From Deltaproteobacteria bacterium (GTDB lineage: Bacteria > Desulfobacterota > Syntrophobacteria > BM002): a stretch of DNA of 42,599 bases. Numbering within the stretch: the first letter of the stretch is position 1; each line of letters begins with the position of its first letter. Below, piece after piece: positions 1 to 42,599 of this stretch. The notes under the pieces are model-generated. The model had not been told where the DNA came from. It saw only the letters and a list, made by a program, of their open reading frames with translations, and did no database searches. Position numbers and translations under genes: made by a program. The stretch covers positions 1-42,599 of the forward strand of contig JAFDGZ010000040.1 of assembly GCA_019309045.1 (NCBI GenBank), in the 5' to 3' direction.

Positions 1-1
1 G

Positions 2-112
2 CGTCTTTATCTCTTTGAACATCAAAGAACCAGAAGTGGACAGGAGAAACACAGCCTTTACATCATCGAGTTGCAAAATATTCTGAAAAAGCTTCTTCAT
101 AGGCTCATCTAA
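2..112 (+). CDS. C-terminal end of an unidentified protein (partial)
   Basis: An open frame enters from the left edge and ends at a TAA at 110-112. It encodes 36 residues rich in charged and leucine residues (ends KKLLHRLI). The composition looks like a genuine helical C-terminus, but the piece is too short to recognise a family. It is the only sizeable frame reaching the left edge that I could support. It would be transcribed toward the minus-strand gene ending at 212. It may be chance. Confidence 0.25.
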   Translation, partial: RLYLFEHQRTRSGQEKHSLYIIELQNILKKLLHRLI

Positions 113-211
113 AAGCGAGAGCGGCTCGTGTCAACCAGTGAACGCAAATAGAGCTAAACCACTCCTTCGCATGACACCATTCCCGGCAGGTGATGGATGC
201 CTCTGCTTCCA

Positions 212-1198
212 TCAGAACGAGGATAGCAGTGCACCGGCACTGGGAGAGTATTTCTCACGGATCTTCGACGCTTCATGCGCCAGCGGCTCTAGTATTTGAG
301 AATCAGAGGCAATCTCGACCAGACACTCCGATAGAGCACGGCCAAATTCTTCAGCACTGGCATCGCTGTCAAAGACTATTTCTCCGTTGGAGTAGTTGAA
401 CTCATCTGCGAATGGATCGAGAAAGGGATACTGGTCTGCTTTCTCAATGCATTTCTTTCGGAGCAGCTGCCCGAAGGGTTCGCTGTTTTTTCGTCTGGTG
501 GCGAGCATTTTTTCAGCTTCTCGCAATAGTTCAGCAAACATCATGGTAAGTTCAGGAAGGTCCGGACCAGTGAGTTGTGAAGGAGTCTCTACATCAACCT
601 CACTGATTGTTTCGTTCTGCAAGGAAATGGCCTTGACCGTAAAAGTGGCACGATGGTTCTGCGTTTCCTGGCGCAGGGTGTCCACTATGGTATCTACAGA
701 ATCACTGTCACACCAGGGGCAGGTAAAGCCGACGATCTTGCCTTCATAGAAATAGAGCATGGCTGTCTTTTTTTCAGATTCGAAATATATTTCAATAATG
801 TTCGAAGTTTGCTCAGCGGTAATTTTGTTGATCAGTTTATCTATGTCGGTCAAGTCTGTGCTGAGATTTTCAAAAACTACATGTGCTTTGGTAATGTTTG
901 CCCAGAAGAATATCATGTCTTCAGGTATGCTGTAGATATCTATGAAGTAGTCATCCTCAGCGGTAATCTGCATGATTCTCTCAATGGCAGCTGTTCCCCG
1001 TATTTCGCTGCCGCTGTCGCGAAAATAGGCGTTTATCAGAGAGTTCATGCCAAAAAAGACAGCAGCTTCACTCTTGCCATTCTTGAAATGAATTCTGCCT
1101 GCTTCACCACTGCCCTTGTAGTAGTCGAGCAGCCGGGGCACGTGAATGTAGCTGGTGTGAAGATCTCTGACTATTGGAGTGTCATCTGGAAATACCAT
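212..1198 (-). CDS. Unknown protein with DUF4388-like repeats
   Basis: A protein of 328 residues and unknown function. I chose the ATG at 1198 because GGAGG lies just upstream and the preceding gene stops at 1200; a start at 1243 would overlap that gene. The N-terminal third has the pattern of DUF4388-type modules: a stretch ending GRIHFKNGKSEAAVFFG is followed by an amphipathic helix. A second similar element, AMLYFYEGKIVGF, lies near residues 155-170, followed by a CPWC pair. No membrane segment or catalytic motif is visible. It is the last gene of a minus-strand cluster with a DUF4388 response regulator and a Cache/HAMP sensor, so a scaffold or adaptor role in that signalling set is plausible. 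That is inference only. Confidence 0.7.
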   Translation of the reverse strand: MVFPDDTPIVRDLHTSYIHVPRLLDYYKGSGEAGRIHFKNGKSEAAVFFGMNSLINAYFRDSGSEIRGTAAIERIMQITAEDDYFIDIYSIPEDMIFFWANITKAHVVFENLSTDLTDIDKLINKITAEQTSNIIEIYFESEKKTAMLYFYEGKIVGFTCPWCDSDSVDTIVDTLRQETQNHRATFTVKAISLQNETISEVDVETPSQLTGPDLPELTMMFAELLREAEKMLATRRKNSEPFGQLLRKKCIEKADQYPFLDPFADEFNYSNGEIVFDSDASAEEFGRALSECLVEIASDSQILEPLAHEASKIREKYSPSAGALLSSF

Positions 1199-1199
1199 T

Positions 1200-2227
1200 T
1201 TATTCTTCCTCCAACGAAACAAGTATTTGATCGACCAGGTCATCCTTTGCCACCCATGAGTCCACAGTGACAGCTACCGGTTCAGAGCCTGGCAACAGGA
1301 TCAGATCATTGCCGGGTTGATTATCTGCAAATAGACATACCTTGAGTCTGCCGATTCCCAGAGTGCTCCCGAGGTCATCGCCCAATTTGGTAAGGTAAAT
1401 CCAGGAGGGGTCCTGCTGAATAGTTCTCACGCCCTTGTGCTTGCCTATCTGTTGTATGAGCCAATCCTGTGAATTTTTCGTGTCAGCCGCGCCGGCTTTC
1501 TCCTCGAAATCAATATGCTCCAGGCCGACTTCATCAGGCAAATCAGCCAGGGATATTGGGGCAGGATCAGGGCTGTCGGCAACTTTGGCTCTATTCGTGC
1601 CAGTCTCCCCTGCCACGTTGGATTCATCCCGGAGTCTCATTGCCTCCAGCAACAGAGCGCTCATGGACGCCTGTACTTGTCTCTCTTCACAAGGGCAGGA
1701 GTTTATGATAGCGATATCCACTTTGTCCCAGAGAAGAGAATGCCATTTTTATCTGAGCCAATCTCCGAGACTTTCACCGTACAGGTCTTGTTTTCCATTT
1801 CAATCAACTGGGGGAATATGAAGGGGGAAACCCCGTGCAGCACACCGCCGTCTGCTTCTTTGGTGAGAGTTGCCAGTATCTGTTCGCACAAACGGTCAGC
1901 ATCCAAAGGCTTGCGCAAAAATGCCTTGCAGAAATTGGCTCGCTCGTCCTCGAAAGCGGTGGCTGCAGGCCCATCCTCTGAACTGAGGATGAGGGATATG
2001 TGGGGATAATTGATGCTGATGTATTCGGCCAGAGACAGAGAATCGCTGGCCAGGATCTCGTGATCGACAACAGCCAAGGCAACAGAGTTCTGCTTCAAGA
2101 CTTCCATGGCCTCATAGCCGTCAGAGGCAGTGACGACCGCAAAAGATTCCCTGTGTTTCCCCAGTCCTCTGCTGACGGCCTCGAGAACTTTGCTGTCCCT
2201 ATCGGCAAATAGGACCTTAGGAGGCAA
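1200..2227 (-). pseudogene. Response regulator with DUF4388 domain, broken by deletion and frameshift
   Basis: Two overlapping frames (2227 to 1703 and 1721 to 1200) together make one protein. The first frame starts at TTG 2227 with GGAG upstream. It encodes a receiver-like domain (residues 1-120: FADRD, VVDHE in the phospho-acceptor region, FLRKP) and then the start of a DUF4388 domain (GVSPFIFPQLIEMENKTC, NGILF). The second frame, read back past its GTG, gives LLWDKVDIAIINSCPCEERQ and LLLEAMRLRDE, the typical end of DUF4388. About 20 expected residues between NGILF and WDKVD are absent and the frame changes. This points to a deletion that is not a multiple of three, near 1740. The C-terminal 90 residues are an unrecognised alpha/beta region. 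It could be a true pseudogene or a sequence error; two separate proteins are less likely. Confidence 0.7.
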
Positions 2228-2291
2228 TTTAATATTCTCCAGTGATTCCAGTGCAGGGAAAAGCTGCCCCTGTCATCCACCAGTACTGCTG

Positions 2292-3722
2292 CTACATACT
2301 GCTGCTGCGGACGGTTGCCTTCCGGCGACGCAGTCTTTCCAGAGAGAGTCGCAAGCTATCCTGCATTCGCGATATGGCATCGGCAAGTTGACCAATTTCA
2401 TCTCTTGACTTGGGAGTAATCTGCACATTCAAATCACCCAGACTCATGTGTTCAGCAGCATCTGTCAGCTCCTTTATCGGTTTTACAATGGAGCGGGCTG
2501 CCAACCAGGCGATCAAGGCCACTAGAATGGGAGTGATGGCAAAGACGAGAAAGGCGAGAAAACGCATCCTGCGAATGATGCTGAAGGCTTCATCGGCATC
2601 CTGTTGTACTGCCAGAGCCCAGCCATACTTGGTGCCGTTTACGAAGCCGACCGTAGGCACGCCTTTTTCACTGACAAATCGGATAAGGCCGGGCACCTTG
2701 TGATGGAACGCCTGTATCAGAGGATGCTGGCTCAGATTTTTCTGCTTGAGGTAGTACTCCTTGCGGAAATGAGCCACAACCTTTCCTTTGTCGTCTACCA
2801 GAAAGGCTACTCCAGTTTTGCCATCACGCCAGGTGGCAATTCGGCTGGAGATGGCATCCACCCTCATAGCGTTGGCCATAACACCCACAACAGTGTTACC
2901 TCTCTTGATGGGTACAGCCAGCACCAGGGCGGGCTTTTTCGAAGTCTTGCCAATCAAGGTTTGCCAGGCGAGCTTCTTGCCGCGCATGATGTCCTGGTAG
3001 TACTGGCGGTCTGAGTAGTCCTTCAAGGGCTTGCCGTCATTTCTCGCTGTATTCATTCCCGTGGTATCAACAGTGAAAACCAGGTACATGTAAGGGTAGG
3101 CGTGCTGAATTGCCTTCAGTATCGGTTCCTGTTGCTCTTTATCCATGGAGATGATAGCGGGCATCTGCGCTGCCGCTTGCAGGACGCGCACATTCTTGTC
3201 AATCCATTCGTCCACCTGGTCTCCGAGTCCCTTGGCTATCTGAGCCATGAGTCTTTCCTTTTCCGTTTGCAGCTGTGCATCGGTCTGACGGAAAAGAACG
3301 GCCCAGAAGGTCACAAAGGGAATGAGGCTCACGAGCAGCATCAGGGTTACTACTTTGAAACTCAAACCCACCCGGCCGCGTTTTTGTTTTGGCACAAAAA
3401 TGCTCTGTGTACCCAGACCCTGATCAGAAGGTTCCGTCTGGGAAGAACCTGGATCATCAGTGCCGGCCAAAGAGGCAACCGAGCTTTTCTGAAACTGCTC
3501 CTTGGCACCAGAGCCTGAGAAATCCCCTTGCTCACTACTGCTCTGGCTGGGTGCGGCAGAGTCTGCTGCAGAGTCTGGAACGGTCTGGGGACTTTGCTGC
3601 CGCACGACCACAATCACCTCGCCGCAGGCCTTGCACTTGAATCTCGCTCTCTGGCCGGCAGGGATCTTGCTCTCATCGATCCGGTACTTCTTGCCGCATT
3701 CGTCGCATTGTACTTGCATCAT
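2292..3722 (-). CDS. Zinc-ribbon, Cache and HAMP domain membrane sensor without an output domain
   Basis: A membrane sensor of 476 residues. It begins with an MJ0042-type zinc ribbon (CDECGKKYRID, then CKACG, residues 7-35), followed by a low-complexity Ser/Gln/Asp linker to about 110. A first membrane helix lies near 125-150. An extracytoplasmic Cache-type region (about 155-380) includes the segment DRQYYQDIMRGK typical of double Cache domains. A second membrane helix (about 390-410) leads into a HAMP domain (KPIKELTDAAEHMSLGDLNV, then DEIGQLADAISRM). It ends shortly after HAMP (RLRRRKATVRSSSM) with no kinase, methyl-accepting or cyclase domain. AAGGAG precedes the start. The output probably goes through protein partners such as the neighbouring DUF4388 proteins. 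Truncation cannot be excluded, although I found no continuation in another frame. Confidence 0.85.
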   Translation of the reverse strand: MMQVQCDECGKKYRIDESKIPAGQRARFKCKACGEVIVVVRQQSPQTVPDSAADSAAPSQSSSEQGDFSGSGAKEQFQKSSVASLAGTDDPGSSQTEPSDQGLGTQSIFVPKQKRGRVGLSFKVVTLMLLVSLIPFVTFWAVLFRQTDAQLQTEKERLMAQIAKGLGDQVDEWIDKNVRVLQAAAQMPAIISMDKEQQEPILKAIQHAYPYMYLVFTVDTTGMNTARNDGKPLKDYSDRQYYQDIMRGKKLAWQTLIGKTSKKPALVLAVPIKRGNTVVGVMANAMRVDAISSRIATWRDGKTGVAFLVDDKGKVVAHFRKEYYLKQKNLSQHPLIQAFHHKVPGLIRFVSEKGVPTVGFVNGTKYGWALAVQQDADEAFSIIRRMRFLAFLVFAITPILVALIAWLAARSIVKPIKELTDAAEHMSLGDLNVQITPKSRDEIGQLADAISRMQDSLRLSLERLRRRKATVRSSSM

Positions 3723-3734
3723 TGTTCCTGCTCC

Positions 3735-4196
3735 TTATGTTGAAATCTTCTTGATCATTGCTTTCTGGAATTCGATTCTTTTGTCTTCCCGGGGAATCTG
3801 TCGGGCCAGATAATTAATCAGTTCTGGAGCGAGGTGTTTCGAAATCCTTGACTGAGAGACTCCTATTTCGTCGATGCCCTCTTCGATCAGCAGGTCGGCC
3901 ATGGGGCCGACCGCAACAGTGAGGGCGTCTTTCAATGAGTGAATGAATTCCTCCTTGAGAACCTCACCGTCTTTTTCCACGTGCTCTACCAGACCAGTGT
4001 TGGCGAGTTTGATCAGGTTTTCCCGTAGAGTAGGCAAATTCATGCCCACTTCTTTGGCGACTTGAGAGATGGGTTTATTCTCGTCGATGGCAAGAAGGAG
4101 CCGCATCATTTGAGGATCTAGAGAGACATTGCCCATATCGTCCCGGATAACCTTCCGGAAAAAAAGGCCGGGCAACTCGCGAGAGGAAAACTCCAT
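3735..4196 (-). CDS. Small winged-helix-like protein of unknown function
   Basis: A protein of 153 residues. Residues 20-75 look like a winged-helix fold (DENKPISQVAKEVGMNLPTL, then ENLIKLANTGLVEHV). The rest (about 85-150) resembles a C-terminal domain found beside DUF4388 and kinase modules in deltaproteobacteria: VAVGPMADLLIEEGIDEIG, then PREDKRIEFQKAM. I place it there from memory of the pattern only. The start at 4196 has AGGAG directly upstream. It is the first gene of the minus-strand cluster, 12 bases ahead of the Cache/HAMP sensor, so co-transcription is likely. A DNA-binding role is possible, but such winged helices also serve as protein interaction modules. Confidence 0.7.
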   Translation of the reverse strand: MEFSSRELPGLFFRKVIRDDMGNVSLDPQMMRLLLAIDENKPISQVAKEVGMNLPTLRENLIKLANTGLVEHVEKDGEVLKEEFIHSLKDALTVAVGPMADLLIEEGIDEIGVSQSRISKHLAPELINYLARQIPREDKRIEFQKAMIKKIST

Positions 4197-4633
4197 TCTC
4201 CTATTCTCCTTCCCAATTCACTTGCTGCTGTCAATAGAAGAGGGTCCTGCTTTTTTTGCAGCCTGGCAGAATCGAACTACTCGCACATTGTGCTTGCAGG
4301 CGCCGGAATCCCTTGCCAACCACCTGATTATTTGCACTTTCTCACTGCTGAAAAGCACAAATCATGCCAGTCCAAAAAGATGATACAGCCACACAGTTGA
4401 CTCTGCTCGATCGCGCCAGAATTCCCGCCAGCAAAGGCTGAGCCCGCCCATTGTTCACTATCATCCTGATCTGCTGTAGAGTCCGGCGTAGAGCAGGCCA
4501 AAGTGATTCAAAACCATCATGAAATCTGGCAATCTGGTTACTTTGAGGGCTCATGCTGGACAGTTCAGCAAAAGGGATGGCTGGCAAGAATAAGCGGGCA
4601 GCAATTATTCCAGTCAGACTAGCTGCACACTGC
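4197..4633. other. Intergenic stretch, no gene supported
   Basis: This stretch lies between two minus-strand genes. Open frames cross it on the minus strand, but they are out of frame with the glycosylase gene and match no family I know. I see no terminator with a T-run and no clear promoter. Confidence 0.5.
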
Positions 4634-5368
4634 TCACTCGAAAGTCGGCTGGCTTGGCAGCAGGGGTTCCAGTGGACAGTTGCCACAGAGAGGCTGCGGC
4701 CGGCAGCGGTGTTTGCCAAGCCTGACCAGTAGGGCGTGATACTCGTTGAACAGTTTGGCGTCAGGAAGCAGGTGGTCCATGAACAGAGCTTGCAGCTCTC
4801 CGTAGCCTGCTGCAGCACTGCACAGACCGTGGCGATGTAATATTCTTCGAGTATATGAATCCACCACAAAGACAGGTCTGTTGAAGCCATAGAGAAGAAT
4901 ACTGTCTGCAGTCTCAGGCCCTATACCGTTGATGCTGAGCAGTTCTCGGCGGAGCTCCGAGGTGGAAACCTGGCTCATGGCTGCCAGGTCGCCATTGTAC
5001 TTCTCTACCAGGTAGGTGATCAGGTTTTTCAATCTGTGAGCTTTGACGTTGAAGTAGCCTGCAGCACAAATGTACTCGGCGAGTTTCGCCCTCGGAAGGT
5101 GGTAGAGTTTATCGAGCGAAACAAGCCCTTCTTTGTGCAATCTGGCAATTGCCTTTGCAGCGCCCTGCCAGCTAGTGTTCTGAGTGAGTATAGCACCGAT
5201 CATCATTTCCAGGCGGCTGGACGCCGGCCACCAGTTTTGCGGCCCGTAGGCCTCCCAGAGATGACGGTAGATTGTCTGAAGGAGCTCTCCAGGATCATCT
5301 GGTTGAAAAGAAGGCCGTTTGCTTCTCAGCATCTTCGAAGTGGATTTCATGGTTTCGGGTGTCTTCAT
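4634..5368 (-). CDS. HhH-GPD family DNA glycosylase (endonuclease III-like, MagIII-type)
   Basis: A base-excision repair glycosylase of about 244 residues. The N-terminal half has the signature QNTSWQGAAKAI (E. coli Nth: QATDVSVNKAT). The helix-hairpin-helix is INGIGPETADSILLYG, followed by FVVDSYTRRIL, which carries the catalytic Asp of the HhH-GPD fold. At the position of the catalytic Lys of Nth (GVGRKTA) this protein has Glu (GIGPETA), as in 3-methyladenine glycosylases of the MagIII type. A monofunctional glycosylase acting on alkylated bases is therefore more likely than an AP lyase. The iron-sulfur loop keeps three Cys (CRPQPLCGNC), but the fourth position is Leu. The start is uncertain: ATG codons at 5416, 5368 and 5350 are in frame, and 5368 has GAGGG upstream. 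The gene stands alone. Confidence 0.85.
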   Translation of the reverse strand: MKTPETMKSTSKMLRSKRPSFQPDDPGELLQTIYRHLWEAYGPQNWWPASSRLEMMIGAILTQNTSWQGAAKAIARLHKEGLVSLDKLYHLPRAKLAEYICAAGYFNVKAHRLKNLITYLVEKYNGDLAAMSQVSTSELRRELLSINGIGPETADSILLYGFNRPVFVVDSYTRRILHRHGLCSAAAGYGELQALFMDHLLPDAKLFNEYHALLVRLGKHRCRPQPLCGNCPLEPLLPSQPTFE

Positions 5369-5668
5369 AGTTATCAATGCCCTCGCTGGAGAGTGTCCGC
5401 GGAGTGAGATCCACATCAGGCATGGATCTTAACATATTTGCCCAGGATGTCTTACGAAAACACACTCAGGGCTGATTGACATTATGGCCTTCAAAATAGT
5501 AAATACGGCAGCCTTTTTTGAGTTGGTGGTTTCGCAACACCCGCCCAGCAGACAGGAGTCGAGTTAGGCTGCAGAGTCAAAGGAGCTGTCGACCAATGGA
5601 ATGTGGCCATTGACCCCGGTCTGGACTGCGCAAATCTATGGTTGCTGCTGTTGCAGATGTCCATGTTG

Positions 5669-5686
5669 TTGGCACGGTTCCTGCTT
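5669..5686 (+). promoter_or_regulatory. Sigma-54 promoter (-24/-12)
   Basis: TTGGCACGGTTCCTGCTT matches the sigma-54 consensus (TGGCACG, four bases, TTGC) except for one T in the -12 element. The invariant GG and GC are separated by exactly ten bases. It lies about 135 bases before the LysM lipoprotein start and points at it. The window also encodes an NtrC-type sigma-54 activator at 21798-23192. Confidence 0.6.
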
Positions 5687-5820
5687 TGAAACAGGAGAGA
5701 TCATCACATAATGTGGGACTGAGCAGCGAAGAGCAGCACATAAACAGACGAGCTCCAACAGCACTGTAAATCAACAAGATGAACTCGGCAGAATCGGTAG
5801 AAAATATGGGGAGGAGAAAA

Positions 5821-6378
5821 ATGAAATTAGCCAGCAGGCTAATCTGCTTCAGAAAAGTGTTGCTGGTTTTGATGGTATTCTGGTTTTGTAGCAGCTGCAC
5901 CCAGGTAAAGGAGTTGGCGCCATTCATGTCTGCCAGGGAGGACTCTGGAAAGAATATCTCCCAGGAAGAGACCTCTGCCGCGGTTGCCCGCGAACCCGAA
6001 CCCCAGAAACCGGTTGAAGAGGCAAAAGAGTTTATCCATACAGTTCGCTGGCCAGGCGAGAGCCTGTCGCTGATAGCCAAATGGTACACTGGTGATGGTG
6101 CTAACTGGCGGGTTCTGGCCAAAGTCAACTCGAGACTGAATCCCAATCTGATCAGAATAGGCGACAAGATCTATATTCCGGACGATCTTCTGAAGACAAA
6201 AGAGTCCTTGCCGCGAGACTTTTTGGGCCGCAATCGTTCGAAGCGGAGACAGAGGAGTACTTCAACAGGGAGCATTCCAGAACCTGCCGCCGGAAAAACT
6301 GCAGCCACAGCACAGGGTGTACCAGGCAGCAGTCGGACTTCAGTCCAGGCAGGAGTAGTATCTTTTTCACCTCCGTGA
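5821..6378 (+). CDS. LysM-domain lipoprotein
   Basis: A protein of 185 residues with an N-terminal signal (Lys/Arg-rich start, then VLLVLMVFWFCSSC). The signal ends in a somewhat unusual lipobox, CSSC, so a lipoprotein is likely. A LysM peptidoglycan-binding domain follows (about residues 70-122: HTVRWPGESLSLIAKWYTGD, then NPNLIRIGDKIYIP). The tail is basic and Ser/Gly-rich (RNRSKRRQRS) and probably disordered. The ATG at 5821 follows GGGGAGGAG; an upstream in-frame ATG at 5779 has no such site. The gene is monocistronic, with a sigma-54 promoter about 135 bases upstream and a strong terminator after it. It probably acts at the cell wall. The domain does not reveal a specific partner. Confidence 0.85.
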   Translation: MKLASRLICFRKVLLVLMVFWFCSSCTQVKELAPFMSAREDSGKNISQEETSAAVAREPEPQKPVEEAKEFIHTVRWPGESLSLIAKWYTGDGANWRVLAKVNSRLNPNLIRIGDKIYIPDDLLKTKESLPRDFLGRNRSKRRQRSTSTGSIPEPAAGKTAATAQGVPGSSRTSVQAGVVSFSPP

Positions 6379-6470
6379 AGACTTTTTTCGAAAATTTGGT
6401 ATAAATAATGCATGTGTAAAATTACCGAAGTAACCTCTCCCTCTCTTCATCTCTTCACCTCCTTTTCGGG

Positions 6471-6502
6471 CCCCCCACCGCTAACAGGGTGGGGGGTTTT
6501 TT
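6471..6502 (+). terminator. Rho-independent terminator after the LysM gene
   Basis: A CCCCCCACC arm pairs with GGTGGGGGG across a short loop and is followed directly by six T. It lies about 95 bases downstream of the LysM lipoprotein stop. Confidence 0.85.
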
Positions 6503-6728
6503 ATTGCCACAAGGCTGACTTTTGCCGGGCCGGCCCACCTGCAGGAATTGGTGGACCCGTTAGACAGAATGTAGCTCATCCTCGACAATAATTGTCACAT
6601 GGAGATCTTGGCGAGTCAAAAACAAGACGACTGACCATTTTTCTCTTGCCACATGTGGTTGCTTTCCTGTAATTTTGGGTCTGTCCAATTGCCATCTGAC
6701 GGCCATCTTTTGAAGGGAGAGAATTCTC

Positions 6729-7142
6729 ATGAGACTTAATGAAATGAGACTGGTTGCTTGCCTTTGTTGCCTGTTGATTGCTGGTAGCGGCTGTGCCGTG
6801 CTGTTGGCCGGTGCAGCGGGGGCTGGCCTCGGCGTTGGCGCCTACAGTTATATCGAAGGTAACCTCAAAAGAGATTATGCCGGGCCCTTCCCCAGGGTGT
6901 GGAACGCAACCGAACAGGCCCTGGAGCAGTTGGAGATTCCTGCCACCGTAGAAAATAAGGATGCCTTTGGAGGATTGGTTAAGGGCATTATGCACGACGG
7001 GACCAAGGTGACCATCAAATTGAAGAAGAAGTCTGAAAGTCTTACCGAGGTCGCCGTCAGAGTTGGTCTGTTTGGAGATAGAGAAAAATCCTATCGAATT
7101 CAGGAAACTATCACAGAGTTATTCAGAAGACCACCAAAATAG
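6729..7142 (+). CDS. DUF3568 family lipoprotein
   Basis: A small exported lipoprotein of 137 residues. The signal peptide ends LIAGSGC, a good lipobox, followed by AVLLAGAAGAGLGVGAYSYI, the Gly/Ala-rich start typical of DUF3568. The rest matches that family: YAGPFPRVWNATEQALEQL near 50-68, then ITIKLKK-type beta strands, and VAVRVGLFGDREKS before a final helix. The family occurs mainly in deltaproteobacteria and has no assigned biochemical role. GGGAGA lies eight bases before the ATG; a second ATG at 6744 is possible. It is an independent unit between two terminators. Confidence 0.8.
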   Translation: MRLNEMRLVACLCCLLIAGSGCAVLLAGAAGAGLGVGAYSYIEGNLKRDYAGPFPRVWNATEQALEQLEIPATVENKDAFGGLVKGIMHDGTKVTIKLKKKSESLTEVAVRVGLFGDREKSYRIQETITELFRRPPK

Positions 7143-7172
7143 AAAGTACGCTGTTTTCGAGAACCTGTGTGG

Positions 7173-7197
7173 ACGGAGCTGCCAGCTCCGTTTTTTT
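7173..7197 (+). terminator. Rho-independent terminator after the DUF3568 gene
   Basis: ACGGAGCT and AGCTCCGT form an eight-base stem with a three-base loop, followed by seven T (the first T closes the stem). It starts about 30 bases after the stop of the DUF3568 lipoprotein. Confidence 0.9.
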
Positions 7198-7832
7198 AGC
7201 TCCTGCACTCGGCGCGAATAGCTCTCTTGCATGCCTTTTGACAAGAAAAGCCAGGACACCACATTCCAGCAGCAAAGGTAAACTGGCAGCTTGCCTACTC
7301 TAAACACTGTTCCCCCCATGATATCTAGTCGTTGTATCCAACAAATTAGCCAATAGTGGAAAATAATTTCCCAAAAATGTGAGTTTTATTTCCTATAGAT
7401 GGAGGAAAAAGCTGCTGACAGTAAGCATAACCTATTAATATTAAAACAAATTGATAGATAGTGTGTAGTTGGCACATTCCTTTCAATTCAGTTAAGTGAA
7501 ATTTGAGTGAAATTGGCTAAGGACTGCAGCATAATCAGCCCGGTTGTATTTTCTGCTGCTTGCTCTAACAACACAAGGAACAGGCTGGGGGAAAGAAAGT
7601 ACTTGGACACAAAGCATTCTAATGGCTGCCAGAAGCCGCAATCGTTTCGAGAAGTCACCGAGATAAAACAATGATAAGGCAGATATTTTCATTTCTGATT
7701 CTTTCAGGCACGGTAATTTTCTTCATACTGGGGCCATTGAGTTACAAATTTACAGGGAGTTTCCTCTTTCTGTTTTACTAGGAGGCAAACAGCTGGATTG
7801 CTGCATACCTGGCAATCTCTTATTAGTCAATC
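7198..7832. other. Long A/T-rich intergenic region with a sigma-54-like motif and a 36-codon ORF
   Basis: This region has no recognised gene. TTGGCACATTCCTTTCA at 7469-7485 resembles a sigma-54 promoter but lacks the G of the -12 GC. Downstream, an ORF at 7671-7781 (ATG to TAG) would give a 36-residue hydrophobic peptide (begins MIRQIFSFLILSGTVIFFIL). It lacks a convincing ribosome binding site, so I do not call it a gene. Confidence 0.4.
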
Positions 7833-8063
7833 ATGAAACGAAATTTACGCAACATATTTATACTGCTCACCCTGTTTTCCCTCTGTTCAGGTATAGTGCT
7901 GTTCGTTCTCAATGTGAGTGAGAAACCCTTACATAGCAGCAGCATCAGGGTGCAGGAATATCCAGTGATAGTGGTGATGACCGACAACAAGGGGTGTCGC
8001 ACTCGGGTGGAGATGCGCAGCTTTCTCGCAGAAGCACCAGCGGCAGAGATCCCTTCCAGATGA
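7833..8063 (+). CDS. Small single-pass membrane protein, unknown
   Basis: A predicted protein of 76 residues. It has a basic N-terminus (MKRNLRN) and one hydrophobic helix (IFILLTLFSLCSGIVLFVL, residues 8-26), then a hydrophilic domain of about 45 residues with the stretch YPVIVVMTDNKGC. It could be a membrane-anchored or exported protein with an uncleaved signal. No Shine-Dalgarno sequence is obvious before the ATG, which lowers confidence. A strong terminator about 80 bases downstream supports a transcription unit here. No family was recognised. Confidence 0.4.
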   Translation: MKRNLRNIFILLTLFSLCSGIVLFVLNVSEKPLHSSSIRVQEYPVIVVMTDNKGCRTRVEMRSFLAEAPAAEIPSR

Positions 8064-8146
8064 TTAGAGACTCAACACCATCTATGGTGTCTATATAAAG
8101 CGCGATGGGTAGAAGCTCTTTCCTCCTTGTCTGACTCTACCCGGTT

Positions 8147-8186
8147 CCCCACCGACCCCCGGCCCAGGTCGGTGGGGGTTTTTTTT
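8147..8186 (+). terminator. Strong Rho-independent terminator
   Basis: CCCCACCGACC pairs perfectly with GGTCGGTGGGG (11 base pairs), followed by a run of T at 8179-8186. It separates the small membrane ORF from the PilZ gene. Confidence 0.9.
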
Positions 8187-8326
8187 GGGACTTGCTGTGA
8201 GACCTGCTGGCTCAAGCAGATAAAGTAACCTTTTTGCAATCTCTTTCGGACTCTTGTAGGATGATTGAGATTTCTGCTAATTGAGCTATTGAAAAAAAAT
8301 TCTAGCATTGTTTGGGGAGAGATCTA

Positions 8327-8839
8327 GTGAGGCCTGGCACAGCGAGTTATAATGCCCTGCACCGCATCAGACGACGAAGCGTCCGGGTTCCTGTGTCTCA
8401 GGAAGTGTCCTGCGAATGCGCACATGGCGAACTGCGAAAGGGGAAGGCCATCAATCTCGGCAGCGGCGGTGTCTGCACTTTGCTGGCGGCTAGTGAACAT
8501 TTTGATGTCAATGCCAGAATCCAGATTGAGTTTCTGCTGCCGCATACACTCAATTCTGTTCGCACAGGGGCGAGAATAGCGTGGCGTTCGCTCATTTCAG
8601 AGGGGCAGGGCAGGGCACAAGATTCTCAGGCAACCGGGGTTGAATTTAGAGATCTCCCGGTTGATTATCAAAGTCTGCTTCATGAATATGTGTTAACCCG
8701 CTTCATCTCTACTGAGAGTTTGCTCAAAGGGCGGGGCATTGTAGAAGTCATGAATCACATCAGAAATCTTCGCCCTTCAGAAAGACTGCGCTATTATCAC
8801 CTTCTCATCAGAAGAACCACCTTTCTCGCTTGCCGTTGA
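8327..8839 (+). CDS. PilZ domain protein
   Basis: A protein of 170 residues, probably a c-di-GMP receptor. The PilZ signature has both halves: an RRSVR motif (RxxxR, residues 16-20) and NLGSGG (around residue 48, Asn replacing the usual Asp of DxSxxG). The Arg pair that grips c-di-GMP is present; the Asn substitution occurs in some binding PilZ domains. A C-terminal helical tail of about 50 residues follows (STESLLKGRGIVEVMNHIRN). I prefer GTG 8327 because GGGGAGA lies eight bases upstream; a TTG at 8312 is also in frame. Downstream is a dispersed repeat. No operon partner is visible. It could act on motility, adhesion or transcription; the sequence does not say which. Confidence 0.8.
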   Translation: MRPGTASYNALHRIRRRSVRVPVSQEVSCECAHGELRKGKAINLGSGGVCTLLAASEHFDVNARIQIEFLLPHTLNSVRTGARIAWRSLISEGQGRAQDSQATGVEFRDLPVDYQSLLHEYVLTRFISTESLLKGRGIVEVMNHIRNLRPSERLRYYHLLIRRTTFLACR

Positions 8840-8914
8840 GATGATCATTTCATGAATTATTTTCAGGATGCTGGCATGGAAGGAGGCCCGCGCTGCGGTG
8901 GTAGACCTGTTCAT

Positions 8915-8984
8915 GTAGGCCGGTATCTGCACTGGCCGATGGTCAGTATATGAATCTGGGCGGGTACGGAGGGAGCCATCCTAC
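8915..8984. repeat. Dispersed intergenic repeat, copy A (diverged)
   Basis: A unit of about 70 bases starting GTAGG and ending CCTAC, with the internal block TCTGGGCGGGTACGGAG. It is related to copy B at 9922-9990 (TCTAGGCGGGTACGGAG). This copy is the more diverged of the two. It lies just beyond the 3' end of the small gene paired with the nucleotidyltransferase. Confidence 0.6.
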
Positions 8985-9051
8985 AGGTCTCAAAGCGTTT
9001 TTTTGGGCCTGTTGCATATCAGTGCACTGACACAACAGACATTTTGAAGTG

Positions 9052-9261
9052 CTAGAACTCGAATACCTCTGAAAAAATCTTGGCCTCTGTTTTTCTTACG
9101 GAAAATGCGCCAATATCATACAGGAAAGCGATGTAGTCTTCTAAGCTTAAAGGTTCAGTAGAGGAGTATTGTTTGAGGGCCAACACGTCTTCTGGAGACA
9201 CTGAGAGATCTGACTCCAGGTTAAGTTGGCTGGTCTTTCGACTCTTTTTTCTGCAACTCAT
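9052..9261 (-). CDS. Small partner protein of the nucleotidyltransferase (possible toxin-antitoxin member)
   Basis: A predicted protein of 69 residues. The basic N-terminus (MSCRKKSRKTSQ) is followed by an acidic region with LSLEDYIAFLYDIGAFSVRK. The ATG at 9261 lies inside the 3' end of the nucleotidyltransferase gene, giving an overlap of 41 bases, and a GGAA-type site precedes it. Small proteins of this shape, with an 'LSLEDYLxFL' segment, often follow AbiEii-like nucleotidyltransferases. I infer a linked two-gene module in which this may be the regulator or antitoxin. The function has not been shown by the sequence. An in-frame start at 9291 is possible but less likely. Confidence 0.6.
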   Translation of the reverse strand: MSCRKKSRKTSQLNLESDLSVSPEDVLALKQYSSTEPLSLEDYIAFLYDIGAFSVRKTEAKIFSEVFEF

Positions 9262-9769
9262 AAAACCATTCCAGCTGACCGTATCTTGCAAAATATCCTT
9301 TGATCTCTTCGAGATCGATATGGGGCAGAGAAACGAGGTGCTTTATGTCGGCCATTTCTTTGAAAATTCTATCCGGGTCATTCTTCATGGCAAAGACCTT
9401 GAGGGCCACCAGGTGCTCGGGACTGACCACTGGCACACGCATCACATCCAGCACAAGAAGTTCTCTTGAGTGCTGCAAAATTCTCTCTGCCGTCTCACCT
9501 CTCACATAGACGAAATCAATTCTCCCCAGTTTTGGTATGGCATGCACGTGATTCGAGAAGCCAGCCGATCGGTGCAATGTTTCATAGCCGAGGGATTCCA
9601 CATAGGAGATGACCTTTTGCTGCTCTTTCCCTCGCACGAGGAAATCCACATCTTGAGTTGCTCTGAAAAATCCATAAGCCTGCAAGGCAAAGGCCCCGAT
9701 AAGAGCATAATCTATGTTCTCCTGTCGAAAGTAGTCTGTGAGCAGTTTCAGGGTATTTTTCAGATTCAT
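9221..9769 (-). CDS. AbiEii-like nucleotidyltransferase
   Basis: A protein of 182 residues from ATG 9769; an upstream ATG at 9817 would add 16. It has the minimal nucleotidyltransferase core: ALIGAFALQAYGFFRATQDV, then DFLV, matching the G(A/G)xA...YG..R.T.D(V/I)D pattern of DUF1814/AbiEii and MNT-like enzymes. The metal-binding Asp pair is in TQDVDFLV. A third acidic residue is in GRIDFVYV. The C-terminal helices (VSPEHLVALKVFAMKNDPDR) match the family, with the Lys and Asp that follow the core. Known relatives transfer a nucleotide to protein or tRNA targets and act as toxins. The gene overlaps a small downstream gene by 41 bases, and the pair is flanked by copies of one repeat, so it may be mobile. 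Confidence 0.75.
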   Translation of the reverse strand: MNLKNTLKLLTDYFRQENIDYALIGAFALQAYGFFRATQDVDFLVRGKEQQKVISYVESLGYETLHRSAGFSNHVHAIPKLGRIDFVYVRGETAERILQHSRELLVLDVMRVPVVSPEHLVALKVFAMKNDPDRIFKEMADIKHLVSLPHIDLEEIKGYFARYGQLEWFYELQKKESKDQPT

Positions 9770-9921
9770 AAACCAGCAAATCCTGCCGTTAAGGTCTTCG
9801 CACTTGGGTGTCTTCACCTAGAGGGAATCATTTTTGCTCCCTGAACAGGTGAAATTAGCGGTCAGTATCGCATATGGACCCTTCTGAAATCAACAGGATA
9901 CAATTCATACAGATCTAAATC

Positions 9922-9990
9922 GTAGGGTCGATCTCCGTATCGATCGACATATGGGATACGGATCTAGGCGGGTACGGAGCCCCGCCCTAC
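9922..9990. repeat. Dispersed intergenic repeat, copy B
   Basis: A unit of 69 bases with inverted ends GTAGGG and CCCTAC. It contains a dyad CGATCTCCGTATCGATCG and the block GGCGGGTACGGAGCCCCGCC. It looks like a REP- or MITE-like folding element. It is 150 bases before the nucleotidyltransferase start, on the other side of the cassette from copy A. Confidence 0.65.
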
Positions 9991-10009
9991 GGTGGAAAAA
10001 CGAATTGAG

Positions 10010-10043
10010 GTAGGGCCGATCTCCGCATCGGCCGTCATGTACT
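10010..10043. repeat. Partial third copy of the dispersed repeat
   Basis: GTAGGGCCGATCTCCGCATC, then GGCCGTCATGTA, repeats the first half of copy B. It breaks off inside the metallophosphoesterase coding end, whose TGA stop lies within it (10035-10037). The element may have contributed the end of that gene. Confidence 0.55.
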
Positions 10044-11243
10044 GACACGGCCGGATCCTGTCAAAGTGATCAACGCTATTTCGGAAGGTGCTGCCAGACG
10101 AAGCGGAGGGCCCCAGTAGCCAGCGCCGCGGCTTACGTATATGTATGTGCTGTCATGCAAATGCAAACCTGAAATGTAGGGCTGGCTCAGGCCCACCAGG
10201 AAGTTCCAGGGATAGTACTGACCGCCATGGGTGTGGCCACTAATCTGCAGATCAACACCTTCTCTGGCGGCGGCAAATACACTCCGCGGTTGGTGGGCCA
10301 GCAGGATCTTGACCAGATCAGAGGGAACCCCTGCCAGGGCGGTCTTTGGGCTGGAGATATGCTCGGAGAGGAAATGCCTGGCCGAATAATCAGTTACTCC
10401 GGCTACAACGAATCTATCTTTGCCGCGTCCGAGAATCTGGTGTTCATTGATCAGCACTGTGAAACCCAATCGGTCCAATTCTTCGACCCAGGGTTCGACT
10501 CCTGAATAGTATTCGTGATTGCCGGTTACGAAGAAACTTCCATAGGGGGCGCTCAGTTCTGCCAGGGGTGCCACATCGTCACGAAGGTCGGCTACGGACC
10601 CATCGGCCAGATCCCCGGTGAAGGCAATCAAATCCGGGGTCAGCCTATTTACTGCATCTACTATAGATTGCACAAAAGCCCGGCCGATAGTCAAACTCAC
10701 ATGAACATCAGTTATCTGAACTATGCGAAGCCCTTCCAGATCTGCAGGGAGATTGTCCAGGGGCACTTTGATGTGGACAGTTCGGGGCTGCCGCCGGGCC
10801 TCATAGAGACCGTAGCCAGTCAGGGCCCCTGTAAAGCCCAGGATCCCAAGGTTTGTAGAATACAGCAAGAATTGACGGCGGAGCTGGTTTGGCACTCCAG
10901 AAGAAATTGCTCGTCCTTTGCCATGGCGCCGCAGGAGAGCTTTGCACCCTCTGCCAATGGAAGCGGCCACCAGGAAGAGGTCGCGGACAAACAGGTGGAT
11001 AAAGAGCAGGGTGAAGAAACCCAGGCTGATATAAGAGAGCCAGGCAAGAAGTTCAGTAGAAACGACTTTGCTGCCATGCAGTTTCAGAATAATAGTCGCA
11101 GGCGGCAGCAGGAAAAAGAAGATGAGGATTGCCCACCAGAGCGGTTTCCAATGAGGGCGGCTCTCGGTAGCAGCAATTGTCCGCCATCCTACATATCCAT
11201 ATATTAGGAGCAAGCCTCCAACAAAGATAATAAACCAGACCAT
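10035..11243 (-). CDS. Membrane-anchored metallophosphoesterase
   Basis: A calcineurin-like phosphoesterase of 402 residues. The N-terminal part has membrane helices near residues 3-20, 37-55, 64-88 and 128-146. The catalytic domain follows from about 170 with all metal motifs: DVHVS (D179, H181), GD (210-211), GNHE (241-244), a His in LAHQPRS and GHTHGGQ near 340. The closest known architecture is the YaeI/YkuE-like group, which hydrolyses phosphodiester or pyrophosphate bonds at the membrane; the substrate cannot be read from sequence. An RRQFLL stretch before the last membrane helix looks like a weak twin-arginine motif. It is a single gene, and its last codons lie in a dispersed repeat. 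Confidence 0.85.
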   Translation of the reverse strand: MVWFIIFVGGLLLIYGYVGWRTIAATESRPHWKPLWWAILIFFFLLPPATIILKLHGSKVVSTELLAWLSYISLGFFTLLFIHLFVRDLFLVAASIGRGCKALLRRHGKGRAISSGVPNQLRRQFLLYSTNLGILGFTGALTGYGLYEARRQPRTVHIKVPLDNLPADLEGLRIVQITDVHVSLTIGRAFVQSIVDAVNRLTPDLIAFTGDLADGSVADLRDDVAPLAELSAPYGSFFVTGNHEYYSGVEPWVEELDRLGFTVLINEHQILGRGKDRFVVAGVTDYSARHFLSEHISSPKTALAGVPSDLVKILLAHQPRSVFAAAREGVDLQISGHTHGGQYYPWNFLVGLSQPYISGLHLHDSTYIYVSRGAGYWGPPLRLAAPSEIALITLTGSGRVST

Positions 11244-11739
11244 ATATCTCTCATGTGGGCTGTTCTCGAGAAAAAAGCATCGTACTCACTATAGCCTAGA
11301 TGTGCTTGCAAGCAAACCCTGGAACGGATGGACAAGTGTGGTTGCCATGATTTCATAACAGTTGAATTCCAGAAGTTTGGCAGTCTCGCTGGTGACAGGG
11401 TTGGCTCGAGGAGAAGTGCCGCAGGACGCGGGATGCTGTGAGCACGCCAACGGGGAAGACCGGTAACTTTGCCCAATCTTGTCTTTCATTTATCATATCT
11501 CATGATGGGGTTGATCTCTTTGCAAGGCAGAGTTCACTAGCTCTGGTCAGAAACTTTCACACCGGTGGTAATTATTTTCCCATATTATTACCGCCACTTC
11601 CCTGTTACACTGGTAGAACAAGTCACTCAAGCAGCTGTAAGCTATTGTAGTCTATGATAAAAGTTTATTAAAATCGCTTTGGCACAGTTTTTTCATAAAA
11701 TGCGGCCAAAAGAAATGCTTGTGACATCGGAAGCATTAC
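11244..11739. other. Intergenic region with a sigma-54-like motif
   Basis: No gene is supported here. TTGGCACAGTTTTTTCA at 11679-11695 has a perfect -24 element but TTTC in place of TTGC. It ends 45 bases before the RHH-PilZ start. The same constant bases occur at 7469-7485. Short open frames on both strands match nothing I know. Confidence 0.4.
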
Positions 11740-12240
11740 ATGAAAAAAGATACTATATACACTCTGAGAATGAGCAGCCGGATCCGCGAGGCCCTTGGGA
11801 CAGCAGCGAAAAGGGAACGCCGAACAGTTGCCTCTCTGCTGGACAAAATCATTACAGATTATCTGGCAAAGGAAGGACTTCTCAGGGGACCGGAATTTGA
11901 TGCTGAACGTCGAATGTTTCCCCGCAAAAAGATGACGATACCAGCGGTGACCCTCCTGCGAGCAGGATCAGAAGAGCAAAGTTTTCCCAGCGTGGTGCTC
12001 GACATCTCATTGGGTGGTGTTCTGGTCACTTACCCTAAAGGCTCCGAAATCAGGTTTTCCTCTATGGGCGAATTGCCTCGCTTCATCCTGTGTATTGAAA
12101 TGCCAAAGGCGAAGGAGAGGCTTTGTTTCGACTGCAATGCGCGCCACATGCGGGATACGGGAGACGAGATACAAGTGGGTGCCACCTTTGAGGATCCCAG
12201 GGGGACGGATTTGCAGAAACTCAACAGATATTTGATGTAG
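11740..12240 (+). CDS. Ribbon-helix-helix / PilZ fusion protein
   Basis: A protein of 166 residues. The N-terminal 45 residues resemble a ribbon-helix-helix DNA-binding domain: a beta strand KKDTIYTLRMSS, helix RIREALGTAAKRERRT, then VASLLDKIITDYL. The remainder is a PilZ domain with RMFPR (R58 and R62 of RxxxR) and DISLGG (DxSxxG, residues 88-93), ending in a VGATFEDP strand. Both c-di-GMP contact motifs are intact. I infer a transcription factor whose DNA binding or dimer form answers to c-di-GMP. An RHH-like oligomerisation module without DNA binding is the alternative. The first in-frame ATG (11740) is used; no strong ribosome site is visible. It is monocistronic, with a weak terminator after it. 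Confidence 0.75.
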   Translation: MKKDTIYTLRMSSRIREALGTAAKRERRTVASLLDKIITDYLAKEGLLRGPEFDAERRMFPRKKMTIPAVTLLRAGSEEQSFPSVVLDISLGGVLVTYPKGSEIRFSSMGELPRFILCIEMPKAKERLCFDCNARHMRDTGDEIQVGATFEDPRGTDLQKLNRYLM

Positions 12241-12255
12241 AAAGGCAAAATATGA

Positions 12256-12282
12256 GGTGCCGTTTAACAGGGCATTTTTTTT
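12256..12282 (+). terminator. Probable weak terminator after the RHH-PilZ gene
   Basis: A short stem, GGTGCC with GGGCAT (one G-T pair), has an eight-base loop and is followed by eight T. It starts about 15 bases after the stop codon. Confidence 0.5.
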
Positions 12283-12751
12283 CTAAAAGAATGTAATACA
12301 AATGACAGCTAAAGAAATACTAACCTTTTTACCAAGGAAAATGAAAGAGTGAATTCGCTGTTTTTCATCGAGATTATTTTCTCAGAGACTCCAATTTCTC
12401 CTGAACTTCCTTGGACAAAGGAGGAGAGTCATGAAGGCTGACAAATTGGTATTCATGGTTTTAGCAATTGTGCTCATGTGGTGCGGGCTTTCTGGAAACA
12501 CAGTCCAGGCGAAAGACACCACGATGAGCAAGAAGATTGTTGTATTTTACGAAGAGGTCTCGCACGAGCAGGTGCTGGCGTATGCTGAAGAGTGGCAGGA
12601 TGCCGGAGTTTCCGTAATTACGGAGCTTCCCTTCATTAATGGTCTTGTTCTGGCAGTACCTGCAGAAATCTCTTCGGCTGAGCTGGCAGATGACCCACGA
12701 GTTTTGAGTGTTGAAGACAACCAGACGGTGCATATCCAGGCCATTAGTGCT

Positions 12752-12889
12752 ACAGCGGATGGTGGAGCAGCGGATGGTGGAGCAGCGGATGGTGGAGCGG
12801 CAGATGGTGGAGCAGCGGATGGTGGAGCAGCGGATGGTGGAGCAGCGAGGAGCCGCGGACGGTGGCGCTGCAGATGGTGGTGCTTATGA
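12752..12889 (+). repeat. AADGG-coding 15-base tandem repeat, tract 1 (frameshift site)
   Basis: The unit GCAGCGGATGGTGGA is repeated with almost no nucleotide change, then interrupted by GCAGCGAGGAGCC at about 12844-12856. There a full unit would read GCAGCGGATGGTGGAGCC. Two further units in the new frame are more diverged. The near identity of the first six units suggests recent slippage expansion. Confidence 0.85.
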
Positions 12890-13493
12890 TTCACCGCCCT
12901 CGTGGAGCCTTATCGAACCAGTCCCTGAGCCACCTGAGGATCATCGCCCCTGGGGAATACTCAAACTCTATGATCAGTTTGAAAGTCCAGGGTTACTCAC
13001 AGATTATTTCGACCCGGACCGAGTGCCGATGGTGATAAAGCTGGCGTTGCGTCGTCTGCAAAAAGAGAGAATACGAGTGGCCATTCTGGACACTGGTGTT
13101 GATTATACACATCCCAGTCTTTCTGGCAAGATTATGGGTGGATTTGACGTCTTCACTATGACGCCGGGTTTGCCAGAAGATGACAACGGCCATGGCACGC
13201 ACATCGCTGGAACAGTGTGCTCGCGTCTAGAGAATGATCCATTTGGCCTTGCACCTCCGGTGGAGCTTTACGCGGTTAAGATACTGGACAGGTATGCAAT
13301 GGGCGATCTTTTCAACATCATCATAGGACTCAAATGGGCCATTGATAATCATATGGATATTGTCAATATGAGCATCGGCTATCGTGAGGACAGCCAAGCC
13401 ATTCACCTGGCAGTAAGAAAGGCTTATGAGGCAGGGGTGATCATGATAGCAGCGGCTGGAAATCATTCTAATTGGGACGCTCCAGCCCCGGTA

Positions 13494-13631
13494 GCAGCTG
13501 CAGACGGTGGAGCCGCAGATGGTGGTGCAGCAGACGGTGGAGCAGCAGACGGTGGGGCCGCAGATGGTGGTGCTGCAGACGGTGGTGCTGCAGACGGCGG
13601 TGCTGCAGACGGTGGGGCGGCAGAAAGCGGC
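13494..13631 (+). repeat. AADGG-coding 15-base tandem repeat, tract 2 (inside catalytic domain)
   Basis: Eight perfect AADGG units are followed by one altered unit (AAESGG). Third codon positions vary freely (GAC/GAT, GGT/GGA/GGG, GCA/GCC/GCT/GCG), unlike tract 1. This suggests an older tract kept at the protein level. It remains in frame. Confidence 0.9.
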
Positions 13632-14382
13632 GGCGCCGGTTCCCAGGATGCCCTCAGCCGGTATGCAGTGATGTACCCAGCCCGTTATCCAGAGGTCATT
13701 GCTGTTGGGGCAAGCAATCAATACGGAGAAATTACTGCATTCACCAATAGTGGAGAAGAGTTGGATTTGACAGCACCGGGAACGCACATCGTATCCACCA
13801 ACGTATGGAAGTGGAGTGGGTTCGGCATCTGCAGTGGAACCAGTATGGCAGTTCCGCATGTGACTGGAACAGTTGCTATGATGCTCGCCATGGACCCAAA
13901 ACTTAGTCCTGACAAGGTACGGGAAATCTTGAAGGAAACAGCAGATGAGCTTGACTTCGCAGCAGGTGTCGGTGTGGGTGATCTGAATTTGACTGCGGCC
14001 CTTAAGAGGGTTTGGTCTGAATCATTTATGAAGGCTTGGAAGAAATCGTTCAAGAAGCACTACAAGGTGGCCGAGAAAGAAGATGGGTTGAGTGACCATG
14101 ACGCGTGGTATGACGATAATGATTGGTGTACTAGAAAGACCCCGGACTCAAAACGTTATAAGCGGGCAAGTCTTTGCGAGATTCTCGAAAGATCTCATGC
14201 AACCATGGTCAATAAGTGCTGCCAAGAAACTAATATGATTCAAGGTGTGGGAGGGAAGTAAGCTCATGGTGAAGCCATCAATTGACAGAGCGCATGGCAT
14301 TACCCCGATGAATTTTTCTTGGATTTTTTGGTCACACGCCAAACCGTGAGCTGCCCTTGATTGCTCCCTCAAGGGGGATCTT

Positions 14383-16335
14383 ATGGGAAAGAAAACTGTT
14401 GCTAAGCCTCTTAAACAAGGCATCAGGATTCGCCTGCATACCAAGTTTATGATAGGCATCATCATCCTCGAGTGCTTGCTAATGACCGCCACCATTCTGG
14501 TGGTGGAACACAGAATGAGAGATTCAATTCTGGATGAATTTCTCAAACGTGGACTTTCTGTGGCTAAGAATCTGGCAGCAGTGAACGCCAACTATGTCGC
14601 TACTTACAACTATGTAAATATAGAACAGAGTGTTGAAAAAATTAGACAAGAAAATGGTCTGGCGTATGCAATGGTTTTACTTTTTGACGGGGAAGTAGCA
14701 GCTTATAGTGGCAGAGCGGAGATAGAACAGGAAGTATTGCATGGTGTGATGAACAATCGGGCTCTCAAGGCCGAAAAAACCCTGGTGCAATACGGTACGT
14801 TCGGCATGACGCAGAACGAGTATTGCGATATCACCTCTCCGATTCTCCTGAAAGGAGAAAAATGGGGCACAGTGAGAGTGGGATTTTCACTCAAGGATAT
14901 GCATGCAGCTGTGCTGAAGACCCGCAAGGTTCTGTTTGCCCTTGGGCTTGTTGCCGTGGTCACCAGTTGTTTTTGTTGTCTCTTGCTGGCACGACGCATT
15001 ACCAGGCCAATCGGGAACCTGGTGGAAAGTGTTGAGGCCATATCGAACGGGGAGTATGAAAGAGAAATTCACATTACCACCAACGATGAAATCGGCTACC
15101 TGGGAAGTCGATTTGCCGCTATGCAGAAGACGTTGAGAGAGCACATTGAACTTCTCACCGACACCAACCTGGAGTTGACCCAAAGCAATCAGCGTCTTCA
15201 AAGTCTGTTTCAACTCAGCCAGGCCATGAACGCCTTTCAACACCAGGATAACCTTTATGATTTGATTCTGGAAGCTGCCCTTACCGCCACTGGAGCAGTT
15301 GAGGGTTCTCTAACATTAGTTGATCATGATTACGAGGTGAGAGTAGTGGCTGCTGCCGGGAATCAGAACTCAACAGAATTCGGTCTGCAAGGTCGTAGCG
15401 ACGACAGGGCAAAAGAGTATCATAACAGCCATGAAAGTCTTGTCAGTGGGGCAGCCGTACGACCATTGCTTCTGCAGTTACAGCACTTCCAAAAGGATAT
15501 GCCTTTTTGCACCATGCAGATCGATGGAGAGCCAGAACTGGAGTTGCTTTCCATACCTTTACAGCAGGGAGACAGACTTCTGGGGTTTATAAATCTTACC
15601 AGGAGAAGGAAGGATGAGGAAACGAACGCTCAGGAAATGAAGACCCTTTCAATTCTAAGCAGGCACGCTACAGCGTCACTGGAGAACAAGAAACTCTTTA
15701 TTCGGCTGGAAGAAGCCTATCTCAGTTCTATCAGATCTCTGGCCAAGACTCTGGAATTCAAAGATCAATATACTCACGGCCATGCAGAGAGAGTTGCCGA
15801 GATATGCATGAAAATCGGTAAGCGGATGAAAATGGACAAGAAGTCGCTGAAAATACTTCATAATGCAGCATTGCTCCATGACATTGGTAAGATTGGCATT
15901 ATGGAAAAGATTCTCAACAAAGGGAGCTCTCTCGAGGCAAGCGAGTGGAATGAAATAAAAAAGCATCCAGTCTTTGGCGAGGAGATCCTCAAACCCATAT
16001 TCTCGCTTCGGGAAGAGTGCAAGATCGTCCGCCACCACCATGAGAGAGAGGATGGCAGAGGATATCCAGATGGACTTTATGGCAATCGGCTTTCTCTGTC
16101 TGAAAAAATAATCATCGTTGCCGATGCTTTTGATGCAATGAATTCTAAGCGTGCTTATCGCTCCCCCCTTGAGGCAGCCGTCATCAAGGAAGAACTCGAG
16201 ATTAACAAGGGGAGCCAGTTTGATGCAGAGGTAGTAGATGTTCTGCTGGAAATACTGGAGGAGGACGGCCGTTCGAGCATTCCCCATTCACACAAAATTG
16301 TCCCCCTGCATGTCCCCACCCACGATATTTGTTGA
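14383..16335 (+). CDS. HAMP-GAF-HD-GYP cyclic-di-GMP phosphodiesterase
   Basis: A membrane protein of 650 residues that probably degrades c-di-GMP. A first membrane helix (about 23-43) and a second (about 182-205) enclose a periplasmic sensor region. A HAMP domain follows (RPIGNLVESVEAISNGEYER), then a GAF-type domain (about 270-430). The HD-GYP domain starts near 445: YTHGHAERV, HDIGK (H499, D500), HHHEREDGRGYPDG (GYP at 560-562), then ADAFDAM. All metal and GYP residues are present. AAGGGGG precedes the ATG. It is followed 30 bases later by a peptide-binding protein, so the two may form an operon. The two PilZ proteins in this window are candidate receivers of the same second messenger. Confidence 0.9.
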   Translation: MGKKTVAKPLKQGIRIRLHTKFMIGIIILECLLMTATILVVEHRMRDSILDEFLKRGLSVAKNLAAVNANYVATYNYVNIEQSVEKIRQENGLAYAMVLLFDGEVAAYSGRAEIEQEVLHGVMNNRALKAEKTLVQYGTFGMTQNEYCDITSPILLKGEKWGTVRVGFSLKDMHAAVLKTRKVLFALGLVAVVTSCFCCLLLARRITRPIGNLVESVEAISNGEYEREIHITTNDEIGYLGSRFAAMQKTLREHIELLTDTNLELTQSNQRLQSLFQLSQAMNAFQHQDNLYDLILEAALTATGAVEGSLTLVDHDYEVRVVAAAGNQNSTEFGLQGRSDDRAKEYHNSHESLVSGAAVRPLLLQLQHFQKDMPFCTMQIDGEPELELLSIPLQQGDRLLGFINLTRRRKDEETNAQEMKTLSILSRHATASLENKKLFIRLEEAYLSSIRSLAKTLEFKDQYTHGHAERVAEICMKIGKRMKMDKKSLKILHNAALLHDIGKIGIMEKILNKGSSLEASEWNEIKKHPVFGEEILKPIFSLREECKIVRHHHEREDGRGYPDGLYGNRLSLSEKIIIVADAFDAMNSKRAYRSPLEAAVIKEELEINKGSQFDAEVVDVLLEILEEDGRSSIPHSHKIVPLHVPTHDIC

Positions 16336-16365
16336 TGGGCATGGTGTTGGGAAAAAGGAGAAGCC

Positions 16366-18006
16366 ATGATCAAGTCTCATTGTCTAAAGTATCTAGGATA
16401 TTGGACACTTTTTCCCTTGCTGTTGTTTTTCAGCTGCATTCCCTGTGCAAGTGCAGCTGGTTCACCGGCGGAAAAATACGGGGGCGAATACCGGATTCCA
16501 CTGGCCAGTGAACCTTCTTCGCTCGATCCGGCTTTTATCACTGATATATATTCAGTGAACGTGGCCATGAACTTATTTGACGGCCTGGTCGAATTTGACA
16601 GAGATCTCAACATAGTTCCTGCTATTGCAAGGGTGTGGAAAATCTCCAGAGATCACCGGACGTATACTTTCTTCCTTCGCAGGGGAGTGAAATTTCACAA
16701 CGGTCGTGAGGTTACAGCCAAGGATTTTGTTTTTTCCTTTAGCAGGATCCTCAGCCCGGAGACAAAATCACCGGTGGCTTCATTGTTTCTGGGTATTCAG
16801 GGCGCCAAAGAATTTCGTCAAGGAAGAAGTCAGTCCATCAGCGGTCTGCGGGCACCAGATGCCTACACCTTGAAGATTCAGCTCAAGGAACCATTTGCGC
16901 CTTTTCTATCCATCCTCGCCATGGCCAACGCCAAGGTGGTGGCAAGAGAGACAATAAAGCCAGGATTTGGGCATCACCCTGTGGGCACTGGCCCCTTCGT
17001 CTTCCAGGAATGGCAGCCAGGCAAGGAAATTATTCTTTCAGCTAATGAAAACTACTACGCGGGCAGGCCTTATCTGGATACCTTGCACTTTCGAATTTAT
17101 CCAAATATCGAATGGGAGAAAATTTTTGATGATTTTCAGGAAGGTTTTTTGGACCAGTCAATTATTCCCAGCAGCAAGTACGATCTCATTACCTCTGATA
17201 ACAGTTATCGACAGCGCTATAATCTGGTCAGCAAACCTACTTTGAATCTGGTTTATCTGGGTATGAATGTAACTACCCCCCCATTTCGCGACTACCGTGT
17301 TCGCCAGGCAATATCCTATGCAGTAAATGTGGAAGCAATTGTGCGGAACATCACCAAACGAGGCAGCATTCCCGCCAAAGGGATCTTGCCGCCTGGCATA
17401 GCTGGTTTTGATCCTCATTTCAAGGGCTACAATTACGATCCAGAAAAAGCGAAAGCCCTTCTACGAGAGGCGGGTTTCCCTGGCGGTCGAGGCATCCCTC
17501 CCATAGAAGTGTGGACGGTTTCCAAGGCTGACAGCGTGCAAAGAGAATTGCAGGCGTACCAGCGCTATTTGGCCGAAGTCGGCATACGCCTGGTCCCCAG
17601 AGTGGCAAAAAATTGGAGTGAATTCATAAAGCTTATCAATGAAAAGAAAGCCCCCATGTACTATGCGGCGTGGTATGCTGATTATCCTGATCCAGACAAT
17701 TTTCTCTATGTCCTCTGTCATTCCAAGAGCAAGACTAACCGAATGGGCTATCACAACACCAATGTGGACAAACTGTTGGAGCAGGCGAGACGAGAAACTG
17801 ACTACATGAAAAGAATAGAGCTATATCGGCAAGTCCAGAGGATCGTAATGGCAGAAGCGCCCATCATTACGCAGCACGTCAACAGCTTCAATTATCTTTT
17901 TCAACCTTGGGTAAAGGGCGTAGAAGTCAGCTACCTGGGGGCAGCATATATTCCCTTTAGGGCAGTCTGGATAGAAAAGAACAGAGGTGAAAAGAGCAGA
18001 AAGTAA
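16366..18006 (+). CDS. ABC transporter substrate-binding protein, family 5 (peptide/solute)
   Basis: An exported binding protein of 546 residues. The signal peptide (LFPLLLFFSCIPCASAAG) ends with an AxA site. The mature part has the family 5 pattern: EPSSLDPAF near the N-terminus, LFDGLVEFDRDLNIVPAIA, then TYTFFLRRGVKFHNGREVTA (the conserved F-R-x-G-V-x-F-x-(D/N)-G signature). TGPFVFQEWQPG and YAAWYADYPDPDNFL follow later. Relatives bind di- or oligopeptides, nickel or sugars; the ligand cannot be told. No permease or ATPase genes adjoin it, so the transporter parts lie elsewhere or the protein acts as a sensor with the HD-GYP protein just upstream. AAGGAGAAG precedes the ATG. Confidence 0.9.
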   Translation: MIKSHCLKYLGYWTLFPLLLFFSCIPCASAAGSPAEKYGGEYRIPLASEPSSLDPAFITDIYSVNVAMNLFDGLVEFDRDLNIVPAIARVWKISRDHRTYTFFLRRGVKFHNGREVTAKDFVFSFSRILSPETKSPVASLFLGIQGAKEFRQGRSQSISGLRAPDAYTLKIQLKEPFAPFLSILAMANAKVVARETIKPGFGHHPVGTGPFVFQEWQPGKEIILSANENYYAGRPYLDTLHFRIYPNIEWEKIFDDFQEGFLDQSIIPSSKYDLITSDNSYRQRYNLVSKPTLNLVYLGMNVTTPPFRDYRVRQAISYAVNVEAIVRNITKRGSIPAKGILPPGIAGFDPHFKGYNYDPEKAKALLREAGFPGGRGIPPIEVWTVSKADSVQRELQAYQRYLAEVGIRLVPRVAKNWSEFIKLINEKKAPMYYAAWYADYPDPDNFLYVLCHSKSKTNRMGYHNTNVDKLLEQARRETDYMKRIELYRQVQRIVMAEAPIITQHVNSFNYLFQPWVKGVEVSYLGAAYIPFRAVWIEKNRGEKSRK

Positions 18007-18170
18007 ATTGGATGAAAAGCAAGAGATAGAAGAAGGATGGAGTGGCAAGTCTGCTCATTATCTGCCATTTGCCCAGAGGAGAAAGGCCCTGCCTCAGGAA
18101 GGAGCATCACAACAGTCAATGAGATGCTGCTATTTCGAAGTGGTGTGACTACATTTGGTGATCAGTCATA

Positions 18171-18246
18171 TGGAGGGCGACCTGGGAATCGAACCCAGGA
18201 CCTTTGGTTCCGGAGACCAACGCTCTATCCACTGAGCTAGTCGCCC
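18171..18246 (-). tRNA. tRNA-Arg (CCG)
   Basis: The reverse strand folds as a tRNA. The acceptor GGGCGAC pairs with GTCGCCC, the D-arm is AGCTCAGTGGATAGAGC, and the anticodon stem TTGGT/ACCAA carries loop CTCCGGA (anticodon CCG). The T-arm is CTGGGTTCGATTCCCAG. CCA is encoded (18171-18173). Confidence 0.95.
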
Positions 18247-18297
18247 TCTGGTCAGCGGCTGCGCCTGTTGCCAGGCGGGCATGAAGGGACGCTGTTA

Positions 18298-18326
18298 TCT
18301 CTATCATGCACTCTGAGGCTTGTCAA
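18298..18326 (-). promoter_or_regulatory. Sigma-70 promoter of tRNA-Arg
   Basis: On the minus strand TTGACA (18326-18321), 17 bases, then TAGAGA (18303-18298). It lies 52 bases upstream of the tRNA 5' end. The tRNA-Lys promoter in this window has the same layout. Confidence 0.6.
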
Positions 18327-18593
18327 CTGAGCGAAGAGCCGCGCAGACTCGTGTCTGAAGGCAAATGGTGGAGGCCCCAACTTCTGCTGCTGTCGGCGGC
18401 AACAACAGTAGTAATTCTCTGCAAAGAAAGAGACCCATTTGTCGGTTATTCCATCTTGTTAATGTTTCATTGAAATCTTTTCCAGGAGATGATAAGGTGG
18501 CTTCCGCAATGATTGGACAGTGCCCTTGATTTCTTGTGGGCCTGCCAGTGCTGATCTATTTACGCAATGCAGAGGTAGGCGATCGAATCTCCC

Positions 18594-21500
18594 ATGAGCC
18601 TTACCAAGCCCTTACCCTGGTCGCGGACATACCAAGAGTCAAGAAAGATCCTCATTGTGGAGGACGTTTCAGAGGTAAGAGAACTCTGCAAAGATCTTGT
18701 CTGCGCACTCGGTATGGAAGTATGCACTGCCGCCGATTCCTCTCAAGCCAAGAAACTCCTGAGCCAGGACAAGTTCTCCCTGATAATCAGCGACATATCC
18801 ATGCCGGAAATGGACGGTTTGCAGCTGACTAAATTCGTAAGGGAGCACTATCCTGAAACGGACGTCATCCTCATGACCGGCTTTCACATGCGCTATTCAT
18901 ACGACGATGTCCTGGAAGCCGGCGCAGTGGATTTCATCCAGAAACCCTTCAGTAAAGAAGAGTTTGAGGCCAAGATCAAACGGCTGCTGAGGGAGCGCAG
19001 GCAATTTCAACTTGTCAGGCGCTCCGAACAATATTTGAGGAGTCTGCTCCACAACATTCCCGGCGTGGTTTTTTATCTGTTGCCAGACGGCAGCGTAGAA
19101 TTCGTAGACAATAAAATATCTGAGCTTACGGGATATAGTGCCTCTTCCTTGAGCAATGGCATGGAGATGTGGAAGGTGCTCAGGACCGAAAAGCAGCACA
19201 ACGCTTTTTCGGTAGATGTGCTCGAACGTCTCGCCCATGGCCGTGATAGTTTGGTGGAAGAATTTCTCATCTATAGCCGCGATGGCCAACAAAAATGGGT
19301 GCAATTGCGCTGTCAGGCGGTGCGCAACAGCCAGGGAGAACTGGAACAGGTGAGCTGCATGCTCTTCGATATAAGTCAACAGAAGCGCATAGAAGAGCGC
19401 ACTGTTTTCCTGAACCGCCTCTTTCTCAGCCTGGGCACGGATCACAGCGCCAACATGCATCTGATCATCCGGCAAGCCGGCATCTTGCTGCAGGCCTCAC
19501 ATTCGTTTTACTTCCAAGCTGAGGGCAAAGACAAAGAGGGCTTGCTGACGATGGTCCAGGTGAGCCCCGAGGCTGAAGTAAAGGAGCAGAGACAGGCAGT
19601 GGGTCCGTTGCTCGCCAGAATGATGACCGCTTCTACGGACCGGCCTCAGCTTCTCGAAAACCTGAAGAGATTCCCGGATATGTTGCAGGATGACCTCGTG
19701 GAGCACTACCGGTGGACCTGCTGTCTGGGCACCTCCCTGGAGCTCGGGGATCATGGCCGGGGCGTCTTCTGCGTTGCTTTTGCTGATGCCCGCCTGGTGT
19801 CAGCAGATGAGATTGCCATTTTTTCCATGCTGGCCAAGGCCCTGGAGGTGGAAAAAGAACGCAAAGAATTGCAGGAAGCCCTTGTGCGTTCTGAAGACAA
19901 ATACCGATCTCTGGTTGACGGAAATCTTTATCCCATAAGCATTATCGACGGTGGCCAGAAAATCCGCTACTGCAACAGAGTTATGGCAGATATGTTCAAG
20001 TACAGCAAGCCCTCCTCATTGCTGGGAGAAGATTTTTCCGCTCTGTTTCATCCTGACGACCGCTACAAAATTGGAGAGTTGGTTCAAGATCTGGCAAAAC
20101 AAACGGGTGAGCACTGGCGACAGGCACTCGAGATGAAAGGGATGCGGTCAGATGGCACTACTCTGGATATTCGACTCAAGGCAGGTCGTATCTTGTATGA
20201 CGGCCAAGCCGCCATTCAGGCCATCCTGGAAGACGTAACTGAGAGGAAGCAAACAGAACAAGCGTTGCGGGATTCCGAACAGAGGTACAGGGCCCTGGTA
20301 GAGGGAGCCAATGATGCGGTCTTCCTGGAGACCTTTGACGGCTGCATAGCAGACGCGAACTCCAGGGCATGTAAGATGCTGGGATACAGCCGCAGTGAAT
20401 TGCTGCGTATGAAAATGGCTGACCTGGTGCGAGGTGCAGGTGAAGGCGCCTTCAGGGCATCGCAGCAAAGAGAACCCCTCCAGCATCTGGAAGAAACCAT
20501 GGTGCACAAAGACGGCAGTTGGGTTCCTGTGGAGGTGAACACCTCTGTGTTGCAGCTCAAGGGCGAGAAATACCTGTTGTCGGTGGTAAGAGATATAACG
20601 CTGAGAAAGGAAAAGGAGCTCCGACAAAAGCACCTCGAGCAGGCCATCCTTGAGAGCAAAAAGAGACTGATGGCTGTCTTTGACGGTATCATGTCGCCAT
20701 TGAGCATTACAGATCTGGATCACAACATTATCATGGTGAACAAGGCGACGGCTTCGTTGTTCGGCAAAAAAATTCAACGGCTCATTGGTCGCAAGTGCTA
20801 TGAAGCCTTTCGGGGTGAAGATGAGCCATGTCAGAACTGTGCCGTCACAGATACTATTCGGACCGGCAAACCCTCGCATCGTGTCAGCACCAATCCCACT
20901 ATCAATCGAACTATCGAAGAATACACCTATCCCATTTATGATGCCTCGGGCAACTTGTCTCTGGTGATTGACTATGGTATCGATGTGACCGATAAGATAA
21001 GGATGCAAAAACAGCTGCTGCAGGCTGACAAAATGGCCTCTCTGGGCACGCTGGCGGCAGGTATCGCTCATGAGATAAGAAATCCTATGGCCACCATCAA
21101 TCTAAATACCCAGATACTCCTTCGTGATCTGCAACTGGATAGAGAACATCAGGTCTATATGCTCGACATCCAGAAAGAAATCAAGAAGATCGAGCGTATC
21201 ATATCGGAGATTCTAGAGTTTTCCAAACCAAAGCCGGCACATCTCGTGGAGACCAACATAAATGAAGTTGTTCAGAGTGTCCATGAACTCACCAGAGTGC
21301 AGTTGCGGAAGCATGGGGTGGCGGTCAATTTGGACCTGGCAGAAGACCTTCCCGCCGTACTGGTGGACCCCAGTCAAATCTCGCAGGTAGTGATCAATCT
21401 GGTGATCAATGCCATGCAGGCCATGCCCGAAGGCGGCAATCTGATGGTCGCCACCAGATTGGACCCGGACAGCGGGCGAGTGGAGATGGTGGTCAAGGAT

Positions 21501-21704
21501 ACAGGAGTTGGCATACCTGGAGAGAATATTGACAAGATATTCGATCCCTTTTTTACTAACAAACCTGAAGGAACAGGATTGGGATTGGCCATCGCTCGGC
21601 AGATTCTAGATAAGAATCAGGCTACTATCCAGCTGGAGAGTGAAGTAGGTAGGGGAACGACATTTTCCATCCAGTTCAAGACACTGGATTGCGGCCAGAG
21701 TTAG
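18594..21704 (+). CDS. Multi-PAS histidine kinase with N-terminal receiver domain
   Basis: A cytoplasmic sensor kinase of 1036 residues. The receiver domain spans about 17-137 (IVEDV; phospho-acceptor D67 in IISDISMPEMDG; FIQKPF). Then come a PAS domain (about 147-265), a GAF-like region, and three more PAS units near 430-545, 550-670 and 685-795. The last has CQNCAVTDTI, a Cys-containing loop common in deltaproteobacterial PAS domains. HisKA follows with H826 (AAGIAHEIRNP). The ATPase domain has N (VINLVINAMQAM), G1 (DTGVGIP), F (FDPFF) and G2 (GTGLGLAIA) boxes. No membrane helix is visible. It lies 93 bases before an NtrC-type activator, its probable partner, and both point to a later REC-cyclase gene. 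Confidence 0.9.
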   Translation: MSLTKPLPWSRTYQESRKILIVEDVSEVRELCKDLVCALGMEVCTAADSSQAKKLLSQDKFSLIISDISMPEMDGLQLTKFVREHYPETDVILMTGFHMRYSYDDVLEAGAVDFIQKPFSKEEFEAKIKRLLRERRQFQLVRRSEQYLRSLLHNIPGVVFYLLPDGSVEFVDNKISELTGYSASSLSNGMEMWKVLRTEKQHNAFSVDVLERLAHGRDSLVEEFLIYSRDGQQKWVQLRCQAVRNSQGELEQVSCMLFDISQQKRIEERTVFLNRLFLSLGTDHSANMHLIIRQAGILLQASHSFYFQAEGKDKEGLLTMVQVSPEAEVKEQRQAVGPLLARMMTASTDRPQLLENLKRFPDMLQDDLVEHYRWTCCLGTSLELGDHGRGVFCVAFADARLVSADEIAIFSMLAKALEVEKERKELQEALVRSEDKYRSLVDGNLYPISIIDGGQKIRYCNRVMADMFKYSKPSSLLGEDFSALFHPDDRYKIGELVQDLAKQTGEHWRQALEMKGMRSDGTTLDIRLKAGRILYDGQAAIQAILEDVTERKQTEQALRDSEQRYRALVEGANDAVFLETFDGCIADANSRACKMLGYSRSELLRMKMADLVRGAGEGAFRASQQREPLQHLEETMVHKDGSWVPVEVNTSVLQLKGEKYLLSVVRDITLRKEKELRQKHLEQAILESKKRLMAVFDGIMSPLSITDLDHNIIMVNKATASLFGKKIQRLIGRKCYEAFRGEDEPCQNCAVTDTIRTGKPSHRVSTNPTINRTIEEYTYPIYDASGNLSLVIDYGIDVTDKIRMQKQLLQADKMASLGTLAAGIAHEIRNPMATINLNTQILLRDLQLDREHQVYMLDIQKEIKKIERIISEILEFSKPKPAHLVETNINEVVQSVHELTRVQLRKHGVAVNLDLAEDLPAVLVDPSQISQVVINLVINAMQAMPEGGNLMVATRLDPDSGRVEMVVKDTGVGIPGENIDKIFDPFFTNKPEGTGLGLAIARQILDKNQATIQLESEVGRGTTFSIQFKTLDCGQS

Positions 21705-21797
21705 AATTACCTGGAATACAAAGAACTGCTGGCTGTCAAAGATCAGCGTTTATGCACAATCACTTTCTAGCCAACAGTGCACGGGAATAAAGAAAAA

Positions 21798-23192
21798 ATG
21801 AATGATGCGTCCTACAAGGTTCTCATTGTCGACGATGAGGCGTCTTTCCGCACTTCATTGCGGGGAGCCTTGAAAAAAGACTATCAGGTGGCAGAAGCTG
21901 GCAGCAGCGATGAAGCCATAGCCCAAGTAGTGGAATCTCCACCGGACGTGGTGCTGCTCGATATTTCCATGCCAGGTACTGACGGACTGGAAACACTGCG
22001 CAAACTCCGGGAAATAGATGATTATCTGGCGGTAATCATGGTGACTGCCCATGGAGAAATCAAGAATGTGGTTCAGGCGGTCAACCAGGGTGCTGTGGAC
22101 TATCTGACCAAGCCCATTGATCTGGACGAACTCTACATTGCCATTGGCAAGGCTCTGGAACGTTTGCGTTTCAAACGAGAGATTTCTTCTTTACGGCGGG
22201 AGTTGAGCCAGGAATACAATATCGAGAATCTGATAGGCAAGAATCCTGAGTTTCTGCGGGCGCTCTCCATGGCTAAAAGAGTGGCCAAGAGCCCGGATGC
22301 GAGTGTCTACCTTGGTGGAGAGAGCGGTGTAGGCAAAGAGCTTTTTGCTCGGGTCATCCACTTCAACAGTCCCAAAGCTTCGGCTCCTTTCGTGGCGGTA
22401 AACTGTGCGGCCATAAGCAAGGATGTTGTCGAAAGTGAACTGTTCGGATACCGACGCGGCGCATTCACTGGCGCCAATGTAAAGGGCAAGAGGGGATTTT
22501 TCGAGGAAGCCAACGGCGGCACCCTGTTGCTGGACGAAATGGCCGATTTGCCTCTAGACGTGCAAGCCAAGCTCCTGCGGGTGCTGGAAGAAAAAGAGTA
22601 TTATCCTGTGGGTGATTCGCAGTCCAGGAAAGCAGATGTCAGAGTAATTGCCGCTACCAACAAGCCTCTAGAAAAACTCTGCGAAAATGGACAATTTCGT
22701 CAAGACCTCTACTTCCGGCTCGCCACCATCTCCATTCATATCCCTCCATTACGGCAGCGCAAGGAGGATATCCTGCTGCTTGCCAATTACTTTCTGGAGA
22801 TTTTTAACAATAAATACGGCAAAAAATTCAGGCAAATTTCTCCTGAGGCTGCCCATATTCTGCAGAGTCATCCTTGGAAGGGAAATGTTCGTGAACTCAA
22901 GAATGCCATAGAGCGCATTACTCTGCTTGAAGACGGCCCACGGGTGGAGGCCGAACACCTTGATTTTCTGGTGCCAACCACTACTTCTGGCCCAGAGAGA
23001 AGTGAGGCCGGGGAGAGCGAATTCATGCCGGCCTCAATTCCCACAGAAGGAATCAAATTGGATGAGGTGGTCAAGCACCTCATTCGCACTGCCTATGAAC
23101 AGACTGGCAAAAACCAGGTGCAAACCGCAAAGCTTCTGGGAATAACTAGAAATACCCTCCTTTATCGCCTCAAGAAATATGGCATCCGCTAG
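21798..23192 (+). CDS. NtrC-type sigma-54-dependent response regulator
   Basis: A transcription activator of 464 residues. The receiver domain has D55 (VVLLDISMPG), T/S in VTAHG and K in LTKPI. The AAA+ domain has Walker A GGESGVGKE, GAFTGA (the sigma-54 contact loop), Walker B TLLLDEMADL, and arginine-finger-type FRQDLYFRL. The Fis-type helix-turn-helix is at the C-terminus (NQVQTAKLLGITRNTLLYRL). I chose ATG 21798; a GTG at 21777 would add seven residues. It follows a histidine kinase gene in the same direction. A sigma-54 promoter is found 228 bases downstream of its stop, before the REC-cyclase gene, and another at 5669, both possible targets. Confidence 0.95.
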   Translation: MNDASYKVLIVDDEASFRTSLRGALKKDYQVAEAGSSDEAIAQVVESPPDVVLLDISMPGTDGLETLRKLREIDDYLAVIMVTAHGEIKNVVQAVNQGAVDYLTKPIDLDELYIAIGKALERLRFKREISSLRRELSQEYNIENLIGKNPEFLRALSMAKRVAKSPDASVYLGGESGVGKELFARVIHFNSPKASAPFVAVNCAAISKDVVESELFGYRRGAFTGANVKGKRGFFEEANGGTLLLDEMADLPLDVQAKLLRVLEEKEYYPVGDSQSRKADVRVIAATNKPLEKLCENGQFRQDLYFRLATISIHIPPLRQRKEDILLLANYFLEIFNNKYGKKFRQISPEAAHILQSHPWKGNVRELKNAIERITLLEDGPRVEAEHLDFLVPTTTSGPERSEAGESEFMPASIPTEGIKLDEVVKHLIRTAYEQTGKNQVQTAKLLGITRNTLLYRLKKYGIR

Positions 23193-23419
23193 TGTTTCAT
23201 AATGGCAGCTGTAGTCAACTCCAATTGGCCCTGGGACAATGCTTGTTTTGCATCACGGCTAAGGGCTTATTCGCATTACAATCTATTCTTCCAGGTGCAG
23301 AGCATGTGCGGGTTTTGAGCAAGCCCGCCGCCATTCCTTTTGGCCGCCTTCTTACAAGACAGATCAGATAATTTCAGGGTTTTCAACCACTTTGCCTTTT
23401 GGTGCGAGGCAGAGTGTTT

Positions 23420-23437
23420 TTGGCACAGCTTGTGCTT
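23420..23437 (+). promoter_or_regulatory. Sigma-54 promoter before the REC-cyclase gene
   Basis: TTGGCACAGCTTGTGCTT carries the invariant GG and GC ten bases apart and a perfect TGGCAC. It lies about 80 bases before the cyclase ATG. The upstream region (23193-23419), after the NtrC-type gene, holds no other gene and is a natural place for activator sites. Confidence 0.55.
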
Positions 23438-23515
23438 TTTGGCTGGACCGACTGATGTGCAACAACGCCGGAGCCCAACAGCTTCCTTGCAGCAAATGAG
23501 CAAAGGTGATTTTTT

Positions 23516-24655
23516 ATGAAGATTCTTTTGGTTGAAGATGAACGGTCCATGCTCTTCACCCTTACCAACCTGCTCAAACAGCGTGGACATGAAGTTATTG
23601 CTGCAACCTCAGCAGAAAAGGGTCTCAATGATCTGGGAGAGCAACAGGTGGACCTGGTGATATCGGACCTCAGACTGCCTGGTATGGATGGCATCGGGTT
23701 GATAAAGAAAGTTAAAGAAAAATGCGAAGATGCAGTGCCGATAATTATCAGCGCCTATGGCTCCTTTGACAATGCAATAGACGCTCTGAAGCTGAACGTG
23801 TGTGACTTCCTCAGGAAGCCCTTTGATCTAGTCAGATTCGAAGAGGCCATTGCCAAGGCTGAAAGGCGTCGTTCAGAGCTGATTACCAGCAAGTCTTATC
23901 TCAGCCAGCTCCAGGAGAACCTTATTGACGAGGAGCGCAAACGCACAATTCTGTCGCGTTTCGTTTCCAGGCCTGTGGTAGAATCCATTCTCTCAGAGGC
24001 CAGAGAGCCTGCTCCCAGCGGCAAGACCCAGAAGGTATCTGTACTCTTTGTGGATATCAGCGGCTTCACAGGGTTGGCGGAAACTTTAGATCAAGAAAGC
24101 CTGGTCATGCTGCTGAATACCTTTTATTCAACTGTGGAGCCAGTGGTGCGCCAGAATGGGGGACTGCTGGACAAATTCATGGGCGACGGCATCATGGCCG
24201 TGTTCAGTGGTTCGACAGACGGCCAGAAGAGTTCTGTCCAGGCAGTATCTGCAGCAATTCAGATTCAGTTGCAGGCCGACAAGCTGCAGAGCCAGATGCA
24301 GCGATTCTCCTTGCCGCCTGTCACGCTTCATCTGGGAGTAAGCACGGGCAGGGCTGCGGCATGCAGTATTGGTTCCGAGGAGTTTGCCAACTATACTTAC
24401 ATCGGCGATGCCGTGAATTTGGCTAAACAACTGCAGGAACTTGCAAGGCCAGGGCAGATAGTCGCAAGTGCAGCAACGGTGAAGGAATTGAGCGAAGAAC
24501 TGCAAAATGTGCCAGGGTTGCAAGGTCTACACCAGCTTCCCCCTCTGGAAATAAAGGGCCGCAGAGAGGAAGTGGCGGCTTATGAAGTTTCATATGATGG
24601 CAAAGCTGGGTCTGCTGGTGTTTGCTCTACACCTCGAAGTCAACGTGGATCTTGA
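23516..24655 (+). CDS. Response regulator with class III nucleotide cyclase output
   Basis: A protein of 379 residues. The receiver domain (1-118) has acidic VEDE, D51 (VISDLRLPGMDG) and K101 (FLRKPF). A coiled linker (about 118-165) follows, containing RFVSRPVVESIL, typical before class III cyclases. The cyclase domain (about 172-370) has metal-binding D180 (LFVDISGFTG) and D224 (KFMGDGIMAVF). It also has the YTYIGDAVNLAKQLQ segment that contributes catalytic residues. Whether the product is cAMP or another nucleotide cannot be read safely. A sigma-54 promoter lies 80 bases upstream, after the NtrC-type gene. Its 3' end overlaps the convergent siroheme decarboxylase gene by 29 bases. Confidence 0.9.
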   Translation: MKILLVEDERSMLFTLTNLLKQRGHEVIAATSAEKGLNDLGEQQVDLVISDLRLPGMDGIGLIKKVKEKCEDAVPIIISAYGSFDNAIDALKLNVCDFLRKPFDLVRFEEAIAKAERRRSELITSKSYLSQLQENLIDEERKRTILSRFVSRPVVESILSEAREPAPSGKTQKVSVLFVDISGFTGLAETLDQESLVMLLNTFYSTVEPVVRQNGGLLDKFMGDGIMAVFSGSTDGQKSSVQAVSAAIQIQLQADKLQSQMQRFSLPPVTLHLGVSTGRAAACSIGSEEFANYTYIGDAVNLAKQLQELARPGQIVASAATVKELSEELQNVPGLQGLHQLPPLEIKGRREEVAAYEVSYDGKAGSAGVCSTPRSQRGS

Positions 24656-25109
24656 AGATTCTTTCAGCCGGGAGGTTGAGAATATCTTGCACTTCTGTTT
24701 TGCGCGAAATTTCTGCCACCAACTGTTCGAGCTCAGCCTGTGAAGGTGCAATGAGGGTGAACCAGACATTGTATTCATGGTGGCGACGATAGTTGTGGGT
24801 TACTCCTCTGTAGCTGTTCACTACTTCCACAAAGGTTGCCATTTTCTCGGGCGGAACTTTGGCAGCGCACAGAGTGCTGGTATAGCCGAGACGCCTCGAA
24901 TTGAAATTGGCGCCAATTCTGCGGATAATCATCTTATCTTTCAACCGCTGTACCCGGCGGATGATTTCTGCTTCAGGGTATCCTAACTTTTGCGCCAGGA
25001 TTGCGTAAGGTCGGGGTGCAATGGGAAAATCGGACTGAATCTCATTGAGAATGGCGCGATCCACATCATCCATGCGGGTGTTGTCTTCCGTTTTTCTGGC
25101 GGATTTCAT
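24627..25109 (-). CDS. Siroheme decarboxylase subunit (AhbA/AhbB type, Lrp/AsnC fold)
   Basis: A protein of 160 residues. The N-terminal helix-turn-helix (DDVDRAILNEIQSDFP, then EAEIIRRVQRLKDKMII) and the C-terminal AsnC-like domain give the Lrp fold. The segment GVTHNYRRHHEYNVWFTLI is the signature of siroheme decarboxylases (AhbA/B, NirD/G/H/L) rather than of amino-acid regulators. The enzyme decarboxylates siroheme to 12,18-didecarboxysiroheme; AhbA and AhbB normally form a heterodimer. Only one subunit is present here, and I cannot tell A from B. GGGAGAG precedes the ATG at 25109. It is the last gene of a run with ahbC, hemB and ahbD, after a gap of 225 bases that shows no other gene. Confidence 0.85.
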   Translation of the reverse strand: MKSARKTEDNTRMDDVDRAILNEIQSDFPIAPRPYAILAQKLGYPEAEIIRRVQRLKDKMIIRRIGANFNSRRLGYTSTLCAAKVPPEKMATFVEVVNSYRGVTHNYRRHHEYNVWFTLIAPSQAELEQLVAEISRKTEVQDILNLPAERIFKIHVDFEV

Positions 25110-25334
25110 CAGACTGCTCTCCCTGTGCTGACGCCGAAGCGCCTTCTCTTACTGCAATATATTATTGGCAATTTCCATTTCGAGGGCTCAATAACCTTTT
25201 GCCAAATCGCTATTCTGGTGAGTCTGTCAGAATGCAGTCGATTTTATCACCGAGACGTAATCGTCGGCTGGTTTATGGCAGACATTGCGGAACTAGTACA
25301 GGTGCTTCGTGCCTCGCTGCTGACGAGACCTGGT

Positions 25335-26510
25335 TCACCGATGCGATGCTCTGCTGTCGAGAGGCGCAGACGGCTCTTTTGTTACCCGTTGCGGTTCGTA
25401 GGTGCACAGAGGTTCAGCGGCCAGATAATCTCCCGTAGCTTCGTAGGCGCGAGCTCTACACCCACCACAGACGCGCCGATATTCACAGACACCGCACTTG
25501 CCCTTGTACGAGTCCACATCGCGCAGCTTCTGCAAAATAGGGGAGTTTCGCCAGATTTCTCCCAGAGAAGCCTGACGCACATTGCCACAGTCGAGTTCAA
25601 GATAGCCGCATGGCTGCACCTGGCCCACATGGGAGAGAAAGAGAAAGCCCGTGCCCCCGAGGCAGCCGCGGGTTACTGCGTCCATGCCGTGCGTCTTGAC
25701 CGTGACTTTTTGGCCCTCTGCCCGGGCCCTCTGGCGCATGATGCGGAAGTAGTGGGGCGCACAGGTAGCCTTGAGCTGCAAGGGCACCTTGCGGCGCTGG
25801 TCGTAGAACCAGTTGAGGGTTCGTTCATAGTCGGCGGCATCGATTTCCTGCTCCTTGAAATCCTTGCCGCGGCCGGTGGGTACCAACAGAAAGATGTGGT
25901 GCGCAACCGCTCCGAGGTCCAGGGCCAGAGCTTGAATTGCTGGGAGCTCATCCAGGTTCACTCTGGTGATAGTGGTATTGATCTGGAACTCGAGGCCAGC
26001 TTCTCTTAGAAAGGATATGCCATCCATGGCTCCCTGAAAGGCACCTGGCACCTGACGAAAACGGTCGTGGCTTGCAGCTGTAGCACCATCGATGCTGATG
26101 CTCACCCGTCTGATACCTGCCTGCTGCAAACGTGCGGTTACAGAAGAATCGAGCAGGGTGCCGTTGGTGGCCAGCACCATCCTGAGGCCTTTTTCAGTGC
26201 CGTAGGCGGCAATTTCAAAAAGATCGGCTCTCATCAATGGTTCCCCGCCGGTAAGTATGACGATGGGTTTGGCAAAGCCGCTCACATCGTCCAGCAGCTG
26301 TAGACACTCCTCGTGCGTCAATTCGTCGGCGTAAGGCTTGTCAACAGCGGCAGCCCGACAATGGACGCAGCTCAGATTGCAGGTCCTGGTAACTTCCCAG
26401 GCCAGAAGCCTCAATTCCGGTCCCGGTTTGCCCCTAGGTGCCTTGTTGCTTTGCGGATTGTTGGCCATTTGTTGAAAACCTTTCGAGCAAACGACAAGTA
26501 CTGTCCGCAA
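25335..26510 (-). CDS. ahbD: AhbD, radical SAM heme b synthase
   Basis: The last enzyme of the siroheme-dependent heme route. It converts the two propionates of Fe-coproporphyrin III to vinyl groups. The radical SAM cluster motif is CNLSCVHC (C44, C48, C51), preceded by LRLLAWEVTRT as in known AhbD proteins. GGEPLMR follows. The C-terminal auxiliary-cluster region has C339, C342, C348, C351 and C369 (CGVCEYRRVCGGCRARAYEA). The length of 391 is in the family range. The start is not certain: ATG at 26468 (MANNPQSN) would remove 14 residues and looks equally good. The gene lies 18 bases after hemB and is probably co-transcribed with it. AlbA-type or NirJ-type proteins are relatives, but the AhbC/HemB context favours AhbD. 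Confidence 0.88.
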   Translation of the reverse strand: MRTVLVVCSKGFQQMANNPQSNKAPRGKPGPELRLLAWEVTRTCNLSCVHCRAAAVDKPYADELTHEECLQLLDDVSGFAKPIVILTGGEPLMRADLFEIAAYGTEKGLRMVLATNGTLLDSSVTARLQQAGIRRVSISIDGATAASHDRFRQVPGAFQGAMDGISFLREAGLEFQINTTITRVNLDELPAIQALALDLGAVAHHIFLLVPTGRGKDFKEQEIDAADYERTLNWFYDQRRKVPLQLKATCAPHYFRIMRQRARAEGQKVTVKTHGMDAVTRGCLGGTGFLFLSHVGQVQPCGYLELDCGNVRQASLGEIWRNSPILQKLRDVDSYKGKCGVCEYRRVCGGCRARAYEATGDYLAAEPLCTYEPQRVTKEPSAPLDSRASHR

Positions 26511-26528
26511 CAGACGGTTGCTCCAAAT

Positions 26529-27503
26529 TTATCTGTTCAGCAGACGAGCTGCTTCTTTGGCAAAATAGGTAATTATGAGATCCGCTCCTGCCCGTTTGAT
26601 GGCGAGAAGCACTTCCATCATCAAGAGCGGGCCGTCCAGCCAGCCTTTTTCAGCAGCCGCCTTGATCATAGAGTACTCACCACTGACATTATAGGCAGCC
26701 AGGGGCAGATCAAATTCCTGACGTGCTCTGCTGAGGACATCTAGATAGGCAAGCGCCGGTTTGACCATAACAATGTCTGCACCCTCCTCAATATCCAGAC
26801 TGATCTCTCTGATCGCTTCTCTACTGTTGGCGGGATCCATCTGGTAGGAGCGTCGGTCCCCAAACTGGGGTGCTGACTCGGCGGCGTCGCGAAATGGTCC
26901 ATAGAAGCTCGAGGCATACTTGGCGGCGTAAGCCATAATGGGAAGGTGCGAGAAGCCGTTGTCGTCGAGCCTTTGCCGTATAGCAGCCACCCGGCCGTCC
27001 ATCATGTCGGAAGGAGCAACCATGTCCGCACCGGCTTCAGCATGTGACAGGGCGGTGCGTGCCAGCAGATCCAGGGTGGCATCATTATCAACATCACCCT
27101 CGCTGATCAGGCCGCAGTGTCCGTGGCTGGTGTATTCGCACAGGCAGACGTCAGTGATCACCAGCAGATTTGCCACCCTTTCCTTGAGTTGGCGCACAGC
27201 CTGCTGCACAATGCCGTCCCTGGCATAGGCCCCGGAACCCACCTCATCTTTTTCTTTGGGTATGCCAAAGAGAAGCACAGCAGGAACTCCTGAATCCCGT
27301 ATCTCCGCGGCTTCTTTCAGAAGTTCATCCACCGACAGCTGAAAGACTCCCGGCATTGAGGCTACCGGTTTGCGCACCCGGGTCCCTGGCACCACGAATA
27401 GTGGGCATATGAAATCATGCGCCGCGAGGCTGGTTTCACGCACCATCTGCCGGAACAATTCATTGCGTCTGAGCCTTCGAGCTCTGTATCTGGGGAAGAA
27501 CAT
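26529..27503 (-). CDS. hemB: HemB, delta-aminolevulinic acid dehydratase (porphobilinogen synthase)
   Basis: A protein of 324 residues, the usual length. It condenses two 5-aminolevulinate molecules to porphobilinogen in the cytoplasm. The Schiff-base lysines are K195 ([17 protein letters not shown]) and K248 ([12 protein letters not shown]). The zinc site is of the three-Cys type: C120, C122 and C130 in [14 protein letters not shown]. So this is a Zn-dependent rather than Mg-only enzyme. PSDMMDGR and YNVSGEYSM are also present. It sits between ahbC and ahbD, which links early tetrapyrrole supply with the late siroheme branch of heme synthesis. Confidence 0.97.
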
Positions 27504-27638
27504 TTTGCCTCCTGGTCAAGATCTGTGATGAACCGGGATAGACGAAGCCCTCCAGTTGATAGTAGCTGGTCATCTGGTATGTTTGCGGCTGTAGCTGGGA
27601 ACAAGACTTCTCTCTGCTGCGGTATTCTAATTGACCTG

Positions 27639-28817
27639 TCAAGAGATCTCTTCTTCTGTGAGATAACAGGCAGGATCAGGCGCCCACAGATCTCCATAGA
27701 TTGCTTCGGCGCGCACGCGAAAGTTGCCGCCGCAGACGTCGAGCCAGCGACAGCGGCTGCAGCGCCCTTTCACATGTAGCTTCTTGTTCTTGAGCTTTGC
27801 CATGAGTGGATTGGACAGATCGGTCCAGATCTCGCTAAACGGCCGCGAGCGAATATTGCCAAAGGAATAGTGCCGCCAGAACTGGTCGGCGTGCAATTCG
27901 CCGTCCCAACTCACACAGCCAATTCCTCTGCCCGAGTTGTTGCCTTCGTTCATTTGCAGGAGCTCTAGAACCTCTGTAGCCCTTGGGGAGCCCTCCCTGA
28001 GAAGCCGCAAGTAGAGATAGGGGCCGTCCGCATGATTGTCAACAGTGAGCACCTCTTTGGCTATGCCGCGAGCATGGAGAGAAGCGGTGCGGTCAATAAT
28101 CAGGTCGACGGCTCGACGGGTCTCTTCGTGATTGAGATCCTCCTGGACAAGATTGCTTCCCCGGCCAGCATACACCAGATGGTAGAAGCAGACGCGCGGG
28201 ATATTGTATTCTTCGAGAAGATCAAAAATCGCTGGAATTTCCGCCACATTGATCCGGTTCATGGTGAAGCGCAATCCCACCTTGATACCTGCCTCCTGGC
28301 AGTTCTTTATCCCCTCCATGGCCCGATCAAAGGCGCCTTTCACCCCGCGAAAGCGGTCATTTATCTCTCTGGTTCCATCCAGGCTGATTCCTACATAGGA
28401 GAGGCCGATCTCTTGCAACACCCCGGCCAGAGATCTGCTGATTAGAGTTCCGTTGGTGGAGATAACCGCTCTCATGCCCAGTTTTACCGCGTAGTCGGCC
28501 AATTCCACCAGGTCTTTGCGCATGAGAGGTTCGCCGCCAGAGAAGAGAATCACCGGTACACCGAAGCGGGCCAGGTCTTCGAGAAGCATTTTTCCTTCCC
28601 GGGTGCTCAGCTCCCCGGAGAAATGGTCATTGCGCGCTTGGGCATAGCAGTGGACACACTTGAGATTGCAGCGACGCGTAACGTTCCAGACTACTACCGG
28701 CTTCTTGTCTGCGGAAAACTGCAGCAGATGGGAGGGGAGGTCTTTCGATCTGCGGCCATAGCGAAGCGCATCCGAGGGCTCCACCGTACCACAGTATAGT
28801 TTAGATATGCCGATCAT
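27639..28817 (-). CDS. ahbC: AhbC, 12,18-didecarboxysiroheme deacetylase (radical SAM)
   Basis: A radical SAM enzyme of 392 residues. It removes the two acetate side chains of 12,18-didecarboxysiroheme to give Fe-coproporphyrin III. The start MIGISKLYCGTVEPSDALRY is characteristic of AhbC. The cluster motif is CNLKCVHC (C50, C54, C57), followed by GGEPLMR. The C-terminal Cys set is C353, C356, C362 and C384, fitting an auxiliary iron-sulfur cluster. It is 29 bases after the ClpX-like gene and 135 bases before hemB, all on the minus strand. No good Shine-Dalgarno is visible before the ATG, but the N-terminal match decides the start. Confidence 0.92.
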   Translation of the reverse strand: MIGISKLYCGTVEPSDALRYGRRSKDLPSHLLQFSADKKPVVVWNVTRRCNLKCVHCYAQARNDHFSGELSTREGKMLLEDLARFGVPVILFSGGEPLMRKDLVELADYAVKLGMRAVISTNGTLISRSLAGVLQEIGLSYVGISLDGTREINDRFRGVKGAFDRAMEGIKNCQEAGIKVGLRFTMNRINVAEIPAIFDLLEEYNIPRVCFYHLVYAGRGSNLVQEDLNHEETRRAVDLIIDRTASLHARGIAKEVLTVDNHADGPYLYLRLLREGSPRATEVLELLQMNEGNNSGRGIGCVSWDGELHADQFWRHYSFGNIRSRPFSEIWTDLSNPLMAKLKNKKLHVKGRCSRCRWLDVCGGNFRVRAEAIYGDLWAPDPACYLTEEEIS

Positions 28818-28846
28818 GGTAAGCCCAAATTAAAAGGATGATGCAC

Positions 28847-30637
28847 TCAATCGCGCTGGCTTCCCCTGGGCACCAGAAGAGAGCCATCGCGATATGAGCT
28901 TCTGATCATTTCATTGATGAATGTTTCCGGATCCTGGACAGCTTCCGCCGTAATAATGAACTCTTGCTGGCCAGTCTTGTCCATGACCAGTTTGAGGGCA
29001 TAGTCATAGTCGCTCGAAATTTTCCGGCAAATGGCGTCGGCGCTTGTTTCCTCGTCTACAGCACGGCGCAGTATTTCGTTTACCGCATCTTCTGAAAAGT
29101 GGATGCGGATTCTGTGCTTGCGGAGAAACTCCTGTTCAAAAGAGCGCACCTCACCAATGAGAGAGACAACGTCCTGGAACAGGTCGTCAATTTCTGTGCC
29201 GCTGCGCAGATGCCAGGAGACGATCATATCAAGCCGTTCTTCGGTGAAAGCATCCTCAAACCTGCGGCGGTAGTAGTCCCGGCGATCTTCTATACTCTGG
29301 GCTGCAGCTGCTTTGTCTCTTTCAAAGGCCTCTTGATAGCGCTGCCACAGCTGAGGATCATCTGGATTTGCCAGGATGTCAGCCAGGATCTTCTGGGGGT
29401 TTTCTACCACCTCGGGAGTGACCAGGAAGAAGTTTATGTCTGTAGACGGCAGCTTCTTCTCAAAAGGAATCACCACTTTTTCTAAAACACTTACCAGTCC
29501 ACGAGCACCGGTACGCTCTTCATAGGCCCGGGCAGCCAACAGGCGAAGAGCCTCGTCCTCGAAACGAATATCGATGCCATAAGCGCGAAAATCTGCTTTC
29601 TTGGCATTGATTACCGGGTTCTTGGGATTCTTGAGAATCTGATAGAGGTCATCCGCTGAAAGTTCTTCCAATACGGCAACCACAGGCAACCTTCCGACAA
29701 ATTCACTCTCGAAGCCATACTGGATCAGATCTTCTGCTTTGACCAACTTGAGATAGTACTCCTGCTCGTCTCTGCTGGCCAATTCGGCACCGAAACCAAT
29801 GCCCTGTTTTTTCAAGCGCTTTTTCACAATATCTGTGAGTTCATTGAAAGCTCCGCTGACTATAAAGAGGATGTTGCGGGTATTGATGACGCGTTTTTCG
29901 CGCTTGCCAGTTTTGCGGTATTGCTCAATGGCCTGTATCTGTGAGATCGGATCATGGGGGACCTTGAGATCCACTTCCGTCTCTTCCATAGGCTTGAGCA
30001 GGGCGCGCTGCACTCCCGTACGGGAGACGTCAGGGCCAATGAGATTGGGAGTGGAGGCTATTTTATCAATTTCATCAATGTAGATGATGCCGTACTGGGC
30101 AAGTTCAATGTCATCGTTCGCCTCGTGCACCAGATCGCGCACCAGGTCCTCCACATCGCCACCCACATAGCCGGTTTCACTGAACTTGGTGGCGTCACCT
30201 TTGACAAAGGGTACTCCGAGCTTCTTGGCAATCAGTTTCACTATATAGGTCTTGCCGACTCCCGTGGGGCCAATGAGAATAATGTTGTTCTTGATGCGGC
30301 CCACGTCAGTCTGGTCCGCCCGCCGCTTGCTTCTGAGTTCGTGCTTGATTCTGTTGAAATGCGTACAGACTTTTGTAGCCAGGATAGCCTTGGCTTCATC
30401 CTGCTTGATGACATACTCGTTGAGGTAGCTTTCCAGTTCTTCGGGCTTCATATCAAAGTGAATCTTGTTCACAACATCGCCCTTGCCCCCTTCCTCCTCG
30501 GTGGTCTCCCGGGCAGGCTTTGGCACCATCATGGGCGAGACGATCTTGATGCGTCCTCCGTATTTCTTGGAGAGATATTCACTCAACTCTTTTTCAAGTT
30601 CTTTCTGATCCGGGACCTTGTATTCACCGTCACTCAT
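28847..30637 (-). CDS. ClpX-like AAA+ ATPase with long C-terminal extension, no zinc finger
   Basis: A protein of 596 residues related to ClpX. It has Walker A GPTGVGKT (123-130), the segment FSETGYVGGDVEDLVRDL (ClpX: TEAGYVGEDVENII), Walker B IIYIDEID (184-191), and the QGIGFGAE loop with IGF (280-282), which in ClpX docks ClpP. EFVGRLPV and sensor-2 GARG (377-380) follow. It lacks the N-terminal four-Cys zinc domain of ClpX; residues 1-60 are charged. About 195 residues follow the normal ClpX end, with charged helices (EERLDMIVSWHLRSGTEIDD) that I do not recognise. It is likely an unfoldase paralog, perhaps with ClpP, on a dedicated substrate. It is the first gene of the heme-gene run. Confidence 0.85.
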   Translation of the reverse strand: MSDGEYKVPDQKELEKELSEYLSKKYGGRIKIVSPMMVPKPARETTEEEGGKGDVVNKIHFDMKPEELESYLNEYVIKQDEAKAILATKVCTHFNRIKHELRSKRRADQTDVGRIKNNIILIGPTGVGKTYIVKLIAKKLGVPFVKGDATKFSETGYVGGDVEDLVRDLVHEANDDIELAQYGIIYIDEIDKIASTPNLIGPDVSRTGVQRALLKPMEETEVDLKVPHDPISQIQAIEQYRKTGKREKRVINTRNILFIVSGAFNELTDIVKKRLKKQGIGFGAELASRDEQEYYLKLVKAEDLIQYGFESEFVGRLPVVAVLEELSADDLYQILKNPKNPVINAKKADFRAYGIDIRFEDEALRLLAARAYEERTGARGLVSVLEKVVIPFEKKLPSTDINFFLVTPEVVENPQKILADILANPDDPQLWQRYQEAFERDKAAAAQSIEDRRDYYRRRFEDAFTEERLDMIVSWHLRSGTEIDDLFQDVVSLIGEVRSFEQEFLRKHRIRIHFSEDAVNEILRRAVDEETSADAICRKISSDYDYALKLVMDKTGQQEFIITAEAVQDPETFINEMIRSSYRDGSLLVPRGSQRD

Positions 30638-30985
30638 AGATCACCCTGTATTTGCACCTTTCAGCCTTTAACAATATTATATACCCTCCAACCACGCTTG
30701 GGTCCATCCAATATAAACATTTCCTCCTGCGATTTCAAGCTGCTCAAACAGTTGTTTGTAAGAGTTAAACAATAATATCAACAGGATAATGTAACAAAAG
30801 CAGCTAAAGGCCTCAGAAGAACAGTCTCTTGACTCCCGGGCTTTTCAGATACAGAGGCTGCTGTAACACCCAGCAAGTCCTGTTGCTCGGCCACCACATC
30901 GCAGCCCTTCCAAGTCAGCTTTTCAGTAATTCAAGATTCATACCTTCAGTGGCAACAGAGTGATATGGCTGCCTGGAGAATTTTC
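30638..30985. other. Intergenic region upstream of the ClpX-like gene and tRNA-Lys
   Basis: An A/T-rich spacer between divergent units. It must contain the minus-strand promoter for the ClpX-like gene, but I cannot fix a convincing -35/-10 pair. No ORF or RNA is recognised. Confidence 0.4.
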
Positions 30986-31014
30986 TTGACACTATTTGGG
31001 GTGAATGCTACTAG
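30986..31014 (+). promoter_or_regulatory. Sigma-70 promoter of tRNA-Lys
   Basis: TTGACA at 30986-30991, 17 bases, then TACTAG at 31009-31014. It lies 25 bases before the tRNA 5' end. Confidence 0.7.
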
Positions 31015-31038
31015 TTTCCACCATAAAAGGAAAGCTTT

Positions 31039-31114
31039 GGGCCGTTAACTCAGTTGGTAGAGTATCTGCCTTTTAAGCAGAGAGTCGCTGGTTCGAGCCC
31101 AGCACGGCCCACCA
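31039..31114 (+). tRNA. tRNA-Lys (TTT)
   Basis: Acceptor GGGCCGT pairs with ACGGCCC, and the D-arm is AACTCAGTTGGTAGAGT. Anticodon stem TCTGC/GCAGA carries loop CTTTTAA (anticodon TTT). The T-arm is GCTGGTTCGAGCCCAGC, and ACCA is encoded at the end. Confidence 0.97.
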
Positions 31115-31123
31115 ATGGATGGC

Positions 31124-31155
31124 AAAACCGGGGGCGAAGGTCTCCGGTTTTTTTG
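31124..31155 (+). terminator. Terminator after tRNA-Lys
   Basis: AAAACCGG pairs with CCGGTTTT and the T-run extends to 31154. It starts ten bases after the tRNA end. Confidence 0.8.
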
Positions 31156-31227
31156 TACTGCTAACTCCAGGATGTGCGGCAGGTTGCCTGCACGGTTCGT
31201 GAGATAGCCGAGGCAGACTTTATGCCC

Positions 31228-32460
31228 TCACCGAGAGGAAGCAGGCCTGACCCCCAGATCAGCCCCAAAGATGGCAAAAGAAAGAGTGCCAGCAACACCG
31301 AATGAAAAGGCAACGAGAAAATTGGTGGCCGGGCTGACCTGCCAGAGGAAAGCTCCACCAAAAGCAGCAATCGAGACGACCACATCCCGCAAAAGATAGT
31401 AGAGTCCGAACATGCCAGCCTTGCAGTCCTCCGGGGCCAAGTCCATAATGAGAGCCTTGCGCGTGGGTTCACCGAACTCCTTGAGCCCCCTCAGGATAAA
31501 GGCGAGCACCAGCAGCTCGAAAGACTGGCAGAAAAGCAGCGTTAGTGGAAACAGAGTGAAAAAGACAAAAGTCATCACCACAAAAGGTTTCTTGGTGCTT
31601 CTATCTGCCAGATACGCTACCGGCAGGTAAATCAGGACAGCGGTGGCCATTTCAACGCTGGTGAGCACGCCAAACTGGAGGGCAGTAACGGGTGAAGCAA
31701 TAGTCTTCATACACCAGACTACCACAAAGGCGTAAGGAATCTGTTCGCAGTAGCGCACCAGAATATCTGAAACCAGAAGTCTTCGCAGATCTGGACTCAT
31801 CAGACGATAAAGTTTGAGCGGATTTTTTTCTGGTACTGGAGTCCCCGAGTCTCCGGCCGCTGAGGGGGGATCCTCCTCAATTAGCTTCTGCTGCAGGACA
31901 ATTGCCAGAACAGAAAGGAGCAGTGCTGCCACAAAGGCTGCTCGAACCCCGTTGCGCTCGCCCCATAGACCAATGCATACTCCTCCGAGGATCGGCCCCA
32001 GCGCCATGGGGAACCTGCGCACCAGAGAATGCATGGTCACGCCCATGGTGCGTTTGTTTGTAGGCAGCACCTTGGCAATGAGGCTCATGGTGGCCGGTAA
32101 TGATATAGCTGTCCAGGAAATAAAGAGCGCCGCCCCTGCAATAACAGCCTGCCAGGCCGGGATCAGGATCACCACCAGAAAGCCGCACATGGCAATGATG
32201 TTGAAGATGAGCAGAGCTCGTTTAGTGCCGAAGCGGTCGGAGAGATAACCGCCGGGAAACGAGTAGAGCGCCGAAAGGAGGTTGTCCATGCCATTGAGAA
32301 AACCGATGGACAGGGCGCCACCGCCCAGAGCAAGGAGGTAGATGGGCAGGAACCTCTCGGCCATCCTCTCTCCCATACCCACCAGGACCACCATAAAGAG
32401 AAGACCAACAGTGCTTCTGGTAAGACCCAGGAAATCAGAGAGGCGGGCTAGCCGGGCCAC
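31228..32460 (-). CDS. MFS transporter
   Basis: A permease of 410 residues with about twelve hydrophobic segments. The loop GGYLSDRFGTKRALL between helices 2 and 3 is the classic MFS signature (G-x-L-(S/A)-D-R-x-G-x-(K/R)). AYLADRSTKKPFVVM is its second-half counterpart. TKVLPTNKRTMGVT-type and LGPILGGVCIGLWGERNG segments fit drug/metabolite permeases. The substrate cannot be predicted. The start is GTG at 32460, with AAGGAGG just upstream. The neighbour upstream is a broken ChrB-domain gene; whether this permease exports a toxic ion is open, and it is not a ChrA-type protein. Confidence 0.88.
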   Translation of the reverse strand: MARLARLSDFLGLTRSTVGLLFMVVLVGMGERMAERFLPIYLLALGGGALSIGFLNGMDNLLSALYSFPGGYLSDRFGTKRALLIFNIIAMCGFLVVILIPAWQAVIAGAALFISWTAISLPATMSLIAKVLPTNKRTMGVTMHSLVRRFPMALGPILGGVCIGLWGERNGVRAAFVAALLLSVLAIVLQQKLIEEDPPSAAGDSGTPVPEKNPLKLYRLMSPDLRRLLVSDILVRYCEQIPYAFVVVWCMKTIASPVTALQFGVLTSVEMATAVLIYLPVAYLADRSTKKPFVVMTFVFFTLFPLTLLFCQSFELLVLAFILRGLKEFGEPTRKALIMDLAPEDCKAGMFGLYYLLRDVVVSIAAFGGAFLWQVSPATNFLVAFSFGVAGTLSFAIFGADLGVRPASSR

Positions 32461-32551
32461 ACATCCTCCTTGGACGTAAGAGTGGATTTCTCCCTGAGCT
32501 CTTTGAAGGTCAAGTAGAGAAACCCTTGCAGGTAAGTTTGTCTACAGCCGG

Positions 32552-32985
32552 TCAAGATTTACTGGCCACCGCCAGGCTGCACCAGGTATAGAGAGCATCA
32601 TATACCTCGAACTGCCTTGTCAAGTTTTCTTTATCGTCAGGGAACCGCAGACCATAGCCTGCTGCTATGGCCTCGAATCCAGCGGCCAGAGGATCTCTGT
32701 CCAGCCTGCGGCTGTCGGCTGCATTGATGATCCTGGCGAGCCTGAGAAGCGGCTTGTCTGTGAGGCCGTATTCGCGGATCATGACATCAAAGGTGCAAAG
32801 CTCCCCGTCATGGTCGAGCTCGGCTCCTGGCGCATCAAAAGTATGGCTCCTTCTTTTCCGGCAACCATCATCACCTGGCTCTTTGGAACGAAGAGAAACT
32901 CAGCTTCAGAATCGATGAACCGATTTATGAGCCACGGACAGGCCACCCTGTCCACATGTACATGAGAGCGAGTAATCCATTTCAT
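32552..32985 (-). pseudogene. ChrB C-terminal domain protein, one-base frameshift
   Basis: The frame from ATG 32985 gives KWITRSHVHVDRVACPWLIN, then RFIDSEAEFLFVP, the signature of the ChrB C-terminal (chromate resistance/associated) domain, then goes out of frame after GAIL. The frame ending at 32552 resumes with MIREYGLTDKPLLRLARIIN and EVYDALYTWCSLA, the end of the same domain. Adding one base in the A-run at 32837-32840 (T-run in the gene) restores GAILFDAPGAELDHDGEL and a single 144-residue product. So this is a single-nucleotide deletion in a homopolymer. It could be a sequencing error rather than a mutation. The domain is used in chromate sensing; no ChrA is present here. Confidence 0.85.
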
Positions 32986-33194
32986 TCAAAATTCTCCTTT
33001 TTGTCTATTTTTTTTGGATACTTTACCCGGTGGGCCAGACGGTAACCATAACCAACTGATAGTTGATTTGTCTTGGAAGGGGGCTGAGTGACATGGCTGA
33101 AAATCTGCTGCAATTTCAGTGGCTTCGGGTAGGCGAGATTGTTGGGCGTCGTCCTCTCGACATCTGATGTCTTCTCTATTATCATCAACACATC

Positions 33195-33428
33195 ATGAGA
33201 ACCACCATAAACATTGATGATCCTATCTTGAAAGAGCTCGAGGCAATCCAACAGAAGGAAGGTAAATCCCTCGGTCGCCTTATTTCTGATCTTTTAGCAC
33301 AGGCTCTCGCCCGGTACAAATCGGCGGAACCTCCGAGCAGATCTCTGCAGTGTTTTTCCAGACCAAAGCTTCCGAGAAAGGAATCGCTCAGTTTACAGAT
33401 AATCAACAAGGAGACGAGACATTGTTGA
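33195..33428 (+). CDS. VapB-like ribbon-helix-helix antitoxin, without toxin partner
   Basis: A protein of 77 residues. The first 45 residues (MRTTINIDDPILKELEAIQQ, then GKSLGRLISDLLAQALA) match VapB/CopG-type antitoxins that bind DNA as dimers and neutralise a PIN-domain RNase. The C-terminal toxin-binding part (FSRPKLPRKESLSLQIIN) does not follow the usual W/F-x-x-(K/R)-P-M-x-A-x-V-D-L pattern well. No PIN toxin follows; the next gene is a MaoC-like hydratase whose TTG start overlaps this gene by seven bases. It may be a remnant of a toxin-antitoxin pair, or an antitoxin recruited to regulate the hydratase. No strong ribosome site is seen. Confidence 0.6.
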   Translation: MRTTINIDDPILKELEAIQQKEGKSLGRLISDLLAQALARYKSAEPPSRSLQCFSRPKLPRKESLSLQIINKETRHC

Positions 33429-33868
33429 CTTTTGAGGACTTTCAACCCGGAAGAGTTTTCAAGAGCGATTGGCACACGGTAACGGAAGAGGAAATCATTA
33501 GCTTCGCTCGGGAGTTCGATCCTCAGCAGTTCCACACTGGGGTGGCAGAGCGTACCCGTTCACTGTATCCGAGCGTTATTGCCAGTGGCTGGCATTCGGG
33601 CTCTCTGTGCCAGCGACTGATGGTGGCTTCTTTTCTGAGCAAGTCAGCCTGCCTCGGCTCTCCAGGCCTTGATTATCTCCGGTGGCCAGCGCCTCTGGCT
33701 CCTGATGATGAAGTGAGAGCGATATGTCAGGTAATGGAAGCGCGAGTCTCCAAGACCAGGCCCGGGATGGGCATTGTCAAGTTCGAGGTCACTCTGGCCA
33801 CCAGACAAGGCAAAGTAGTGCTGCAGATGGCACCGAATGTCTTCATCAGCAGGGCTGCTGCTCTGTAA
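33422..33868 (+). CDS. MaoC-like hotdog-fold dehydratase
   Basis: A protein of 148 residues with the MaoC-like single hotdog fold. It starts TFEDFQPGRVF and has FAREFDPQQFHTG, the (R)-specific hydratase motif with Asp and His (D-x4-H). VIASGWHSGSL and PLAPDDEVRA follow, as in the family. Such proteins hydrate trans-2-enoyl-CoA or related thioesters. I chose TTG at 33422 because AAGGAG lies eight bases upstream and the protein then begins just where family members do. A longer frame from 33350 would add 24 unrelated residues. It overlaps the antitoxin-like gene by seven bases, suggesting translational coupling. Confidence 0.8.
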   Translation: MLTFEDFQPGRVFKSDWHTVTEEEIISFAREFDPQQFHTGVAERTRSLYPSVIASGWHSGSLCQRLMVASFLSKSACLGSPGLDYLRWPAPLAPDDEVRAICQVMEARVSKTRPGMGIVKFEVTLATRQGKVVLQMAPNVFISRAAAL

Positions 33869-34036
33869 AATCGGCCCTATCTGGGTTCAATCTCTCTGGC
33901 GAGTCTGCCTGGTTGTTATAGCTCTTTCTTGCATGCTCGAGCCGATCGTTCATGTTGCCGTGGTAGGGCCTGGTAGAGCATAACTGGATTGTGCTGCCGG
34001 CTCCTGCACCTACCAGTAGACTGGCTGCATCCCGGG

Positions 34037-35467
34037 TCATGCTCTGACAGTCTTGTACCAGGGCAGCTGTGATCTGTCCACAGAGGCACAACAGTAGCGA
34101 CGATGAATGCGGAGGGCTTCACGCTCACCTGCCAGCAGGGCTCCGTGCACTGTGCCATAATGCTCTTCGTGGGTGGCCTCGCCAGCAAAAAACAGGCGGT
34201 CGGCAACAGGTTCGGCCAGCACCTGCCGATCACTTTCTTTACCACCCATTGCACGATACGAGTAGCTTCCACGCGACCATGGATCAGACAACCAGCGGGT
34301 TAGTACATAGCCTTCCGGTGCCGGCAGTCGGACTGAGAACATGCGCTGCAATTGCGCCATTGCTTTGTCGCAGATTTGCCCATCAGAGCCATTTCTGTCC
34401 AAATCCGCTGCAGCTGTGCCACTCATGAACCCCATGATCACCGGTTCACCCACAAGTGACTGCAGGTCTGCCCACAGGGTAAAGATACCTCGATTTTGAC
34501 GATCAACTGGCAGGACTGCGAGCCTCTCACTTACTGTGGGCCAGAATCTTCGGGGGAAGCGGAGCACTAGCTTGTTCAATACTGCTCGTCCTCCGAAGCC
34601 GATTCGCTCTATGGCTGCTCTCTTATTGGCTGCCAGGGAGGGCTCGAAGCACAGGCTGCCTGATTTCAGCACGCCCAGGGGTACGGCGATCACTACCGCC
34701 GCGGCAGAATAGGCTGCACCGGCTGCGGTAACTACCCTGACACCCTCCCTGTCCCAGACAATTTTGCTAACCTCCGCAGCCAGCCTGATGCTCAGGCCCC
34801 GGCAAACATTGCTGATCAGATCCTGGAAACCATGGGCAGGCACGAGATGCTTCTCTCTATATTCTCTGGGATCCCACTCCAGGAGACTCAATTCACTGGC
34901 TGGAGCGCCGAACACCGCTTCAGCCAGCCCCAGCAGCCATAGAAGAATTCGGCTGTCAACATCCTTGAGGCGGGGAAAGGTGGTAGCAGCTGCGATGCTT
35001 TGCTCCAGGGAAAGGTCCTTTGCCCTGCCAAGCAAATTGTTGAGCCGCAGGCCCATATAGGATTTGGTCAGAGCGATCATGGCACGCGCCACACCGCGTC
35101 GCCCACGCCACAGCAAGCGAGGGAGGCTTGACACGTGGCCGCGTTCATAAAAGTAGGTTCTTCCTCCAGGCCAGGCAAGCAAATCAATCCCAGCCACTGC
35201 CGACCAGGCGGTCAAAGGATTGTCTTCGGGCCCGTGAATCCAGGAAGCCCCCAGGTCACAGGGGATCCCAAGGAGGTGATCTGTCCAGATCCTGCCGCCC
35301 AGACGATTGCGAGCTTCAAACACCTCAACTGAGAATCCAGTATCGTGCAGGATACGTGCGGCAACCAGCCCTGACATGCCAGCACCGACAACAATAATGT
35401 GTGGCAATTGTTTCCTGGCTACCTTACCAGCGGTATGCAGTGTCCAGATTTCCGCTTTCCTGCTCAT
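34037..35467 (-). CDS. Flavin monoamine/polyamine oxidase family protein
   Basis: An FAD-dependent oxidase of about 476 residues. The dinucleotide-binding motif is IIVVGAGMSGLVAARIL, followed by EVFEARNRLGGRIWTD and LGASWIHGPEDNPLT. These are typical of amine oxidases of the MAO/LSD1/polyamine oxidase group. The C-terminal FAD site is present (RLFFAGEATHEEHYGTVHGA), and so is WSRGSYSY. A substrate, such as a polyamine or tryptophan-like amine, cannot be chosen. ATG 35467 is preferred; an in-frame TTG at 35509 would add 14 residues. No signal peptide is visible before the Rossmann fold. It stands alone, convergent with the MaoC-like gene. Confidence 0.87.
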   Translation of the reverse strand: MSRKAEIWTLHTAGKVARKQLPHIIVVGAGMSGLVAARILHDTGFSVEVFEARNRLGGRIWTDHLLGIPCDLGASWIHGPEDNPLTAWSAVAGIDLLAWPGGRTYFYERGHVSSLPRLLWRGRRGVARAMIALTKSYMGLRLNNLLGRAKDLSLEQSIAAATTFPRLKDVDSRILLWLLGLAEAVFGAPASELSLLEWDPREYREKHLVPAHGFQDLISNVCRGLSIRLAAEVSKIVWDREGVRVVTAAGAAYSAAAVVIAVPLGVLKSGSLCFEPSLAANKRAAIERIGFGGRAVLNKLVLRFPRRFWPTVSERLAVLPVDRQNRGIFTLWADLQSLVGEPVIMGFMSGTAAADLDRNGSDGQICDKAMAQLQRMFSVRLPAPEGYVLTRWLSDPWSRGSYSYRAMGGKESDRQVLAEPVADRLFFAGEATHEEHYGTVHGALLAGEREALRIHRRYCCASVDRSQLPWYKTVRA

Positions 35468-36025
35468 AGACAGCTGAGACTTTCCGACTGCCAGCAACTG
35501 TTGGCACAAACCGTCTGCTTTTGCAGTTCCTTTTCTGGCAGCTGGCAGAAAACTTCCCCGGATGCGGTGTTGACTTTACCATATATTGGCCTGCTGTTAC
35601 CCTATTATTGTATCAACATCTGTATCAATCTGGGCGGCTTAACTATGTGCCGATCTGCCGTACTGTCAAGATCCTGACCTGTTTGGCGGATAAAGGAATG
35701 GCAGTGCCAGAGACGAGCAAGCTTCCTCTAGCTGATGCGCCTCATGGGACATTGCTGAGAGGGAAGGCTCGCCCGGAGGAGGTGGCTCTCAGAGCAAGTA
35801 ACGACGTGGATCAGGCGAGGATCTAGCGCTTTGGAGACAGAAGGCGCAGCTGAGCTAGATGGCTCCGGGCGGGGGCTTCATCTACAATGTTGAGTTTCCT
35901 CAGCTGGTGGTGTAATTCTGATGTTGCCGGGGTTCGAGCAGCTGATTTTTTGCCAGAAATGCTCGATTCTGACCTGAGCCAACCAGCCGGATCAAGATGT
36001 GGAACAGAAGGGATCTCCAGCTGAA
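35468..36025. other. Intergenic region between divergent genes
   Basis: It lies between the amine oxidase and the polynucleotide kinase, transcribed outward. A plus-strand frame at 35521-35826 (101 codons) has no family signature, no ribosome site and odd composition, so I do not call it. No promoter could be fixed. Confidence 0.4.
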
Positions 36026-36913
36026 ATGATTCACAGTTCTCCGGTTATTCCGCCTGAATGGAAAGGGCTGGATCTGTCCGGCCTCAAGGGTACACTGCTG
36101 GTGATCGGCGCCCCGAACGTGGGAAAGAGCACCTTCGCCCGCTATCTCTATCAGCAGTTGGCTGCCCGGCAGCAGCGCGTGGCTTTTCTGGACGGCGATC
36201 CAGGTCAAACCACCCTCTCTGCCCCCACCACTATGACCCTGGCGCTGGGGCGTTCAGGAGACCATGATTTCCCGCCCCGTGGACGGATGTGGCAAAGCTT
36301 CGTTGGCGCTGTGACTCCTGCAGGACACATGCTTCAGGTGGTAATCGGGGCTGCCAGGCTGGTGCGGGCAGCGCAGCGGGCTGGCGTGGAAATAATTGTC
36401 TATGACACCACCGGTTTGGTAAACCCCTTCCGAGGCGGCGTTTACCTGAAACTGGCCAAAATTAACCTGTTACGCCCCACTGTGGTATTTGCCATTCAGT
36501 CAGCTAGAGAACTGGAGTGCTTGTTGCAGCCCCTGAGACGGAGCAAACGGGTAGAACTCATAGAGCTGTCCATCTCTCCAGGAGCGCGAACTCGGGATGC
36601 AACCACCCGTCAGGCCCACCGTGCCGCCCAATTCAGTCGATATTTCACCAATTCCCTGCCATTGACCATCCATTGGCCTCGGTTGGCCGTGTTGCCAGCG
36701 CCTCGCTTTGTTGCCAATCAGTTAGTTGCCCTGGAAGACGAAGAGGGGTTGATGCTCGGCTTGGGTATTGTCCTGGAAAGCGACCAGAATGCCAAAAAGG
36801 TAGTGTTGTACACCCCAGTAACCTCCATCGATCGGGTGGATACCCTGCACCTGGGCGATGTGGTGCTGGATCCTCATACATTCCAGGATGCACGTTTGCC
36901 GAAGAGAAGATGA
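36026..36913 (+). CDS. Clp1/Grc3-type polynucleotide 5'-kinase
   Basis: A protein of 295 residues. The P-loop is GAPNVGKST (about 30-38), followed by VAFLDGDPGQTTLSAPTTMT, which matches the LD.D.GQ....P pattern of the Clp1/Nol9/Grc3 kinases. YDTTGLV and a Lys/Arg-rich lid (LLQPLRRSKRVELIEL) follow. These enzymes phosphorylate 5'-OH ends of RNA or DNA; eukaryotic and archaeal relatives act in tRNA splicing and rRNA processing. In bacteria the family is uncommon and its role little known. The C-terminal 60 residues (GLGIVLES, VDTLHLGDVVLD) form a beta-rich domain. ATG 36026 is preferred over a GTG at 35999. It is convergent with the MerF-like gene. Confidence 0.8.
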   Translation: MIHSSPVIPPEWKGLDLSGLKGTLLVIGAPNVGKSTFARYLYQQLAARQQRVAFLDGDPGQTTLSAPTTMTLALGRSGDHDFPPRGRMWQSFVGAVTPAGHMLQVVIGAARLVRAAQRAGVEIIVYDTTGLVNPFRGGVYLKLAKINLLRPTVVFAIQSARELECLLQPLRRSKRVELIELSISPGARTRDATTRQAHRAAQFSRYFTNSLPLTIHWPRLAVLPAPRFVANQLVALEDEEGLMLGLGIVLESDQNAKKVVLYTPVTSIDRVDTLHLGDVVLDPHTFQDARLPKRR

Positions 36914-36936
36914 TTTCGCGACAGTTTGCAGCCGCA

Positions 36937-37197
36937 TCAACTTGTTGGAATGCTTATAAAGAAATTTTTCGTTGACTTGCTTGATCTCCTCCACCTTTTG
37001 TATGAGGTAAAGGTCAGCACGATGAGCAGCGCCAGGGATGGCAAGAGCACATAATCAAGGTATGGTGTAAAAGTGCTCAGGCCCAGGGCGCCTAAAGTAA
37101 ATACCAGAAGAGGCGTAAAGCAACAAAGAGCGACGAGTAGTGTTCCGCCAAGCGCTGCAAAGAAACCCTTCTTGGATGTTCCCGGTTGCTCTTTCAT
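36937..37197 (-). CDS. MerF-like mercury transport protein
   Basis: A two-helix inner-membrane protein of 86 residues. GGTLLVALCCFTPLLVFTLG, then ALGLSTFTPYLDYVLLP, matches MerF closely. The vicinal pair C25-C26 in the first helix is the Hg(II) relay site. The second Cys pair of MerF, after helix two, is absent; the tail is RRSSKSTKNFFISIPTS. AGGATAG precedes the ATG. A MerR-type promoter lies about 200 bases upstream, and a thioredoxin-like selenoprotein gene is divergent. No merA, merP or merR gene is in the window. It could also move another soft metal. Confidence 0.75.
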   Translation of the reverse strand: MKEQPGTSKKGFFAALGGTLLVALCCFTPLLVFTLGALGLSTFTPYLDYVLLPSLALLIVLTFTSYKRWRRSSKSTKNFFISIPTS

Positions 37198-37411
37198 CTT
37201 CTATCCTTTCTGAGACGAACTCAAAGTCATCGTCATAATCGATGCATAACAGACGTACGAGTGTGACCGCCAGCCGTTGTCTCGAGAGAGAAATTGCCGC
37301 TCGCAAGGCTGAATTATCAAGCCGCAGGGACCGTAATAGCGGAGATGCTAATATTGTCTTTTTCCTGAACTGGGTTACACTTGATAACTTCATATCACCA
37401 CCTCACCCAAG

Positions 37412-37443
37412 ATGATAAACATTGTACCTTGGTATAGAGTCAA
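37412..37443 (-). promoter_or_regulatory. MerR-family type promoter and operator
   Basis: On the minus strand TTGACT (37443-37438) is followed by a 19-20 base spacer and then TTATCA/TATCAT (37417-37412). The spacer contains the imperfect dyad CTATACC/GGTACAAT. The long spacer with a central dyad is the hallmark of promoters untwisted by MerR-family activators. It points to the MerF-like gene. The first ATG after it (37393, with AGGTGG) opens a 112-codon frame that overlaps merF out of frame. I do not accept that frame as a gene; the segment may be a leader. Confidence 0.6.
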
Positions 37444-37546
37444 GGGGTGCAGAGGAAAAAGTGATTTCTCTTGGCAAAAAGACGAGCACCAACGTTCAAG
37501 ATTATAAGATTGAGGCAAATTTGCGGCAGAACAATGGAGGGCCGGG

Positions 37547-37900
37547 ATGATTAGGAGCATTCCAAGAATAGAGTTGCTGTTTGCGCCGGGCTGCGCCGCA
37601 ATTCAAGGAACCATAGCCATGGTCGATGAAGTTCTGGGAGAGCTCCGCATGAATGCTGAGATTGCCAGAGTTATGGTAGAGAATGAAGAGAAGGTGAGGG
37701 CGCTCAGATTTCTCGGCTCTCCTTCCATCCGGGTGAATGGTCATGACATTGAACCGGGGGCTGACCAGAGGCAGGATTACAGTATGGGCTGAAGGCTCTA
37801 TGTAAGAGATGGTGGTTCACCTTCCAAATCGATTCCGAGGGATTTATTACTCGGAGCCTTGAAGAAAACTCTGCAGGAGAGAAAAGCTTCCAAGAGTTAA
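37547..37900 (+). CDS. Thioredoxin-like selenoprotein (Sec encoded by UGA at 37790-37792)
   Basis: From ATG 37547 (GGAGG six bases upstream) the frame runs 81 codons to a TGA. It then continues 35 codons to TAA at 37898. The first part (PRIELLFAPGCAAIQ, FLGSPSIRVNGHDIEPGAD) is a small thioredoxin-like protein of the kind encoded near mercury genes. In relatives the protein goes on D-Y-x-(M/L)-x-C-R-x-Y; here DYSMG is followed by UGA and RLYVRDGG, so UGA takes the exact place of that Cys. The remaining residues (SIPRDLLLGALKKTLQERK) match the expected C-terminal helix. A SECIS-like hairpin follows. Reading UGA as stop would lose the conserved C-terminus. Product with Sec: 117 residues, Sec82. 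The gene is divergent from the MerF-like gene. Confidence 0.8.
37790..37824 (+). promoter_or_regulatory. UGA Sec codon and candidate bacterial SECIS hairpin
   Basis: After the UGA (37790-37792), GGTG and CACC (37811-37821) form a stem with loop GTT. GA/TC pairs at 37808-37809 and 37823-37824 extend it past one mismatch. The loop begins 22 bases after the UGA and has a G at its first position. Both agree with the general rules for bacterial SECIS elements. Confidence 0.6.
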
Positions 37901-37973
37901 GTCGGTTTTTCTGCCCGGGCAGAAGTCATCGGACGCACGGTATCACCATAGCGAAAGCTTGCTGCATCCGCGG

Positions 37974-38549
37974 CTAGCTTTGAACCAGGCTCAGGAAATA
38001 GTCATGAAAACGGCTGTCACCAGTGAGTTCGGGATGGAATGAGGTGGCCAGCCACTTGCCTTCCCGGGCAGCCACGCCGGTGCCGTCCGGCAGAGTAGCC
38101 AGCAGCTCTGCCTGCCCTTTTACTGCCACCAGTCTCGGCGCCCGGATGAACACGGCAGGGAAAGGCTTGAGGTCGCCGTGCGCCAGTACCGGCACCGTCA
38201 GGTCGATCTGGAAACTGTCAACCTGGCGGCCGAAGGCGTTTCGCTCCACCTGGATATCCATGACGCCCAGAGTAGGTTGATTTCTGTCGATTTTTTTGGC
38301 AAGGAGCACCATTCCCGCACAGGTGCCCCAGACTGCTCTTGCTCTGGCAAAGGCCTGCAGGGGTTCGATGAAGCCATAGGAGAGCGCCAGTTTGCCGATG
38401 GTGGTGCTCTCACCTCCCGGAATGATGAGACCGTCGATTCCCTGGAGATCTCCGGGAAGACGCACCTCAGAGGTTTGTACTCCCAGTCTCTGCAAAACCT
38501 GGGCATGTTCTCTGAAATCACCCTGAAGTGCGAGTATCCCTATGTGCAT
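37974..38549 (-). CDS. pdxT: PdxT, glutaminase subunit of pyridoxal 5'-phosphate synthase
   Basis: A protein of 191 residues, the usual length. Class I amidotransferase motifs are complete: GLIIPGGEST, nucleophile C77 in GTCAGM, and His/Glu in SFHPELTGD near 168-170. It hydrolyses glutamine and passes ammonia to PdxS. It lies 47 bases after pdxS on the same strand, so the pair forms an operon for the deoxyxylulose-independent vitamin B6 route. Confidence 0.97.
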   Translation of the reverse strand: MHIGILALQGDFREHAQVLQRLGVQTSEVRLPGDLQGIDGLIIPGGESTTIGKLALSYGFIEPLQAFARARAVWGTCAGMVLLAKKIDRNQPTLGVMDIQVERNAFGRQVDSFQIDLTVPVLAHGDLKPFPAVFIRAPRLVAVKGQAELLATLPDGTGVAAREGKWLATSFHPELTGDSRFHDYFLSLVQS

Positions 38550-38596
38550 CGTACAGTCACTGTCAGGTAGGATCAGTGCGGAAAAAAATCCTCTGG

Positions 38597-39520
38597 CTAC
38601 CAGCCGCGCGTAGAAATGTGGGCGCTTTCCGGCAGAGAACTCACCTCCACACCCACCATGGGTTCCCCCAGATTCTGACTGACTTCAGCGAGAATCTCCG
38701 GGTTCTGATAATGAGTGGTAGCCTGAACAATAGCTTTGGCCCTGAGCTCCGGTTCATTGCTCTTGAAGATGCCGGAACCAACAAAGATTCCATCCATGCC
38801 GAGCTGCATCATGAGAGCGGCGTCCGCAGGGGTAGCCACACCGCCTGCTGCGAAGTTGACCACTGGCAGCCGCCCCAGTTCCCTGGTCTCTTTGACCAGC
38901 TCGTAGGGAGCCCTGATTTCCTTGGCATAGCGCATGAGTTCATCTTCGGGCATGCTCTGCAGCCGACGTATTTCGCCCAGAACAGCTCTGGCATGACGGA
39001 CTGCTTCCACTATGTCGCCCGTGCCAGCCTCGCCTTTGGTGCGGATCATGGCGGCTCCCTCACCTATACGGCGCAGTGCTTCACCCAGATTGCGGCAGCC
39101 ACAGACGAAGGGCACCTTGAAATCGTGCTTGTAAATGTGGTGTTCTTCATCCGCAGGCGTCAGAACCTCACTTTCGTCCACATAATCCACACCCAGTGCT
39201 TCGAGGATTTGTGCTTCGACAAAGTGGCCAATGCGACACTTGGCCATCACCGGTATTGTAACAGCAGCCATGATTTCCTGGATCTTCCCGGGGTCAGACA
39301 TGCGGGCCACGCCTCCACTGGTGCGAATGTCTGCTGGCACCCGTTCCAGGGCCATCACTGCCACAGCCCCAGCCTCTTCAGCGATGACGGCCTGCTCCGC
39401 GTTGACCACGTCCATGATTACTCCGCCTTTCAGCATTTGCGCCAGGCCGCGTTTTACAGTAACCCCGCCAACTTCACCATAGCCACCAGTTCTCTTCAGC
39501 GAATCTTCAGTGGTCATCAC
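38597..39520 (-). CDS. pdxS: PdxS, synthase subunit of pyridoxal 5'-phosphate synthase
   Basis: A protein of 307 residues. It builds PLP from ribose 5-phosphate, glyceraldehyde 3-phosphate and ammonia. Key residues are present: D37 ([12 protein letters not shown]), K94 ([15 protein letters not shown]), which forms the substrate Schiff base, and K in [31 protein letters not shown] is the phosphate-binding part. It is slightly longer than the usual 294 residues because of a short N-terminal extension. The gap upstream to bioY (39521-39688) has no gene I can support. Confidence 0.98.
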
Positions 39521-39688
39521 TATTCCTCCTTACACGCTCCTTCATGACAGCCAGTTGCTCAGTGGCGGCCACGATAGTGGCAAAATAATTCTTGCGGAGC
39601 GTGTTTGCTCTAATGCGGCAATTTTGTCGGCATGAGCGTAGCACCATTGCCTCTCGGGCAGAAAAATTTTTCCAGGAACTGCTGCCAA

Positions 39689-40333
39689 TCATTTTCTGTG
39701 GCCAGCTGTCTCTGGAACATTATAGGCAGTCTTCGGCGCGACGCAAGCGGCAACTGCGGCAGCAACCACAGCTTTGGTGACATCGCCAGCTATGAAGGGG
39801 ATGCTGCCCATCCAGAAAATCTGGCCGATGTCTATGGGCTGTCCTTTAAACGCAGCAAACCAGATGCCCAGATGCAGCAATCCTGGACCATGAATCAGCA
39901 GGAAGGTGGCTGTCAGCATCAAGCCGAGCATGCCGGCAAAACTTCTTGCTCTGACGTATCTATCGCTGACATAGCCGATGAAAAACGAGGCGAAGACAAA
40001 GCCGACGATATAGCCACAGGTGGGCCCCGCCAGCATAGCAATACCGCCGGACCAGTTGGCAAACCAGGGGACTCCGGCAAATCCCAATCCTGCGTATATT
40101 GCCTGGCTGAGTCCGCCTCCCCAGGCGCCCAACAGGACACCAGAAAGAAGTACAGCGAATGTTTGGCCGGTTATGGGAACGGGACTCCAGGGCAGGTAAA
40201 TCCTCAGCTGGGCCATGATTCCTGTGACGCAGGCCATTCCTACTGCAAGGACCAGCTTCTTGGTGAGACTTGCTTCAGATCTCCACTGGAAAGCCTGGTA
40301 TTTATAATGATTTACAGTCGCCACAAACGCCAT
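39689..40333 (-). CDS. bioY: BioY, biotin ECF transporter substrate-binding subunit
   Basis: A membrane protein of 214 residues with about six helices. It has the BioY signature: LRIYLPWSPVPITGQTFAVL, then GVLLGAWGGGLSQAIYAGLG and AGPTCGYIVGF. It captures biotin and works with energy-coupling subunits (BioM/N or shared EcfA/T), which are not in this window. GGAGGGG lies right before the ATG, nine bases after the birA stop, so the two are co-transcribed and should share the BirA-controlled promoter upstream of birA. Confidence 0.95.
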   Translation of the reverse strand: MAFVATVNHYKYQAFQWRSEASLTKKLVLAVGMACVTGIMAQLRIYLPWSPVPITGQTFAVLLSGVLLGAWGGGLSQAIYAGLGFAGVPWFANWSGGIAMLAGPTCGYIVGFVFASFFIGYVSDRYVRARSFAGMLGLMLTATFLLIHGPGLLHLGIWFAAFKGQPIDIGQIFWMGSIPFIAGDVTKAVVAAAVAACVAPKTAYNVPETAGHRK

Positions 40334-40342
40334 TTTCCCCTC

Positions 40343-41302
40343 CTATTCCGAAATAGTTTTTAAAGAAACATCACCTGCTAGAATCCGGACCAGCGTATCG
40401 TCTGATGCCCTGCGCACCAGAAGGGCGCCGTCTTTGTCGATGTCCACTGCTTTTCCCTCGATGCAGTCGCCTGGACTGCTGACGACTACCTCCGAGCCAA
40501 GGGTGGAGCTCAGCTGCCGCCACTTCTCCAGCAAAGGATCCACCTGTCCGCCTCTAAAGGCAAGATAATAAGTTTCCAGCCTGTTCAGCAACTGCCCAAG
40601 GCATGCTGCCCTGGAAAATGAGGTGCCGCATTCCTGCCGCATTGAGGTGGCCTGTTGACGCAGCTCCTCCGCAATCTCATTGTTCACATTGAGGCCGATG
40701 CCCAGAATGACGTGGTTGACCATGTCGACCTCGGCATCAATCTCGCAGAGTATTCCGGCCAGCTTCTTTGCTCTGACAAACACATCATTGGGCCATTTCA
40801 GGGTGCACTGCAGGGTGGAGATCTCCTGAACCGTTTCTGCCACGGCAACCCCTGCAATAAGCGGCAGGCGCAACAGTGTCCAGGGTGGAGCCGCCGGCCG
40901 CAGGAGAATAGAAAAGTATATGCCTCCGTGGGGAGAAAGCCACTTTCTGCCGAGGCGCCCCCTTCCCAAAGTCTGTCTTTCAGCAACAAGCACCAGTCCT
41001 TCTTCTGCCCCTTTTCGCGCCAATGTCCGGAGTACTTCCTGGGTTGAGTCCACTTCAGCACGAAGCTGGACCTGCCAGTTCCCAGTGACCTCTTTCTGGA
41101 TGTCTTCGAGCAGCAGTATGTCGCTGCTGTCCGCCAGCTGGTAGCCGACCCGGGGAGAAGAAATGATCTGATAGCCCTGCTGGCGCAGCTTGCGGATATA
41201 CTTCCATACAGCTGTTCTACTGACGCCCAGCTCTCGCGCCAGGCTCTCGCCTGACACAGGGCCGGCCTGGCATAATCTTCTGAGAATAGTCTCTCTATGC
41301 AT
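40343..41302 (-). CDS. birA: BirA, biotin-protein ligase and biotin repressor
   Basis: A bifunctional protein of 319 residues. The N-terminal winged helix (ILRRLCQAGPVSGESLAREL, GVSRTAVWKYIRKLRQQGY) marks it as a group II ligase able to repress. The ligase core has DSTQ, the GRGRLGRKW loop that holds biotinyl-AMP, GIYFSILLRP, KWPNDVFV with the catalytic Lys, and GIGLNVNN. It charges biotin onto carboxylase carrier proteins. The operator in its own promoter implies autoregulation together with bioY. Confidence 0.97.
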   Translation of the reverse strand: MHRETILRRLCQAGPVSGESLARELGVSRTAVWKYIRKLRQQGYQIISSPRVGYQLADSSDILLLEDIQKEVTGNWQVQLRAEVDSTQEVLRTLARKGAEEGLVLVAERQTLGRGRLGRKWLSPHGGIYFSILLRPAAPPWTLLRLPLIAGVAVAETVQEISTLQCTLKWPNDVFVRAKKLAGILCEIDAEVDMVNHVILGIGLNVNNEIAEELRQQATSMRQECGTSFSRAACLGQLLNRLETYYLAFRGGQVDPLLEKWRQLSSTLGSEVVVSSPGDCIEGKAVDIDKDGALLVRRASDDTLVRILAGDVSLKTISE

Positions 41303-41311
41303 GATGGCGTG

Positions 41312-41365
41312 TTTCTATCTCAGGCAAGACGTATTGTCAACCAGTATGGCGACATGGGTTAACAA
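41312..41365 (-). promoter_or_regulatory. birA-bioY promoter with BirA operator
   Basis: The operator is TTGTCAACC (41334-41342), 14 bases, then GGTTAACAA (41357-41365), the known BirA half-sites in inverted orientation. On the minus strand a promoter reads TTGACA (41340-41335), 17 bases, TAGAAA (41317-41312). Its -35 box lies inside the proximal half-site. Bound BirA would block polymerase. Confidence 0.85.
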
Positions 41366-41493
41366 AAAAATTTCACGAGCCAGGCGATATTCTCCCCCGG
41401 TAAAAATAGCTTTGGACATCTTGGCTTTTCGGAGCTAAATTTACTTGAGTGAGTTGAGGTCTGTCAGCCCTGTGAGAAGAAGGAGACAAAGTC

Positions 41494-42267
41494 ATGCAGA
41501 TTCATATGGAGAGTTACCAACCATATCGGCAGATGGCCACTACCTGCAAGACAAGACCAGTGAGAGAGGGGCGTATTACTTGGACGAAGATCGAGTCGGA
41601 ACCCTTCTGGAACGACAGATTTCAGGTGAAGACCTTGCGGCGAGACCTGGTGGAGGCTGCGGCCGAGCTCTGGCGTTTAGCGTATCCAGAGCTCTATGGT
41701 TCTCCACATCAGTTCATGCTTGACCCCGATCAATATGAGGGTCTGGTGGCGCTGGAGGAGAACTGGGAAGAAGATGCGAGAAACAGGGTATATTGCATGC
41801 CGGTCACAGTGGAGCTGGACACAGCAAAGGTGGTGTCTGCCACGGTTCTTACCAAGTTTGAAAAGAACCTGCAGGTGGAGTTTTCTTTCGCCGGCACCCA
41901 CCCAGATTACCGCCTGCGGGGCATAACCAATGAACTGCGCCGGGTGACTCGAGAAACTGCCGTCCAATCCGGAGCAGAGTATTTCACCACCTTTTGCGAG
42001 ACCTGGCATGATATTACCCAGAACTGGTGCATCAAAGGCGGCTGGAAAATCGCCGGCATCTTTCCCGGAAACTTCAAGAGATGGAGCGGAGACAATCGAG
42101 AATATCGCGGCTGCGTGGTGCATTTTTACCGGTTTGTGGGGGAGGGAGAAGAGTACGTCACCAGACCTGAGGAATGGCATCTTGCCCCCGAGGTGAAAGA
42201 GGTATGGGAAGTGCTGGAGAGGGTAAATTGGAGGATTGAGGAGCGTTTCAAGGCGGCTCATTCCTGA
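41494..42267 (+). CDS. GNAT-like acetyltransferase
   Basis: A protein of 257 residues. The central part has the GNAT acetyl-CoA pattern: VEFSFAGTHPDYRLRGITNE, then LRRVTRETAVQSGAEYFTTF, i.e. a strand, then a degenerate R/Q-x-x-G-x-G/A loop (DYRLRGIT) and the following helix. WCIKGGWKIAGIFPG resembles the family's last strands. The N-terminal 90 residues are unusual and rich in Glu, Trp and Arg. The substrate is unknown; N-acetyltransferases acting on small amines such as beta-lysine are possible. AAGGAGAC precedes ATG 41494. It stands alone. Confidence 0.65.
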   Translation: MQIHMESYQPYRQMATTCKTRPVREGRITWTKIESEPFWNDRFQVKTLRRDLVEAAAELWRLAYPELYGSPHQFMLDPDQYEGLVALEENWEEDARNRVYCMPVTVELDTAKVVSATVLTKFEKNLQVEFSFAGTHPDYRLRGITNELRRVTRETAVQSGAEYFTTFCETWHDITQNWCIKGGWKIAGIFPGNFKRWSGDNREYRGCVVHFYRFVGEGEEYVTRPEEWHLAPEVKEVWEVLERVNWRIEERFKAAHS

Positions 42268-42427
42268 GCTGGCGAGACTATCATCAGCAGATCTAGCCAC
42301 GGCAATAGTGGGATAGCATACAGAGCACAACTGCTTTAAACCAAGATTCAGTTGGAGAGAGAAAGGTTGGACTAGCAGATCCCAAATTCGTTGTGTCGAT
42401 ATCCCATGAAATTGCCGTAAATTATTC

Positions 42428-42456
42428 TTGACTTGTAAGTGGGGTTTGAGTAGATT
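42428..42456 (+). promoter_or_regulatory. Sigma-70 promoter of the truncated tRNA-Glu
   Basis: TTGACT (42428-42433), 17 bases, TAGATT (42451-42456), 31 bases before the tRNA 5' end. The promoter is intact although the tRNA is not. Confidence 0.6.
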
Positions 42457-42487
42457 CCCATTTTACATCAACCGCGGAAAGTATTGT

Positions 42488-42545
42488 GTCCCCATCGTCT
42501 AGCCCGGTCCAGGACATCCCGCTTTTCAAGCGGGACAACACCGGT
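42488..42545 (+). pseudogene. tRNA-Glu (TTC), 3' part missing
   Basis: The sequence starts like a normal tRNA-Glu: 5' acceptor strand GTCCCCA, D-arm TCGTCTAGCCCGGTCCAGGA, anticodon stem CCCGC/GCGGG with loop TTTTCAA (anticodon TTC). It then has ACACCGGT, the first half of the T-arm. After 42545 the expected T-loop, T-stem and GGGGAC acceptor strand are replaced by unrelated sequence (AACAAGGCGATG). About 18 bases of the tRNA are lost within the window. Confidence 0.8.
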
Positions 42546-42599
42546 AACAAGGCGATGTTTGGAGGAAAGAGGCAGGCCCAGAGAGTTTACTAACGTAAA

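Follow-up and report, generated by a model that had tools for sequence, protein, structure and literature searches.

The window analysed here is a stretch of 42,599 nucleotides from a genome of the sulfate-reducer type. A DF family selenoprotein gene is located at positions 37547–37900 on the forward strand, and a gene for a MerF-type mercuric ion transport protein is located at positions 36937–37197 on the reverse strand. The DF gene starts with ATG, ends with TAA (37898–37900) and contains an in-frame TGA at codon 82 (37790–37792). When this TGA is translated as selenocysteine (U), the product has 117 amino acids, including Sec82. In a standard ORF listing the gene ends at position 37792 and comprises only 81 amino acids. 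The first-pass annotation had proposed that the frame stops at TGA 37790, continues to the TAA and is missed by standard ORF calling; the coordinates, the translation and the ORF listing all agree with this proposal. The gene is a clean case of a selenoprotein that is shortened by a third in a plain ORF listing.

The product matches the NCBIfam model NF049942 "DF family (seleno)protein" with 99.7 bits (cut-off, 70) over residues 8–102 (model positions 1–94 of 96). Because this score is above the cut-off, the gene is a further member of an already known family. Past the UGA, the product possesses 35 residues with a conserved R-x-Y...P tail and a C-terminal helix. When residues 1–81 alone were searched against NF049942, the score was 82.1 bits; the tail therefore raises the score by its own conservation. 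This bears on the idea that the TGA is a true stop codon, in which case the locus would encode only 81 residues and the tail would be decayed or non-coding (a pseudogene or a truncation). A conserved tail argues against such a decayed end, as does the C-terminal helix, which is modelled at high confidence.

We then typed 105 homologs at column 82, including relatives from a species-level genome collection. When this collection was scanned with the protein of the window alone, no relative was obtained, and an alignment-based search was required. The codon at column 82 was TGA in 40 homologs, TGC or TGT (Cys) in 64 and AGT (Ser) in one. Apart from this Ser, the column directly before R-x-Y is occupied by Cys or Sec, in line with the Cys that the first-pass annotation had placed there in related proteins. 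Across genomes of the phylum (297) and of the class (56), in-frame stops within the family matches were exclusively TGA, without TAA or TAG. TGA is also present in G300 and G303, the closest relatives, which belong to the same taxonomic family. The fixation of TGA at a single column across lineages is difficult to reconcile with a true stop. An alignment of 67 homologs (A4) shows no variation at C16, F55, G57-S58-P59, D67 and Y85, and at least 90% of the sequences share C82 and R83. The tree of these 105 short proteins is poorly resolved. It requires three changes between Sec and Cys, and these may be gains or losses.

A bacterial SECIS-type hairpin is found at positions 37808–37824 on the forward strand, and its loop is 22 nt past the UGA. 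The stem is GA-U-GGUG / CACC-U-UC with a 3-nt loop, GUU. The bSECIS model requires a loop of 3–9 nt, a G within the first two loop positions and a distance of 16–37 nt from the UGA (PMC13188914); the loop sequence and the distance found here fall within these limits, and the hairpin is weak alone and backed by covariation. Its predicted stability is −3.8 kcal/mol with one U·U mismatch within the stem, which places it among the weakest in the family. Tested alone, it does not stand out against synonymous resampling (p about 0.55), and this is the one point in favor of a true stop. Plain folding of the 64-base segment 37787–37850, which contains the UGA, gave a result no better than shuffles and was therefore not taken as SECIS evidence.

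The comparison across the family is different. In 38 of the 40 Sec members, the loop of the best hairpin is 16–22 nt downstream of the UGA, and the loop length is 3–5 bases in nearly all of them. The mean z score of hairpin stability under synonymous-codon resampling is −2.1 in Sec members and +0.18 in Cys members (p 9e-14, which is only indicative because the sequences are related). Two hairpin registers exist among the Sec members. In the register of the window, 95.7% of the pair cells form as compared with 81.8% in shuffles, 12 double-sided changes are observed as compared with 4.0 in shuffles, and four of the seven pairs change on both sides. When the partner strand is slid, pairing falls to 60% or less. 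The second register behaves in the same way. The window keeps the hairpin, with G-C at one position where relatives have A-U. Thus, the predicted SECIS hairpin of the window is convincing only through family comparison. The G-starting-loop hairpin that the first-pass annotation had placed 22 bases downstream of the UGA is present, and it recurs with covariation across the family.

The host genome also holds the machinery for selenocysteine. tRNA-Sec with the anticodon UCA, SelA (621 bits), SelB (397 bits) and SelD (371 bits) were all found, which answers the check for selA, selB, selC and selD that had been proposed with the initial reading. The SelD gene (L048:1501-2427) contains its own in-frame TGA; therefore, the SelD of this genome is likely a selenoprotein itself. 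Conservation of the read-through, Cys or Sec at column 82, the family-level hairpin and the complete machinery together lead us to regard the DF gene of the window as almost certainly encoding a genuine selenoprotein, in which the UGA would be decoded as Sec82 by SelB with the hairpin at 37808–37824. A true stop at this TGA is extremely improbable, given this machinery and a hairpin that covaries in Sec members and gives no signal in Cys members.

An AlphaFold model built with 67 sequences (pLDDT 94.3) shows a thioredoxin-like fold, in which the residues past the UGA form the last helix. Foldseek returned thioredoxins and SelW-like proteins as weak, generic matches (none with E <0.001), and a profile search found the archaeal thioredoxins 1fo5 and 1nho. 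Thioredoxin_3 (PF13192) and DUF2703 (PF10865) stayed below their gathering scores (14.9 against 24.8 bits and 18.4 against 23.6 bits, respectively); the protein has GCAAI and lacks CXXC. Cys16 (TGC, 37592–37594, forward strand) is the invariant partner of Sec82 in alignments A1 and A4. It is located at the start of the first helix, the position of the first Cys of the thioredoxin CXXC, and Sec82 belongs to an additional segment that follows the GSP hairpin and precedes the C-terminal helix. Our best explanation describes DF as a single thioredoxin-fold domain with two conserved chalcogen residues, Cys16 and Sec82, which may act as a pair.

The neighboring gene is a true member of the MerF family (NF033565, 76.5 bits with a cut-off of 50; PF11431, 60.7 bits), and no other MerF was found in the assembly. 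The first-pass annotation had described a MerF-like gene beside the selenoprotein gene. This description is right as to the family; the two genes are divergent, on opposite strands, and do not form one operon. Upstream of merF, the minus-strand sequence TTGACTCTATA (37413–37443) resembles, by eye only, half of a MerR-family operator. On the other side of merF, positions 35999–36913 encode a bacterial protein that matches PF16575 (103 bits), the CLP1 P-loop domain of polynucleotide kinases. Between 36900 and 38000, scans for promoters and terminators gave nothing above chance. In the host genome, no MerA was found above the cut-off and no match to MerB was obtained, the latter in a search that its control did not validate. 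The nearest relatives examined (L097 in G300; L101 and L102 in G303) lack mer genes within about 2 kb.

Conserved linkage or fusion with mer genes is found for the DF family, and the window itself shows only the divergent MerF. An N-terminal DF domain of the Cys form is carried by MerT or MerT-HMA proteins at 10 loci (L127, L132, L135, L149, L156, L157, L165, L175, L178 and L179), usually with a C-terminal HMA domain; four of these were confirmed by Pfam. The hosts are Acidobacteriota, Planctomycetota, Gemmatimonadota and Hydrogenedentota. At a Planctomycetota locus, DF directly precedes a MerB-MerT-HMA fusion. A DF-MerB fusion is encoded on a plasmid of Streptomyces xanthophaeus (L183:4001-4972), where it is annotated just as organomercurial lyase. 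Furthermore, a DF-like domain is fused to a protein of the LMW-PTP type (LMWPc, ArsC-like) at L082:4945-5622 and L054:1394-2107. One class of arsenate reductases has the LMW-PTP fold. MerR-type genes are present near about 35 loci, six of which carry Sec forms, and ArsR, ArsM and Acr3 are present near other loci of the family. Thus, the link to mercury loci suggested earlier is supported by the fusions and the MerR neighbors, and the family also occurs at arsenic loci.

In two DF genes (L064:5157-5444 and L065:5129-5416, in genomes G009 and G083), TGA replaces the codons of both conserved Cys residues, so that the second TGA stands in the place of Cys16. These genes have an ArsE-type thioredoxin gene on one side and acr3, 44–53 bp downstream, on the other. 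A short hairpin (−2.0 kcal/mol) also follows the first TGA. Judged from these reading frames, a Sec-Sec pair is possible in these proteins.

It is conceivable that arsenic rather than mercury is the main substrate of the Sec-type members, with the MerF of the window being coincidental. This idea overlaps with our best explanation. The double-TGA members upstream of acr3 are in line with it, as are the ars-type genes found within 3 kb at about 9 of 41 Sec loci. However, a MerR-type regulator precedes DF on the same strand at six Sec loci; in the window, the search with ars seeds gave no match close to the locus, and the direct neighbor there is MerF. We therefore consider a predominantly arsenic role rather unlikely. 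Apart from this question, Sec-type loci with a MerR-type regulator (L129:1269-2803, and also L105, L111, L113 and L137) possess, where intact, two further genes upstream of DF, one for a small membrane protein and one for a thioredoxin-like protein with GCPLC; loci of the L129 type are an unnamed mer-like operon type.

Another possibility is that DF is a selenoprotein of general redox function, such as a Sec-containing thioredoxin or SelW-like reductase or a disulfide handler, and that the Cys forms came to be linked with mer and ars genes because a generic reductant was recruited. LMW-PTP-type arsenate reductases are thioredoxin-coupled, and the fusion to such enzymes would suit a reductant. 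The thioredoxin-like fold, with thioredoxin and the SelW family among the structural matches, points in the same direction, and many Sec members lie in neighborhoods without mer or ars genes: within 3 kb, no mer or ars seed was found at about 26 of the 41 Sec-type loci, several of which adjoin housekeeping genes. However, DF has no CXXC motif, and the fused mercury transporter and organomercurial lyase domains need metal transfer and not disulfide reduction. We consider a purely general redox function possible but doubtful.

A role in metal handling is suggested by the DF-MerT(-HMA), DF-MerB and DF-LMWPc fusions, the MerR neighbors and the double-TGA forms beside acr3 and the ArsE-type thioredoxin. 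The N-terminus of MerT is cytoplasmic; a DF domain fused there would therefore be placed on the receiving side. We propose that DF may be a cytoplasmic thiol/selenol exchange partner of toxic-metal proteins. MerT/MerF-type transporters would deliver Hg(II) or As(III) from their inner Cys pair to DF, and DF would hand the metal on to a detoxifying enzyme or would reduce a partner enzyme. In the window, the adjacent MerF is the likely partner.

The levels of this proposal differ in probability. As a whole, a DF selenoprotein that uses Cys16 and Sec82 to exchange Hg(II)/As(III) or to reduce its partners is the explanation that we favor with some confidence. The weak SECIS hairpin of the window, the divergent MerF, the many Sec loci lacking mer and ars seeds, and the MerB and MerA searches were counted against it. 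Thiol/selenol exchange for toxic metals as the mechanism, judged from sequence comparison, is only slightly less probable, and for the copy in the window mercury, arsenic and general redox are not separated. More tentatively, and with somewhat less than an even chance, DF may accept Hg(II)/As(III) where MerT/MerF/Acr3-type transporters face the cytoplasm, and anaerobes may have swapped one or both metal-binding Cys residues for Sec, giving sites of the Cys-Hg-Se or Se-Hg-Se type. If Sec82 binds mercury, the cell would use the very high affinity of selenium for mercury in a dedicated handling protein.

Finally, we compared DF with known systems. The family was published in 2025 by Xiao and Zhang as "hypothetical protein DF", without a function, from one organism, Desulfosediminicola flagellatus, with Cys homologs and no other TGA homolog (PMC12013277). 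A 2026 review lists it with one Sec and no motif (PMC13188914), whereas the two acr3-linked genes show two TGA codons. The protein of the window is alike in its score above the curated cut-off and its identical Sec/Cys column. In contrast to the published description, 40 members with TGA were found here, of which two carry a second TGA, and DF is also fused to MerT, MerB and LMW-PTP-type domains. The literature searched contained no account of how widely TGA occurs in the family, of a second Sec position or of the Mer fusions, and relevant work exists beyond that search; likewise, no published DF-MerT link was found there, and other work on selenoprotein neighborhoods may already mention one. 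The fusions give a "hypothetical" selenoprotein family a testable role.

MTH895/ArsE and MJ0307 (TIGR00412 and TIGR00411; PDB 1fo5, 1nho and 1ilo) share with DF the thioredoxin-like fold, the GxPxxxV(D/N)G hairpin and neighborhoods related to metals or arsenic. However, the protein of the window is far below the cut-offs of TIGR00412 and TIGR00411, and DF has one Cys instead of CXXC and the additional Cys/Sec82 segment. SaoT of the SAO system and the MerT/CopZ-like selenoprotein NF045683 resemble DF in having Sec in thioredoxin-like or mercury-transport proteins tied to metal chemistry, and SaoT is given with UxxC (PMC13188914). In the profile search, SaoT did not match the protein of the window. 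The Hg(II) chaperones NmerA and MerP perform a two-residue hand-over of Hg(II) beside MerT. Their likeness to DF lies in the proposed hand-over role only, since their HMA fold and GMTCxxC motif differ from those of DF; DF and HMA domains co-occur within the same fusion.
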